A stretch of DNA of 42,246 nucleotides from positions 1 through 42,246 of the IMG/VR virus record IMGVR_UViG_3300028030_000029; one strand, given 5' to 3'. Shown here piece by piece: positions 1-42,246 of this stretch; the first letter of the stretch is position 1; every line of letters begins with the position of its first letter. This stretch comes from a virus. Under the pieces are notes generated by a model. It was not told the DNA's origin. It did no database searches and was given only the letters and a program-made list of their open reading frames with translations. A program made the translations under genes and the position numbers.

Positions 1-127
1 CCTAAATCTATCTATTTAAAGGAATCAATTATGACCAAAAAAGAAATTTGGACTAAGGTATCGGAAATCGCGGCTAACCACAATCTTTCAGAGGTGGTTA
101 TTAAAGAATTGGCAGAGATTCTTGAAC
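1..127. repeat. 127-bp terminal direct repeat, left copy
   Basis: These 127 bases are identical to 42120-42246. The exact odd length of 127 is a common maximum k-mer size in short-read assembly, so this is most simply the overlap by which a circular contig closes on itself. It could instead be a true short terminal redundancy; the sequence alone cannot decide. It includes the ribosome-binding site and the first 32 codons of the gene at 31. Confidence 0.95.
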
Positions 128-516
128 CTAAAAAAGGTGGTGGGAGCTCATCCAGGATCATCAAAGAGATTGATGGGATTACCTACAAGAACTGTCGATT
201 CACTGGTAGACTTTGGCCAGAATCTGAGCTCATCTATCAGAATGATGAGAAGAGAGAGTCTGGCCAGGATAAGGGATATTCTAAAGTGGGTATTTCTCTT
301 TGGAATAAAGGCCAAAAATATATCAAAAACCTAAAAGAGAGATTGACTGATGAGGTCATGAAAGATGAACCAGATGCAGAAATGGTGAAGAAACTCAAAG
401 AGGAACTCACTGCTATCCAAAAAGACAATTTGGGCAATAATTCTGAATGGCTGGGTCAATTTGCCACTGAGGAGCAGAAGAAAGAGATAGAATCTCTCTC
501 ACTCCCTATCGAATAA
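31..516 (+). CDS. Early protein of unknown function, paralogue of the gene at 11158
   Basis: A 161-residue protein starting at an ATG with AAGGA eight bases upstream. I do not recognise a named family. Its N-terminus (MTKKEIWTKVSEI, then EPKKGG near residues 32-37) matches the start of the protein encoded at 11158-11622 (MTKKELYAEVSAI ... EPKRGG). The middle (GYSKVGISLWNKGQKYIK) also matches GWSRFSRTAEKLRKEAEK of that protein, and both end in a charged helical tail. On the circular map it is the second gene behind the five-promoter array at 41498-41859, so it is probably among the first genes expressed after infection. The N-terminal half looks helical, followed by a glycine hinge, a short mixed region and a helix. 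A DNA- or host-protein-binding role is conceivable but not shown. Confidence 0.9.
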   Translation: MTKKEIWTKVSEIAANHNLSEVVIKELAEILEPKKGGGSSSRIIKEIDGITYKNCRFTGRLWPESELIYQNDEKRESGQDKGYSKVGISLWNKGQKYIKNLKERLTDEVMKDEPDAEMVKKLKEELTAIQKDNLGNNSEWLGQFATEEQKKEIESLSLPIE

Positions 517-524
517 GACCATCA

Positions 525-544
525 GAGGCCATTGAGGTGGCCTC
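525..544 (+). terminator. Hairpin after the first early gene
   Basis: GAGGCCA (525-531) pairs perfectly with TGGCCTC (538-544) across a 6-base loop, just after the stop codon at 516. No T-run follows, so this is a weak terminator candidate or an RNA-processing or stability hairpin. Confidence 0.4.
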
Positions 545-584
545 GAGTGGCCTTATGACCTAATATATATCAAGGAGTATAAAT

Positions 585-1361
585 ATGAAAACTATTAAAG
601 AATTGCAAACAGAATTAAAACAGTTAGAGAAACAAAAAAAATCTATTCAAAGAGCACTGGCTTGGAAAATAGAGTGCCGTATGAGATTGAATAAGCTTAG
701 AAGAACCAAGAATGTCACTCCAGCTAGGCTAGAATCGGCTGAAAAAGCCCTTAAAAAGGCAGAAACTAAGGTAACTGAATTAAAAGGTTATGAAAAGAAA
801 AGAAAAGAAATTCTTAAAGAAATTAAAAAGCTTGAAAGAATGGAAGCACCTAGAAAGCCTAAGAAATCTAAATCAACTAAAGAGATAAAAGAGGTACGAA
901 CTAAAATTAAAGAGGTTGAAAAACTTGAAGCTGAGGTCGAGTTGGAGCTAAGAGAATTGGAGGCTCTTAAAGAGAAGATCAGAATCAAAAAAGAGAAATT
1001 AAGTTTAGAAACAGAAGTTAACAAGCTGGTCAAAGAGGAAAATGAGGTACTGGAAGAACAGGTGAAATTGCTCAAAAAGAGAACACAGCTGACTCAAATA
1101 AAAGAGGCCCTAACCGAAGAGTATAATAAACTAATGGCTAGAAAAAGATTAGAAGACAATATCCACAGGGTATTCACTGAAAAACAAAAAAGAGAAATAT
1201 TTCTACGGGACAAAGGTACCTGCCAGGCTTGTGGAAAAGCTGTATCCTTGAGAGAATATGAGGTAGACCATGTTATACCTTATAGTAAAGGTGGACCGAC
1301 TACTATAGAGAATGGGCAATGTCTGTGCCGAGCTTGCAACCGCCGCAAGGGTGCTCAATGA
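585..1361 (+). CDS. HNH endonuclease with long N-terminal coiled coil
   Basis: A 258-residue protein with AAGGAG upstream of its ATG. Residues about 1-190 are almost entirely Lys/Glu/Leu-rich and read as a long coiled coil. The last 65 residues form an HNH module: a CxxC knuckle (CQACG), the catalytic EVDHVIPYSKGG motif with the tandem Asp-His, an Asn in IENGQCLC, and a second CxxC (CRACN). HNH nucleases cut DNA using one metal ion. Phages use them as homing enzymes, in packaging, or to degrade host DNA. The position in the early region, far from the terminase genes, argues against a packaging role. The coiled coil suggests an oligomer or rod-like spacer; it is unusual for a homing HNH, which normally carries a DNA-binding domain instead. 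Function beyond DNA cleavage is inference. Confidence 0.85.
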   Translation: MKTIKELQTELKQLEKQKKSIQRALAWKIECRMRLNKLRRTKNVTPARLESAEKALKKAETKVTELKGYEKKRKEILKEIKKLERMEAPRKPKKSKSTKEIKEVRTKIKEVEKLEAEVELELRELEALKEKIRIKKEKLSLETEVNKLVKEENEVLEEQVKLLKKRTQLTQIKEALTEEYNKLMARKRLEDNIHRVFTEKQKREIFLRDKGTCQACGKAVSLREYEVDHVIPYSKGGPTTIENGQCLCRACNRRKGAQ

Positions 1362-1405
1362 GGAAGATGCTCCGGTAGTTTCTATATTAATAAATATAGA
1401 AATTA

Positions 1406-1514
1406 TTAAGGATGAGATTTAAGAGGAGTTTAAGAGAAATTATGGTAGACCTTAATTTCTCACTCATAAAATATCTTAAAACTCCCTTAAATTTATCTTA
1501 ATTTCATCTTAAAT
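1406..1514. repeat. 11-bp phased CTTAA/TTAAG element cluster
   Basis: CTTAA begins at 1475, 1486, 1497 and 1508, exactly 11 bp apart, so all sites face one side of the helix. In the opposite orientation TTAAG begins at 1406, 1419 and 1430. The two groups form a loose inverted arrangement around about 1457. The same element (ATCTTAA) recurs with 11-bp phasing at 19818-19848 and as a dyad in the promoters. A cooperative DNA-binding protein is the likely reader. Confidence 0.7.
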
Positions 1515-1530
1515 ATGATCTAAATTTTTC

Positions 1531-1557
1531 TTTGATTTTTGGATATCCAAAATCAAA
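1531..1557. repeat. 27-bp palindrome centred on GGATATCC
   Basis: TTTGATTTTT and AAAATCAAA flank the self-complementary core GGATATCC. The only flaw is one extra T on the left. It could be a protein-binding site or an extruding cruciform; it has no terminator context. Confidence 0.75.
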
Positions 1558-1564
1558 AGGGAAT

Positions 1565-1663
1565 AAACCTATCTAAAATCGATTCTGAGAGGATTTCTTC
1601 TCAAGATGATATATGATATATCTAAAGAGAGAAATCCTCTCAAAATCGATTCTAGATAGGTTT
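1565..1663. repeat. 99-bp imperfect palindrome (37-bp arms)
   Basis: The left arm (1565-1602) and right arm (1627-1663) are reverse complements apart from about three differences: a single-base indel and two substitutions. The 24-base centre is itself nearly self-complementary (GATATATGATATATC). Each arm carries ATCGATT and GAGAGGATTTCT. In RNA it would fold into a very long hairpin; in DNA it could extrude a cruciform. The 13-mer GATATATGATATA in the centre recurs at 19759-19771. Confidence 0.85.
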
Positions 1664-1710
1664 ATGAAGAGATTTGAAAATCTATCAGAATCTATAAAAA
1701 GGAATATAAA

Positions 1711-1938
1711 ATGATGATCTATCAAACTAAAATGACCGAGATCGGGGCTATCAAAACTAAGACTGAGGTGTCTGTAGAATCCGCCAATACAGTGAGTTGC
1801 TCACGAGTGATTGATAGTTACCTATGGACTATCACTGTATCGAGGGAAGAGCCGGTGACTATCTCTCAGATCGGCAAGATTTGTGGCCTATCTGATGAAA
1901 TTTTCATAGCTTTGGCCGATAATCAGAGAGAAAATTGA
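1711..1938 (+). CDS. Small hypothetical protein
   Basis: A 75-residue open frame with AAAAAGGA upstream, lying alone between two palindromic non-coding regions. I recognise no family. It has a predicted beta-rich start (KTEVSVESANTVSCSRVIDSYLWTITVS) and a C-terminal segment (TISQIGKICGLSDEIFIALAD) that could be a single helical or HTH-like element. Its isolation within a putative control region suggests a regulator of that region, but this is only positional inference. The gene could also be spurious, although its base composition is less AT-rich than the flanks, which supports coding. Confidence 0.6.
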   Translation: MMIYQTKMTEIGAIKTKTEVSVESANTVSCSRVIDSYLWTITVSREEPVTISQIGKICGLSDEIFIALADNQREN

Positions 1939-1960
1939 GATTTCTATAGATCGAGGAAAA

Positions 1961-2248
1961 AATTATATAATTATATAATTATCCTCTTCTATAATTTTAT
2001 AATCGATCTATTAATCAAATTAATCTGAAATCTCCTCTATTGTCGACTGGATCGAGAAATAAGAAAAATTTATATCCAAATTATATAATTATTCCCCCCT
2101 AATCTATAGGGGGATAATGAATCTTCTATAGAAGATTGATTCCAAACCCCTGACTTGACCCTCTATAACTCTATAATTAATATAATTATGATTTAAACTT
2201 CCCTTAAACCAATCTTCTCCCATCTCAATTATATAATTATATAATTAT
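1961..2248. repeat. Dispersed AATTATATAATTAT repeats
   Basis: Identical 22-mers at 1961-1982 and 2227-2248 and a 15-base partial copy at 2079-2093. The core AATTATATAATT is self-complementary. Very easily melted DNA of this type is common in origins, but composition alone could generate part of it. Confidence 0.65.
2120..2137. repeat. Perfect 18-bp palindrome AATCTTC-TATA-GAAGATT
   Basis: AATCTTCTATAGAAGATT is exactly its own reverse complement. Its half-site AATCTT is shared with the promoter dyads elsewhere in the genome, so it may be a variant operator. It directly follows the CCCCCTA hairpin (2095-2113). Confidence 0.75.
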
Positions 2249-2347
2249 TTTCATATTAATAGATATAGAAAAATCTTCTCATTTTTAAGAAATGATTTAT
2301 AAAATTTATGATAGAATATCTTCTATAAAATATGAAAAGGATATAAA

Positions 2348-2662
2348 ATGAACATAGAAACTCTACAAGCCTATTTAAAAGAGAACAAGTTAACCAAGGT
2401 TGAGTATTATACTCTACTACTCAACCATCTACCTGAGATATTCGAATCGATAGGCCAAGAAGGTAAAATAGCTACCGCCCAGAAACTCCACATGTCACCA
2501 CAAATCTTTAGTACCTTCCATCAAATAGCATTAGCCCATAGCCGCATATTAGCTGAGCAAACTACAGACTCTATTAGTAGCAATTCTGGCTCTATTAGTA
2601 GCAATTCAGACTCTATTAGTAGCAATTCTGACTCTATTAGTAGTAATTCAGACAAAGCATAA
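2348..2662 (+). CDS. Small HTH-like protein with serine-rich repeat tail
   Basis: A 104-residue protein starting at ATG behind AAAAGGA. The body (residues 1-75) is helical, and GKIATAQKLHMSPQIFSTF reads like a helix-turn-helix. The tail is four copies of the heptad-like unit DSISSNS encoded by an almost perfect 21-base tandem repeat (2569-2652). It lies 9 bases upstream of the primase-helicase and is almost certainly co-transcribed with it, and just downstream of the candidate origin. A replication-initiation or origin-binding accessory role is plausible, but no family match is claimed. The repeat tail would vary in length without shifting frame and looks like a flexible, hydrophilic linker. 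Confidence 0.75.
   Translation: MNIETLQAYLKENKLTKVEYYTLLLNHLPEIFESIGQEGKIATAQKLHMSPQIFSTFHQIALAHSRILAEQTTDSISSNSGSISSNSDSISSNSDSISSNSDKA
2569..2652 (+). repeat. 21-bp in-frame tandem repeat, 4 copies
   Basis: Four copies of a 21-base unit encoding DSISSNS (first unit TDSISSNS, second starting with G in place of D). Differences between copies are mostly in the wobble or codon for D/G. It sits at the 3' end of the gene at 2348. Confidence 0.9.
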
Positions 2663-2671
2663 GGACATAGT

Positions 2672-5152
2672 ATGACTGAATTAGAAACAATACTACAACC
2701 ATTAGTAGAAGCTACCGGCCTTGACTTTCTCCCAGTAGGGAGAATCCAGTTAGATGGCTGTGACAAGACCTTTATAGAAGGGCCGCGCCCGCACGACAAA
2801 GAATTTTCACAGTACCCTGATGATAATATAGCAGTGACCTATCTTGACAACTCTAAGAGTGGCGATTCGGCACGAGATCGCAACTCCAATAGTGACCACA
2901 AGCTATTAGTAATTGATATAGATGGCTCTTTTTCTCATAGCGACGACAAGGCCATATACTTAGAAGACGGTACCGAGCTACCATTAACATTATACTCTAC
3001 AACATCGTGTAGTAAAAAGGCGCATCTATATTATCTCCTCTCACCAACTCAGTCCCAGCAGATACCAACCAGGGCTATAGGAGTGATTGACCCTAAGATA
3101 GATGCTATTCAATATGGCACTATTTTTGAAGGACACGGGGGTAAAGATAACTATAAGCTATACCCGCACCCATTAGCTTACTTGCCAGACTCCCACCCAT
3201 TTATGGCTATACTTAAGGCGCATAGAACCAAGCATCCGTCGCCTTATCATTCATCTAATCTTTACCCTATTAGTAAGCCGGCTGTAGCAGCGGCTGTTAG
3301 GGAGCTCATTGAGATACTAACCGTTAATAAGGGCCTGATAAAAGATGATATGAAGCATAATAACCAGTTACTTAGGAGGGTGATCCCCAAGAAATATATA
3401 GCTAAAGGTTCTAAGGATATCATAAAAAACATAGACTTCTCGTATAGTTTCGTGAATGACACAGCGGCCAAGCTGTCGGCAGTGGCTGAGCTCTCCACAG
3501 AGGAAACGAGGCATTTTATAGAGCTTATGATACAGTATCTCTTTCACAAAGACCCTAACTATCAGAATAAGTTAGATAAGGAGATATTTGCCACTATCCA
3601 TCATAGAGAGGCTATTAAGACATTCTCTTACAATGACATGCCGACATTAGAAGATATTAAGGCTAACCAGCCAGGAGCACCCCTCCTCATACTCAAGTCG
3701 GTGGTGAAGAATATAAAGGGCGAGGGTACTCTTACATACATAGCACTTGACCCAGTATCATATAAGCCGTATACATTCGCCAAAGCGCGATATTTTAATG
3801 AGCAGACGATAGCCTCTATTGCCGAGTGGCGCACCATTTACGGAGAGGATGGGCAGCCCAAGGGATGGGATAAGAACGTGCCACTAGTGGAGAGCCACAT
3901 CTCACCTTATCACCCGCACATCGACACTAATGAGGAGAATGACGTGCTTCGTATCAATCTGTATCCGTTCACCCCATACCAGGAGCAGGCCACTCCGATA
4001 GAGTATGACATATACAATAGTGACAATATCCTATTCAAGTTCTTTAGGTCTGCTGTTAGGAAAGAGTACTTACCATACCTATTCCGTTGGTACACGCATG
4101 TTATGTTCGCGGATAGGCCGCCACTCACCATAGTATGGTATGCCTCAGGCAAGGCTGGAGCAGGGAAGAGTGCGATCACCTCAGAGATACTTAACAGGCT
4201 TATAGGTCCAGCGGTAGCGGGCGTAGATTACAAGGGTGCCTCTTCAGGTTGGGCAGACGTCATTAAGGACAAAAGGTTGCTGGCCATCGAAGACGTCCCT
4301 CACCTCCCGAATAAGGAGTGGCAGACACTCTACGGGTTCGCCAAGCGACAGGGAGATGGCTCGCATCGAATACTCAATAACAAAGGTTCGAGCGTGGATA
4401 CAGACAGGGTACGAGTGAGCATCTCTGGCAGTAGTAACTACTATCCGAAACTAGACCCTGATGATAGAAGGTTTTTCTGCCTGGAGCCCGCCCACCTGGA
4501 AGAGGAATCGCCTAATGACCCTCTTACACCAGAAGAGATAACTGAGTTCAACTCCTTACTAGCTGATGCTATGTTCAATTATAGAGAAGAGCTACAAGAA
4601 CTTATGGATCACCTCTACCATATCTATCAGCAGCCACTAACAACAGAAGAGTTTAATGAGCTATATGTTAGGGCTCCTATGACGGTGTACAAGGCTAAAT
4701 GGAGAACAAAGGCATCCAGCTATAGTGAGCGCATAGTATATCTCCTATTCAACGACCCTGATGGCCTACTGGCACTGGTCAAAGAGCGCACTAGTACTAT
4801 GACACCAGCAGGGGCACTACCATTAGATATGCTGATAGAGTATATTATAACTCAGTATCGACCAAACACTGGGAAAGCTGGCATTAGCTGGAAATGGTTC
4901 TTACACTTTATGAAATATATTAAAGATGAGGACATAGAATATAGCAAGCAGTCATTAGAAGATTCACTACAAGTAGAGTTCAGTCCAAATAAAGGAATAC
5001 TATACAAAGAAACACCAGAGTTCAATGAGATAGCTGTTAATTCAGGCATAACCGATTCAATATCAGCAGATACCATAGAGAGATACAGAGAGCTATTAGC
5101 TGAGATGAGGCAAGCAAACCCAGCCATAGGAGATGGGATAGAATTAAATTAG
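2672..5152 (+). CDS. Primase-helicase (AEP-like primase plus SF3-type helicase)
   Basis: An 826-residue protein. The N-terminal 180 residues have the marks of an archaeo-eukaryotic-type prim-pol domain: the metal-binding D82-I-D84 in LLVIDIDG and a conserved His (H118) in TTSCSKKAHLYYLL. The C-terminal half is a P-loop ATPase with Walker A GKAGAGKS (K499), Walker B LLAIEDV (E540-D541) and a downstream SGSSN sensor-like motif, the pattern of phage and plasmid superfamily 3 helicases. It should lay primers and unwind DNA at the fork, working with the DNA polymerase (12490), SSB (11800) and ligase (18694). It follows the small HTH-like gene by 9 bases. GC content appears higher through the helicase core than in the flanking genes, which may reflect a different history. 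The exact primase family is inferred from motifs only. Confidence 0.88.
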   Translation: MTELETILQPLVEATGLDFLPVGRIQLDGCDKTFIEGPRPHDKEFSQYPDDNIAVTYLDNSKSGDSARDRNSNSDHKLLVIDIDGSFSHSDDKAIYLEDGTELPLTLYSTTSCSKKAHLYYLLSPTQSQQIPTRAIGVIDPKIDAIQYGTIFEGHGGKDNYKLYPHPLAYLPDSHPFMAILKAHRTKHPSPYHSSNLYPISKPAVAAAVRELIEILTVNKGLIKDDMKHNNQLLRRVIPKKYIAKGSKDIIKNIDFSYSFVNDTAAKLSAVAELSTEETRHFIELMIQYLFHKDPNYQNKLDKEIFATIHHREAIKTFSYNDMPTLEDIKANQPGAPLLILKSVVKNIKGEGTLTYIALDPVSYKPYTFAKARYFNEQTIASIAEWRTIYGEDGQPKGWDKNVPLVESHISPYHPHIDTNEENDVLRINLYPFTPYQEQATPIEYDIYNSDNILFKFFRSAVRKEYLPYLFRWYTHVMFADRPPLTIVWYASGKAGAGKSAITSEILNRLIGPAVAGVDYKGASSGWADVIKDKRLLAIEDVPHLPNKEWQTLYGFAKRQGDGSHRILNNKGSSVDTDRVRVSISGSSNYYPKLDPDDRRFFCLEPAHLEEESPNDPLTPEEITEFNSLLADAMFNYREELQELMDHLYHIYQQPLTTEEFNELYVRAPMTVYKAKWRTKASSYSERIVYLLFNDPDGLLALVKERTSTMTPAGALPLDMLIEYIITQYRPNTGKAGISWKWFLHFMKYIKDEDIEYSKQSLEDSLQVEFSPNKGILYKETPEFNEIAVNSGITDSISADTIERYRELLAEMRQANPAIGDGIELN

Positions 5153-5177
5153 AAATCTGATCTATAAATTATCTGAT

Positions 5178-5210
5178 TTAATCTATATTTAAGATTAAAT
5201 TAGATATAAT
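5178..5210 (+). promoter_or_regulatory. Promoter with AATCT dyad, accessory operon
   Basis: A -10 box TATAAT (5205-5210) preceded by a 21-bp dyad (5178-5198: TTAATCT, 6-bp spacer, AAGATTAA) with a 6-bp gap. The arrangement is the same as at 16271 and in the 41562-41859 array. It would drive the operon from 5254 to about 9562. Confidence 0.8.
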
Positions 5211-5253
5211 AATAAAGATAGAGATATATCTAATCTAATATCAAGGAGAAAAA

Positions 5254-5607
5254 ATGAGAACTGATTGTCAAACATATCAAGTAATACCAGGTGAGCCACA
5301 ATACGGCAGGGTTAGAGAGTGTACATACACGCTCGACAGAGATGACATTGTGGAGGCCATAGCCGACCAGCTCATTGAGGACATAGAAACGCCTCTGAAC
5401 TATGAGCTTACTGTAGGAGATGTTACATTCACTTTGGGTGACTATCTCACCAAGGAGCAGTATCACCACATTCAGGATGTAGTTACTCAAACACTGCTTG
5501 ACGATGACTACTGCACTGGCAAGCACACACTTTTAGTGTATCAGTTAGTAGATGAGGTGGTAGACCCTGACCCTACACAAGAGTATACAACAGAAACTTA
5601 CATATAA
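5254..5607 (+). CDS. Hypothetical protein, first gene of accessory operon
   Basis: A 117-residue acidic protein with CAAGGAG upstream and a promoter 44 bases before the ATG. I do not recognise it. It reads as a mixed alpha/beta protein with many Asp and Glu (for example DDIVEAIADQLIEDIETP and the tail DEVVDPDPTQ). No signal peptide, membrane segment or cysteine cluster is seen. Being the first gene behind a strong-looking promoter, it is likely well expressed early. Strong negative charge in a small early protein is compatible with a DNA-mimic or inhibitor role, but this is speculation. Confidence 0.85.
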   Translation: MRTDCQTYQVIPGEPQYGRVRECTYTLDRDDIVEAIADQLIEDIETPLNYELTVGDVTFTLGDYLTKEQYHHIQDVVTQTLLDDDYCTGKHTLLVYQLVDEVVDPDPTQEYTTETYI

Positions 5608-5613
5608 GGGGAA

Positions 5614-6420
5614 ATGGTGGATTATGAAATTAAACCAGGAGCAGACCTTAGAGGGGCAAACCTTGAGGGAGCAGACCTTAGAAAGGCAGACCTTAGAGGT
5701 GCAGACCTTGGAGAGGCATACCTTGAGGGTGCAAACCTTGAGGGTGCAAATCTTGAGGGCACAAACCTTAGAGATGCATACCTTAAAGAGGCCAACCTTA
5801 GTGAGGTGAACCTTGTGGGAGCTAACCTTAGGGATGCTATCCTTAGAGTTGCTAGCCTTAGAGATGCAGACCTTGAGGGTGCAAACCTTAGAGATGCAAA
5901 TCTTAAATATGCCAACCTTAGGGGTGCAAACATTAGAGGTGCAGGCCTTATAGGTGTAAACTTTAGAGGCGCTAACCTTGAGGGCGCCAACCTTAGAAGT
6001 GCAAACATTAGAGGTGCAGGCCTTAGAGGTGTAAACTTTAGAGGCGCTAACCTTGAGGGTGCAAACCTTAGAGATGTCAACCTTGAGGGTGCAAACCTTA
6101 GAGATGCAAATCTTGTAGGTGCGAACCTTGGAGGTGCTGATATTATAGGTGCCGATTTTACGAACGCAAACCTTAAAAATTTAATTCTTTCAAAGGCGGA
6201 CTTATCTCGTTCTAATATATTTACATTTAGAGTAGGTGAGTATACTAGATTATCTTTCACCTATCTATATGAAGGTGTTCAATATTATCAGATAGGATGC
6301 TTCAACGGTATCTACGAAGAGGCTATGGTAAAGATTAGAGACAAGTACGGTAGCAATAGTGCATATGAGAGAGTAGTTACAGCTTATAAAGGTATATTTG
6401 ACGATACAAGGAAAAAATGA
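5614..6420 (+). CDS. Pentapeptide-repeat protein with IGC-type C-terminal domain (1)
   Basis: A 268-residue protein. Residues about 10-195 are some 36 consecutive pentapeptide repeats of the A(D/N)LxG form, which fold as a right-handed quadrilateral beta-helix. Residues about 205-268 form a separate domain (FRVGEYTRLSFTYLYEGVQYYQIGCFNG...), shared with the protein at 6799. Pentapeptide proteins such as Qnr and MfpA mimic duplex DNA and bind gyrase; phage members are mostly uncharacterised. It follows the 5254 gene by six bases; the start ATG has an AAGGGG only a few bases away, and a GTG one codon later is an alternative. The 15-base DNA periodicity creates long mirror frames on the other strand that I regard as artefacts. 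Function (DNA mimic, anti-restriction or topoisomerase modulation) is inference. Confidence 0.9.
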   Translation: MVDYEIKPGADLRGANLEGADLRKADLRGADLGEAYLEGANLEGANLEGTNLRDAYLKEANLSEVNLVGANLRDAILRVASLRDADLEGANLRDANLKYANLRGANIRGAGLIGVNFRGANLEGANLRSANIRGAGLRGVNFRGANLEGANLRDVNLEGANLRDANLVGANLGGADIIGADFTNANLKNLILSKADLSRSNIFTFRVGEYTRLSFTYLYEGVQYYQIGCFNGIYEEAMVKIRDKYGSNSAYERVVTAYKGIFDDTRKK

Positions 6421-6620
6421 TGGGAAAGACAAAGAAGAAAAATAAATGGATTGCAAAAGTAGCGGCAGATAAAGTAGTAGTAAATGGATCAAACCTTGAG
6501 GCAACTATTGCCTCAACTTTATTACTTATTGAAGCAGAAAGGTTGGCCAGGAAGAGAGGCACATCGGTTCTCGACTTGATTATGTATGTAGCTAGGGAGG
6601 AACTCGATTACGAAGCATGA
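6417..6620 (+). CDS. Small basic hypothetical protein
   Basis: A 67-residue protein whose ATG overlaps the previous stop (ATGA), indicating translational coupling to the pentapeptide gene. The N-terminus is strongly basic (MMGKTKKKNKWIAK), followed by a hydrophobic helix (LEATIASTLLLIEAERLARKRG) and an acidic end. The basic tail could bind nucleic acid. No family is recognised. Confidence 0.75.
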   Translation: MMGKTKKKNKWIAKVAADKVVVNGSNLEATIASTLLLIEAERLARKRGTSVLDLIMYVAREELDYEA

Positions 6621-6627
6621 TATAGAT

Positions 6628-6789
6628 ATGGTCATAATGAACGCACAAATGTTCGACATACCTGCAGATAAGCTTACATCAAAGCATTTCAAAGAGATCA
6701 TGGCCTATTTGCACTTATTAGAGAATATGGTCGACATAGACCCCCCCAAAGCAGTTTACAAGGAATTGGAAAATAATATGTACATATAA
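6628..6789 (+). CDS. Very small hypothetical protein (53 aa)
   Basis: An open frame of 53 residues starting MVIMNAQMFDIPADKL and ending ENNMYI, exactly filling the space between two well-supported genes. It has no good ribosome-binding site at the first ATG (6628); an ATG three codons later (6637) is also possible. The helical composition (KHFKEIMAYLHLLENM) and the tight packing of this operon support it as real. No function can be assigned. Confidence 0.55.
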   Translation: MVIMNAQMFDIPADKLTSKHFKEIMAYLHLLENMVDIDPPKAVYKELENNMYI

Positions 6790-6798
6790 GGAGTTAAG

Positions 6799-7425
6799 AT
6801 GATAGTGAATGGGTATAAAATAAAGAATAAATCCAATCTAAAAGAGGCAGGTTTGGCAGGTGTCAATCTAAAAGAGGCGGATTTGGCAGGTGCCAATCTA
6901 ACATATGCAGATCTTAGTCAAGCTAATCTTACAAAAGCTAACCTTGAAAAAGCTATTATGCAAAATACTAACCTTGAAAAAGCTATTATGCGAGATGCTA
7001 ACCTTAAAAAAGCTAGTATGCATAATGTTAATCTTGTAAAAGCTATTCTTGTAGGAGCAGAGCTTGAAGGCGCCGATCTAAGAGGGGCTAACTTAGCAAA
7101 AGCAAGTATGTTAATGGCTAATCTAAGAGGAGCTGATCTTAGAGAAGTTGATTTCGAAGGTGCAATGCTCGAATTTGCGGATTTAACAGGAGCCAATCTG
7201 AAAGGTGCTAATCTTGAAGGAGCTAATTTGCATGGTACTTGCATTAGAACTTTTAGAGCGGGCCAGTACAATAGGTTGTCATTTACCTATATGTATGAAG
7301 GCATTCAATACTATCAGATAGGTTGTTTCAATGGAACCTACGATGAAGCAATTGCAGAGATTAGAAAGGAGTATTGGCCTAATAGCAAATACGAGAAACT
7401 GATCAAAATATATAAGGAGGATTAG
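6799..7425 (+). CDS. Pentapeptide-repeat protein with IGC-type C-terminal domain (2)
   Basis: A 208-residue paralogue of the protein at 5614, with AAGGAG upstream. About 26 pentapeptide repeats (A(N/D)Lxx, several with KAIM or KASM) occupy residues 15-145. The C-terminal domain (TFRAGQYNRLSFTYMYEGIQYYQIGCFNG...) is about two-thirds identical to that of the first copy. The repeats differ more than the C-terminal domain, so the C-terminal domain is under stronger constraint and probably carries the specific function or partner contact, with the beta-helix as a charged scaffold. Two diverged copies in one operon suggest two targets, a heterodimer, or escape from host resistance. These are inferences. 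Confidence 0.9.
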   Translation: MIVNGYKIKNKSNLKEAGLAGVNLKEADLAGANLTYADLSQANLTKANLEKAIMQNTNLEKAIMRDANLKKASMHNVNLVKAILVGAELEGADLRGANLAKASMLMANLRGADLREVDFEGAMLEFADLTGANLKGANLEGANLHGTCIRTFRAGQYNRLSFTYMYEGIQYYQIGCFNGTYDEAIAEIRKEYWPNSKYEKLIKIYKED

Positions 7426-7428
7426 AAA

Positions 7429-7896
7429 ATGAAGCATGGAAAAGAGATTAAATACTGGGCGGAGCACCCAGATGGAACCAGAGTATGGCAAAGAACTGAC
7501 GACATAGGCAGCGAATGGGAATTAAATTTGTTCCCTAAATGGCATGAAACGTTCCATTACATTGTAGCTGATGAATGGGCCGAACTTCGCAAGGCTCAGG
7601 AAGATGGTAAACAGCTACAATGGAAAGGTTCAGATGCTGTATTGGGTTATTACTCAATGCACAATACAAATATTGAAGACTGGCGTATCAAACCAGATGA
7701 ACCAGAGGAACCAGTATATGAGTATCAGTGGATTTACAGAATTCCTACAGACAAAGATGGTACATATTATATGAGCATGTATTACTGCACAGACGAAGAA
7801 GACTTTGCAAAGATATACCCCAATGCTGCAATAAGTGGCAAGTCAAGGTATATACCAATAGAGCCATATTTACCAAGCAAAAGGATTAGAAAATGA
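7429..7896 (+). CDS. WRIKP-motif phage protein, copy 1
   Basis: A 155-residue protein with an AAGGAGG ribosome-binding site. It contains MKHGKEIKYWAEHPDGTRVWQR at the start and WRIKP near residue 86, a combination typical of small phage proteins of unknown function that carry a MKH...W...(Y/W)RIKP unit. The neighbouring gene at 7893 is a tandem duplicate, similar over its whole length (LNLFPKW, DEWAELRKAQ, EPYLPSKRIRK). The final codons (SKRIRK) also supply the ribosome-binding site AAAAGGATTAGAAA of the next gene. Confidence 0.85.
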   Translation: MKHGKEIKYWAEHPDGTRVWQRTDDIGSEWELNLFPKWHETFHYIVADEWAELRKAQEDGKQLQWKGSDAVLGYYSMHNTNIEDWRIKPDEPEEPVYEYQWIYRIPTDKDGTYYMSMYYCTDEEDFAKIYPNAAISGKSRYIPIEPYLPSKRIRK

Positions 7897-8375
7897 AACA
7901 TGAAAAAGAAATATGTTACTGGGCTAAACAACCAGATGGTACAAAGGTTTGGCGAAGAGCTAACGATAAAGACAGTGAATGGAAATTAAATTTGTTCCCT
8001 AAATGGTATGAAACGTCCCATTACATCGTAGATGATGAATGGGCTGAATTAAGAAAAGCCCAAGCAGACGGTAAGCAACTGCAAAGAGCAGCCTATTTGT
8101 GCGGCCGTAACCGAGAATGGATAGATATAGAATTTGTAATAGAAGATACCAAAATAACAGAATTGGATCACTGGCGTATTAAGCCTGAAGAACTGTATGA
8201 ATATCAATGGATATATAAGCTACCTGCAGGTAGAGAGGGAATGTACTATATTAGCACTCGTTATTACATAGACGAAGAGGAATTTGTAAATTCCTACCCT
8301 AATAGATCAAGAAGAAAGAATGCAAGGGATATACCTGTAGAACCATATCTACCCAGTAAAAGGATTAGAAAATGA
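7893..8375 (+). CDS. WRIKP-motif phage protein, copy 2
   Basis: A 160-residue tandem duplicate of the preceding gene, overlapping it by four bases (ATGA). Start (MKHEKEICYWAKQPDGTKVW), centre (LNLFPKWYET, WRIKP) and end (EPYLPSKRIRK) are conserved; the region around residues 65-85 differs and has gained LCGRNREWIDIEFVIED. The family is common in phages but its role is unknown to me. The duplication preserved the start-coupled ribosome-binding site, so both copies remain translated. Confidence 0.85.
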   Translation: MKHEKEICYWAKQPDGTKVWRRANDKDSEWKLNLFPKWYETSHYIVDDEWAELRKAQADGKQLQRAAYLCGRNREWIDIEFVIEDTKITELDHWRIKPEELYEYQWIYKLPAGREGMYYISTRYYIDEEEFVNSYPNRSRRKNARDIPVEPYLPSKRIRK

Positions 8376-8767
8376 ATAGAGCTAATTTAGTCACTCTAAA
8401 TGTAGCCTGTGAGGTGTTAGGATGCTCAACTACGAACATAATCAATACACCTAAGTATCAAGAGTTCTACCATCCAGTTAAGGGTAGGAGAGAGCTTAGG
8501 GTATTTGATCTTGAAGGCTACAATAAGAAGGAGGATTTAAGATTTGAGTTCATAGAGAAAACTAAGCTGTTCATAGAATGGCTAATTCATGAGAAAGGCA
8601 TACTTCCCACTCACATAGCTAAGAGGAGTAGGGTATCTAAGCCACAGGTATATGAGCATTCATTATCGGTAGTGTCTGCTTATAAGATAGTTAAAACATA
8701 TAGATACTACCTAAATGAATTTGATAGATTCTATGGGTGGCCAACTAAAAGAAAGGAAACAAAATGA
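8372..8767 (+). CDS. Putative DNA-binding protein (HTH)
   Basis: A 131-residue protein coupled to the previous gene by a four-base overlap. The N-terminal segment (LVTLNVACEVLGCSTTNIINTP) resembles the winged-helix excisionase/MerR start. A second candidate HTH lies near residue 80 (LPTHIAKRSRVSKPQVYEHS). The rest is basic and aromatic. It could be a transcriptional regulator of the accessory operon or a DNA-bound accessory factor. It is the second candidate reader, after the gene at 16626, of the AATCTTA sites. Confidence 0.75.
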   Translation: MNRANLVTLNVACEVLGCSTTNIINTPKYQEFYHPVKGRRELRVFDLEGYNKKEDLRFEFIEKTKLFIEWLIHEKGILPTHIAKRSRVSKPQVYEHSLSVVSAYKIVKTYRYYLNEFDRFYGWPTKRKETK

Positions 8768-9036
8768 AAACAGTTAAAGATTTAATGGAAGAGTTCGATT
8801 CAGATGCACTCAAAGGGCATATTAGTTTTATCTTCACACAGACTGAGGAAGGTCTTAAAGTAGAAGCAAATGTAAGCGCTACAGAAATTATGGTGAAGGC
8901 AGCAATCATAAATCTATTTGAAACCATTGAAAGTGAACATGATAATGCTGTTGTATTGAGGCTATTGGCTGAGATTACAGCGTTATACTTGCAAGGCCAA
9001 GAAAACCGCAACAAAGGAGAAGCTAATGAAGAGTAA
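8764..9036 (+). CDS. Small acidic hypothetical protein
   Basis: A 90-residue protein overlapping the preceding gene by four bases, with AAAGGAAAC upstream. It is mostly helical and acidic (MEEFDSDALKGHISFIFTQTEEGLKVEANVSATEIMVKAAIINLFETIESEHD). No family is recognised. Its 3' end carries the ribosome-binding site for the gene at 9026. Confidence 0.8.
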   Translation: MKTVKDLMEEFDSDALKGHISFIFTQTEEGLKVEANVSATEIMVKAAIINLFETIESEHDNAVVLRLLAEITALYLQGQENRNKGEANEE

Positions 9037-9283
9037 GCATGCTCTAAGACACCACACACCAATAGAAGTAGCGGAACTAACTCCATTGGAAACTGAGTTC
9101 ATAGTAGCTACAGGTTTCCTGTTCGACTGGGATGAGTGTGAGGGTCTATTAGGCCCTACTGAGCCGAATGGGAAATCTACATGGTTTAGTAAAGAAGAGC
9201 TGATCAAAGCTTATGGAGAGGATGCCTTGTCAAAAGCTGTTGATCTAATCAATAATGATGGCTTTACTGCCTTACCATTTTAG
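9026..9283 (+). CDS. Small hypothetical protein
   Basis: An 85-residue protein overlapping the preceding one by 11 bases, with AAAGGAG nine bases before the ATG. Features include a basic start (MKSKHALRHHTP), then ETEFIVATGFLFDWDECEGLLGPTEPNGKSTWFSKEELIKAYG. I do not recognise it and see no membrane segment. Confidence 0.8.
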   Translation: MKSKHALRHHTPIEVAELTPLETEFIVATGFLFDWDECEGLLGPTEPNGKSTWFSKEELIKAYGEDALSKAVDLINNDGFTALPF

Positions 9284-9292
9284 GAGCAAGAT

Positions 9293-9562
9293 ATGATAAT
9301 GGTGATATACACATTAATTAGTTTGATATTAGTAGTGGCACTGTTTAAAATGGCACCTAAATTTTCAATGACTTTGGTGATAGGAACGATAGTGGTATCA
9401 TTGGGTTTATTTTTCAGTACGTTAGAAAGAAAAGCCCACTCATCTGTAGATTGGTCGATAGTGAAGACTAGGAAGCCCGTAGTCGATATAAACATAACTG
9501 AAAAAGAGCTCCAAGAGATTATAAAGAAAAAAGGTAAAATACCTTTTGACACAACAATATAG
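9293..9562 (+). CDS. Two-helix membrane protein
   Basis: An 89-residue protein with TAGGAG six bases before the ATG. Two hydrophobic stretches (residues 3-18, VIYTLISLILVVALF, and 25-42, SMTLVIGTIVVSLGLFFS) are separated by a short basic turn, followed by a soluble tail rich in Lys and Glu. This is the topology of small phage membrane proteins such as superinfection-exclusion factors or antiholins. The position in the early or middle operon, away from the endolysin, favours a host-interaction role, though a lysis regulator cannot be excluded. Confidence 0.75.
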   Translation: MIMVIYTLISLILVVALFKMAPKFSMTLVIGTIVVSLGLFFSTLERKAHSSVDWSIVKTRKPVVDINITEKELQEIIKKKGKIPFDTTI

Positions 9563-9570
9563 GAGTAATT

Positions 9571-10917
9571 ATGATCAAATTAACCGATGACCAAAAGAGG
9601 GCCATCAAGGTAGTAGACTCTTTCCTGAAAGACCCAAATGCCTTTGACTGCTTCATAAGTGGACAGGCAGGAGTAGGCAAGACCACTCTACTAAACTATC
9701 TGGTTCAGAAGCTTATGGAGAAAGAAATACCATATGTAGTATGTGCCTACACTCACAAGGCTAAGAAGGTCCTTGAGAGCAAGTTGCCTAAGGGTGCCGA
9801 TGTACGAACACTTCATTCATTCCTTAGGAAGCGGCCAGGTATCAACGAGAACGCCAAGACCATCCATAAGCTCCAAACTACTACTCAGTTCGGACATCCT
9901 CAGCAGGTCAAACTTCTTATAGTAGATGAGTACTCGATGGTAGGTGAGAGTGACGTTATGAGCATAGGAGAGCTCCAGGACCCAGACTATCAAGGTGTGC
10001 CAGAGATGAAGGTGCTATATGTAGGAGATTACAGACAGTTGGCTCCAGTAGGACAAACGTTCACCCTTGATCCACACAGAGCAGAGTATTCATATACACT
10101 AACAGAGGTTCAGAGGCAATCGGCAGGACCTCTTCTCTCCACCATATGTGAAGTAGTGGACATGATTGATGGCAAGAAACCTATCGGTTATCTCGAGCCT
10201 AATGCAGAGTTTCATAGAGATATCGATATACCAACACATATAGCTGACAACAAGCCCAAAGACTTCGCTGTACTTGCCTATACAAATAAGCGAGTTCAAG
10301 AGCTTAATAGCGCAATACATGATGTAGTGGGGTCTACTGACCTTAGATGGTCACCCACACTTAGAGCTGAGTTACAGGTAGGTCTACAATATGAGCCATA
10401 TGAGGTAGCCGCTATTTGGATACATTCAGGTATTCTTGAGCTTGAGTCTAAGTATAGGACGCTTGAGCATATTCAGAAGATATCTAAAGACTATAGCATA
10501 CAATTTGGAGAGTTCGTAAATCTGACTGAAGATACTACTCAAACAATAGCCTATATATTTGGGCATTACGAATACAAGCTCGCATTGGAGAAGCTAGCAC
10601 AAGAAGCCACCAGAGCCAATGAGGCTATCAACCATCGTAGTCCCAAGAAGTACTGCTTAGAGAATCCTCATTGTAAAGAATGCAGGAGGAGAGCCAAGGC
10701 ATGGAGGGATTATCTGACGGTTAAAGAGTGCGTGATGTGCGTTGATTATCCTTATGCTCAGACTATTCACAAGAGTCAAGGCAGTACCTTTAAGAATGTC
10801 TATATTGACAATGAAGACTTGAAACTACTGCTCAAGACTGGCAGGACTGAAACATATTTGAAGCTTTTGTATGTAGGAATCAGTAGAGCTTCAAATCAGG
10901 TATTTATGAATTCATAA
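9571..10917 (+). CDS. SF1B DNA helicase (Dda/RecD-like)
   Basis: A 448-residue helicase. Motifs in order: Walker A GQAGVGKTT (K37), motif Ia AYTHKAKKVL, motif II LLIVDEYSMV, motif III VGDYRQLAPVG, motif V QTIHKSQGSTF and motif VI LYVGISRAS. These define the 5'-to-3' Dda/RecD2 group that clears proteins from DNA and supports phage fork restart and recombination. Between motifs IV and V lies an unusual cysteine cluster (C362, C368, C371, C387, C390) that could bind zinc or an iron-sulfur centre. TAGGAG precedes the ATG. It works with the polymerase and SSB encoded just downstream. Confidence 0.9.
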   Translation: MIKLTDDQKRAIKVVDSFLKDPNAFDCFISGQAGVGKTTLLNYLVQKLMEKEIPYVVCAYTHKAKKVLESKLPKGADVRTLHSFLRKRPGINENAKTIHKLQTTTQFGHPQQVKLLIVDEYSMVGESDVMSIGELQDPDYQGVPEMKVLYVGDYRQLAPVGQTFTLDPHRAEYSYTLTEVQRQSAGPLLSTICEVVDMIDGKKPIGYLEPNAEFHRDIDIPTHIADNKPKDFAVLAYTNKRVQELNSAIHDVVGSTDLRWSPTLRAELQVGLQYEPYEVAAIWIHSGILELESKYRTLEHIQKISKDYSIQFGEFVNLTEDTTQTIAYIFGHYEYKLALEKLAQEATRANEAINHRSPKKYCLENPHCKECRRRAKAWRDYLTVKECVMCVDYPYAQTIHKSQGSTFKNVYIDNEDLKLLLKTGRTETYLKLLYVGISRASNQVFMNS

Positions 10918-11013
10918 TCATATAGAATCGTCTATGATCGTCCAAAAATCATTATAGATATATAGAGATAGGGATAGGATAAATCATCTCAAAATTGATA
11001 TATAGAAATCGAT

Positions 11014-11073
11014 ATAGAGATAGAAATAGAGATAGAAATAGAGATAGAAATAGAGATAGAAATAGAGATAGAA
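11014..11073. repeat. 12-bp tandem repeat, 5 copies
   Basis: Five perfect copies of ATAGAGATAGAA (11014, 11026, 11038, 11050 and 11062), all purine-rich on the plus strand, ending 10 bp before the promoter dyad at 11084. Could be iterons, an upstream activator or protein-loading site, or a neutral slippage product. Confidence 0.95.
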
Positions 11074-11083
11074 ATTTAATCGA

Positions 11084-11115
11084 TTAATCTAATTTTAAGA
11101 TTAATTTGATATAAT
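11084..11115 (+). promoter_or_regulatory. Promoter with AATCT dyad upstream of the 11158 gene
   Basis: A -10 box TATAAT (11110-11115) preceded by the 21-bp dyad TTAATCT, 6 bp, AAGATTAA (11084-11104) with a 5-bp gap. It follows the 12-bp tandem repeats directly and would drive the gene at 11158 and possibly the SSB gene. Confidence 0.8.
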
Positions 11116-11157
11116 ATCAATATCTCAAAGAGATAAAAATTTAATCAGGAGTAACAT

Positions 11158-11622
11158 ATGACTAAAAAAGAACTTTATGCAGAAGTATCTGCGATTTTGG
11201 AGAAACACGGCGTAGAAGGTGAAGCTAAGGAGCAACTGCTCGCATTGGTAGAGCCAAAAAGAGGCGGACAGAGATTCGATATCGATGAGGTAGCTTGCCT
11301 TGATGAGAATGGCACTGTAACTCATATCCTTGACAGCGTACTGCATATTTGGGTACCAGTATACGATGAAGATGGTGAGCCTAACTTCTATGAGAAGCCA
11401 GACACTGAGCTCGGATGGAGCAGATTCTCTCGTACTGCTGAGAAGCTGAGAAAAGAAGCTGAAAAGACATTCAAGGCTACTAAAGAGGGTGTTCTTCAAG
11501 ACCTCCTTGCTGGTGAGATTGACAATGCTCAAGCGGCTGCGATTCTCGAAGAGGCGGAAGCTGCAAGAAAGTCACTCGAAGCACCAGAAGGTTTCGGTAC
11601 CACTGAAAAGCCTTGTGCTTAA
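11158..11622 (+). CDS. Protein of unknown function, paralogue of the gene at 31
   Basis: A 154-residue acidic protein with CAGGAG upstream and its own dyad promoter. It aligns with the gene at 31: N-terminal helices, an EPKRGG hinge at residues 36-41, and a central GWSRFSRTAEKLRKEAEK. A long charged C-terminal helix follows (residues 95-150, rich in Glu and Ala). It immediately precedes the SSB-like gene and is followed by a UUCG-loop hairpin. No catalytic motif is visible. Because the two copies each lie first or near-first behind a dyad promoter, they may perform the same early task at different times. Confidence 0.85.
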   Translation: MTKKELYAEVSAILEKHGVEGEAKEQLLALVEPKRGGQRFDIDEVACLDENGTVTHILDSVLHIWVPVYDEDGEPNFYEKPDTELGWSRFSRTAEKLRKEAEKTFKATKEGVLQDLLAGEIDNAQAAAILEEAEAARKSLEAPEGFGTTEKPCA

Positions 11623-11626
11623 TCAG

Positions 11627-11645
11627 TGCCCCTTCGGGGGTTTCT
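11627..11645 (+). terminator. UUCG-loop hairpin, weak terminator
   Basis: CCCC-TTCG-GGGG (11629-11640) directly follows the stop at 11622 and is followed by TTTCT. The super-stable tetraloop and short T-run suggest an attenuator that lowers readthrough into the SSB gene. Confidence 0.5.
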
Positions 11646-11647
11646 GT

Positions 11648-11708
11648 GGGAGCCGATTCTTCCCATCCTCCCCATCTTCCTTGATAGATAGATTAGGTCT
11701 CGGCTCCC
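11648..11708 (+). ncRNA. Possible structured RNA closed by a 9-bp stem
   Basis: GGGAGCCGA (11648-11656) pairs perfectly with TCGGCTCCC (11700-11708) around a 43-base pyrimidine-rich interior. The size resembles a tRNA, but no D-arm, anticodon stem or T-arm can be drawn. It may be a leader element of the SSB mRNA or a small RNA. Low confidence. Confidence 0.3.
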
Positions 11709-11799
11709 TCAGAAGTCCCTGCTTACATACTTCACGACTTTAAACCGCGGTGTAATTGAAATAGATTACGGTAGACAACTAATAGACAAAGGATAGACA

Positions 11800-12399
11800 A
11801 TGGCAAAACTTCCAGCAAAACCATTCAAGGTTGGACCAGGTGAATTAAGATGGCTTTTCATTAACGGACAAGGTGCACTCAATGATATGGGTGATACACC
11901 ACGTTATGAGTATAAGGCGACAGTAGTACTTCCCAAAGATAAGGCGCAGCCTTTCATCGACCAGCTCAAAGAGTTCTGGAGAGAATACAACAACGGCAAA
12001 GATGCTAAGGCTAAATCACTAGGGTACAAAGAAGAGGAAGATGGCACAGTCACTTTCACTTTCAAAACCAACACCGCTTTCATGCAGAAAGATGGTAGTG
12101 AGAAGCCTACGGTAGTTAGAGTATTTAGAGGCAATGGACAAGAGATTACAGACGCCTTCCATTCAGCAGAGAAGAAGGCAGCTAATGGATCTGAAGGTAT
12201 CGTGCACGGTACTATGGCTATCTATGATAGGAATGCTGCTGCTAGAGGTATCACACTCTACCTATCAGCAGTACAGTTCACAAAGTTCCAAGAATATCAA
12301 GGCTCAGTACAGGTAGAAGCTGTAACTGATGCTGATGATGGCCTTGATGGTGATGATGGTTTGGATGTGGCTCCAGTCACTGAGATGCCAAATATATAG
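11800..12399 (+). CDS. Single-stranded DNA-binding protein (DUF2815/gp2.5-like)
   Basis: A 199-residue protein with AAAGGA upstream. It has the pattern of phage SSBs: an aromatic and basic beta-rich core (PFKVGPGELRWLFINGQG, FTFKTNTAFMQ, VHGTMAIYDRNAAARGITLYLSAVQF) and an acidic tail (DADDGLDGDDGLDVAPVTEM). In phage T7 gp2.5 such a tail contacts the polymerase and helicase. It would coat single-stranded DNA at the fork and organise the polymerase, exonuclease and helicases encoded around it. It is followed by a strong terminator at 12423-12448, so it is probably the end of the 11084 transcript, allowing high expression. Assignment to the family is from overall pattern and context. Confidence 0.8.
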   Translation: MAKLPAKPFKVGPGELRWLFINGQGALNDMGDTPRYEYKATVVLPKDKAQPFIDQLKEFWREYNNGKDAKAKSLGYKEEEDGTVTFTFKTNTAFMQKDGSEKPTVVRVFRGNGQEITDAFHSAEKKAANGSEGIVHGTMAIYDRNAAARGITLYLSAVQFTKFQEYQGSVQVEAVTDADDGLDGDDGLDVAPVTEMPNI

Positions 12400-12422
12400 C
12401 AGACGATCCAGTCTGTTATAGT

Positions 12423-12448
12423 CCTGCCCTCGTGGCAGGCTTTTTATT
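12423..12448 (+). terminator. Rho-independent terminator after the SSB gene
   Basis: The stem CCTGCC/GGCAGG (12423-12428 and 12434-12439) with loop CTCGT is followed by C and then TTTTTATTT. This is the clearest intrinsic terminator in the window. Confidence 0.9.
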
Positions 12449-12450
12449 TG

Positions 12451-12474
12451 GTTAATTAAATAAGATAAGATAAT
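12451..12474 (+). promoter_or_regulatory. Possible promoter for the DNA polymerase gene
   Basis: After the terminator, TTAATTAAATAAGATAAGATAAT offers a -10-like GATAAT (12469-12474) 15 bp before the start codon. The AATCTTA dyad is absent, so if real, this promoter is outside the shared regulon. Confidence 0.35.
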
Positions 12475-12489
12475 TTAATAAGGATTACT

Positions 12490-14340
12490 ATGCTCAAAAC
12501 TATTTCAGTTGAAACATTCCTAAATGAAAACAAGCTGAATGCGGATCAGCCCATATTTTGGGATATAGAAACAGAAGAGCTCTATTATCACTCTTCATTG
12601 ATGCAATTGGGAAATCTTGAAGGTGAAATCTATCTGGTTAGTATAGAGAATGATTCTGATGAAGAGAGAATGAAAGACTACCTAAGAGATAAGCATTTGG
12701 TAGGCTATAACCTCTCATATGATTTTGGTACGCTCAATTTCGGGCCTTCTAAAACTGACGACCTCTTTCATGCTAGTAAGATAGCTTTCCCACAATTACA
12801 AGAATTCACTCTCGACAAGGTGGTATCTGCACTTCGCCTCACCATCTACGATGGACTTGATAAGAAACTTCTGCAAAAGAAGGGATTTATGCGGAAATCC
12901 TACCTCTCGCAAGACCAATTAAGATATGCCAAGGCAGATATAGAAGCACTCAGACACATTTGGTGTAGGCCACAGATACAAGAGGTTATTAAGAATAACT
13001 TGGCATATAGACTCTCAATCTATGCGCTTAAAGAGGCTATGGTATGGCAGAATAACGGATTGCCGCTATTACAGGATAAAGTGCAAGAATACTTGGCCAA
13101 AGCCAAGCAACAAGAAGCTGAGGCTATGTCTGAGCTCGAGAGATTGGTAGGACGTCCTATCAACCCAAGAAGCTCAAAGCAAGTGAAAGAGTATTTCGGC
13201 ACTCCTAGTAGTGATAAGGCCACCTTGACCCGAATCGCTATTGAGGGACACCTAGACAAGAATAAGAAATCCGCAGGGACTGGTAGGGGTATTGATAGTG
13301 ATGAAAAAGATTTCACCGATACCGAGCAGAAAGTGGCAGAGCTCATTCTAAAGGCTAGAAAGGCCAGGAATGACGTATCTAAGTTATCTAACTATGTAGG
13401 ACACGAGAAAATGTACGGGAGATTCTCTCCGATAGGAGCTTCCACGAGCCGATGGACCTGCAAAGGCACGCCAAAAGGTTCCACTAGAAGTAACTTATTT
13501 AATGCACAGAACTACTCTCGTGACTTCAAATCGGTGTTTGGAGTTAAGCCTGATAGTGGGAAAATCATAGTTGCGGCAGATTATGCCACACTTGAGATTA
13601 GGATTGCTGCGGCTCTTATGGGTGAGGCTAATATGTACAAGGCTCTTATGAGAGGCGAGGATATCCACAAGTCTACTGCGGCTTTAATCTATAACAAGCC
13701 AATAGAGGAAGTGCATGGAAGGGAGCGTTCTAATGCGAAGGTTGCGAACTTTGGTCTCACCTATGGAATGAGCTATAACACCTTTATTCAATATGCATAT
13801 GACCTATACGGTATCAAATTCTCTGATGTAGAAGCTAAAGAGCTAGTAGGTAAATTCTTCAAGGCCTATCCAGGTATCAAACAGTACCACAATATGGTAG
13901 GGTCTAATATGAGGAAAGGTAATTACATCTGCTATACTTCCCTTGACTATCCTATGAAACCTAAGAGTTATACAGAAGCCATCAATGGCCCTACACAGGG
14001 AACTGGTGGAGAATGTATGCGATTAGCCATCCATAGAATAGTGGAGAAAGATGAGCGTAGTCTTGAGGTGATTGTGAATAGTATCCATGACGCACTATAC
14101 CTTATAGTACCTGAGGTAGAGAAAGAATATTGGGCGGAATTGCTCAAAACTTCTATGCAAGAAGCGTGGTACGAAATTAGGAAATCAAGACATTTCAAGT
14201 GGCACGATATACCTATGCCCATCGATGTTATGTTTGGATACACTATGGGTGACCTAGAAGAAGATTTTGCAGGTGGTGGGCAATCTCTATCGATTGAAGA
14301 AATGCGAGAAACACAAAAAAGGAATAGAAATGCACTTTGA
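12490..14340 (+). CDS. Family A DNA polymerase with 3'-5' exonuclease
   Basis: A 616-residue replicative polymerase. The exonuclease domain has FWDIETE (D25, E27), HLVGYNLSYDFG and YAKADIEALRH (Y...D). The polymerase domain has motif A DYATLEIRIAA (D364), the O-helix RSNAKVANFGLTYG (K417, F421) and motif C SIHDALY (H533, D534). The residue equivalent to E. coli Pol I F762 is Phe; published surveys associate Phe or Tyr at this site with virulent phages and Leu with temperate ones. AAGGATTACT precedes the ATG. It overlaps the next gene by 11 bases. No 5'-3' nuclease domain is fused; that activity is supplied by the gene at 15393. Confidence 0.96.
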   Translation: MLKTISVETFLNENKLNADQPIFWDIETEELYYHSSLMQLGNLEGEIYLVSIENDSDEERMKDYLRDKHLVGYNLSYDFGTLNFGPSKTDDLFHASKIAFPQLQEFTLDKVVSALRLTIYDGLDKKLLQKKGFMRKSYLSQDQLRYAKADIEALRHIWCRPQIQEVIKNNLAYRLSIYALKEAMVWQNNGLPLLQDKVQEYLAKAKQQEAEAMSELERLVGRPINPRSSKQVKEYFGTPSSDKATLTRIAIEGHLDKNKKSAGTGRGIDSDEKDFTDTEQKVAELILKARKARNDVSKLSNYVGHEKMYGRFSPIGASTSRWTCKGTPKGSTRSNLFNAQNYSRDFKSVFGVKPDSGKIIVAADYATLEIRIAAALMGEANMYKALMRGEDIHKSTAALIYNKPIEEVHGRERSNAKVANFGLTYGMSYNTFIQYAYDLYGIKFSDVEAKELVGKFFKAYPGIKQYHNMVGSNMRKGNYICYTSLDYPMKPKSYTEAINGPTQGTGGECMRLAIHRIVEKDERSLEVIVNSIHDALYLIVPEVEKEYWAELLKTSMQEAWYEIRKSRHFKWHDIPMPIDVMFGYTMGDLEEDFAGGGQSLSIEEMRETQKRNRNAL

Positions 14341-15076
14341 GGAACAGTATAGACAATTAATATATAAGATTATTAATGATGGATATAGAAGTTTTCCAAG
14401 TAAGGGAGATTGTAGAGAGGTACCAACGGCTAATATCATTTTATCACCAGATACTCTTCCATTAATCACAGGTCGTCGTATGTATCCTAGGGGAATTATA
14501 GGAGAGCTAAAAGCCTTTCTCAATAATGCAACAGGCAAAGACTTCTCAAAATATGGGTGCAATTTTTGGGGCGCCTGGGCAGATGCCCCAATAGACTATG
14601 CCAGATTATTGCATGATTTCAACGGTGTGAATCAATTAGAAAAAGTGCTAACGTCACTAGTCAATAAGCCATCGAGTAGAAAGCATATTATCTCTCTATG
14701 GGATCCCTCTTCTACTACTCTTCAGCCACCTTGCGTAATGCACTATCAATGGCTAGTCGATGAGCAGGGCAAGTTGAATATGATTTGGTCACAGCGGAGC
14801 GTAGATGTTATGGTAGGCTTAGCGAGTGATATGTTTAGCGCTTGGTTATTCAACCTCTTAATGAGCGAAGCCACAGGATATGAGCAGGGCACTGTGTACA
14901 TGCAATTAGGCGCTTGTCATATCTACTCAATACATAATCCGCAAGATTATTTAAAGAATGAATATAGCTTAAAACCACTTGACTATAAACTAGACTTTAG
15001 GTCTATCAAAGACTGGGAGTTTGAAATCTTAGATTATCCTGATACACCTAAAGTAAGGTACGAATTATGCGTGTAG
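14330..15076 (+). CDS. Thymidylate-synthase-family enzyme, probable dCMP (hydroxy)methyltransferase
   Basis: A 248-residue enzyme starting at ATG 14330 behind AAAAAAGGA. Motifs align with thymidylate synthase: IIGELKAFL, NFWGAWAD, catalytic Cys (C135) in LQPPCVMHYQW, and QRSVDVMVGLASD. The last residue (D167) occupies the position of Asn177 of E. coli ThyA. In T4 dCMP hydroxymethylase the same Asn is an Asp, and it decides cytosine against uracil. The enzyme therefore probably acts on dCMP, giving 5-methyl- or 5-hydroxymethyl-dCMP, and the phage DNA may contain modified cytosine. No dCTPase or deoxynucleotide kinase is recognisable in the window, so the pathway would need host enzymes. The polymerase and exonuclease genes flank it. 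Product identity is inference. Confidence 0.85.
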   Translation: MHFEEQYRQLIYKIINDGYRSFPSKGDCREVPTANIILSPDTLPLITGRRMYPRGIIGELKAFLNNATGKDFSKYGCNFWGAWADAPIDYARLLHDFNGVNQLEKVLTSLVNKPSSRKHIISLWDPSSTTLQPPCVMHYQWLVDEQGKLNMIWSQRSVDVMVGLASDMFSAWLFNLLMSEATGYEQGTVYMQLGACHIYSIHNPQDYLKNEYSLKPLDYKLDFRSIKDWEFEILDYPDTPKVRYELCV

Positions 15077-15402
15077 GTACTCTATTATTAGACCAAAATG
15101 ATAATTATCTTGTGTTAGGGAAGTTGCCCACTAGACCCAACTGGGACAAGGACTGGTTGAAGTATCTCTGTGAGTGCGCGAATGGTATAATTTATAGCCC
15201 CAGCACTGCCAAAGACTTGCCAGCTTGGGCCAAGAAACCAAATGGTGACTGGGACTTGAACTTAGGCATAGCGACTCTTGCGAATCAGCCAGACCTATTA
15301 TTAGTTACTAGGTCAGAATCTAGTGGCGCAGGCAAGAGATTCAGGCTTGATGAATGGGAGAGAGTAGAAGTAGAAGTATATAGGAGGAAAAAATGGAAAT
15401 AG
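15067..15402 (+). CDS. Small protein, possibly a reduced DHFR-like fold
   Basis: A 111-residue protein overlapping the end of the TS-family gene by 10 bases. The N-terminus (LLLDQNDNYLVLGKLPTRPNWDKDWLKYLCECANGIIYSPSTAKDLPAW) loosely follows the dihydrofolate reductase pattern of a glycine-Leu-Pro loop, D-hh-K, a G-I-I strand and T..SLP. It is shorter than DHFR (about 160 residues) and the match is weak. TS and DHFR genes are usual neighbours because TS oxidises the folate cofactor, so context favours the idea, but a dCMP hydroxymethylase would not produce dihydrofolate. Treat as unknown. Confidence 0.75.
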   Translation: MRVGTLLLDQNDNYLVLGKLPTRPNWDKDWLKYLCECANGIIYSPSTAKDLPAWAKKPNGDWDLNLGIATLANQPDLLLVTRSESSGAGKRFRLDEWERVEVEVYRRKKWK

Positions 15403-16262
15403 AAAGCTTAGATATAGATGATGGATTAGATATAGTAGATGATTCAAATGGCACTGCTCTTATAGACGCTGATACCCTGGCCTACACCACCTGTTTATAC
15501 CTGGAAGTGAAGGAAGAATTACTACCAAAAGAGTTTTACACAGAAGAAGAATGGGCTTCAATTATAGATGACCCTGATTATGACGAGGAATCACACGCTA
15601 TTTACAGGATAGACCTGGATGAACTCCTAAAAGAAGCTAAAAGTAAAGTAGAGGAATTGAGGTATAAAACTCGCTCTAAGAATGTAGAATTATACTTCAG
15701 TAGTGGAAAGACATTTAGGAATAAACTTTGTGATACCTACAAAGGGCAAAGAGTTAGAATGAGGTATCCTGAAGGACTTGAATGGCTAAAGCGAGAGCTC
15801 GTTAAGAACTATGATGGAATGGTCTGTGAAGGATTTGAGGCAGACGATATAGTGGTATATAAGAAACGTAGAGAACCTAAAAAATATAAACTGGTAGCAG
15901 TAGATAAAGATGTGCTGAAGTCTGTTCCGGGCAAGCATTTTGATTACTACCATAAAAGAATGCACTGGGTAGAAACTCGCATACAAGAGGCCACTAAATG
16001 GCCTTATATACAAGCTCTGGTAGGTGACACAGCCGATAATATCGCGGGAGTTAAAGGGATAGGGCCTAAGAAAGCTGAGAAACTACTCGCTGAGGCTGTG
16101 TTACCATGTGATTGTTGGAAAGTGGTAGTACAGGCGTATGAAGATAACGGTCTAACTATAAAACATGCCATAGAAACTATGAGGTTAGTGTATATGCACT
16201 CTCTTTATGAAGAGAATGGTCAATACAAAATAAAACTTTGGGAGCCACCTTGTGAAATTTAA
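15393..16262 (+). CDS. 5'-3' exonuclease (FEN/T7 gp6-like)
   Basis: A 289-residue nuclease with AGGAGG upstream. Metal-binding acids appear in order: LIDADTLAY (D25, D27), FEADDIVVY (D151, D152), VAVDKDVL and LVGDTADNIAGVKGIGPKKAEKLL. The last stretch is the helix-three-turn-helix that grips duplex DNA. It would remove RNA primers and degrade host DNA for nucleotides, as T7 gp6 does. The first 22 residues are unusually acidic (EIESLDIDDGLDIVDD). It overlaps the preceding gene by 10 bases. Confidence 0.93.
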   Translation: MEIESLDIDDGLDIVDDSNGTALIDADTLAYTTCLYLEVKEELLPKEFYTEEEWASIIDDPDYDEESHAIYRIDLDELLKEAKSKVEELRYKTRSKNVELYFSSGKTFRNKLCDTYKGQRVRMRYPEGLEWLKRELVKNYDGMVCEGFEADDIVVYKKRREPKKYKLVAVDKDVLKSVPGKHFDYYHKRMHWVETRIQEATKWPYIQALVGDTADNIAGVKGIGPKKAEKLLAEAVLPCDCWKVVVQAYEDNGLTIKHAIETMRLVYMHSLYEENGQYKIKLWEPPCEI

Positions 16263-16270
16263 AAAATTAT

Positions 16271-16303
16271 TTAATCTTATTTTAAGATTAAATATGATAT
16301 AAT
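16271..16303 (+). promoter_or_regulatory. Promoter with perfect dyad, HTH-regulator operon
   Basis: This is the only perfect copy of the dyad: arm TTAATCTTA, 3-bp TTT centre and the complementary arm (16271-16291), then 6 bp and -10 TATAAT (16298-16303). It drives the gene at 16322 and the HTH protein at 16626. If that protein binds this dyad, this is an autoregulatory loop. Confidence 0.85.
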
Positions 16304-16321
16304 AAATAAAAAGGAATTGAT

Positions 16322-16624
16322 ATGAAAACAGAAGAATTGTTAGAAGAAAGAGGTAGTAGGTACGGCAGTTTTGATTCACAAGCGAGGATTGTGCAAGCAT
16401 TGAAAACTACTATGATGGAAGGTAAGAATTGGGACAAACTTAGACCTTACCAGAAAGAAGCTCTGGAGATGATTCAGCACAAGATTGGCCGTATGTTGAA
16501 CGGGGATCCTATGTATGAGGATAATGTAGAGGACATCTTAGGATATGCCAAGCTAATGCTTGACCAGATGAAGATTGACAATGAATTGGTAAAACAACCA
16601 AAACTACCAGGTATGGAGGTGTGA
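16322..16624 (+). CDS. Phage protein of the DUF6378-like family
   Basis: A 100-residue protein with AAAAAGGA upstream. Its pattern (ERGSRYGSFDSQARIVQALKTTM, then EALEMIQHKIGRMLNGDPMYEDNVEDILGYAKLM) is typical of a small helical phage family widely seen near replication genes. The conserved E..K..R...D and D..GYA residues resemble all-alpha nucleotide pyrophosphohydrolase (MazG-like) folds. A nucleotide-related role is possible but unproven. The family name is from memory of the pattern, not from a search. Confidence 0.85.
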   Translation: MKTEELLEERGSRYGSFDSQARIVQALKTTMMEGKNWDKLRPYQKEALEMIQHKIGRMLNGDPMYEDNVEDILGYAKLMLDQMKIDNELVKQPKLPGMEV

Positions 16625-16625
16625 T

Positions 16626-16871
16626 ATGTTAATAAGTGAAGCAATAGCGAAAATCAAAGAACAACTTAAGCTGAAGGACCAATATGAAGTGGCTAGAACT
16701 TTAGGCATTTCACAAGCGACTGTGTCTAACTATATGAAAGGTAAATCATATCCTACCCTTTCAGTAGCCACCAAAATCTATGGAGAGTATGGGTATAGGG
16801 TAGAGCCATTTACAGAGAGCGCACTCAAAAAAGAGTGGGAGTTTTACACTAAGCATGGATTGAATAAGTAG
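16626..16871 (+). CDS. Cro/CI-type HTH regulator
   Basis: An 81-residue protein with GGAGG upstream. Residues 19-51 (YEVARTLGISQATVSNYMKGKSYPTLSVATKI) are a classic XRE/Cro helix-turn-helix with the recognition helix near QATVSNYMKG. The rest is a short C-terminal extension (EYGYRVEPFTESALKKEWEFYTKHG). It is in the operon behind the perfect AATCTTA dyad, so it is the first candidate to bind all these dyads. The dyad spacing (centres about 12 bp apart) is compatible with a small Cro-like dimer. With no lysogeny genes present, a role in timing of lytic transcription is more likely than in lysogeny. Confidence 0.88.
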   Translation: MLISEAIAKIKEQLKLKDQYEVARTLGISQATVSNYMKGKSYPTLSVATKIYGEYGYRVEPFTESALKKEWEFYTKHGLNK

Positions 16872-16877
16872 GTAACT

Positions 16878-18065
16878 ATGAAACCGTATGAACATCAAAT
16901 AGAAATAGCAAATGAAGCCTATGACATATTGCAACAGCATGGATTAGTGTATCTATCTATGCTAGAGCGTACAGGAAAGACTTTGACTTCTATTTTAGTA
17001 GCGGAAATGAGTAAGGCTGAGCGAGTATTAGTGCTCACTAAGAAGAAAGCCTTAGGAGGATGGAATGACACTATTGAAGCCTATCGACCACAGAAAGAGT
17101 ATGTGGTCACGAACTATCACTCAGCTCACAAGGTTAAGGGTAGCTTCGACCTCGTCATCTTAGATGAAGCACACACAATGGCAGCCTACCCAAAACCAGG
17201 CAAGATATGGAAGGAAGTCTATAAGCTAACTCATAATAAGAAACCTATCATTTATCTATCAGCTACCCCATTCGCAGAGACTGTAGGTCAGCTATACAAC
17301 CAGTTCAGACTTAGCGCATGGTCGCCATTCTCTAAGTATAAGAACTACTATGAGTTCCACAGAGTGTATGGTAGGCCAGAAAAGGTTAGGACTCCTTATG
17401 GTTTGGTAGATACCTACAAGAAGTTCAATGATGATTTAGTCTTGAAGCTGGTAGACCATCTATTCATCAAGAAAACTCGCGAGGAGCTAGGATTCGAACA
17501 CGAACCTGAAGATGTTATTCATTACTACCCTATGAGTGAAGAAGTTAAAGAGCTTGTAGATAAGGTAACTAAGACTGAGATGCTAGATGAAGAAACTCCA
17601 CTTGATACACCTATGAAGCTGAGAGTGACAGTCTATCAGATAGAGGGCGGGTTTGTTAAAACTGAGAATGGCTGTAGAGGTATTCAAGGTATTCCTGACA
17701 GAGTAGGAGCTATCAGTTCAGAGTTTGGTGACGGCGAAGATTGCGCTATTATGGCACATTTCAAATGTGAGCAAGAGCATCTAGCCAATTTCTTCCCTAA
17801 GGCTATTATCCTTAGTTCTAATGCACACGCTGAAGGAGTAGACCTCTCACATATAGAGAATCTAATCATTTACTCTATGGACTTCTCTACTGCAAGAGCA
17901 TTTCAGAGAAGAGCCAGACAAGCTAATAAGGAGAGAAAGACTCCTATTAAAGTTAACTTCTTCTTCGCCAAGGGTAGTATGAGCGAAGAGGTCTATGTCA
18001 CCGTCTTTAAGAAGAGAGAAAATTTTACTAAAAATTCATATGAAAGGTGGAAAAATGAACGATGA
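16878..18065 (+). CDS. SF2 DEAD/DEAH-type helicase
   Basis: A 395-residue helicase with Q-like start KPYEHQIEIANEAYDIL, motif I LERTGKTLTS (K34), motif II VILDEAHTM, motif III LSATPFAET, and C-terminal motifs SNAHAEGVDLSHIENLIIYS and AFQRRARQAN. The Walker A has a single glycine before GKT, as in SNF2-like enzymes. A short cysteine-containing insert (NGCRGIQGIP ... DCAIMAHFKCEQE) lies before motif V. It could act in branch migration or fork restart (compare T4 UvsW). Ribosome-binding site is weak (GTAGGTAACT). Its end overlaps the small membrane protein gene by 11 bases. Confidence 0.88.
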   Translation: MKPYEHQIEIANEAYDILQQHGLVYLSMLERTGKTLTSILVAEMSKAERVLVLTKKKALGGWNDTIEAYRPQKEYVVTNYHSAHKVKGSFDLVILDEAHTMAAYPKPGKIWKEVYKLTHNKKPIIYLSATPFAETVGQLYNQFRLSAWSPFSKYKNYYEFHRVYGRPEKVRTPYGLVDTYKKFNDDLVLKLVDHLFIKKTREELGFEHEPEDVIHYYPMSEEVKELVDKVTKTEMLDEETPLDTPMKLRVTVYQIEGGFVKTENGCRGIQGIPDRVGAISSEFGDGEDCAIMAHFKCEQEHLANFFPKAIILSSNAHAEGVDLSHIENLIIYSMDFSTARAFQRRARQANKERKTPIKVNFFFAKGSMSEEVYVTVFKKRENFTKNSYERWKNER

Positions 18066-18207
18066 TCTATTAATTGATTATGCTATGGCTATTATGGTAG
18101 CTACAATAGTAGGTATAAGCTGGGATATGTATAGACTATACAAAGAGCGTAAGAAGGAAGATGAGAATGAGCCTCACGATCCTTACAATGATATAAAGGA
18201 GTTATGA
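18055..18207 (+). CDS. Single-span membrane protein, putative holin
   Basis: A 50-residue protein starting at ATG 18055 behind GAAAGGTGG, overlapping the helicase gene by 11 bases and ending directly before the endolysin ATG. One hydrophobic span (residues about 4-22, LLIDYAMAIMVATIVGISW) is followed by a highly charged tail (YKERKKEDENEPHD). Small size, one membrane span, charged tail and position immediately upstream of a signal-less endolysin are the usual marks of a holin. It could also be a spanin-type inner membrane subunit, although it lacks a coiled coil. Confidence 0.7.
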   Translation: MNDDLLIDYAMAIMVATIVGISWDMYRLYKERKKEDENEPHDPYNDIKEL

Positions 18208-18684
18208 ATGGAAAGAATAGAAACTATAAATATGATAACGGCTGAGTGCTATAGGCAAGGTGTTATAAAGCCTGAAGCTATACAATATGTATTAGCTACT
18301 GTTCAGCACGAAACAAACGACACATTTAATCCTGTTAGGGAGGCTTACTGGCGTAGTGAAGTGTGGAGAAAGAGAAATCTAAAGTACTACCCTTATTATG
18401 GTAGAGGCTACGTACAACTAACTCATAAGAGTAACTATGATAAATTCTCTAAGATATTAGGGATTGATTTAGTGAAGAATCCTAACCTAGCATTAGAGCC
18501 AGACATAGCCACATTCATACTATTATATGGTATGAAGAAAGGCACTTTTACTGGTCTAAGACTAAAAGACTTCTTTAATGCTTCAGGGTCAAACTTCATA
18601 GAAGCAAGAAGAATAGTGAACGGTAAAGATAAGGCAGAGCATATAGCTGAGTTGGCTCAGAAGATAGAAATTAGTGTAGTATAG
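18208..18684 (+). CDS. GH19 chitinase-like endolysin
   Basis: A 158-residue enzyme with AAAGGAG upstream. It matches compact phage GH19 endolysins: the catalytic region QHETN (E35), PVREAYW (E45), then YYGRGYVQLTHKSNYDKFSKILGIDLVKNPNLALEP, and a C-terminal ARRIVNGKDKAEHIAELAQK. These enzymes cut the glycan strands of peptidoglycan at the end of infection. No signal peptide is present, so release needs a holin, for which the gene directly upstream is the candidate. Confidence 0.93.
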   Translation: MERIETINMITAECYRQGVIKPEAIQYVLATVQHETNDTFNPVREAYWRSEVWRKRNLKYYPYYGRGYVQLTHKSNYDKFSKILGIDLVKNPNLALEPDIATFILLYGMKKGTFTGLRLKDFFNASGSNFIEARRIVNGKDKAEHIAELAQKIEISVV

Positions 18685-18693
18685 GAGCTCTAA

Positions 18694-19557
18694 ATGATTA
18701 AGCAATGTAAAGGTAAGGACATTCACAAGATACCTAAATCTAAGCTTAGTGATGGGCCATATTACTATTCAACTAAGTTTGATGGCCACTACACACAAAT
18801 TAGATATGACGGTGAGAACCAAGTAGATTTTTGGACGAGTGGTGGTAAGAGATTTCATTTAAAGAATGTAGCCGATGAGATAGTTGATAAACTAAAAGGT
18901 ATTTCATTTCATATAGAGTGCGAATACCTTTATGACTGTGTGGGTAAGTTAGGGGATAGAGGTAAGAGTGCAAAACTAACTACCTATAGGACAGAATTCA
19001 CTAAAGGTAATCTAACTACGGGCACTGTAGGAAAAGATAGGTTCATGGTATTAGACTTTGTTAATATGACTGAAACTCCTTTTAAGGATAGACTCAAGGT
19101 ATTAGAGAGTCTATTTGATGATTTAGATTTCTTTACAGTTCCTAAGCAAACTTATGTACCTACATTGAAGGTAGGTGAAGACATGGCTCACCAAGACTAT
19201 CTTGAAGGGTTTGAAGGTGGCATGCTTAAGCATGTAGACCATATCTATCAGCCAGGTAAGAGAGTCAATGATATAGTCAAACTTAAGCCTCGTCTCACTG
19301 CCGACTTATTCTGTGTAGATGTTATAGAAGGTGAAGGGAAGTATGAATCAATGATAGGAGCATTAGTACTACATGATAGACAAGGTAGAATAGTTCAGGT
19401 CGGTAGTGGACTGAATGACTCGCAAAGAGATTGGAATAATCGCTACTCATTTATGGGTAAGGTGATTGAGATTGAATATGAGCGTATTCAAGATACCTAT
19501 ATTCAACCTATATTCAAAAGGATTAGACATGACAAAAGCACAGACGAAATCGATTAG
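18694..19557 (+). CDS. ATP-dependent DNA ligase
   Basis: A 287-residue ligase with TAGGAG upstream. Nucleotidyltransferase motifs are in order: KFDG (the lysine K28 that takes AMP), HIECEYLYD (motif III), EGFEGGMLKH (motif IV) and VKLKPRL (motif V), followed by an OB-fold segment (DLFCVDVIEGEGKYESMIGALVL). The size is that of a minimal phage ligase such as T7. It seals Okazaki fragments after primer removal by the exonuclease. The last codons provide AAAAGGATTAGA as ribosome-binding site for the next gene, the same stretch seen in the WRIKP pair. Confidence 0.93.
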   Translation: MIKQCKGKDIHKIPKSKLSDGPYYYSTKFDGHYTQIRYDGENQVDFWTSGGKRFHLKNVADEIVDKLKGISFHIECEYLYDCVGKLGDRGKSAKLTTYRTEFTKGNLTTGTVGKDRFMVLDFVNMTETPFKDRLKVLESLFDDLDFFTVPKQTYVPTLKVGEDMAHQDYLEGFEGGMLKHVDHIYQPGKRVNDIVKLKPRLTADLFCVDVIEGEGKYESMIGALVLHDRQGRIVQVGSGLNDSQRDWNNRYSFMGKVIEIEYERIQDTYIQPIFKRIRHDKSTDEID

Positions 19558-19705
19558 TACTAAAGAAGTGGACTTAGGGTGCTACGCTACTCATAAGAAA
19601 ATTAAGCCTGAAGAGTGGCTGAAGAGTAGAGAGGTAGCACATGAGGTGTATGAGGCGAATAAGAAGCTGATTCAATCTGAAATATCATATATGAAGAAGG
19701 ATTAA
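19529..19705 (+). CDS. Small hypothetical protein
   Basis: A 58-residue basic protein (MTKAQTKSISTKEVDLGCYATHKKIKPEEWLKSREVAHEVYEANKKL...) starting inside the ligase gene with a 29-base overlap and AAAAGGATTAGA before the ATG. It is helical and charged. No function is recognised. Confidence 0.75.
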   Translation: MTKAQTKSISTKEVDLGCYATHKKIKPEEWLKSREVAHEVYEANKKLIQSEISYMKKD

Positions 19706-19845
19706 TCTCTTCAGAATCGAACAGAATCATATCAAATTTCGATCGAAAATCTATCTTTGATATATGATATAGGTTGGATATAAAGTCTCTCAGAATCTCT
19801 CTGGGAGATTAATCTAATCTTAAATAAATCTTAAAGGAATCTTAA
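19706..19845. promoter_or_regulatory. Intergenic control region before the VRR-NUC gene
   Basis: 140 bp with nested symmetry: arm ATCATATCAAA (19726-19736), a perfect 12-bp palindrome TTTCGATCGAAA (19737-19748) and the matching arm TTTGATATATGAT (19756-19768). The 13-mer GATATATGATATA at 19759-19771 is the same as in the centre of the large palindrome at 1565-1663. Confidence 0.6.
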
Positions 19846-19848
19846 ATG
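19818..19848. repeat. Three 11-bp phased ATCTTAA sites
   Basis: CTTAA begins at 19819, 19830 and 19841, exactly 11 bp apart. The third copy overlaps the start codon of the gene at 19846, and AAAGGA between copies two and three is its ribosome-binding site. A protein bound here would block both transcription and access to the start. Confidence 0.75.
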
Positions 19849-20133
19849 AGTGAATTAGAGTCAAAAGTCCAAGCTAAGATATTGAAAGAACTTAAAAAGA
19901 TAGAGGGTCTATACGTCTATAAGAATATCGTCACTAATAGAAAAGGAGTCCCTGATATATGTGTTATCTATTTAGGCAAAGCTATATTTCTTGAAGTAAA
20001 ACGACCAGGAGGTAAACCGACAGAACTACAGAAGTACAATATTGAGAAGATAAGAGAAGCAGGTGGGATGGCTGAAGTAGTCTATTCCTTTGAAGATGTA
20101 GCAAAAATACTAAGGAGTATTGAAAATGAGTAA
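19846..20133 (+). CDS. VRR-NUC nuclease
   Basis: A 95-residue stand-alone VRR-NUC (PD-(D/E)xK) nuclease. The signature GVPD (D37) and the E50-V-K52 pair lie in the order expected, after an N-terminal helix (ESKVQAKILKELKK). Phage VRR-NUC proteins cut branched or specifically structured DNA and may resolve junctions before packaging. The start codon lies within the phased operator-like repeats. Confidence 0.92.
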   Translation: MSELESKVQAKILKELKKIEGLYVYKNIVTNRKGVPDICVIYLGKAIFLEVKRPGGKPTELQKYNIEKIREAGGMAEVVYSFEDVAKILRSIENE

Positions 20134-20404
20134 AAGAGAAAACGAGATTATATTCTCACAGCCACTGCTAGAAATGAGAGTTGTACACACGGAAAATAAC
20201 GACTATGATATTGAGGTAGCTATGCTTGATGGGCCGTCAATAGGCACAACAGAGCCTAATGAGTTCATAGCACAGACTATCACTCAAGGACTGCTGAAGG
20301 CCTATACGGAAAAGCTCAAAGAAGTGCAGGAAGAGATGCTTCAAGCACTCTCTAATCTTTCCGATTCGAATCAGGAGGGTGAACCAAAAGTGCTTGACAC
20401 TTAG
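20126..20404 (+). CDS. Hypothetical protein overlapping an antisense gene
   Basis: A 92-residue acidic protein starting at ATG 20126 with AAGGAG eight bases before it (a TTG two codons earlier is a less likely start). It overlaps the nuclease gene by eight bases. It has a beta-like start (IIFSQPLLEMRVVHTENNDYDIEVAML) and a helical end (TITQGLLKAYTEKLKEVQEEMLQAL). The last 53 bases overlap head-on with the zinc-ribbon gene on the other strand. It is the last gene of the rightward block. Confidence 0.8.
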   Translation: MSKRENEIIFSQPLLEMRVVHTENNDYDIEVAMLDGPSIGTTEPNEFIAQTITQGLLKAYTEKLKEVQEEMLQALSNLSDSNQEGEPKVLDT

Positions 20405-20492
20405 GACAATACTTGTGGAGTACCTTCACTCCACAATTAGGGCATGTTTTAAACTTATTACATAACAATTCTTTTCTCATTTTCTTATTCAT
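20352..20492 (-). CDS. Zinc-ribbon miniprotein (46 aa)
   Basis: A 46-residue protein with a good AGGAG ribosome-binding site on the minus strand. It contains two CxxC knuckles (CPNCG and YCPKC, with an extra Cys near residue 11), a compact zinc ribbon, and a basic N-terminus (MNKKMRKEL). It is the last gene of the leftward virion operon, and its 3' end overlaps the plus-strand gene ending at 20404 by 53 bases. Zinc ribbons of this size usually contact nucleic acid or RNA polymerase. Because it lies at the convergence point of the two transcripts, its mRNA is antisense to the other gene. Confidence 0.8.
   Translation of the reverse strand: MNKKMRKELLCNKFKTCPNCGVKVLHKYCPKCQALLVHPPDSNRKD
20413..20436. 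terminator. Hairpin at the convergence of the two transcription units
   Basis: TTGTGGAG (20413-20420) pairs perfectly with CTCCACAA (20429-20436) across an 8-base loop, nine bases after the plus-strand stop codon at 20404. No T-run follows on the plus strand, and the element is coding on the minus strand, so termination is uncertain. Confidence 0.35.
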
Positions 20493-20500
20493 ACTAACTC

Positions 20501-20782
20501 CTATCTAAATGGCGAATATGTAATGCCTAAATTAGCAAGAGCATCTTGATTATCTATACCAGCACTAATCTTGTCTAATCCTCCATAAGATGTTTGAGGC
20601 GTAGAAGGCTTAGGTAGCTCTCCTAATTGTTCCATAGGTGCTCCTATATTAGGAGTAGGCTCTTGAGGAGTCCATCCATTACCCATTAGTTGCTGAAATA
20701 GCTCCATGAATTCTTGATACTTATTTTGTGTAGGTGAAGTATGAATACCTCCACCCCCATAAATATTAGATGAGTACGCCAT
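20501..20782 (-). CDS. Small virion-operon protein
   Basis: A 93-residue protein beginning MAYSSNIYGGGGIHTSP behind GAGGAGG on the minus strand. It has a glycine-rich start, one helix (KYQEFMELFQQLMGNGW) and a proline-rich, low-complexity remainder. It is at the 3' end of the virion operon after the fibre-like genes. It may be a minor virion or assembly protein. No family is recognised. Confidence 0.75.
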   Translation of the reverse strand: MAYSSNIYGGGGIHTSPTQNKYQEFMELFQQLMGNGWTPQEPTPNIGAPMEQLGELPKPSTPQTSYGGLDKISAGIDNQDALANLGITYSPFR

Positions 20783-20939
20783 CTTTTTTCCTCCTCTCAT
20801 AATCTTCTTTTACATATTTATCGATGTTCTCATTAATAGGTACCATTACAGTATACTGTTTATCTCCTACAGAATAAGTGACTAATTGAACAAAGTCACT
20901 TATAGGATTAATACCTCCTAATCTAATGTCATACATCAT
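20766..20939 (-). CDS. Small hypothetical protein (57 aa)
   Basis: A 57-residue open frame (MMYDIRLGGINPISDFVQLVTYSVGDKQYTVMVPINENIDKY...) starting in a four-base ATGA overlap with the fibre gene and ending 17 bases into the next gene. It looks beta-rich with a charged tail. The overlap pattern at both ends and sensible composition support it as real. It could be a small tail or fibre partner. Confidence 0.7.
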   Translation of the reverse strand: MMYDIRLGGINPISDFVQLVTYSVGDKQYTVMVPINENIDKYVKEDYERRKKDGVLI

Positions 20940-21529
20940 AGCTCTCCATCAAGTCTGAAGTGAGTTCTAACTATATCAAGGTCAACTGTGCCGCCTGTAG
21001 CGTTTCTACCTCTAACATCAAGCATGTCACCCTCAGCTAATGATAGCTCCGATTGCCAAAAGAACGCTACAGGTATATTGTCACCTATACCTCTTATATA
21101 GAAGTTCTCATCACTATAAGGCTGATCATTTATGAATAGCTGCAATTCAAGTGTTTCATTAGATGGGAAGTTTATATTTAGCCCTATACTAACTACTACT
21201 GATGACTGATTAGGAGCTGAAGCATTCCCTATAGAATACCCATTTAGATTAGCTTCAAATCCTCCACGTTCTGTAACTACACTATCAAACATAGGAATGA
21301 TTGAGAATGATACATCATCTAATGTTATTGTAGTGTTGTTGACGGTCCTACATGACACTCTAGGTACTGACATAGTAGCATCGTTCTGCCCAGGGTTAGT
21401 ACCTGTATTAGTTCCTTCTAAAGCAGTGACTCTAACATCAAGTGCCGCTATATCGGATGTATTGGTGTTTATCTGAGTGATGATCTCCTGCCCAGTTGAT
21501 CCACCACTACCACAAGTTAAATCTGCCAT
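20936..21529 (-). CDS. Trimeric fibre-like virion protein
   Basis: A 197-residue protein starting MADLTCGSGG behind GGAGG. Residues 14-40 (EIITQINTNTSDIAALDVRVTALEG) form a short trimeric coiled coil, followed by a Gly/Thr/Asn linker and a beta-rich domain of about 140 residues (SVPRVSCRTVNNTTITLDDVSFSIIP ... HFRLDGEL) that reads like a TNF/C1q-type jelly roll. This is typical of short head or tail fibres that touch the host surface. It follows the ejection-protein genes. Confidence 0.75.
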   Translation of the reverse strand: MADLTCGSGGSTGQEIITQINTNTSDIAALDVRVTALEGTNTGTNPGQNDATMSVPRVSCRTVNNTTITLDDVSFSIIPMFDSVVTERGGFEANLNGYSIGNASAPNQSSVVVSIGLNINFPSNETLELQLFINDQPYSDENFYIRGIGDNIPVAFFWQSELSLAEGDMLDVRGRNATGGTVDLDIVRTHFRLDGEL

Positions 21530-21530
21530 T

Positions 21531-23744
21531 TTATTTACCTCCAAATACTTTTTTATTAATTTTAGCTCCATTAAGAGCACTATCTACCTGACCCGACGCT
21601 GATTTTTCTGTAGGCATCATTTTTGGTGGACCGAACCTACTATCAAGATAAGAATCATTGAGCTTACTGCCAGCTCCTTTCATTATATTACTAAGAGAAT
21701 CAGAAGCGTCCTGTAAGTATTGCTCCTCCTGTAAAGTAAGCAGCCTACCAATCTCTTCTGGAGGTAATTTAAGTTTTCTACCTTCCTTCAAAACTCTATC
21801 AGCTATCCTCCTAACTTTATCAATTTTATCTGAAGTTACCTTAACTCTTGATGACATACCTTCAAGAACAGGAATTCCTTCAACTAACTGATTTTTAAGG
21901 TACCCAGCTGTATCGTATGTAGCTTTGATAGCTCTACCTAATACCCCCGATACTCCGTCACCTTTCAGAATATACTCTTTTAAAGTAGGCACTTCTTCAA
22001 GTGATTTTTCCAGTGGGGCTATTTGGTTTGCAACAGTTTGATATGCTTTTAAAGCTTCTACTTTCTCTATAGGTAAATTCTTTTGAATAAGACTCCTACT
22101 ATTAGTATTATCTAATAGGTTATTTAATCTATCAGCCACTTTACTATAATTTAACTTCTCAAGAGAGCCTGCCATTCTTTCCGTAGGGTCACCCAATGCT
22201 TTCTTTACATAAGCCTCAGCTACTTGTTTCCCATACTCTTTATCACCTACCTTATTTATAATGTCTTGTAGTGCCCCAGGTCTTTGCAACAACCCGCCTA
22301 TATTCTCCGTATTAAGGCCTTCTTTACTAGATAATAATTTATCTATTTCAGGTACTTCTTGTCTAAAATTGTAGTATTGAGCAGCCTTCTTATTGGCCTC
22401 TTGGAATTTATCAAGAATAGGTGATTGATTTAGTTTAAGTAAGTTACCTATTTCTTTCTCAAACACACCCTTAGATTTACGTATAAGCCTTTCAGCATTA
22501 GCTGTATTAGCGAACGATGTGGAAGAAGGAGAGGTAGCCATCCTATTAAAGCCTTTTATTATGTTAACTATATCTCTTTCAGAGATATAAGGGCTTGGCT
22601 TATCCACTTCCTGTTCCAACTTAGTGATCTTATTTTTTAAGGCTCTTAATTGTCTGGATTTCGTTCCAGCTTTCTGGCCAGCTCCTCCGGCTAATTCAGA
22701 CTCAAGCTTTAATGCTCTACCTTTCAGACGATTTAATAATCTTTGTTGCTCTCTCATTTCTGTAGTCAACCTACGAACTGAAGGTTCCATAGTTTGAATA
22801 ATGTTGCTAACTTCAGAAGGTTGGGCACCTTCTTTAATTAGCATGTCTCTAATCTCTCTTTTTAGATTATCTACATTATAAAGCCTTTCATCAGATAGGC
22901 CTTCCTCCATTCCTTTATAAGCTACTGACATTTCCTTCTTTAGTGCATCAGCTTTCTCTTTAAGAGGTTTTACTATAGTGCCACCTAGTTCAGATACATC
23001 ACTCCCAGTGCCTATATCTTTCTTGTATGTATCAAGAGATTTAACACCTATATTATCCATAGCAGAGTTAAATTTTCTCTGCTCTATGAGGTTAGAAGTT
23101 AAACTTGAGGCATCAGGTCGTTTCCCTGTGTATAGTAGGTCTCCAATACCAAGTTTTTCAGCTAAATTACCTTCATTTAAGAGTCTGTTTAGTGTAGCTT
23201 CATCTCCTGTTTTTAAAGCAGTCACTACATTATCAGGTAGACCTTTATACTGATAAGCATCCCATAGTTTTGAACCTAGTTTACCTAGGCCTTTAAATGC
23301 AGCTTCGCCTAAAGCGCCACCCAGGAACCAATCTTCAATCTGTCCTCCTTCTAATGCCTGTGATTCACCCATAGCATCTATTCTCTGAACAATCTTGTAT
23401 CTTTTCTCTTCTTCAGGCGACATAAATGATGTAGGGTTAGGAACTGCTTCTGATGTAATAGCAGTTGATGCATTGTCAGCTGAGCCTATAGCTATTGGAG
23501 CTATAGGCTCAATGGGTTGTTTATTGGTATCATAATCAGTAGGCTCTGCATCATCAAATCCAAACTTCTTTGATATAGGCATTTCTTTGTACTCATTCAA
23601 TAGCTCCTCATCACCCACAACTTTAAATGTATTAGGACTAATCATATCAGTAGGAGCTACCCTACTAACATCTTCTGTTGTCTCTACTACATCACCTCTT
23701 GATAGAGGCTCTGCTGTGGAAACTTCATCAAAACTAAACGCCAT
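21531..23744 (-). CDS. Internal virion (ejection) protein, coiled coil
   Basis: A 737-residue protein with GGAGG upstream, overlapping the preceding gene by three bases (TAATG). It is soluble, rich in Lys/Leu/Glu coiled-coil stretches (EMREQQRLLNRLKGRALKLESEL, LKNKITKLEQEVDK) and begins with a disordered acidic/proline region. Such large helical proteins at the end of podovirus virion operons are ejected into the cell and form the trans-envelope channel, as T7 gp15/gp16 do. There is no enzymatic motif. The assignment is from size, composition and neighbours. Confidence 0.7.
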   Translation of the reverse strand: MAFSFDEVSTAEPLSRGDVVETTEDVSRVAPTDMISPNTFKVVGDEELLNEYKEMPISKKFGFDDAEPTDYDTNKQPIEPIAPIAIGSADNASTAITSEAVPNPTSFMSPEEEKRYKIVQRIDAMGESQALEGGQIEDWFLGGALGEAAFKGLGKLGSKLWDAYQYKGLPDNVVTALKTGDEATLNRLLNEGNLAEKLGIGDLLYTGKRPDASSLTSNLIEQRKFNSAMDNIGVKSLDTYKKDIGTGSDVSELGGTIVKPLKEKADALKKEMSVAYKGMEEGLSDERLYNVDNLKREIRDMLIKEGAQPSEVSNIIQTMEPSVRRLTTEMREQQRLLNRLKGRALKLESELAGGAGQKAGTKSRQLRALKNKITKLEQEVDKPSPYISERDIVNIIKGFNRMATSPSSTSFANTANAERLIRKSKGVFEKEIGNLLKLNQSPILDKFQEANKKAAQYYNFRQEVPEIDKLLSSKEGLNTENIGGLLQRPGALQDIINKVGDKEYGKQVAEAYVKKALGDPTERMAGSLEKLNYSKVADRLNNLLDNTNSRSLIQKNLPIEKVEALKAYQTVANQIAPLEKSLEEVPTLKEYILKGDGVSGVLGRAIKATYDTAGYLKNQLVEGIPVLEGMSSRVKVTSDKIDKVRRIADRVLKEGRKLKLPPEEIGRLLTLQEEQYLQDASDSLSNIMKGAGSKLNDSYLDSRFGPPKMMPTEKSASGQVDSALNGAKINKKVFGGK

Positions 23745-26317
23745 TACTTACCTCCTCTCTGAGCCCATTCCTCAGGTGTATAGTAAGCATCAGGGCCTAC
23801 TATAACATCATACTCTTTGCCATCTTTAGTTCTTATCCTCAAGGGTTGGCCTATTTTATAGGTTTTACCTTTTATAACTACTGTTTTTTCGTCTGGCTGT
23901 GTGCCATCAGGTAGCTGAGAAGAAATATTAGACTGCTCAGGCTCTTTCTTTACTTTAGGACTTGAAGCTGCTAAAGTATGCATCTTAGCACTATCAGGCA
24001 TATTATAGCCATATTTTGAGTAAGCCGTCCCAAGTCCTTTAAGCGCTGTTGCAGCGGTATAGGCGTATCCCTCGTCTCCAAATTGTGAAGCTTTTTGTCT
24101 GGCGCTCATAGCATTGACATCAGCAAAAGTTCTTAGTGCTTTCTTAGTTATTTCAGGGTTTTGACTCTGTAGCCCTGCCAATACGCCACCTATCAACCTA
24201 ACAAATTCAGGCTCGGCTACTGCTGTACCAGACTGAGCTCTAAGATAATCAGATACAAGCATACCGAGTTCTGACTCTAACCCTACTGTGTTATTAACTA
24301 TTTCCTCTATTTTCTCTTTAGGAACAGCCTTACCAGCACCTACAGTTTCCTTAACCTTATTCCAAGCACTTGATAGAGCATTGATGGCTTCAGGGTCTCT
24401 TGTAGCTGCCCACTGAATAGCTCCCTGAATATCCCCTCTAAAGAAATTATCAGGCCCAACTTCATCAATTTTCTTGGCTATCTTATTAGCTCTTTCAGTC
24501 AAATCAACATAAGCACTAAGCTGATCTTTACGTTTAGTTTCAAGTGGTTTACTTGCCATAAGCTCAGCTGTCTGTAATCTATTAAGTACAGGTTGAGAAA
24601 TTTCATTCGGGTTAGTTTTAACCTTATCCCATATCTGCCTTGCCCCTACTAATGAATTAGCTTTAGCCATATCTGCATTGTACCCAGTGCCTCTAGCCTT
24701 AGCCATTAAGATTTCTTTCTTATTATTATCTTTCATAATCTTAGCCATATCAGGGCTCAATTGCCCTTGAGCAACTTTCTCGTCTATCATCTGATTGTAC
24801 TCAGATATTTGAGCCTCCCAATCAAATTGTTTATCAGATGATTTTGACTGCTGCATTTGCTGGTAAGCCTGGAATACATCTTTAGTAGTAGCCCCCGGCC
24901 CCATTCTATCTGCTATGTAATCCATAGTTCTAACATCTGCCGGCCTATTATCTCTAAAACCTAACAGTTGACTATACAAATCCCACTTGTCTCTAACTGC
25001 CCCTGTATTTCCATAAGGTGCATTCATCCAGTCCTCTGAACCAGTTTGTGGCTGTCCTGGTTGAGATGAGGCATACTGGGAATTAAGTCCTTCAGCAGCC
25101 TGCGGGTTACGGGTAAACCCTTCCCATGGCTTAGTGCCTTGCTCCTTATATAGTGCCATCGCCAGAGCATCTTGAACTTCAGGAGTAAATTTTGTATTCT
25201 CATCTAATCCAAGCTTTCCAGCCAAATCTTTTAGTGTACCTTCTACAAACTGATATCTACCTACTGCTGATGAAGGCAAGTTACCAGCTCTTGGGTTCTT
25301 ATTCTCAGGGTGTTGCTTGAGCTGCTTCTGATACTGATACACCTCACCTAAAGTCATATCTGTGAGTGGCTTAGGTGGCTTACCATATTTCCCATAACCA
25401 ATAGGAACATCATACCCAGACTTGAAACCATGCGCTTGAGCCTGCTCATCTGTAGTACCTTCTACCTTGGCTATTGAGTCAAGAACAGTATTTCCTACCT
25501 TAGGTTCTTCAGGCTGAGAGGTTGCATTTTCAGGCTCTATAGGTGCCACTTCACTTGTAGCGGGCGCAACACCTTTACTAGACTTTCCCTGCTCAATCTT
25601 AGCTTCTGTCTGCTTCACTTCCTGCTCACTACCAGTAGGATTAGCACGCCTTGCTACAGCCTCTCTATTGTCCTCAGGAGTCGAGGCTACATGCACTCCT
25701 ACACCTTTAGCTAAGTCATTAACATTAACTACATGCCCATCACCACTAACATAGTACCCAGCCTTAGCTTGGCGCTCCATCCATTTCTCTGCTGTAGTCG
25801 GATCCATTTGTGCCAATGGGCCTCCTCCTACTCTTGCATAGTAAGCTTGAATATCTCTTCTATCCGTAGGATTGTCCCAGCTCATCACTCTAAGTGTCTT
25901 AGGATTTTTCACTTTAAATCCATCTGTAACAGTAGGATCAGATTGTGCCTGACCTATCAGTTGCGCTCTATCTTCAGGGGATGCTTTGAGATACTCTTGA
26001 ATGAAGTTCTTATTAGCTTTACCAGTAAGCTGTGCTAATTTCTTTTTATTCTCATTGTTAGCTTGCTGAAGAGCTTGCACAGTAGGGTCTTGATATAGAC
26101 CCGCTCCAGTCTTCTGACTATACTGTTGCATAGCATAGTTCTTCATAGCTTCCTGTTGCATCTGTTGCATAAGGTCATTAGACCTCTTAGCATACTCAAG
26201 CTCTCTAAGCTTCCTATTTTGCATCTCTCCGGCAGCTTTATCCACAAAGCCCCATCCTTGCATAGTACCTTGTGTGAAGCCTGCTGCTGCTCCACCACCT
26301 AATCCACCAAAATTCAT
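23744..26317 (-). CDS. Ejection protein with peptidoglycan-hydrolase domain
   Basis: An 857-residue protein. The start is glycine-rich and hydrophobic (MNFGGLGGGAAAGFTQG). Residues about 280-420 form a lysozyme-like domain: VLDSIAKVEGTTDEQAQAHGFKSGYDVPIGYG ... SSAVGRYQFVEGTLKDLAGKLG ... QDALAMALYKEQG, the pattern of the phage muramidase/lytic transglycosylase group, with the E of AKVEG as likely catalytic acid. The rest is helical. It would ride inside the virion and open the cell wall during DNA entry, like T7 gp16. It overlaps the portal gene by four bases. Confidence 0.85.
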   Translation of the reverse strand: MNFGGLGGGAAAGFTQGTMQGWGFVDKAAGEMQNRKLRELEYAKRSNDLMQQMQQEAMKNYAMQQYSQKTGAGLYQDPTVQALQQANNENKKKLAQLTGKANKNFIQEYLKASPEDRAQLIGQAQSDPTVTDGFKVKNPKTLRVMSWDNPTDRRDIQAYYARVGGGPLAQMDPTTAEKWMERQAKAGYYVSGDGHVVNVNDLAKGVGVHVASTPEDNREAVARRANPTGSEQEVKQTEAKIEQGKSSKGVAPATSEVAPIEPENATSQPEEPKVGNTVLDSIAKVEGTTDEQAQAHGFKSGYDVPIGYGKYGKPPKPLTDMTLGEVYQYQKQLKQHPENKNPRAGNLPSSAVGRYQFVEGTLKDLAGKLGLDENTKFTPEVQDALAMALYKEQGTKPWEGFTRNPQAAEGLNSQYASSQPGQPQTGSEDWMNAPYGNTGAVRDKWDLYSQLLGFRDNRPADVRTMDYIADRMGPGATTKDVFQAYQQMQQSKSSDKQFDWEAQISEYNQMIDEKVAQGQLSPDMAKIMKDNNKKEILMAKARGTGYNADMAKANSLVGARQIWDKVKTNPNEISQPVLNRLQTAELMASKPLETKRKDQLSAYVDLTERANKIAKKIDEVGPDNFFRGDIQGAIQWAATRDPEAINALSSAWNKVKETVGAGKAVPKEKIEEIVNNTVGLESELGMLVSDYLRAQSGTAVAEPEFVRLIGGVLAGLQSQNPEITKKALRTFADVNAMSARQKASQFGDEGYAYTAATALKGLGTAYSKYGYNMPDSAKMHTLAASSPKVKKEPEQSNISSQLPDGTQPDEKTVVIKGKTYKIGQPLRIRTKDGKEYDVIVGPDAYYTPEEWAQRGGK

Positions 26318-28302
26318 TGCATACCTCCTGTCATATTACCTGGGCTCCCACCCTCTCTACCAGCTTGAGGTATTCCCATAGGGTTACCTCCCATTTGTTG
26401 TGCCGCTCCTGGAGCTCCCATACCACCTGGTGTATTCTGAGGATCACCAGTTGAGCCTCCCATCTGTTGTCCCATCATCTTCTGAATGTCCCCGCCATAC
26501 ATAGCTAATGAGGGGTCTATCTGCCCTTGCTCAATACCCATTGCTGTTTGGATGAGCATTCTAGCCAACTCTACTGAGTGCTTAGTACCCATCTCACTAA
26601 TCATCATAGCTGCTGATTTGAAGTAAGCCGCCGGATTAACCTGCAATAGTGACTGACCTATAGGGCCTCCTACAAATTGTTGGAATAGAACCTGATTAGC
26701 TTCTTCACTATTATCAGCTCGTACAGCTACAATCTTGATGTCAACATCAGCATATTCCATCTTAGTATCAGGATCACTAAGAGGTACCATGATGATATTA
26801 CCTTCATCGTCACGCATAGGCTCTCTTGTCTCAGGGTCTATTTCAGGCTCCATAACAGGTTGCATTTCAGGCAAACCAGTTTGAGGGTCTATAGCTCCTG
26901 TAGGCATTTGAATAGGTGCGTTCATCTCTACAAAGTGATACTCATTAAGTGGGTCACTAACTCTAAGAATTTGATGGGAGTTATAATACTGCCTCATCAG
27001 CTTAAATATGTCTTGCCCTACAAATTTGAACATGCCGGCTACTCTATCAACTATGTTAGTTAGTTGAGATGCTGATGCCATCTTCTGAAGTTGAACTTTA
27101 CGCCCACTATCACTTGCATATGCCTGGCCTAAGAATGAGTCGTTAATACCTAGTACCATCTTGATACGCTGAAGAGCAGCATCAATGATTTGATACTGGT
27201 TAATAATGTCTGCTGACATATTCTCTACCTTGATACCTTGTAATGATACAATAGGGATGATAGAATTCACTCTACTATACAGTTGTCTAAACTCTTCAAT
27301 ATTATCTACTGCACCCTCTTCAACGAAGACCTTACTGGTATTGACCAATAACTGAATTTGTAGTAGTGCTTGGTTTATAGCTTTCTGTGTTTCAACTATA
27401 TCTCTAAAAGGCCCATAGTATTCAGTTCTATCACTCTTAGATAGTTTCATAGTCCTATACGGGAATCTAACCTCTTTGAAGGTTATCTCTTTCTTTTCAA
27501 GAATAGTATTATTTGACCATACTACAGAGTAGACTTTATCTTCATATTCAATGATAGTCTTTACTACAAGATAGTTATCATACTGCTTAAACTCTCCAGT
27601 TTCGATGAGATTATTAGCAGAGAACCAATCAGCCCTACTATCACTATCCAAGAAATTGTAGTACTCAGTAAGCTTGTCTACCTTCTCATCACCAAATTCC
27701 TTTCTAAGAGCACTCTCAGGGACCCATTTGAAATGATGAATGAATCTAGCATCTGAGTAGTCCTCTAACCTACTTTGAGGATCAAGTCTAACCTCATATG
27801 AGGGTACGTGAGATACTTCTATATTGTAGATAGGTCTACCAAACTCATCTTTAACACCTGTATCTACTACATCTTCATATACTGCCATCAAACCTGTGAG
27901 TAGCCCATCTATCTTGATGAACTTCTCATTAGTAGACCAGTCATTATCATCTAATGTAGCTTGAATTACATCATTGGTGATATTAGCCAATACACTACTA
28001 CCTGGATAACGAGGCACTGCCTGAACAGTAGATACTACAGTTTCAAGATAGCCTATAATGGCATTAGTAAACATCCTAATGATATTGAATGTTTCAGCAG
28101 GTTGCCCTTGCTCTTTCAATTTTAAGAGTTGAGCTTGAGTGTATTGACGGTTATGATACATGTCGATAATCTCTTGCCCTTCTCTGTGCGTTTCTTCATA
28201 AGCTTCTACACTGATTTTATAAAAGTCCTTACACTTTTGTAGTATAGGGTCTTCTATGTCATCAAGAAAAGCTATCTGACTAGTGGCTGTTGGTGTTGCC
28301 AT
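26314..28302 (-). CDS. Portal protein
   Basis: A 662-residue portal with AAGGAG upstream. The pattern fits podovirus portals of the P22-like type: the helical start (CKDFYKISVEAYEETHREGQEIIDMYHNRQYT), the core GPFRDIVETQKAINQALLQIQLLVNTSKVFVEEGAV, and the FLGQAYASDSGRKVQLQKMASASQLTNIVDRV region. The C-terminus is glycine/methionine-rich (GGSTGDPQNTPGGMGAPG). It forms the dodecameric ring for DNA entry and exit. The portal lies between ejection-protein genes, far from capsid and terminase, which is unusual. Confidence 0.88.
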   Translation of the reverse strand: MATPTATSQIAFLDDIEDPILQKCKDFYKISVEAYEETHREGQEIIDMYHNRQYTQAQLLKLKEQGQPAETFNIIRMFTNAIIGYLETVVSTVQAVPRYPGSSVLANITNDVIQATLDDNDWSTNEKFIKIDGLLTGLMAVYEDVVDTGVKDEFGRPIYNIEVSHVPSYEVRLDPQSRLEDYSDARFIHHFKWVPESALRKEFGDEKVDKLTEYYNFLDSDSRADWFSANNLIETGEFKQYDNYLVVKTIIEYEDKVYSVVWSNNTILEKKEITFKEVRFPYRTMKLSKSDRTEYYGPFRDIVETQKAINQALLQIQLLVNTSKVFVEEGAVDNIEEFRQLYSRVNSIIPIVSLQGIKVENMSADIINQYQIIDAALQRIKMVLGINDSFLGQAYASDSGRKVQLQKMASASQLTNIVDRVAGMFKFVGQDIFKLMRQYYNSHQILRVSDPLNEYHFVEMNAPIQMPTGAIDPQTGLPEMQPVMEPEIDPETREPMRDDEGNIIMVPLSDPDTKMEYADVDIKIVAVRADNSEEANQVLFQQFVGGPIGQSLLQVNPAAYFKSAAMMISEMGTKHSVELARMLIQTAMGIEQGQIDPSLAMYGGDIQKMMGQQMGGSTGDPQNTPGGMGAPGAAQQMGGNPMGIPQAGREGGSPGNMTGGMQ

Positions 28303-28311
28303 ACTATCTCC

Positions 28312-29052
28312 TTATCCAAAAATGCTTCCAAGCCCTTGTGTAATCATGTTTACCCCACTACCAAACATGTTACCCGCGGCTTGCCCATATCCAGCGGCTG
28401 AGTTAGAGTACGCTTGCTGATTCTTTCCTGCTAATCCCATCAAACTACCTCTTGCACTAAGCTGATTGTTTAGTCCCATCTGTCCAAAGTTAGCCTTATT
28501 CATAATAGCCTGACCTTGTAGGTTCTGAGCCATATTCTTTTGTGGTGCTCCAAACTGTCCATAGAATCCTTGCTGCATCTGTGCTACCTTCTCAGGAGCT
28601 GCTATATCTGCTTGAGCATTGGCCATTGCTTGCTTGTAACTCATATCCTTCTGTGCTTGTAGCATCATGCCTGACGAGGCGATACCACTCTGAGCTGCCG
28701 CTTGCTTGAATTGATTAAGCTCTTTATTCAACGACTGCTCTATCTGTGCTTTCCATTGGGTAGAGAACTTATTAGGATCTAAGTTATTATAGTAGTTAAC
28801 TAAGTTCTTCTCAAGAGGCCCATACATCTCTTCCCAATCTTGCCAAATCTGCTGTGCATGTTCACCATACTCTTCACTTATACTATTCAGAGTATTAGCA
28901 AACTTATCTGCTAAGTTAGTACTCTCTGTACCTATATCCCAGGCTTTATTCATCCATTCTTCGGCTTGTGCAGAGGCTTTACTCGCAGCTTTAGATGCTG
29001 AGTTTGAACTCATAAGGCTCACTGCTCCACCTATTACTGATCCTATACCCAT
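28312..29052 (-). CDS. Internal virion protein (T7 gp14-like)
   Basis: A 246-residue protein with AAAAGGAG upstream. It starts with a hydrophobic glycine-rich segment (MGIGSVIGGAVSLMSSNSASKAASKASA) and continues as a Gln/Ala/Asn-rich helical protein, ending in GSGVNMITQGLGSIFG. That composition is typical of the gp14-like ejection protein that forms the outer-membrane part of the podovirus DNA channel. It lies directly upstream of the portal in transcription order. Confidence 0.75.
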   Translation of the reverse strand: MGIGSVIGGAVSLMSSNSASKAASKASAQAEEWMNKAWDIGTESTNLADKFANTLNSISEEYGEHAQQIWQDWEEMYGPLEKNLVNYYNNLDPNKFSTQWKAQIEQSLNKELNQFKQAAAQSGIASSGMMLQAQKDMSYKQAMANAQADIAAPEKVAQMQQGFYGQFGAPQKNMAQNLQGQAIMNKANFGQMGLNNQLSARGSLMGLAGKNQQAYSNSAAGYGQAAGNMFGSGVNMITQGLGSIFG

Positions 29053-29053
29053 A

Positions 29054-29476
29054 TTAACTCCTTTTCATTTTATATACTACAGCTACGGGTTCATGTCGTT
29101 TTAGCAGTACTTTATTGTGTTCACTGTGCCATTCAGTTAAACCCCAAATCTCATAATCTGGGAACATTCTAAACATTTCATCGTAGAACTCTTTGAGTAC
29201 TCTACCTTTTCTATATTCAGGTTTAATATAGACTTTAACACCATTGAGTATCTTTCTTCCCGGAACTGTATCTTCTGTTTCGTCTCTTAGTATAGCGAAA
29301 CCTTTATCATCTTCGTCCATAAGTATAGTTGACATAGGATCATCTAAATACTTATTGATATCTCTCTTATAAGCATCTAAATCATTAGATGCCTGATCAG
29401 GCCATAATTCTTTAGTCATAGCAAATAGCATATCGATTAGTACAGGCTCATCAGCTTTACATGCTACCTTAACCAT
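29054..29476 (-). CDS. GNAT-like acetyltransferase-fold protein
   Basis: A 140-residue protein overlapping the previous gene by eight bases. KADEPVLIDMLFAMTKELWPDQ, then DDKGFAILRDE, VKVYIKPEYRKGRVLKEFYDEM and a C-terminal VAVVYKMKRS follow the GNAT strand order, with a degenerate acetyl-CoA loop (RKGRVLK in place of Q/RxxGxG/A). Proteins of this fold are frequent beside gp14/gp13 genes in T7-like phages and may serve assembly rather than catalysis. Confidence 0.75.
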   Translation of the reverse strand: MVKVACKADEPVLIDMLFAMTKELWPDQASNDLDAYKRDINKYLDDPMSTILMDEDDKGFAILRDETEDTVPGRKILNGVKVYIKPEYRKGRVLKEFYDEMFRMFPDYEIWGLTEWHSEHNKVLLKRHEPVAVVYKMKRS

Positions 29477-29720
29477 TTCTAACTCCTCTATTTAGCTCAT
29501 ATACTATGCTATTTACTACGGCTTTCAATTCCTCATTAGTTCCTTTTGTAACCTTAGGGATAATGTGGTATTTTCTATCTTTATATTGATAGAACTCTTT
29601 TCTGAGCTTATTTATCTCATCCTTGAGTGACTTTATATTAAGAGTCACCTCTTCATTGAGGTTAAGACTATTAAGCCTATCTTCTATTGCCTTTAGTCTA
29701 AGCTCTAACTCTTCATTCAT
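29469..29720 (-). CDS. Small coiled-coil protein
   Basis: An 83-residue protein starting MNEELELRLKAIEDRLNSLNL behind AAGGAG, with a four-base overlap (ATGA) with the preceding gene. Almost the whole first half is a heptad-patterned coiled coil; the remainder contains KVTKGTNEELKAVVNSIVYELNRG. It may be a chaperone or structural spacer between tail components. Confidence 0.75.
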   Translation of the reverse strand: MNEELELRLKAIEDRLNSLNLNEEVTLNIKSLKDEINKLRKEFYQYKDRKYHIIPKVTKGTNEELKAVVNSIVYELNRGVRNG

Positions 29721-31510
29721 GCCAGACTCCTTGGTTGCCAGCTCCATTGAATACCTCTTACAATGCCTATACCATATAAGACAAATCTTATAGAGTATGA
29801 TTTATCTTGTGTATTAGGTATACCTATGATTTCAAAGTCATTCTCACTATCATAGATCGACTGCAATTCTCTATTGACAACTATTGTGTCATTATCAAAG
29901 ATAACCAGTAGTCTAAACTTACCTCTAAAGGTAATCCTAACCTTATCATACTCTTTTAAGGTAGTGGGTGACCCATCTACCAGAAGAGGTGACACATATG
30001 TTAGAGGCATTGACCTCTTTACAAGTTCAACTCCTGACCCTATAATATCCATTGGATATAGGTTATCAGAAGGGAATACATTGTAGTTAGGAGCAAAGTA
30101 TTCAACTTGATACTCTGTGAATTTGTCTAAATAGGCCAATTCATAGCTACTACACCTTATAGGCTCAAAACAATTAAGCTCGGCATCGCAATCTTCGAAG
30201 GCTGCTGTATTCGCTGTACCATAGATAAATCCAGCTGAGCCATTAAGCTTACCTACCATTGACACATTAGGTACATCGATGGCTTGATAAGCAAATCCTC
30301 TACCTTGTTTGAAGTCCATCTCTATGATACCTTGATCTACGCCACTTGTACCTTTTACTCCTGATGGGTATAAGTCATTGGAAGGGTATAAATCAGGTAG
30401 TGGAACAAGGTCAGGCTTATAAGCTAAGTAGTACACTTCATTGACACTACAGGCTGAAGTTGGTGTAATACCTGATACTTCCGCTACTTTCTTATCCGTG
30501 ATAACTTGAACACTACCTCCATCTGATACAACTACACCTTTATCGCTAAGCCAGATGGCTCTACCTGAAATGTATGAAATACTAAAATGGTCTTTACATC
30601 CTAATACATCTGATAGTTGAGATACAAAGAACTCATAAGGCTGTGAACCTCTTAGAGTATAAGTCCAATTTCTACCCATAACTATGAGACCATAGCTACC
30701 TGCTGCTATGCCTGTTATGGTATCAGGCAATACTAAGAAGTCAAAAATATACCAACTATCAGGATTACCTAATGCACTAAAGTATAGCTTATTGCCAACA
30801 GCTCCATACATACGCCCACCCATTACTACTAGATACTTTAGTCCTAATGGAGGAGGCCCATTTCTCAGTGTCTGTAACTCTCTACCATCAATTTGAGTGT
30901 CATCTAAGCTATCCACATAAGTGGTTTGATCTACCTTTATAGTATCTACAAGAGCAAAATAAGGCCAGTATCCACCTACTCTATAAATACGATAATGAGT
31001 TATATCACCTATGGGAGCTGATTCAAATCCCGATAGCTGTATAGCTTGATCTGTTACATCTATGTATGAGCTAAGTGGCGCGGGAGCTGACTCTACACCT
31101 AAATCATTATCGTAGAATGTGTAGGTGTATTTGAATGAGCCCGTGAGAGGGCCATCTCCATTAGCCACTCCAGTAAGCTTAATTGTAGGAGTTGGAAGTC
31201 CTACAGACTTGGTAACCCCACTTGGCAACATCTTATGCATGGTAGCCCCATCAGACCAGTACCATACTCTATCATACTCAGCAGAAAATCTTTCGGTAGA
31301 GTAATAGTATACTACGCCATTAAACTCGTAGAAATAAGGAGAGCCAGCATCTGCATACTTTAGTGGTGCCCTACGTGACCATAAAGCACCTTTACGTAGG
31401 TCAATATTAGACAAATCCACAGACTCATCAGGTGCAATAAGGTATGGGGCTGAAACTGTGTTCATACCACCATTGAATGCTGTTATCTCACTAACTCTTA
31501 AACTTTGCAT
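29717..31510 (-). CDS. Tail nozzle/tubular protein B-like
   Basis: A 597-residue beta-rich protein. The N-terminus (ITAFNGGMNTVSAPYLIAPDESVDLSNIDLRKGALWSRRAP) is the typical opening of podovirus tail nozzle proteins (equivalent of T7 gp12), followed by repeated beta-propeller-like strands (GGRMYGAVGNKLYFSALGNPDSWYIFDF). It caps the tail tube and contacts the fibres. It has AAAGG upstream. Confidence 0.8.
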   Translation of the reverse strand: MQSLRVSEITAFNGGMNTVSAPYLIAPDESVDLSNIDLRKGALWSRRAPLKYADAGSPYFYEFNGVVYYYSTERFSAEYDRVWYWSDGATMHKMLPSGVTKSVGLPTPTIKLTGVANGDGPLTGSFKYTYTFYDNDLGVESAPAPLSSYIDVTDQAIQLSGFESAPIGDITHYRIYRVGGYWPYFALVDTIKVDQTTYVDSLDDTQIDGRELQTLRNGPPPLGLKYLVVMGGRMYGAVGNKLYFSALGNPDSWYIFDFLVLPDTITGIAAGSYGLIVMGRNWTYTLRGSQPYEFFVSQLSDVLGCKDHFSISYISGRAIWLSDKGVVVSDGGSVQVITDKKVAEVSGITPTSACSVNEVYYLAYKPDLVPLPDLYPSNDLYPSGVKGTSGVDQGIIEMDFKQGRGFAYQAIDVPNVSMVGKLNGSAGFIYGTANTAAFEDCDAELNCFEPIRCSSYELAYLDKFTEYQVEYFAPNYNVFPSDNLYPMDIIGSGVELVKRSMPLTYVSPLLVDGSPTTLKEYDKVRITFRGKFRLLVIFDNDTIVVNRELQSIYDSENDFEIIGIPNTQDKSYSIRFVLYGIGIVRGIQWSWQPRSLA

Positions 31511-31522
31511 ACTAAGCCTTTG

Positions 31523-31786
31523 TTATGCTTCAGACGTCCAAATCTTGCCTGTAAATGTTCCATCTCCATTATCAACTACTTCGACTCTAACGCCACCTAA
31601 TGTAGTATCAGTAGCCCCTGGTAGCACATATGGATTTTGCTCAATAGTGTCTACCCTACCTTCAAGGTTGATAGTATTCTCAGTAGCATTCTTAACACCA
31701 GTTTCTATGTGGTTAAGATTCTGTGCATTTATAGCTGGTGCAGTTCCATCCACCCAGTTAGTAGGTACGTATTCTTGAAATGCCAT
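31523..31786 (-). CDS. Small tail protein with INAQNLNHIE motif
   Basis: An 87-residue protein starting MAFQEYVPTNWVDGTAPAINAQNLNHIETGVKNA behind AGGAG. The motif PxINAxNLNHIExG is widespread at the start of phage baseplate or tail fibre proteins, where it begins a trimeric stalk. Here only this module and a short GTFTGKIWTSEA end remain, so it may be a stand-alone trimeric adaptor for the glycine-rich adhesin encoded just upstream. Confidence 0.8.
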   Translation of the reverse strand: MAFQEYVPTNWVDGTAPAINAQNLNHIETGVKNATENTINLEGRVDTIEQNPYVLPGATDTTLGGVRVEVVDNGDGTFTGKIWTSEA

Positions 31787-31787
31787 T

Positions 31788-32540
31788 TTAATTCTCCTGT
31801 ATGTTAAATTTTTGTTTCTCTTCATCAGTCATATCTGACAACACATAATGAATAGCTTCACTGGAGTTCTGATCCCCCCAATAAACTCTTACTTCACCTC
31901 TACCACCTCCAACAGCAGGCAGGTTGGAACCATAATAACTACCGCCGCCGGCACCTACGCCTCCTTTAGCCGGGCCAAGGTCTGGATTACAGCCCTCACC
32001 ACCTGAGTGACCACCATCACCAAAAGGAGAGCCTTGACCAACTCCGTACGAGTTACACCCTGGGTTATAACCATTCTTATGCTGAACGCCTACACAAGGG
32101 AAGAACACCACATTAGCTGATGGAGAGTAAGATGGTTTACCTACATACCCTGCACTACCACCATTTACAGTAACTGTATGAAACTTTGAAGCTCCACCAG
32201 AGCCTCCTACCCCTCCTGCTCCCCCTACAACTACTGTAACAGTCTGACTATCAGCTACAGCCACATCGTCATTGAAATGCTCTCCGGCACCGCCTCCACC
32301 TGAAGCAGTTGTAGAAGAAATACCACCTCCTCCGCCTCCTACCATACACACCTTAACAGATGTATAACCGTAAGGCACAGTCCATGAATGGGTGCCTACA
32401 GTATTAAATATGATACTACCTGGAGGTGCAGCACGTCTATATACACATTGGCCGTCTATATCCAAATAGTCAACTCTTTGACCATCAATATATAGCTCTT
32501 TAATAAGCTTATCATCGATATACAATTTACCACATGTCAT
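31788..32540 (-). CDS. Glycine-rich tail adhesin
   Basis: A 250-residue protein (an ATG one codon earlier is possible). Residues about 35-220 contain repeated glycine runs (VGGGGGGISSTTASGGGGAGEH, VVVGGAGGVGGSGGASK, GGVGAGGGSYYGS). Such runs can pack as polyglycine-II helices, as in the receptor-binding tips of T-even gp38 adhesins. The N-terminal CGKLYIDDKLIKELYIDGQRVDYLDIDG has repeated strands that would attach it to the tail. A likely receptor-binding protein with variable loops between glycine helices. Confidence 0.82.
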   Translation of the reverse strand: MTCGKLYIDDKLIKELYIDGQRVDYLDIDGQCVYRRAAPPGSIIFNTVGTHSWTVPYGYTSVKVCMVGGGGGGISSTTASGGGGAGEHFNDDVAVADSQTVTVVVGGAGGVGGSGGASKFHTVTVNGGSAGYVGKPSYSPSANVVFFPCVGVQHKNGYNPGCNSYGVGQGSPFGDGGHSGGEGCNPDLGPAKGGVGAGGGSYYGSNLPAVGGGRGEVRVYWGDQNSSEAIHYVLSDMTDEEKQKFNIQEN

Positions 32541-33304
32541 CATATCCTCCTTTGAGGTATAGTTAATTTAGATGCATAGTTTGAGGTATGGTCTTTAGCT
32601 GTAATCTTAAAGATTTCATTCAGTTGTCGCTGATATTTATTAAGCTCAAGCTCACCTCTTTCTACGTTAGCTGCATCGTTATCGTCCTGTAATGCTGTAC
32701 CTGTAACATAATGCAAAAATGCGCTAAACCAAATATCAGGAAGTACAAGTTCATTTTGCATAGTGTAAGCTGGTTCAGGAACTGCTGAGTAATACACCTT
32801 AACCTTCGTAGATTTAGGAGCCGGCTGCACACTATCAAAAGAGGCATCTGATACTACCCCATGAATATCTTCAAGGGTACAATCTGAAGTATCTACACCT
32901 TGTGAGTTACTATCAACTACTACACCATACTTATCCTCTAAAGCTTGAATAATAGATGTATCTTGAGGCTTCAATACAAACTCAATTTCATTATACTTCA
33001 AATTATCCTTCAATGCACAAGGGAACTCAGCTTCACCAGCGTCTATCTGCATTCTTGACTCTATAGGAAGATAATTACCTTGATATTCAAGTCTCATAAC
33101 TCTAAGGGTATCCTTAGGTAAATCATAAACAAGCTTATCGTCTTGTAGGTCTATCTCAGCCTCTTTCTTATAGTAGTTAGTGAATATGCAAATATCCTGT
33201 TGACATAGTGACGTGTATAGGGCTAATGTATCATCTTGCCATCTCTCTTTCTTCACATCACCTAATCTCTGCCTAACTGCATTTACTACTGTTTCTACTG
33301 TCAT
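32540..33304 (-). CDS. Tail tube/head-tail adaptor (T7 gp11-like)
   Basis: A 254-residue protein opening MTVETVVNAVRQRLGDVKKERWQDDTLALYTSLCQQDI, the helix-strand pattern of podovirus head-to-tail adaptors (DUF6682-like, by pattern). It follows with DLQDDKLVYDLPKDTLRVMRLEYQ and a C-terminal HYVTGTALQDDNDAANVERGELELNKYQRQLNEI. It joins the portal to the tail nozzle. Confidence 0.8.
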   Translation of the reverse strand: MTVETVVNAVRQRLGDVKKERWQDDTLALYTSLCQQDICIFTNYYKKEAEIDLQDDKLVYDLPKDTLRVMRLEYQGNYLPIESRMQIDAGEAEFPCALKDNLKYNEIEFVLKPQDTSIIQALEDKYGVVVDSNSQGVDTSDCTLEDIHGVVSDASFDSVQPAPKSTKVKVYYSAVPEPAYTMQNELVLPDIWFSAFLHYVTGTALQDDNDAANVERGELELNKYQRQLNEIFKITAKDHTSNYASKLTIPQRRI

Positions 33305-33305
33305 G

Positions 33306-34505
33306 TTATCCCCTATACTGAATATAGACTACATTATCAGAGCCATACGTCTTGAAGTCTGCTGACATATCAGGTGTACCATTAGTACCATCACATACAT
33401 ACCATCCTGCCTCAAGATTAGCCACATCACCAGAATATAGTTTAATCTCGCCTACTACTGAAGGTGGATTACCTTCATGGTAAATATTATGCCCATTATA
33501 AGTAAATGATGTACCATTTAAGAACTGTATGTTACCCGCTTTGGATATTGTAATAAAATTGGTTGTCTGAGTATCGTCTTTTACTACTTTAAGGCCAAAA
33601 TTATTATCTTGAGAGCTAAATATTTTCCATTTATAATCGCCTGAACCTGTATCATGATTGTTATAAATCTGAACACCAGGCTCTTGATTTGATACAAAGG
33701 CTAAAAATCCTTTATACTGACCATACTCGCCTGAATGCAAAATAAGCTTATCTTCTAATATTAATGGAGTACCTTTAATGCTGTTACCTATCTGAAATCT
33801 CATTCTGCCATCTATATTGTCAGTTTCTACAGTGATTCTCCCTGAAGTTCCATTTTGATCAGGTATACCATCTCTATGGTTAAAACATAGGTTAGCATTC
33901 CCATATCCATCATTATAAGTCATTGCAACTGAGCCTGAGCCCCTACCAGTTTCTATATAGGTATTGCTTCTTAGACCTCCAAGAGCATATAACTCACCAT
34001 CTATTACAGCATCTCCAGTCTTAGATACGTAGTTAGTACTGAGATAGGCCAATCTTACACCATGATCCAATCTTACTGGGTCTTGCTGAAATGTTGGTGG
34101 TGAAGGAAATGTCACTTCTCCATTATCTTCAAACACAATCTTTTGTCCTAATGCAATCCCTGCAACTGAAAAAGACTCTATAGATGACCCACTATCCTGG
34201 GAACTAATATAAAGACGTGGCAGGCCATTTTTCTTCAAGCCTAAACCTTTATTGCTAATTATCAGATCGCCCTTCATTTCATTAGACCCATCAATATTTA
34301 GTTTTTTATCTACCGCATTTCTAACTGCCTCAACTTTACTATCTACCTGATCTATCTTAGCTTTAGTGGACTGCGTAGAAGAATAAGGTATCTTGTCTGC
34401 ATTTATCTGTGTAATATCAACCTGTCTGCCAGCTCTCATTTGAGGCTCAGTACCCATACCAAAAGTAAGGTCCTCTACTCCGCCCGCTGATTTTTTAATG
34501 GCCAT
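33306..34505 (-). CDS. Tail fibre with collar-like end
   Basis: A 399-residue beta-rich protein with AGGAG upstream. The start (IDQVDSKVEAVRNAVDKKL) is a short coiled coil; the centre has repeated fibre strands (LDHGVRLAYLSTNYVSKTGDAVIDGELY); the end GEIKLYSGDVANLEAGWYVCDGTNGTPDMS is the phage tail-collar signature found at the distal end of fibres. It would bind the host surface or hold the adhesin. It overlaps the lipoprotein gene by 11 bases. Confidence 0.85.
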   Translation of the reverse strand: MAIKKSAGGVEDLTFGMGTEPQMRAGRQVDITQINADKIPYSSTQSTKAKIDQVDSKVEAVRNAVDKKLNIDGSNEMKGDLIISNKGLGLKKNGLPRLYISSQDSGSSIESFSVAGIALGQKIVFEDNGEVTFPSPPTFQQDPVRLDHGVRLAYLSTNYVSKTGDAVIDGELYALGGLRSNTYIETGRGSGSVAMTYNDGYGNANLCFNHRDGIPDQNGTSGRITVETDNIDGRMRFQIGNSIKGTPLILEDKLILHSGEYGQYKGFLAFVSNQEPGVQIYNNHDTGSGDYKWKIFSSQDNNFGLKVVKDDTQTTNFITISKAGNIQFLNGTSFTYNGHNIYHEGNPPSVVGEIKLYSGDVANLEAGWYVCDGTNGTPDMSADFKTYGSDNVVYIQYRG

Positions 34506-34650
34506 TATTTACTCCTGAATTGTTTTTCCTCAATGTAGTATTAGAGTTATCTGACACCCCTGATACTGTTACTTTGGCACTATTCATAATAACTACTGGA
34601 GCACAACCTGCTAACAAAGCTATAGCTAATGTGAATACTATATATTTCAT
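34495..34650 (-). CDS. Small lipoprotein (51 aa) overlapping two virion genes
   Basis: A 51-residue protein (MKYIVFTLAIALLAGCAPVVIM...) with a hydrophobic signal and a perfect lipobox LAGC (Cys16), so the mature protein is a 36-residue lipoprotein rich in Ser, Thr and Asn. AAGGTG lies six bases before its ATG. The start overlaps the LamG-like gene by four bases (ATGA), and the end overlaps the fibre gene by 11 bases. Phage lipoproteins of this size act as outer-membrane spanins or as superinfection-exclusion factors that mask the receptor (compare T5 Llp). Its place between two adhesin genes favours the second role; that is inference. Confidence 0.8.
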   Translation of the reverse strand: MKYIVFTLAIALLAGCAPVVIMNSAKVTVSGVSDNSNTTLRKNNSGVNNGH

Positions 34651-35810
34651 GCTTTCACCTTATTCCAATAATCAGCCCATGTAGTATCAGGGTTATTAGG
34701 CTTAGCCATCGCTATAATAATCTCACCCATGAAACATACTGTTCTCTGAGTGTCACTATCAAGCCCTCCTAATTGTATTGTAGAAGTATGAGGCTTGTCA
34801 AATACTATAGTACCTAATACTTGAAGTGGCTCCCCATTCAAAGCACCTTTTACTTCACCTGTATTGTGGTCATAAATAGCACACAGTGCATTTATAGGTT
34901 TACTAAAGTCTACATTAAAATTCCAATTCCCATTTCCTATACTTAAACTTAATTTATTATTTACTGATTTTGCTAACTTCATGTTGTTATTAGCTGATGA
35001 AACTCCTTTACCATTCATAAATTCAGCATAAGTGCCATTTTCATCCCAATTAGTAATATCAATAGCAATCATAAGAGTGAAATCCATATTTGAACCATCT
35101 ACCTTGATTCCCGTATCTATCTGTTCACCTTTACCCTGGAACTTCACTTGATTTTTATCAATTACTTTAGTAGGTAAGCCAGTATCATTTAGTTCTAATC
35201 TTAGTGTTTGTAAACCATATTGTGCTGTAAAGTTTCTTGAATAGGTTCCGTTTATAGGTAATCTTTGAGAATCATCGATATCGATTATTTCAGCCCCTTC
35301 ATTTGTGCAAGCATAGTACCTATCATTATTACCCATAGGAATACTTAATACATGTTCGCCCATTGCCCACTTTACAAGTAGTTCTTGGTCTTCATTTAGC
35401 AAATCTAAATCAGCTTGAGTAAATGAGTTGCCATCCAGCATTACTAAGTTGTTGAACTCTACGTTTTCCAATCTGAATGTATCACCACTCAATGAAGGAA
35501 CTACGAACTGATGTTGACTAAAATCATAATACGTAATATAAGAAGAAGATGTGATAGGCACATCAATGTACCCGTCGTTCTCTAAAGTAATAGCTCTACC
35601 ACTATTTAGCAATCCTGGAAATTTACCATTATTACCCGTAGGAACATTACGTAGATAGAGATTATACCCATAGTCCCTAGCATATCTCTTCTTAGTTGAT
35701 GTATCTGTATAGTACCCATCAGGGTCTACAAACTGATACCATGCAAAGTCACCTGGGAATGCAGGCGGGACGCCACCAGTTACGGCATGTTTGAAGCCAA
35801 ACCTAAGCAT
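34647..35810 (-). CDS. LamG/concanavalin-like adhesin
   Basis: A 387-residue protein. Residues about 1-200 are a mixed beta region (FAWYQFVDPDGYYTDTSTKKRYARDYGYNLYLRNVP). Residues 220-387 read like a laminin-G/concanavalin-type carbohydrate-binding sandwich (GEQIDTGIKVDGSNMDFTLMIAIDITNWDENGTYAEF ... ALCAIYDHNTGEVKGALNGEPLQ ... GLDSDTQRTVCFMGEIIIAMAKP). It begins three bases after the previous stop with no good ribosome-binding site, suggesting coupled translation. It is a likely receptor-binding or capsid-surface carbohydrate-binding protein. Confidence 0.78.
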   Translation of the reverse strand: MLRFGFKHAVTGGVPPAFPGDFAWYQFVDPDGYYTDTSTKKRYARDYGYNLYLRNVPTGNNGKFPGLLNSGRAITLENDGYIDVPITSSSYITYYDFSQHQFVVPSLSGDTFRLENVEFNNLVMLDGNSFTQADLDLLNEDQELLVKWAMGEHVLSIPMGNNDRYYACTNEGAEIIDIDDSQRLPINGTYSRNFTAQYGLQTLRLELNDTGLPTKVIDKNQVKFQGKGEQIDTGIKVDGSNMDFTLMIAIDITNWDENGTYAEFMNGKGVSSANNNMKLAKSVNNKLSLSIGNGNWNFNVDFSKPINALCAIYDHNTGEVKGALNGEPLQVLGTIVFDKPHTSTIQLGGLDSDTQRTVCFMGEIIIAMAKPNNPDTTWADYWNKVKA

Positions 35811-36056
35811 TTAACTAACCCATACAGTCGCTGTGGCTGTGATGTAAAGCACGCCATTACCTATGGCTAAGTCCATACCTGCTTTAGCTGCTACTACTAC
35901 AGAAGAGCCTCCTTCGAAGATAAAGGTTACTGTAGCGTCCTCCGCAACATGCACGATGTTATAGCCTTTGGCTTCTAGGTTAGTAGGAGTACCTACATAG
36001 GTATTAGCTTGAATAGGAAAAGCCTGAATAGGCTGTGAATTGTCTTTTACCAACAT
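35811..36056 (-). CDS. Small beta-rich virion protein
   Basis: An 81-residue protein starting MLVKDNSQPIQAFPIQANTYVG behind AAGGA, one base after the EVK-repeat gene. It is alternating hydrophobic beta strand throughout (ATVTFIFEGGSSVVVAAKAGMDLAIGNGVLYITATATVWVS). It may be a decoration or head-fibre anchoring protein. A longer reading upstream would run into the repeat tract in another frame and is rejected. Confidence 0.78.
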   Translation of the reverse strand: MLVKDNSQPIQAFPIQANTYVGTPTNLEAKGYNIVHVAEDATVTFIFEGGSSVVVAAKAGMDLAIGNGVLYITATATVWVS

Positions 36057-36057
36057 C

Positions 36058-36270
36058 TTATTTTCCTTCTTTGTTTTCTTTAACTTCTTTGTTTTCTTTG
36101 TTTTCTTTAACTTCTTTAACTTCTTTAACTTCTTTAACTTCTTTAACTTCTTTAACTTCTTTAGCAAGCGTTGGAGCTGGTGTAGGCTTAGGTTGCATAG
36201 CTTTAAGCGCTTCCTCTCTGTTATCTGCTTCTACTGTTACTTTCAATTCGGGGTTATGATATTTTGACAT
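36058..36270 (-). CDS. Repeat protein with EVK/ENK tail
   Basis: A 70-residue protein with AAAAAGGAG upstream. The first 25 residues (MSKYHNPELKVTVEADNREEALKAM) look like a short alpha/beta module, followed by a proline linker (QPKPTPAPTL). Residues 37-70 are tripeptide repeats (EVK and ENK units) encoded by a 9-base tandem repeat. The tail is a highly charged, zwitterionic helix or disordered spring. It sits between capsid decoration and adhesin genes. The same domain start (KVTVEA..REEALKA) occurs in small phage head-region proteins I cannot name. Confidence 0.8.
   Translation of the reverse strand: MSKYHNPELKVTVEADNREEALKAMQPKPTPAPTLAKEVKEVKEVKEVKEVKEVKENKENKEVKENKEGK
36067..36165 (-). 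repeat. 9-bp in-frame tandem repeat (about 11 units)
   Basis: Units of TTCTTTAAC or TTCTTTGTT (plus strand) encode EVK or ENK on the minus strand. The pattern is open in other frames too, producing spurious reading frames. Length changes by unit would keep the reading frame. Confidence 0.9.
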
Positions 36271-36300
36271 TTTACTCTCCTTTTTATAATTTGAAGTGAA

Positions 36301-36359
36301 GGCTCCGAAGAGCCCTCTATCAAACTATATGTCAGGCCAACCATGTGGGGTTAGGCCTG
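36301..36359 (-). terminator. Two hairpins after the capsid/decoration genes
   Basis: Downstream (minus strand) of the decoration gene are a large hairpin with CAGGCC and AACC stems (36333-36359) and a GGCTC-TTCG-GAGCC tetraloop hairpin (36301-36314). Neither has a proper T-run. They could attenuate transcription or protect the abundant capsid mRNA from 3' decay, setting the high ratio of capsid to downstream proteins. Confidence 0.5.
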
Positions 36360-36370
36360 GAGGCCAGCTA

Positions 36371-36823
36371 CTAACCAGCATAGTTTCCATTCTTGAGATT
36401 AGTAGAAACAGTGTCAAGGACAACTCTCGCTACGCCGTTTTTAACAGGAGTACCTGCTGTTCCAGCTACGATACCTACAGTAATAGTCTGACCAGCCTGG
36501 AAGAACTTATCTTCTACAGTTGATACAGTAACACCTGTTGCATCACCTGCTACATCTGTGAAGAATGCAGTTCCAGCAATATCTACACTGATCTTAGCAC
36601 CAGTTGGGAACGCTTCGTCAATGATGAGGTATGCTTTCTTAACGATCGTACCTGGTTCGATAATAGCTGCTGTGTAAGCATCGCCTGAAGCAATTTCTTT
36701 GTCACCTGAACCGGTACGAGGCGAACCATCCTCGTATACCGCTGGACAAGTCATTACTACTGACTCTGCATATCTCTTATCTCTGTTGTTAAATCTATCT
36801 GCGATTGAAATAAATTGTGCCAT
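36371..36823 (-). CDS. Capsid decoration/head protein
   Basis: A 150-residue protein with AAGGAG upstream, 10 bases after the capsid gene. It is beta-rich and alanine/glycine/threonine-rich (VKKAYLIIDEAFPTGAKISVDIAGTAFFTDVAGDATGVTV), typical of head decoration or stabilisation proteins next to major capsid genes in phages. It is followed by the hairpin pair at 36301-36359, and so should be expressed at capsid levels. Confidence 0.7.
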   Translation of the reverse strand: MAQFISIADRFNNRDKRYAESVVMTCPAVYEDGSPRTGSGDKEIASGDAYTAAIIEPGTIVKKAYLIIDEAFPTGAKISVDIAGTAFFTDVAGDATGVTVSTVEDKFFQAGQTITVGIVAGTAGTPVKNGVARVVLDTVSTNLKNGNYAG

Positions 36824-36833
36824 TTACTACTCC

Positions 36834-37991
36834 TTAGTTCTGACGGAAGAATGTATCTACACATACGATACCGTAATCGTGTCCTGATACCTTAGCTTCT
36901 ATATAGTCTGTATTCTCAGCTTTGAGAATTGTTTTTTGAACGTTCATCCATACCTCAAGTGCAGACTCTGATTTGATACCGAAGTCTTGTGACTCTTGCC
37001 ACTTATAGTCTGGTTGCTTACCGAATCCGATTTGGATAGCTGAACGACCAAGAATGATTGCTCTTGAAGCCTCTACCGTACCTGTTGCGCCATATCCAGT
37101 CTGTCCTTCGAACAGTCCAGTTGAGTCAACATGTCTAAGACCTGCGATCTCCACCTCTGATTTACCAATCTCTGGGCTTGCTTTACCGAATGCCGTATCA
37201 GCTTCTATAAAGATGAACGAACCGATCTTACCGATAACACCCTTGATGAGTCTGTTATTCTCACCTCTAACGTCACCCATTGCTGTTACGTCAATGAACT
37301 TAGTGTCTTGTCTAAGGTTCTTAGATGCTCTTGAATCGATAACTACCAGCCATACTCTCTTGCCGTCTGCAAGCTGATATGGTTCAAGTGGACGTCTGCT
37401 ATTACCTACATTGTAACCCTTACCAGATTTAATGATGTCTTCTACATCGAGTACGAAGTCATACGACCATACGTCTGCTGCATCAAGTGCACCAATTGAG
37501 GTCTTATCATTAGGCATGATAACATGTGATGGGCCTTCTCCGTTAAGGAAACCTTGTGCTGCATCAAATACCATCTGGTCTTTGGCTCTAATGAATAGGT
37601 CAGCCAGTTTTGAACGTGAGTCAGAGTGCTGTGAAATAGACAAATCACCTACATTTACTGCATCGAATGCATCACCGTTATCTACTGACCATCTAAGACG
37701 TCTAACTCTCAGCTTATCTGAGAATAGTTTCTTCTGCTCTGAATTACCCCAAGCCTGCTCTTTATCAACGTGAGCTTTTGATGTTAGGTTACCATCGAAC
37801 TGGAATCTAATCTCGTGACCTTCAGTTGCTGAAAAGTCGTTCTTCTGGTAAATTACCGCGTCGCTTGACGTACCTGTAAGACCATCCCAAAAAGATGTTG
37901 AACGTGCTTGTATCAGTCCTTCAAGCATCCATCCATTACGGACGAGAATACTATCGTAAGGTACTACACCTGTGCCTGATGCTGTTGCCAT
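36834..37991 (-). CDS. Major capsid protein (N4-gp56/DUF4043-like)
   Basis: A 385-residue protein with AGGAG upstream, directly behind the scaffold gene. The sequence pattern (SATEGHEIRFQFDGNLTSKAHVDKEQAWGNSEQKKL, RRLRWSVDNGDAF, GDLSISQHSDSRSKLADLFIRAKDQMVFDAA) fits the HK97-fold coat proteins of the N4 gp56/DUF4043 type. It forms the icosahedral shell. Codon choice in this gene looks more restricted than in neighbours (repeated use of ATC, CGT, GAC), consistent with high expression. Confidence 0.88.
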   Translation of the reverse strand: MATASGTGVVPYDSILVRNGWMLEGLIQARSTSFWDGLTGTSSDAVIYQKNDFSATEGHEIRFQFDGNLTSKAHVDKEQAWGNSEQKKLFSDKLRVRRLRWSVDNGDAFDAVNVGDLSISQHSDSRSKLADLFIRAKDQMVFDAAQGFLNGEGPSHVIMPNDKTSIGALDAADVWSYDFVLDVEDIIKSGKGYNVGNSRRPLEPYQLADGKRVWLVVIDSRASKNLRQDTKFIDVTAMGDVRGENNRLIKGVIGKIGSFIFIEADTAFGKASPEIGKSEVEIAGLRHVDSTGLFEGQTGYGATGTVEASRAIILGRSAIQIGFGKQPDYKWQESQDFGIKSESALEVWMNVQKTILKAENTDYIEAKVSGHDYGIVCVDTFFRQN

Positions 37992-38000
37992 TTATTACTC

Positions 38001-38828
38001 CTAAAATGTGATATGTGCGTAGTCGATGCCAGGGTCTGGAGTTTCCGCAATAGCTTGCTGACTACCTGTAAGGGTATTCATATTAGCTGTTTGAGAAGGC
38101 TCCTGCCCTTTATCGACTACCTTAGGCCCTTCAATGAAGGCCACCGCTTTTTCTAAATATGTGTCAAAGTCAATTTCGCCATCGAGGAGTTGCTTAGCAT
38201 AAATTGGAGGAACCATCAGTTCAAGCTGTTCAGGAGTAACCGGTGTTTCCCTATTCTGATTGAACTCTTCGAGCCGTCTTTTACGGTATTCGATCTCTGT
38301 TTCCTCTTTAGCCTTTTTGCTAACCTCTTCAAGCTTTTCCTTGACCTTGTCTTTTGCCTGTGCTTCCAGCTGTCGCATACGCTGATACCACTCATCGGGG
38401 TTAGCATATTTCAGCTCTTCAAGCTCTTTCTGCTCTTCTGGAGATAATCCTGATGTAGGAGTCTCGTACTGTGCAAGTTGTTGCTTGAGTGCTTCAGCCT
38501 CTGCCTTGAGTGCTTTCAGCTCTTGCTGTGCCTTCGTATAAGAGGACTGTGTGTCCCTAAACGATTTCGTGGCCGCTACAGCTGCTTTAAGCTCAGGACT
38601 AATACCTTCGGGATAGATGAACTTACCGTTATCATCCACCTGAATATTTTTGAGAATCTCGTTAACCTGTGTCCGAATGTCCACCTTAGACTCTTCAGGT
38701 TCGGTATCGATCTTCTCTACTACCTCTTCTACTGGGTTCTCATATCCGAACTCAGCGAAGTAGTCTTGTGCCGTTTTAGGCGTTTCATTTTCAGTTTGTT
38801 CGGAAACCTGTGTATTTGGTACTTCCAT
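38001..38828 (-). CDS. Scaffolding protein
   Basis: A 275-residue acidic, helical protein. The ATG at 38828 is chosen because AAAGGA lies nine bases before it; the ATG at 38837 would touch the ribosome-binding site. It is Glu/Lys/Gln-rich with long coiled coils (KAQQELKALKAEAEALKQQLAQYE, KEKLEEVSKKAKEETEIEYRKRRLEE) and disordered ends, located directly before the capsid gene. It guides capsid assembly and then leaves the prohead. It is the first gene of the leftward virion operon. Confidence 0.88.
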   Translation of the reverse strand: MEVPNTQVSEQTENETPKTAQDYFAEFGYENPVEEVVEKIDTEPEESKVDIRTQVNEILKNIQVDDNGKFIYPEGISPELKAAVAATKSFRDTQSSYTKAQQELKALKAEAEALKQQLAQYETPTSGLSPEEQKELEELKYANPDEWYQRMRQLEAQAKDKVKEKLEEVSKKAKEETEIEYRKRRLEEFNQNRETPVTPEQLELMVPPIYAKQLLDGEIDFDTYLEKAVAFIEGPKVVDKGQEPSQTANMNTLTGSQQAIAETPDPGIDYAHITF

Positions 38829-38854
38829 ATCAATCATTCCTTTATCTAGAATAT

Positions 38855-38877
38855 GGTTGAATCGATAGTTTTCAACC
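38855..38877 (-). promoter_or_regulatory. Hairpin in the leader of the virion transcript
   Basis: GGTTGAA and TTCAACC (38855-38861 and 38871-38877) form a hairpin with a 9-base loop, close to the likely 5' end of the leftward mRNA. It may stabilise the transcript or be an operator between the two divergent promoters. Confidence 0.45.
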
Positions 38878-38884
38878 TATATCC

Positions 38885-38911
38885 ATTATCATATCATCAT
38901 AAAGATTAAAG
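38885..38911 (-). promoter_or_regulatory. Probable promoter of the virion operon
   Basis: On the minus strand the sequence TTTAATCTTTATGATGATATGATAATGG holds -10-like TATGAT (38888-38893) and GATAAT (38885-38890). One AATCTT half-site (38903-38908) lies upstream, but the symmetric second half is missing. This is the only obvious promoter ahead of the 18-kb leftward operon. Confidence 0.45.
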
Positions 38912-38921
38912 TTTTATTAAA

Positions 38922-38945
38922 TTTTAAGAGTTTTTTAGATATAAT
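38922..38945 (+). promoter_or_regulatory. Terminase promoter with a half-site only
   Basis: TATAAT (38940-38945) with TTTTAAGA (38922-38929) at exactly the same spacing as in the dyad promoters (18 bp from TTTTAAG to TATAAT). The left arm AATCTT is replaced by unrelated sequence. A dimeric regulator would bind poorly, so timing should differ from the early operons. Confidence 0.65.
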
Positions 38946-38978
38946 GAAGTTATAAGAAAAACTAATACAAGGATTACT

Positions 38979-39485
38979 ATGGCTATCGATGAATCACTCC
39001 GTTTGAAGATAGAAGCGGAACTAAGATTGGGTAAGAAGCCTAAAGAGCTGAGTGAGAAGTATGGAGTGCCGTACGTCACTATCAATGGGTGGAATAAGAA
39101 ATTGAAGGCAGAGAGGGAGAACGCTGAGGTAGATGCACTATTGGAGGTTGATGAGTCAGTGCTACACCACATAGCTGATGAGGTGAAGAAAGACGCGCCC
39201 CTACCAGAGGCTAAGAAAGTGGAAAAGTTAGTGGGTCAGGTCGATGGACTAAAGAGGCTGGAGGACAAGACCAGAGAGCTGAGTCTGTCGATACTGAACC
39301 AGGTAAGTAACTACTTGGCCCTACAAGAAGAGCCCAACATGCGCGACCTGAAGGACGCCGCTACCATTGTGACCACCATACATAATGCTATGTTCAACAA
39401 AGCTAGCACTCAGGTCAATGTTATGAACTCGACTACTATCAACACAGAAAAGCGCGAGATATTCCGTGCAAACCTGAAGGCTTAA
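38979..39485 (+). CDS. terS: Terminase small subunit
   Basis: A 168-residue protein with AAGGATTACT before the ATG. Residues 1-40 are a helix-turn-helix (LRLGKKPKELSEKYGVPYVTINGWNKKLKAE), followed by helices for oligomerisation and a short tail. It recognises phage DNA for packaging and stimulates the large subunit, whose gene begins one base after this stop codon. It is divergent from the virion operon. Confidence 0.88.
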   Translation: MAIDESLRLKIEAELRLGKKPKELSEKYGVPYVTINGWNKKLKAERENAEVDALLEVDESVLHHIADEVKKDAPLPEAKKVEKLVGQVDGLKRLEDKTRELSLSILNQVSNYLALQEEPNMRDLKDAATIVTTIHNAMFNKASTQVNVMNSTTINTEKREIFRANLKA

Positions 39486-39486
39486 C

Positions 39487-41127
39487 ATGAGCTGGTATAT
39501 GCCTAACATAACCGAAGAACAATTCGATGAAATCTATGCAGGTACACCTGTGATAGCTGAGAAACATCTATGGCAGAATGAACCTGAAAGTGATGAGGAC
39601 GCTTTGATTAACTACTACCCTAGTAAACTGTGGAGATTGACTAGTGGTATTTATAAAATCGAGAGTAAAGAAGGTGATTTGATACCTTTTGCGCCTAACT
39701 TCGCCCAGCATTATGTATATGCTCACTATTTAAAACACCCTAGAATGATTATTCTGAAGAGTAGACAGCAGGGAATATCTACCTTCTGGCTAATGTTCTT
39801 CTTCGATGAGGCTTTAGTGCAGGATAATATGAAGTTCGGTCTAATGGCTCAGGGTTTGAAGGAAGCCAAGACACTGAAGGAAAGGATAGTACGTGCATGG
39901 GAACATTTTCCCACAGAGCTAAAAGAATTCCTGGGCATTGGCGTTACTAAGCAAAACCACGATGAATTTAGCCTTACTAATGACAGTAAGATTTATATTG
40001 CCACCTCATTTCGTTCTGGTACCCTACAAGGGCTACACATATCTGAGTTCGGTATGATTGCCGCTAAGACTCCTGAGAAGGCTAAAGAAACTAAAACAGG
40101 GTCGATGCAGGCCATTAGAGGAGGCCTGCCGGTGATATTAGAGAGTACCGCGATGGGTAGGTCGAACATGTTCTATGATGAATGGATGAAAGCCGTGGGG
40201 CATACTGGCAACTTGGCTCCTAAAGATTTCCAGCCAGTATTCCTATCGTGGGCTGACGATCCCGATTGTAGAATTGACATACCTCAGATTATTGATTCTG
40301 AGGCTGAAACCTACTTCAAAGAAGGTTGTATAGAATACGAACTATATACAGGTAAGAAGCTTGAGTTAAGCAATGAGCAGAAATGGTGGTGGATTGCTCA
40401 ACTTAGAGAGTTCAATGGCGATAGAGAAATGATGGGACAAGAATATCCACTTTTTCCTGAGGAAGCATTTATGGCCACTAAAGACGGGTCTTACTGGTCA
40501 AAGCTATATAGAGCCGAAGTAGTAGCTAGAGGTCGATTGGTTGAGGGATTGTATGAGGCTAATCTGCCGGTTGATGTTGCTGTCGATTTGGGCATGAATG
40601 ATATGATGGTGTTAGTATTCTTTCAGACTTTTAATAATGAGCTGCGGGTTATTGACGAGTATCATAATAGCGGAGAAGGGATACTACACTACGTGAACAA
40701 AATGAGAGAGAAAGGCTATAAGTATAGGTCAGTCTACCTGCCGCATGACGCTGTTGTAAAAGAGCTAGGTACTGGTAAGAGTCGATATAGCATCTTTAGG
40801 GAAATGGGAGTACCTGTGAGGTTACTACCTAGAACTAGGAACGTGCAGAATGATATAGAACTTGTCAGAAAAGCTATACCTTATATGTGGTTCGATGCCG
40901 CTAAAACTAAATACCTACAGACAGCTATGGATGCTTATTCTCGTGAATGGGACGATAGATTAGGTGTTTTCAAAGATAGGCCACTACACAACGAATGGAG
41001 TCACCCTGCTGATGCCATAAGGTACATGGTGGTAGCTGCATATCACAAGATAAGACCTAAGGGTAGAGTGGATGAAGCCGTGATGAAGCGTAAACTAACT
41101 AATGTGGTCGATGGTCTAGCCTTGTAG
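39487..41127 (+). CDS. terL: Terminase large subunit
   Basis: A 546-residue packaging motor and nuclease. ATPase: KSRQQGIS (residues 91-98, the Walker A variant of terminases) and GLHISEFGMIA as Walker B/catalytic region. RNase H-like nuclease: VAVDLGMNDMMVLVFF (first Asp), a middle acid in VYLPHDAVVKE, and HPADAIRYMV (last Asp). It cuts concatemers and pumps DNA through the portal. It is the last gene of the rightward packaging pair and is followed by the 760-bp non-coding control region. Confidence 0.95.
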   Translation: MSWYMPNITEEQFDEIYAGTPVIAEKHLWQNEPESDEDALINYYPSKLWRLTSGIYKIESKEGDLIPFAPNFAQHYVYAHYLKHPRMIILKSRQQGISTFWLMFFFDEALVQDNMKFGLMAQGLKEAKTLKERIVRAWEHFPTELKEFLGIGVTKQNHDEFSLTNDSKIYIATSFRSGTLQGLHISEFGMIAAKTPEKAKETKTGSMQAIRGGLPVILESTAMGRSNMFYDEWMKAVGHTGNLAPKDFQPVFLSWADDPDCRIDIPQIIDSEAETYFKEGCIEYELYTGKKLELSNEQKWWWIAQLREFNGDREMMGQEYPLFPEEAFMATKDGSYWSKLYRAEVVARGRLVEGLYEANLPVDVAVDLGMNDMMVLVFFQTFNNELRVIDEYHNSGEGILHYVNKMREKGYKYRSVYLPHDAVVKELGTGKSRYSIFREMGVPVRLLPRTRNVQNDIELVRKAIPYMWFDAAKTKYLQTAMDAYSREWDDRLGVFKDRPLHNEWSHPADAIRYMVVAAYHKIRPKGRVDEAVMKRKLTNVVDGLAL

Positions 41128-41131
41128 GGTG

Positions 41132-41287
41132 CCTGTGACTCCCAGATACTTATTAGATTACATAATTTAATAATACCTAAAATTTCTGCGAGTGCACAAA
41201 GTGGTGTTAACCTGTGACTTCTAGATACTTATTAGATTACATAATTTAATAATACCTAAAATTTCTGCGAGTGCACAAAGTGGTGTT
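41132..41287. repeat. 77-bp tandem direct repeat
   Basis: The copies at 41132-41208 and 41211-41287 are identical except at two positions near the start (CCC against TCT before AGATAC). Each contains ATTAGATTACATAATTTAAT and ends GAGTGCACAAAGTGGTGTT. The repeat begins five bases after the terminase stop codon. It could be a packaging, recombination or regulatory site. Confidence 0.95.
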
Positions 41288-41497
41288 GGCCGCCATAGCC
41301 TCGCCTTATATTGAACATCAACCCCTCCCTCTTATACTCATAGATAATCACACCTAACCACTGCCAAACACATAATGATACCAATTATCATAAATGATTG
41401 TCACCAAGATTAATTGATAATAATCATTATAATATCCCTATTAATTCAATTTATTTAAATTTAAGAATCTATTAACCACTCATTAACCATACCATGG

Positions 41498-41503
41498 TAT
41501 AAT
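41498..41503 (+). promoter_or_regulatory. Early promoter P1 (-10 box)
   Basis: TATAAT preceded by TGG (extended -10). The AATCTTA dyad is absent here; the upstream sequence is ACCATACCATGG. The first palindrome CCAGG-AAC-CCTGG lies 16 bp downstream. Confidence 0.7.
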
Positions 41504-41561
41504 ATATTTAGAAAGAGGCCAGGAACCCTGGATGATTTCAAGAATTCATAAATTATCTCAT

Positions 41562-41594
41562 TTAATCTTATTTTAAGATGAATGAGGCTATAAT
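41562..41594 (+). promoter_or_regulatory. Early promoter P2
   Basis: Dyad TTAATCTTA-TTT-TAAGATGAA (41562-41582), a 6-bp gap and -10 TATAAT (41589-41594). Confidence 0.8.
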
Positions 41595-41652
41595 ATATTT
41601 AGAAAGAGGCCAGGAACCCTGGATGATTTCTAGAATTCATAAATTATCTCAT

Positions 41653-41685
41653 TTAATCTTATTTTAAGATAAATGATGATACAAT
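41653..41685 (+). promoter_or_regulatory. Early promoter P3
   Basis: Dyad TTAATCTTA-TTT-TAAGATAAA (41653-41673), a 6-bp gap and -10 TACAAT (41680-41685). Confidence 0.75.
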
Positions 41686-41736
41686 ATGACTAGAAATCGA
41701 CCAGGAACCCCTGGGTGATTTCATAAATTATTTCAT

Positions 41737-41769
41737 TTAATCTTATTTTAAGATAAATGATGGTACAGT
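41737..41769 (+). promoter_or_regulatory. Early promoter P4
   Basis: The same dyad (41737-41757), a 6-bp gap and a weaker -10 TACAGT (41764-41769) with TGG before it. The palindrome downstream extends to ACCAGG-AAC-CCTGGT. Confidence 0.65.
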
Positions 41770-41826
41770 ATGATTAGAAATCGACCAGGAACCCTGGTGA
41801 TTTCAAGAATTCATAAATTATCTCAT

Positions 41827-41859
41827 TTAATCTTATTTTAAGATAAATGATGATACAAT
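41827..41859 (+). promoter_or_regulatory. Early promoter P5
   Basis: The same dyad (41827-41847), a 6-bp gap and -10 TACAAT (41854-41859). No CCAGG palindrome follows; AAGGAG and the ATG at 41888 come next. Confidence 0.75.
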
Positions 41860-41887
41860 ATGATATACTAAAAATAAGGAGTGACCT

Positions 41888-42076
41888 ATGACACCACGAG
41901 ATTATATGAGAAAATTAACTGCCCTTTCTTGGGATATCCCAAGAGATAAACCTAAATTATTCTCTGAATATGACCGATTAAATGGGATTTTAGAGGATGT
42001 GATAGAGTATGGCGAGGAATCAAGATTCAAATATTTTAAGAAAGAATTCGAGAAATTCAAAGAGGCCCTGAAATAA
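41888..42076 (+). CDS. First early gene, small hypothetical protein
   Basis: A 62-residue basic protein (MTPRDYMRKLTALSWDIPRDKPKLFSEYDRLNGILEDVIEYGEESRFKYFKKEFEKFKEALK) with AAGGAG upstream, sitting directly behind five stacked promoters. It is helical and charged. This is the position of early host-takeover proteins in many virulent phages, and its small size fits an inhibitor or modifier of a host target. No family is recognised. Confidence 0.85.
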   Translation: MTPRDYMRKLTALSWDIPRDKPKLFSEYDRLNGILEDVIEYGEESRFKYFKKEFEKFKEALK

Positions 42077-42118
42077 GAGGCCTCTTAGATGGATTGTGGG
42101 CATATCTCAAGGGATATG
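42074..42118. repeat. Palindrome and hairpin after the first early gene
   Basis: TAAGAGGCCTCTTA (42074-42087) is a perfect 14-bp palindrome that includes the stop codon. CATATC (42101-42106) pairs with GATATG (42113-42118) around TCAAGG. The GAGGCC core also occurs in the hairpin at 525-544. These could limit readthrough or be processing sites. Confidence 0.5.
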
Positions 42119-42119
42119 A

Positions 42120-42246
42120 CCTAAATCTATCTATTTAAAGGAATCAATTATGACCAAAAAAGAAATTTGGACTAAGGTATCGGAAATCGCGGCTAACCAC
42201 AATCTTTCAGAGGTGGTTATTAAAGAATTGGCAGAGATTCTTGAAC
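42120..42246. repeat. 127-bp terminal direct repeat, right copy
   Basis: Identical to 1-127; see the left copy. The unique genome is therefore 42,119 bp. Confidence 0.95.
42150..42246 (+). CDS. Partial copy of the gene at 31
   Basis: The start of the gene at 31-516 is repeated here because the window runs past the circle junction. It is cut off by the end of the window and is not a separate gene. It shows that the early promoter array at 41498-41859 reads into that gene. Confidence 0.95.
   Translation, partial: MTKKEIWTKVSEIAANHNLSEVVIKELAEILE

Follow-up and report, generated by a model that had tools for sequence, protein, structure and literature searches.

A tandem array of five putative host-read early promoters with predicted 5' hairpins and palindromic upstream elements in a phage genome

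Our analysis of a 42,246-nucleotide viral genome (the whole of IMG/VR record IMGVR_UViG_3300028030_000029, here called the window) points to five tandem early promoters read by the host, combined with 5' hairpins and a palindromic TTTAAGA element, a model that as a whole we consider fairly probable. The host's own housekeeping RNA polymerase would read the five stacked promoters by recognizing an extended -10 box and, one to two turns of the helix further upstream, a TTTAAGA element that would replace the -35 box. Over their first ~30 nt the transcripts from the first four promoters (P1-P4) would form a hairpin tipped by CCAGG-AAC-CCTGG, and the leader from the fifth (P5) would be short and free of hairpins, leading straight into the gene. 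Having several promoters would increase early initiation and the hairpins would guard the messages against decay that depends on the 5' end; a strong and durable early burst is the likely outcome of the stack. On early and middle promoters TTTAAGA would have been made palindromic, such that a dimeric phage repressor could occupy the -35/spacer region and, as it accumulates, would shut the palindromic promoters. The best candidate for this repressor is an 81-aa HTH_3 protein whose gene follows the most perfect of the palindromes.

The components are of known kinds, tandem early promoters among them, and their combination in one amplified unit is new. To our knowledge, little has been described of how phages of environmental Campylobacterota control transcription. 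If Campylobacterota are indeed the host, the array offers ready-made test promoters for a phylum with -35-less promoters; it would make genomes of such phages easier to read and would show in what way a regulator can work through an upstream element about whose role there is still debate. The hairpins form a natural series for testing 5' mRNA protection, with four stems and one promoter without.

The five -10 boxes (TATAAT at 41498 and 41589, TACAAT at 41680 and 41854, TACAGT at 41764) lie 91, 91, 84 and 90 bp apart, and sequence and repeat searches bear out the first-pass annotation, made from the sequence alone, which had placed them in an 84-91 bp repeat (Table 1). The repeat, of 91 bp and 4.1 copies, was confirmed by Tandem Repeats Finder and by a repeat search, and four of the five boxes carry the TGn of an extended -10. 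The AATCTTA-TTT-TAAGAT dyad (arms ATTTAATCTTA..TAAGATTAAAT) was found upstream of the last four boxes, at 41564, 41655, 41739 and 41829, as annotated. The palindrome said to follow each of the first four boxes is exact after boxes 1, 2 and 4 (41519, 41610 and 41785), whereas the copy at 41701 has a loop of four bases, CCAGG-AACC-CCTGG; no further full copy was found by sequence search of the genome outside the array. P1 has no AATCTTA dyad and may differ from the other promoters in its regulation. Upstream of it ATTAACCA occurs twice, 11 bp apart, and a perfect 12-bp palindrome, ATACCATGGTAT at 41490-41501, overlaps its -10.

Table 1 Features of the promoter array and of related elements in the window. 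Hairpins are predicted, and their z-scores vary with the folded length.
Feature	Position	Strand	Details
Tandem repeat holding the five-promoter array	41494..41861	+	Tandem Repeats Finder: 4.1 copies of 84-91 bp, score 506, 86% matches; repeat family D1
Promoter P1	41490..41503	+	extended -10 TGG-TATAAT; without AATCTTA dyad
Promoter P2	41558..41594	+	dyad core 41564-41579; TTTAAGA 41572-41578; -10 TATAAT 41589-41594; exact TTTAAGAN{7,8}GNTATAAT match
Promoter P3	41649..41685	+	dyad core 41655-41670; extended -10 TGA-TACAAT 41680-41685
Promoter P4	41733..41769	+	dyad core 41739-41754; extended -10 TGG-TACAGT 41764-41769
Promoter P5	41823..41859	+	dyad core 41829-41844; extended -10 TGA-TACAAT 41854-41859; leader without hairpin
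P1 transcript 5'-terminal hairpin	41511..41539	+	outer stem GAAA..TTTC; tip 41519-41531 CCAGG-AAC-CCTGG; -9.9 kcal/mol, z -2.6
P2 transcript 5'-terminal hairpin	41600..41632	+	outer stem TAGAAA..TTTCTA; tip 41610-41622; -12.1 kcal/mol, z -3.1
P3 transcript 5'-terminal hairpin	41693..41722	+	outer stem GAAATC..GATTTC; tip 41701-41714 CCAGG-AACC-CCTGG; -16.2 kcal/mol, z -4.2
P4 transcript 5'-terminal hairpin	41777..41804	+	outer stem GAAATC..GATTTC; tip 41785-41797; -15.1 kcal/mol, z -5.2
First gene after the array	41888..42076	+	62 aa; without PHROGs or Pfam match
Single promoter, dyad and TATAAT, before gene 5254-5607	5174..5210	+	dyad at 5180; symmetry 9/11
Single promoter, dyad type, before gene 11158-11622	11080..11115	+	dyad at 11086; symmetry 9/11
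Single promoter, most perfect dyad, upstream of genes 16322-16624 and 16626-16871	16267..16303	+	dyad at 16273; symmetry 11/11
HTH_3 (Cro/CI-type) protein, candidate repressor	16626..16871	+	81 aa; PF01381 33.4 bits (cutoff 23)
Terminase-side promoter TTTAAGAGTTTTTTAGATATAAT	38923..38945	+	TTTAAGA grammar without dyad; overlaps Campylobacterota promoter match
Probable late promoter (TATGAT), towards 38837	38888..38916	-	without dyad; symmetry 5/11

The array follows the terminase gene (39487-41127) and precedes a series of early genes that opens with 41888-42076 and 31-516, so that several promoters of one direction precede early genes, as in a tandem early promoter array. A 127-bp terminal direct repeat (1-127 and 42120-42246) means that the genome end joins its start; it may be a product of assembling circular or terminally redundant genomes. 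The terminal direct repeat of a relative, G001, is likewise exactly 127 bp. The same grammar extends beyond the array: copies of the dyad with its -10 box, missed by the first-pass annotation, lie at 5180, 11086 and 16273, each before another gene. Those before 5254 and 16322 were recovered by DNA self-search and the one before 11158 by pattern scan. Just upstream of the promoter at 11110 lies a 12-bp tandem repeat, ATAGAGATAGAA, with 6.2 copies (11002-11075). Genes 31-516 and 11158-11622 are apparent paralogues by N-terminal similarity and both of early type, the latter with its own promoter of the dyad family; proteins similar to their products are found among the first early genes of G001 and of another relative, G003.

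The right arm of the dyad, TTTAAGA, begins 16-17 bp before the -10. No TTGACA-type -35 precedes the array boxes, which in this respect depart from the E. coli-type sigma70 class (TTGACA-17-TATAAT), and matches to E. coli-type promoters in the array region are at chance (8 found vs 6.7 expected). The pattern TTTAAGA-N7/8-GnTATAAT also precedes other units of the phage, terminase included. Its exact form, TTTAAGAN{7,8}GNTATAAT, has five copies in the phage, against none in shuffled sequence, and four in G001, with none in the reversed control of either, and is absent from six named distant relatives. Of 200 Campylobacterota genomes 119 carry it, a large excess over the reversed control, whereas in Pseudomonadota (5 of 150 genomes) and Bacteroidota (19 of 99) its matches do not rise above the control. 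Sixty of the Campylobacterota sites were fetched and are promoter-like, many lying ahead of tRNAs or of a ribosome-binding site and ATG. A scan of the phage and its relatives places an element containing AAGA before many units, structural-gene, terminase and late units included; its distance from the -10 is fixed, and a further half-element in inverted, direct or everted orientation often lies 11 bp upstream of it.

Sigma70 promoters of C. jejuni and H. pylori have an extended -10, no -35 box and a periodic upstream signal (PMC3656092, PMC3847290), with a period of 10-11 bp (PMC3656092, PMC3847290, PMC3824568). The phage promoters share the extended -10 and, in place of a -35, have an upstream element at a fixed distance with a period of ~11 bp, and TTTAAGA-N7/8-GnTATAAT is enriched in the phylum; they differ in that this element forms part of a larger inverted repeat, with 8-11 positions paired. 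Thus the right arm of each dyad is apparently, first of all, a core promoter element. We infer a Campylobacterota-like host and promoter type, promoter type being the one line of evidence used for the host. No CRISPR spacer to the phage turned up when 397 Campylobacterota genomes were searched twice at the DNA level, and a terminase search for a close prophage that would confirm the host returned one distant match only. A 33-base Campylobacterota match was considered as a CRISPR spacer and rejected, being the shared promoter: the terminase-side promoter and one in a Campylobacterota genome are identical in 33 of 34 columns, with one gap. Parabeggiatoa was rejected as host, its exact motif matches being copies of a repeat element and not promoters. 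In six Parabeggiatoa/Thiotrichaceae assemblies (L050, L054, L060, L061, L083, L084) the 21-base motif lies inside a dispersed repeat (GCCCTAGGTGAAACCTAGGGTAAGC...) that is unrelated to promoters as far as seen. Motif matches in Methanobrevibacter look coding.

With the predicted +1 set seven bases after the -10, the P1-P4 transcripts all start AGAAA, and folding models suggest that the CCAGG palindromes are most likely the tips of longer RNA hairpins, which the first-pass annotation had missed. It had offered the palindromes as either a second operator or a 5' RNA hairpin, and the hairpin is favored, with an outer stem that begins at +1/+2 and a spacing of parts that differs between units. Internal loops shrink from 4x4 via 2x2 to one base and tip loops number three or four bases, with both stems paired throughout, which favors RNA over a DNA site of fixed spacing. 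Folded from +1 to +34, P1-P4 all fall below the lowest of 60 bacterial 5' ends (-9.7); each is thus predicted to carry a stable stem-loop at its 5' end, as counted from the predicted +1. Rfam and tRNA scans gave no matches. A leader peptide, MISRIHKLSHLILF, after the palindromes was rejected: it is present in units 1 and 2 and broken in unit 3, and units 3 and 4 are without a Shine-Dalgarno sequence.

Unrelated hairpins occur at or near the +1 of early transcripts in relatives (for example at 10232 in relative G659, 14002 and 14091 in G001, and 43979 and 44258 in G003). Early leaders taken together average -8.3 kcal/mol, compared with -4.2 for other promoters of these phages, in a set whose sequences are not independent and where a few early assignments are by position only. 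A 5' UTR stem-loop stabilizes mRNA in H. pylori, raising its half-life (PMC4843948), and 5' stem-loops raise mRNA half-life in other bacteria such as E. coli, according to work cited in PMC3997798. Because of this precedent, protection of the early messages from 5'-end-dependent decay is, by analogy, the most likely role of the hairpins. Like those stabilizing elements, the phage stem-loops are at or near the message 5' end; they differ in being predicted only and in having four copies in one leader region, one per promoter.

The core palindrome ATCTTA-N1-3-TAAGAT occurs five times in the genome (0.05 expected) and recurs in G659, G660 and G001, there in intergenic DNA. We scored symmetry as paired positions out of 11, with the center fixed on the promoter element. 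Sixty bacterial promoters had a mean of 4.4 and a maximum of 8, whereas the array promoters scored 8, those at 5205 and 11110 scored 9, and that at 16298 scored 11; the terminase and late promoters scored 2 and 5. Thus the early and middle promoters of the phage are more palindromic than bacterial ones, and its terminase and late promoters are not. For the phage with G001, G659 and G660 against the bacterial promoters the difference gave p=9e-7, a value that overstates independence as the phage promoters are related to each other. G003 and other, more distant relatives have the promoters with little excess symmetry, and the palindromes are therefore not general. The promoter ahead of a terminase-side gene in G659 is also palindromic (10/11), so a restriction of palindromy to early and middle promoters fails across relatives.

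The first-pass annotation had read the dyads as operators. Their right arm is better explained as a promoter element, and what survives of the proposal is a possible added operator layer, because the sites are more symmetric than bacterial promoters and the palindrome is found again in the nearest relatives. As in Cro/CI-type operator-repressor systems, palindromic sites overlap promoters, and an operator overlay on the promoter element is likely in the phage's clade. The candidate repressor also scores 22.6 against Phage_CI_repr (cutoff 22), matches PHROG transcriptional regulators and has homologues in seven phages, including the phage itself; a single-sequence structure model was uninformative (pLDDT 52). 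Homologues in other phages also lie behind weakly symmetric promoters, which weakens the link between this protein and the palindromes, and its co-location with a dyad says little because most units of these phages carry such promoters. That it binds the dyads is possible but less likely than not. Tentatively, promoter, built-in operator and 5' RNA shield might together form a cassette amplified in tandem, with TTTAAGA made palindromic so that a repressor would compete for this same element with the host polymerase, which requires it, and with a stabilizing hairpin for each start, a joint reading that we hold to be possible rather than likely.

How much of the symmetry reflects regulation separates two alternatives. 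At one extreme, the dyads would be primarily repressor operators and the palindromes a second operator, added to ordinary sigma70 promoters. The dyad center at ~-29, where repressors commonly act, would suit this, as would the excess of symmetry over bacterial promoters, the AATCTTA-N-TAAGATT palindromes conserved in G659, G660 and G001, and the HTH_3 gene behind the best dyad. We consider it improbable nonetheless, as the terminase promoter and many Campylobacterota promoters have the right arm without the left, and the CCAGG palindrome differs in loop length from copy to copy and lies inside an outer stem that itself varies, which suits RNA better than a DNA operator. At the other extreme, there would be no operator at all, the dyads amounting to no more than the periodic upstream element of promoters of the host type, with incidental symmetry. 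The half-elements of relatives, 11 bp apart in any orientation, and the published promoter signal with its 10-11 bp period fit such an account, to which we give an appreciable but minor chance; it is opposed by a symmetry above that of the 60 bacterial promoters, the p-value being uncorrected for relatedness.

Two further alternatives concern the array as a whole. The repeats lie in an AT-rich non-coding stretch and could be iterons of a replication origin, instead of or besides promoters; this is very improbable, given units in fixed register with -10 boxes, single unit copies before other genes and a cumulative GC skew that turns near 39 kb and not at the array. It is also very improbable that the hairpins act between the stacked promoters as attenuators or intrinsic terminators. 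A pattern scan does flag one terminator-like site on the + strand and two on the - strand at the palindromes, but on the + strand the stem is followed by ATGATTTC, without a real T tract, and only the second copy is flagged there, its T run being broken; the stems also occupy +1 to +30 of their own transcripts.

Our preferred reading, of stacked early promoters with 5' hairpins, draws on relatives as well. In G001 (terminase ~52%), four promoters spaced 84, 89 and 89 bp occupy the equivalent place with a different sequence; G659 (terminase 75%) has two, 92 bp apart; G660 (terminase 68%) has one, with two palindromes in tandem; and G003 has a stack of three. Even the distant relative MW202744 has TTTACT-17-TATAAT promoters, two of them 94 bp apart. 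The first-pass annotation's placing of a stacked array before the early genes is thus supported, and its suggested search of related phages recovered the stacking, whereas the CCAGG palindromes are replaced by unrelated hairpins. The stack appears to be a recurrent design whose sequences turn over. An exact search of viral contigs with the dyad unit gave no match, nor did a primase search.

T7-like phages have the tandem early promoters A1, A2 and A3. The array resembles these as several host-polymerase promoters stacked ahead of the first early genes; it differs in having five, in a near-identical 84-91 bp repeat, without -35 boxes and with palindromic upstream elements, the first four each with its own 5' hairpin. 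Kafunavirus-type phage KF-1 (Edwardsiella) and its relatives Amaethon (Dickeya), PH1 (Pseudoalteromonas) and VPMS1 (Vibrio) have terminases 41-46% identical and, after the terminase, a non-coding stretch and then small early genes, but are without an exact TTTAAGA-type promoter.

Several minor features were seen alongside. Directly 3' of the terminase stop codon of the phage lies a 79-bp direct duplication (97%; 41132-41287), and unrelated repeats stand at the equivalent place in G001 (79 bp), G659, G660, G662, PH1 (58 bp, three copies), VPMS1 (67 bp), KF-1, MW202665 and Amaethon. The occurrence of repeats at this spot is conserved, and it may serve packaging or replication. Two pentapeptide-repeat proteins (5614-6420 and 6799-7425) are encoded among the early genes. 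Finally, G659 has a second array after its first early gene (L248, 10784-11060), with units of ~110-117 bp in which AATCTTAAAATAAGATT palindromes precede TATAAT boxes, plus large dyads.
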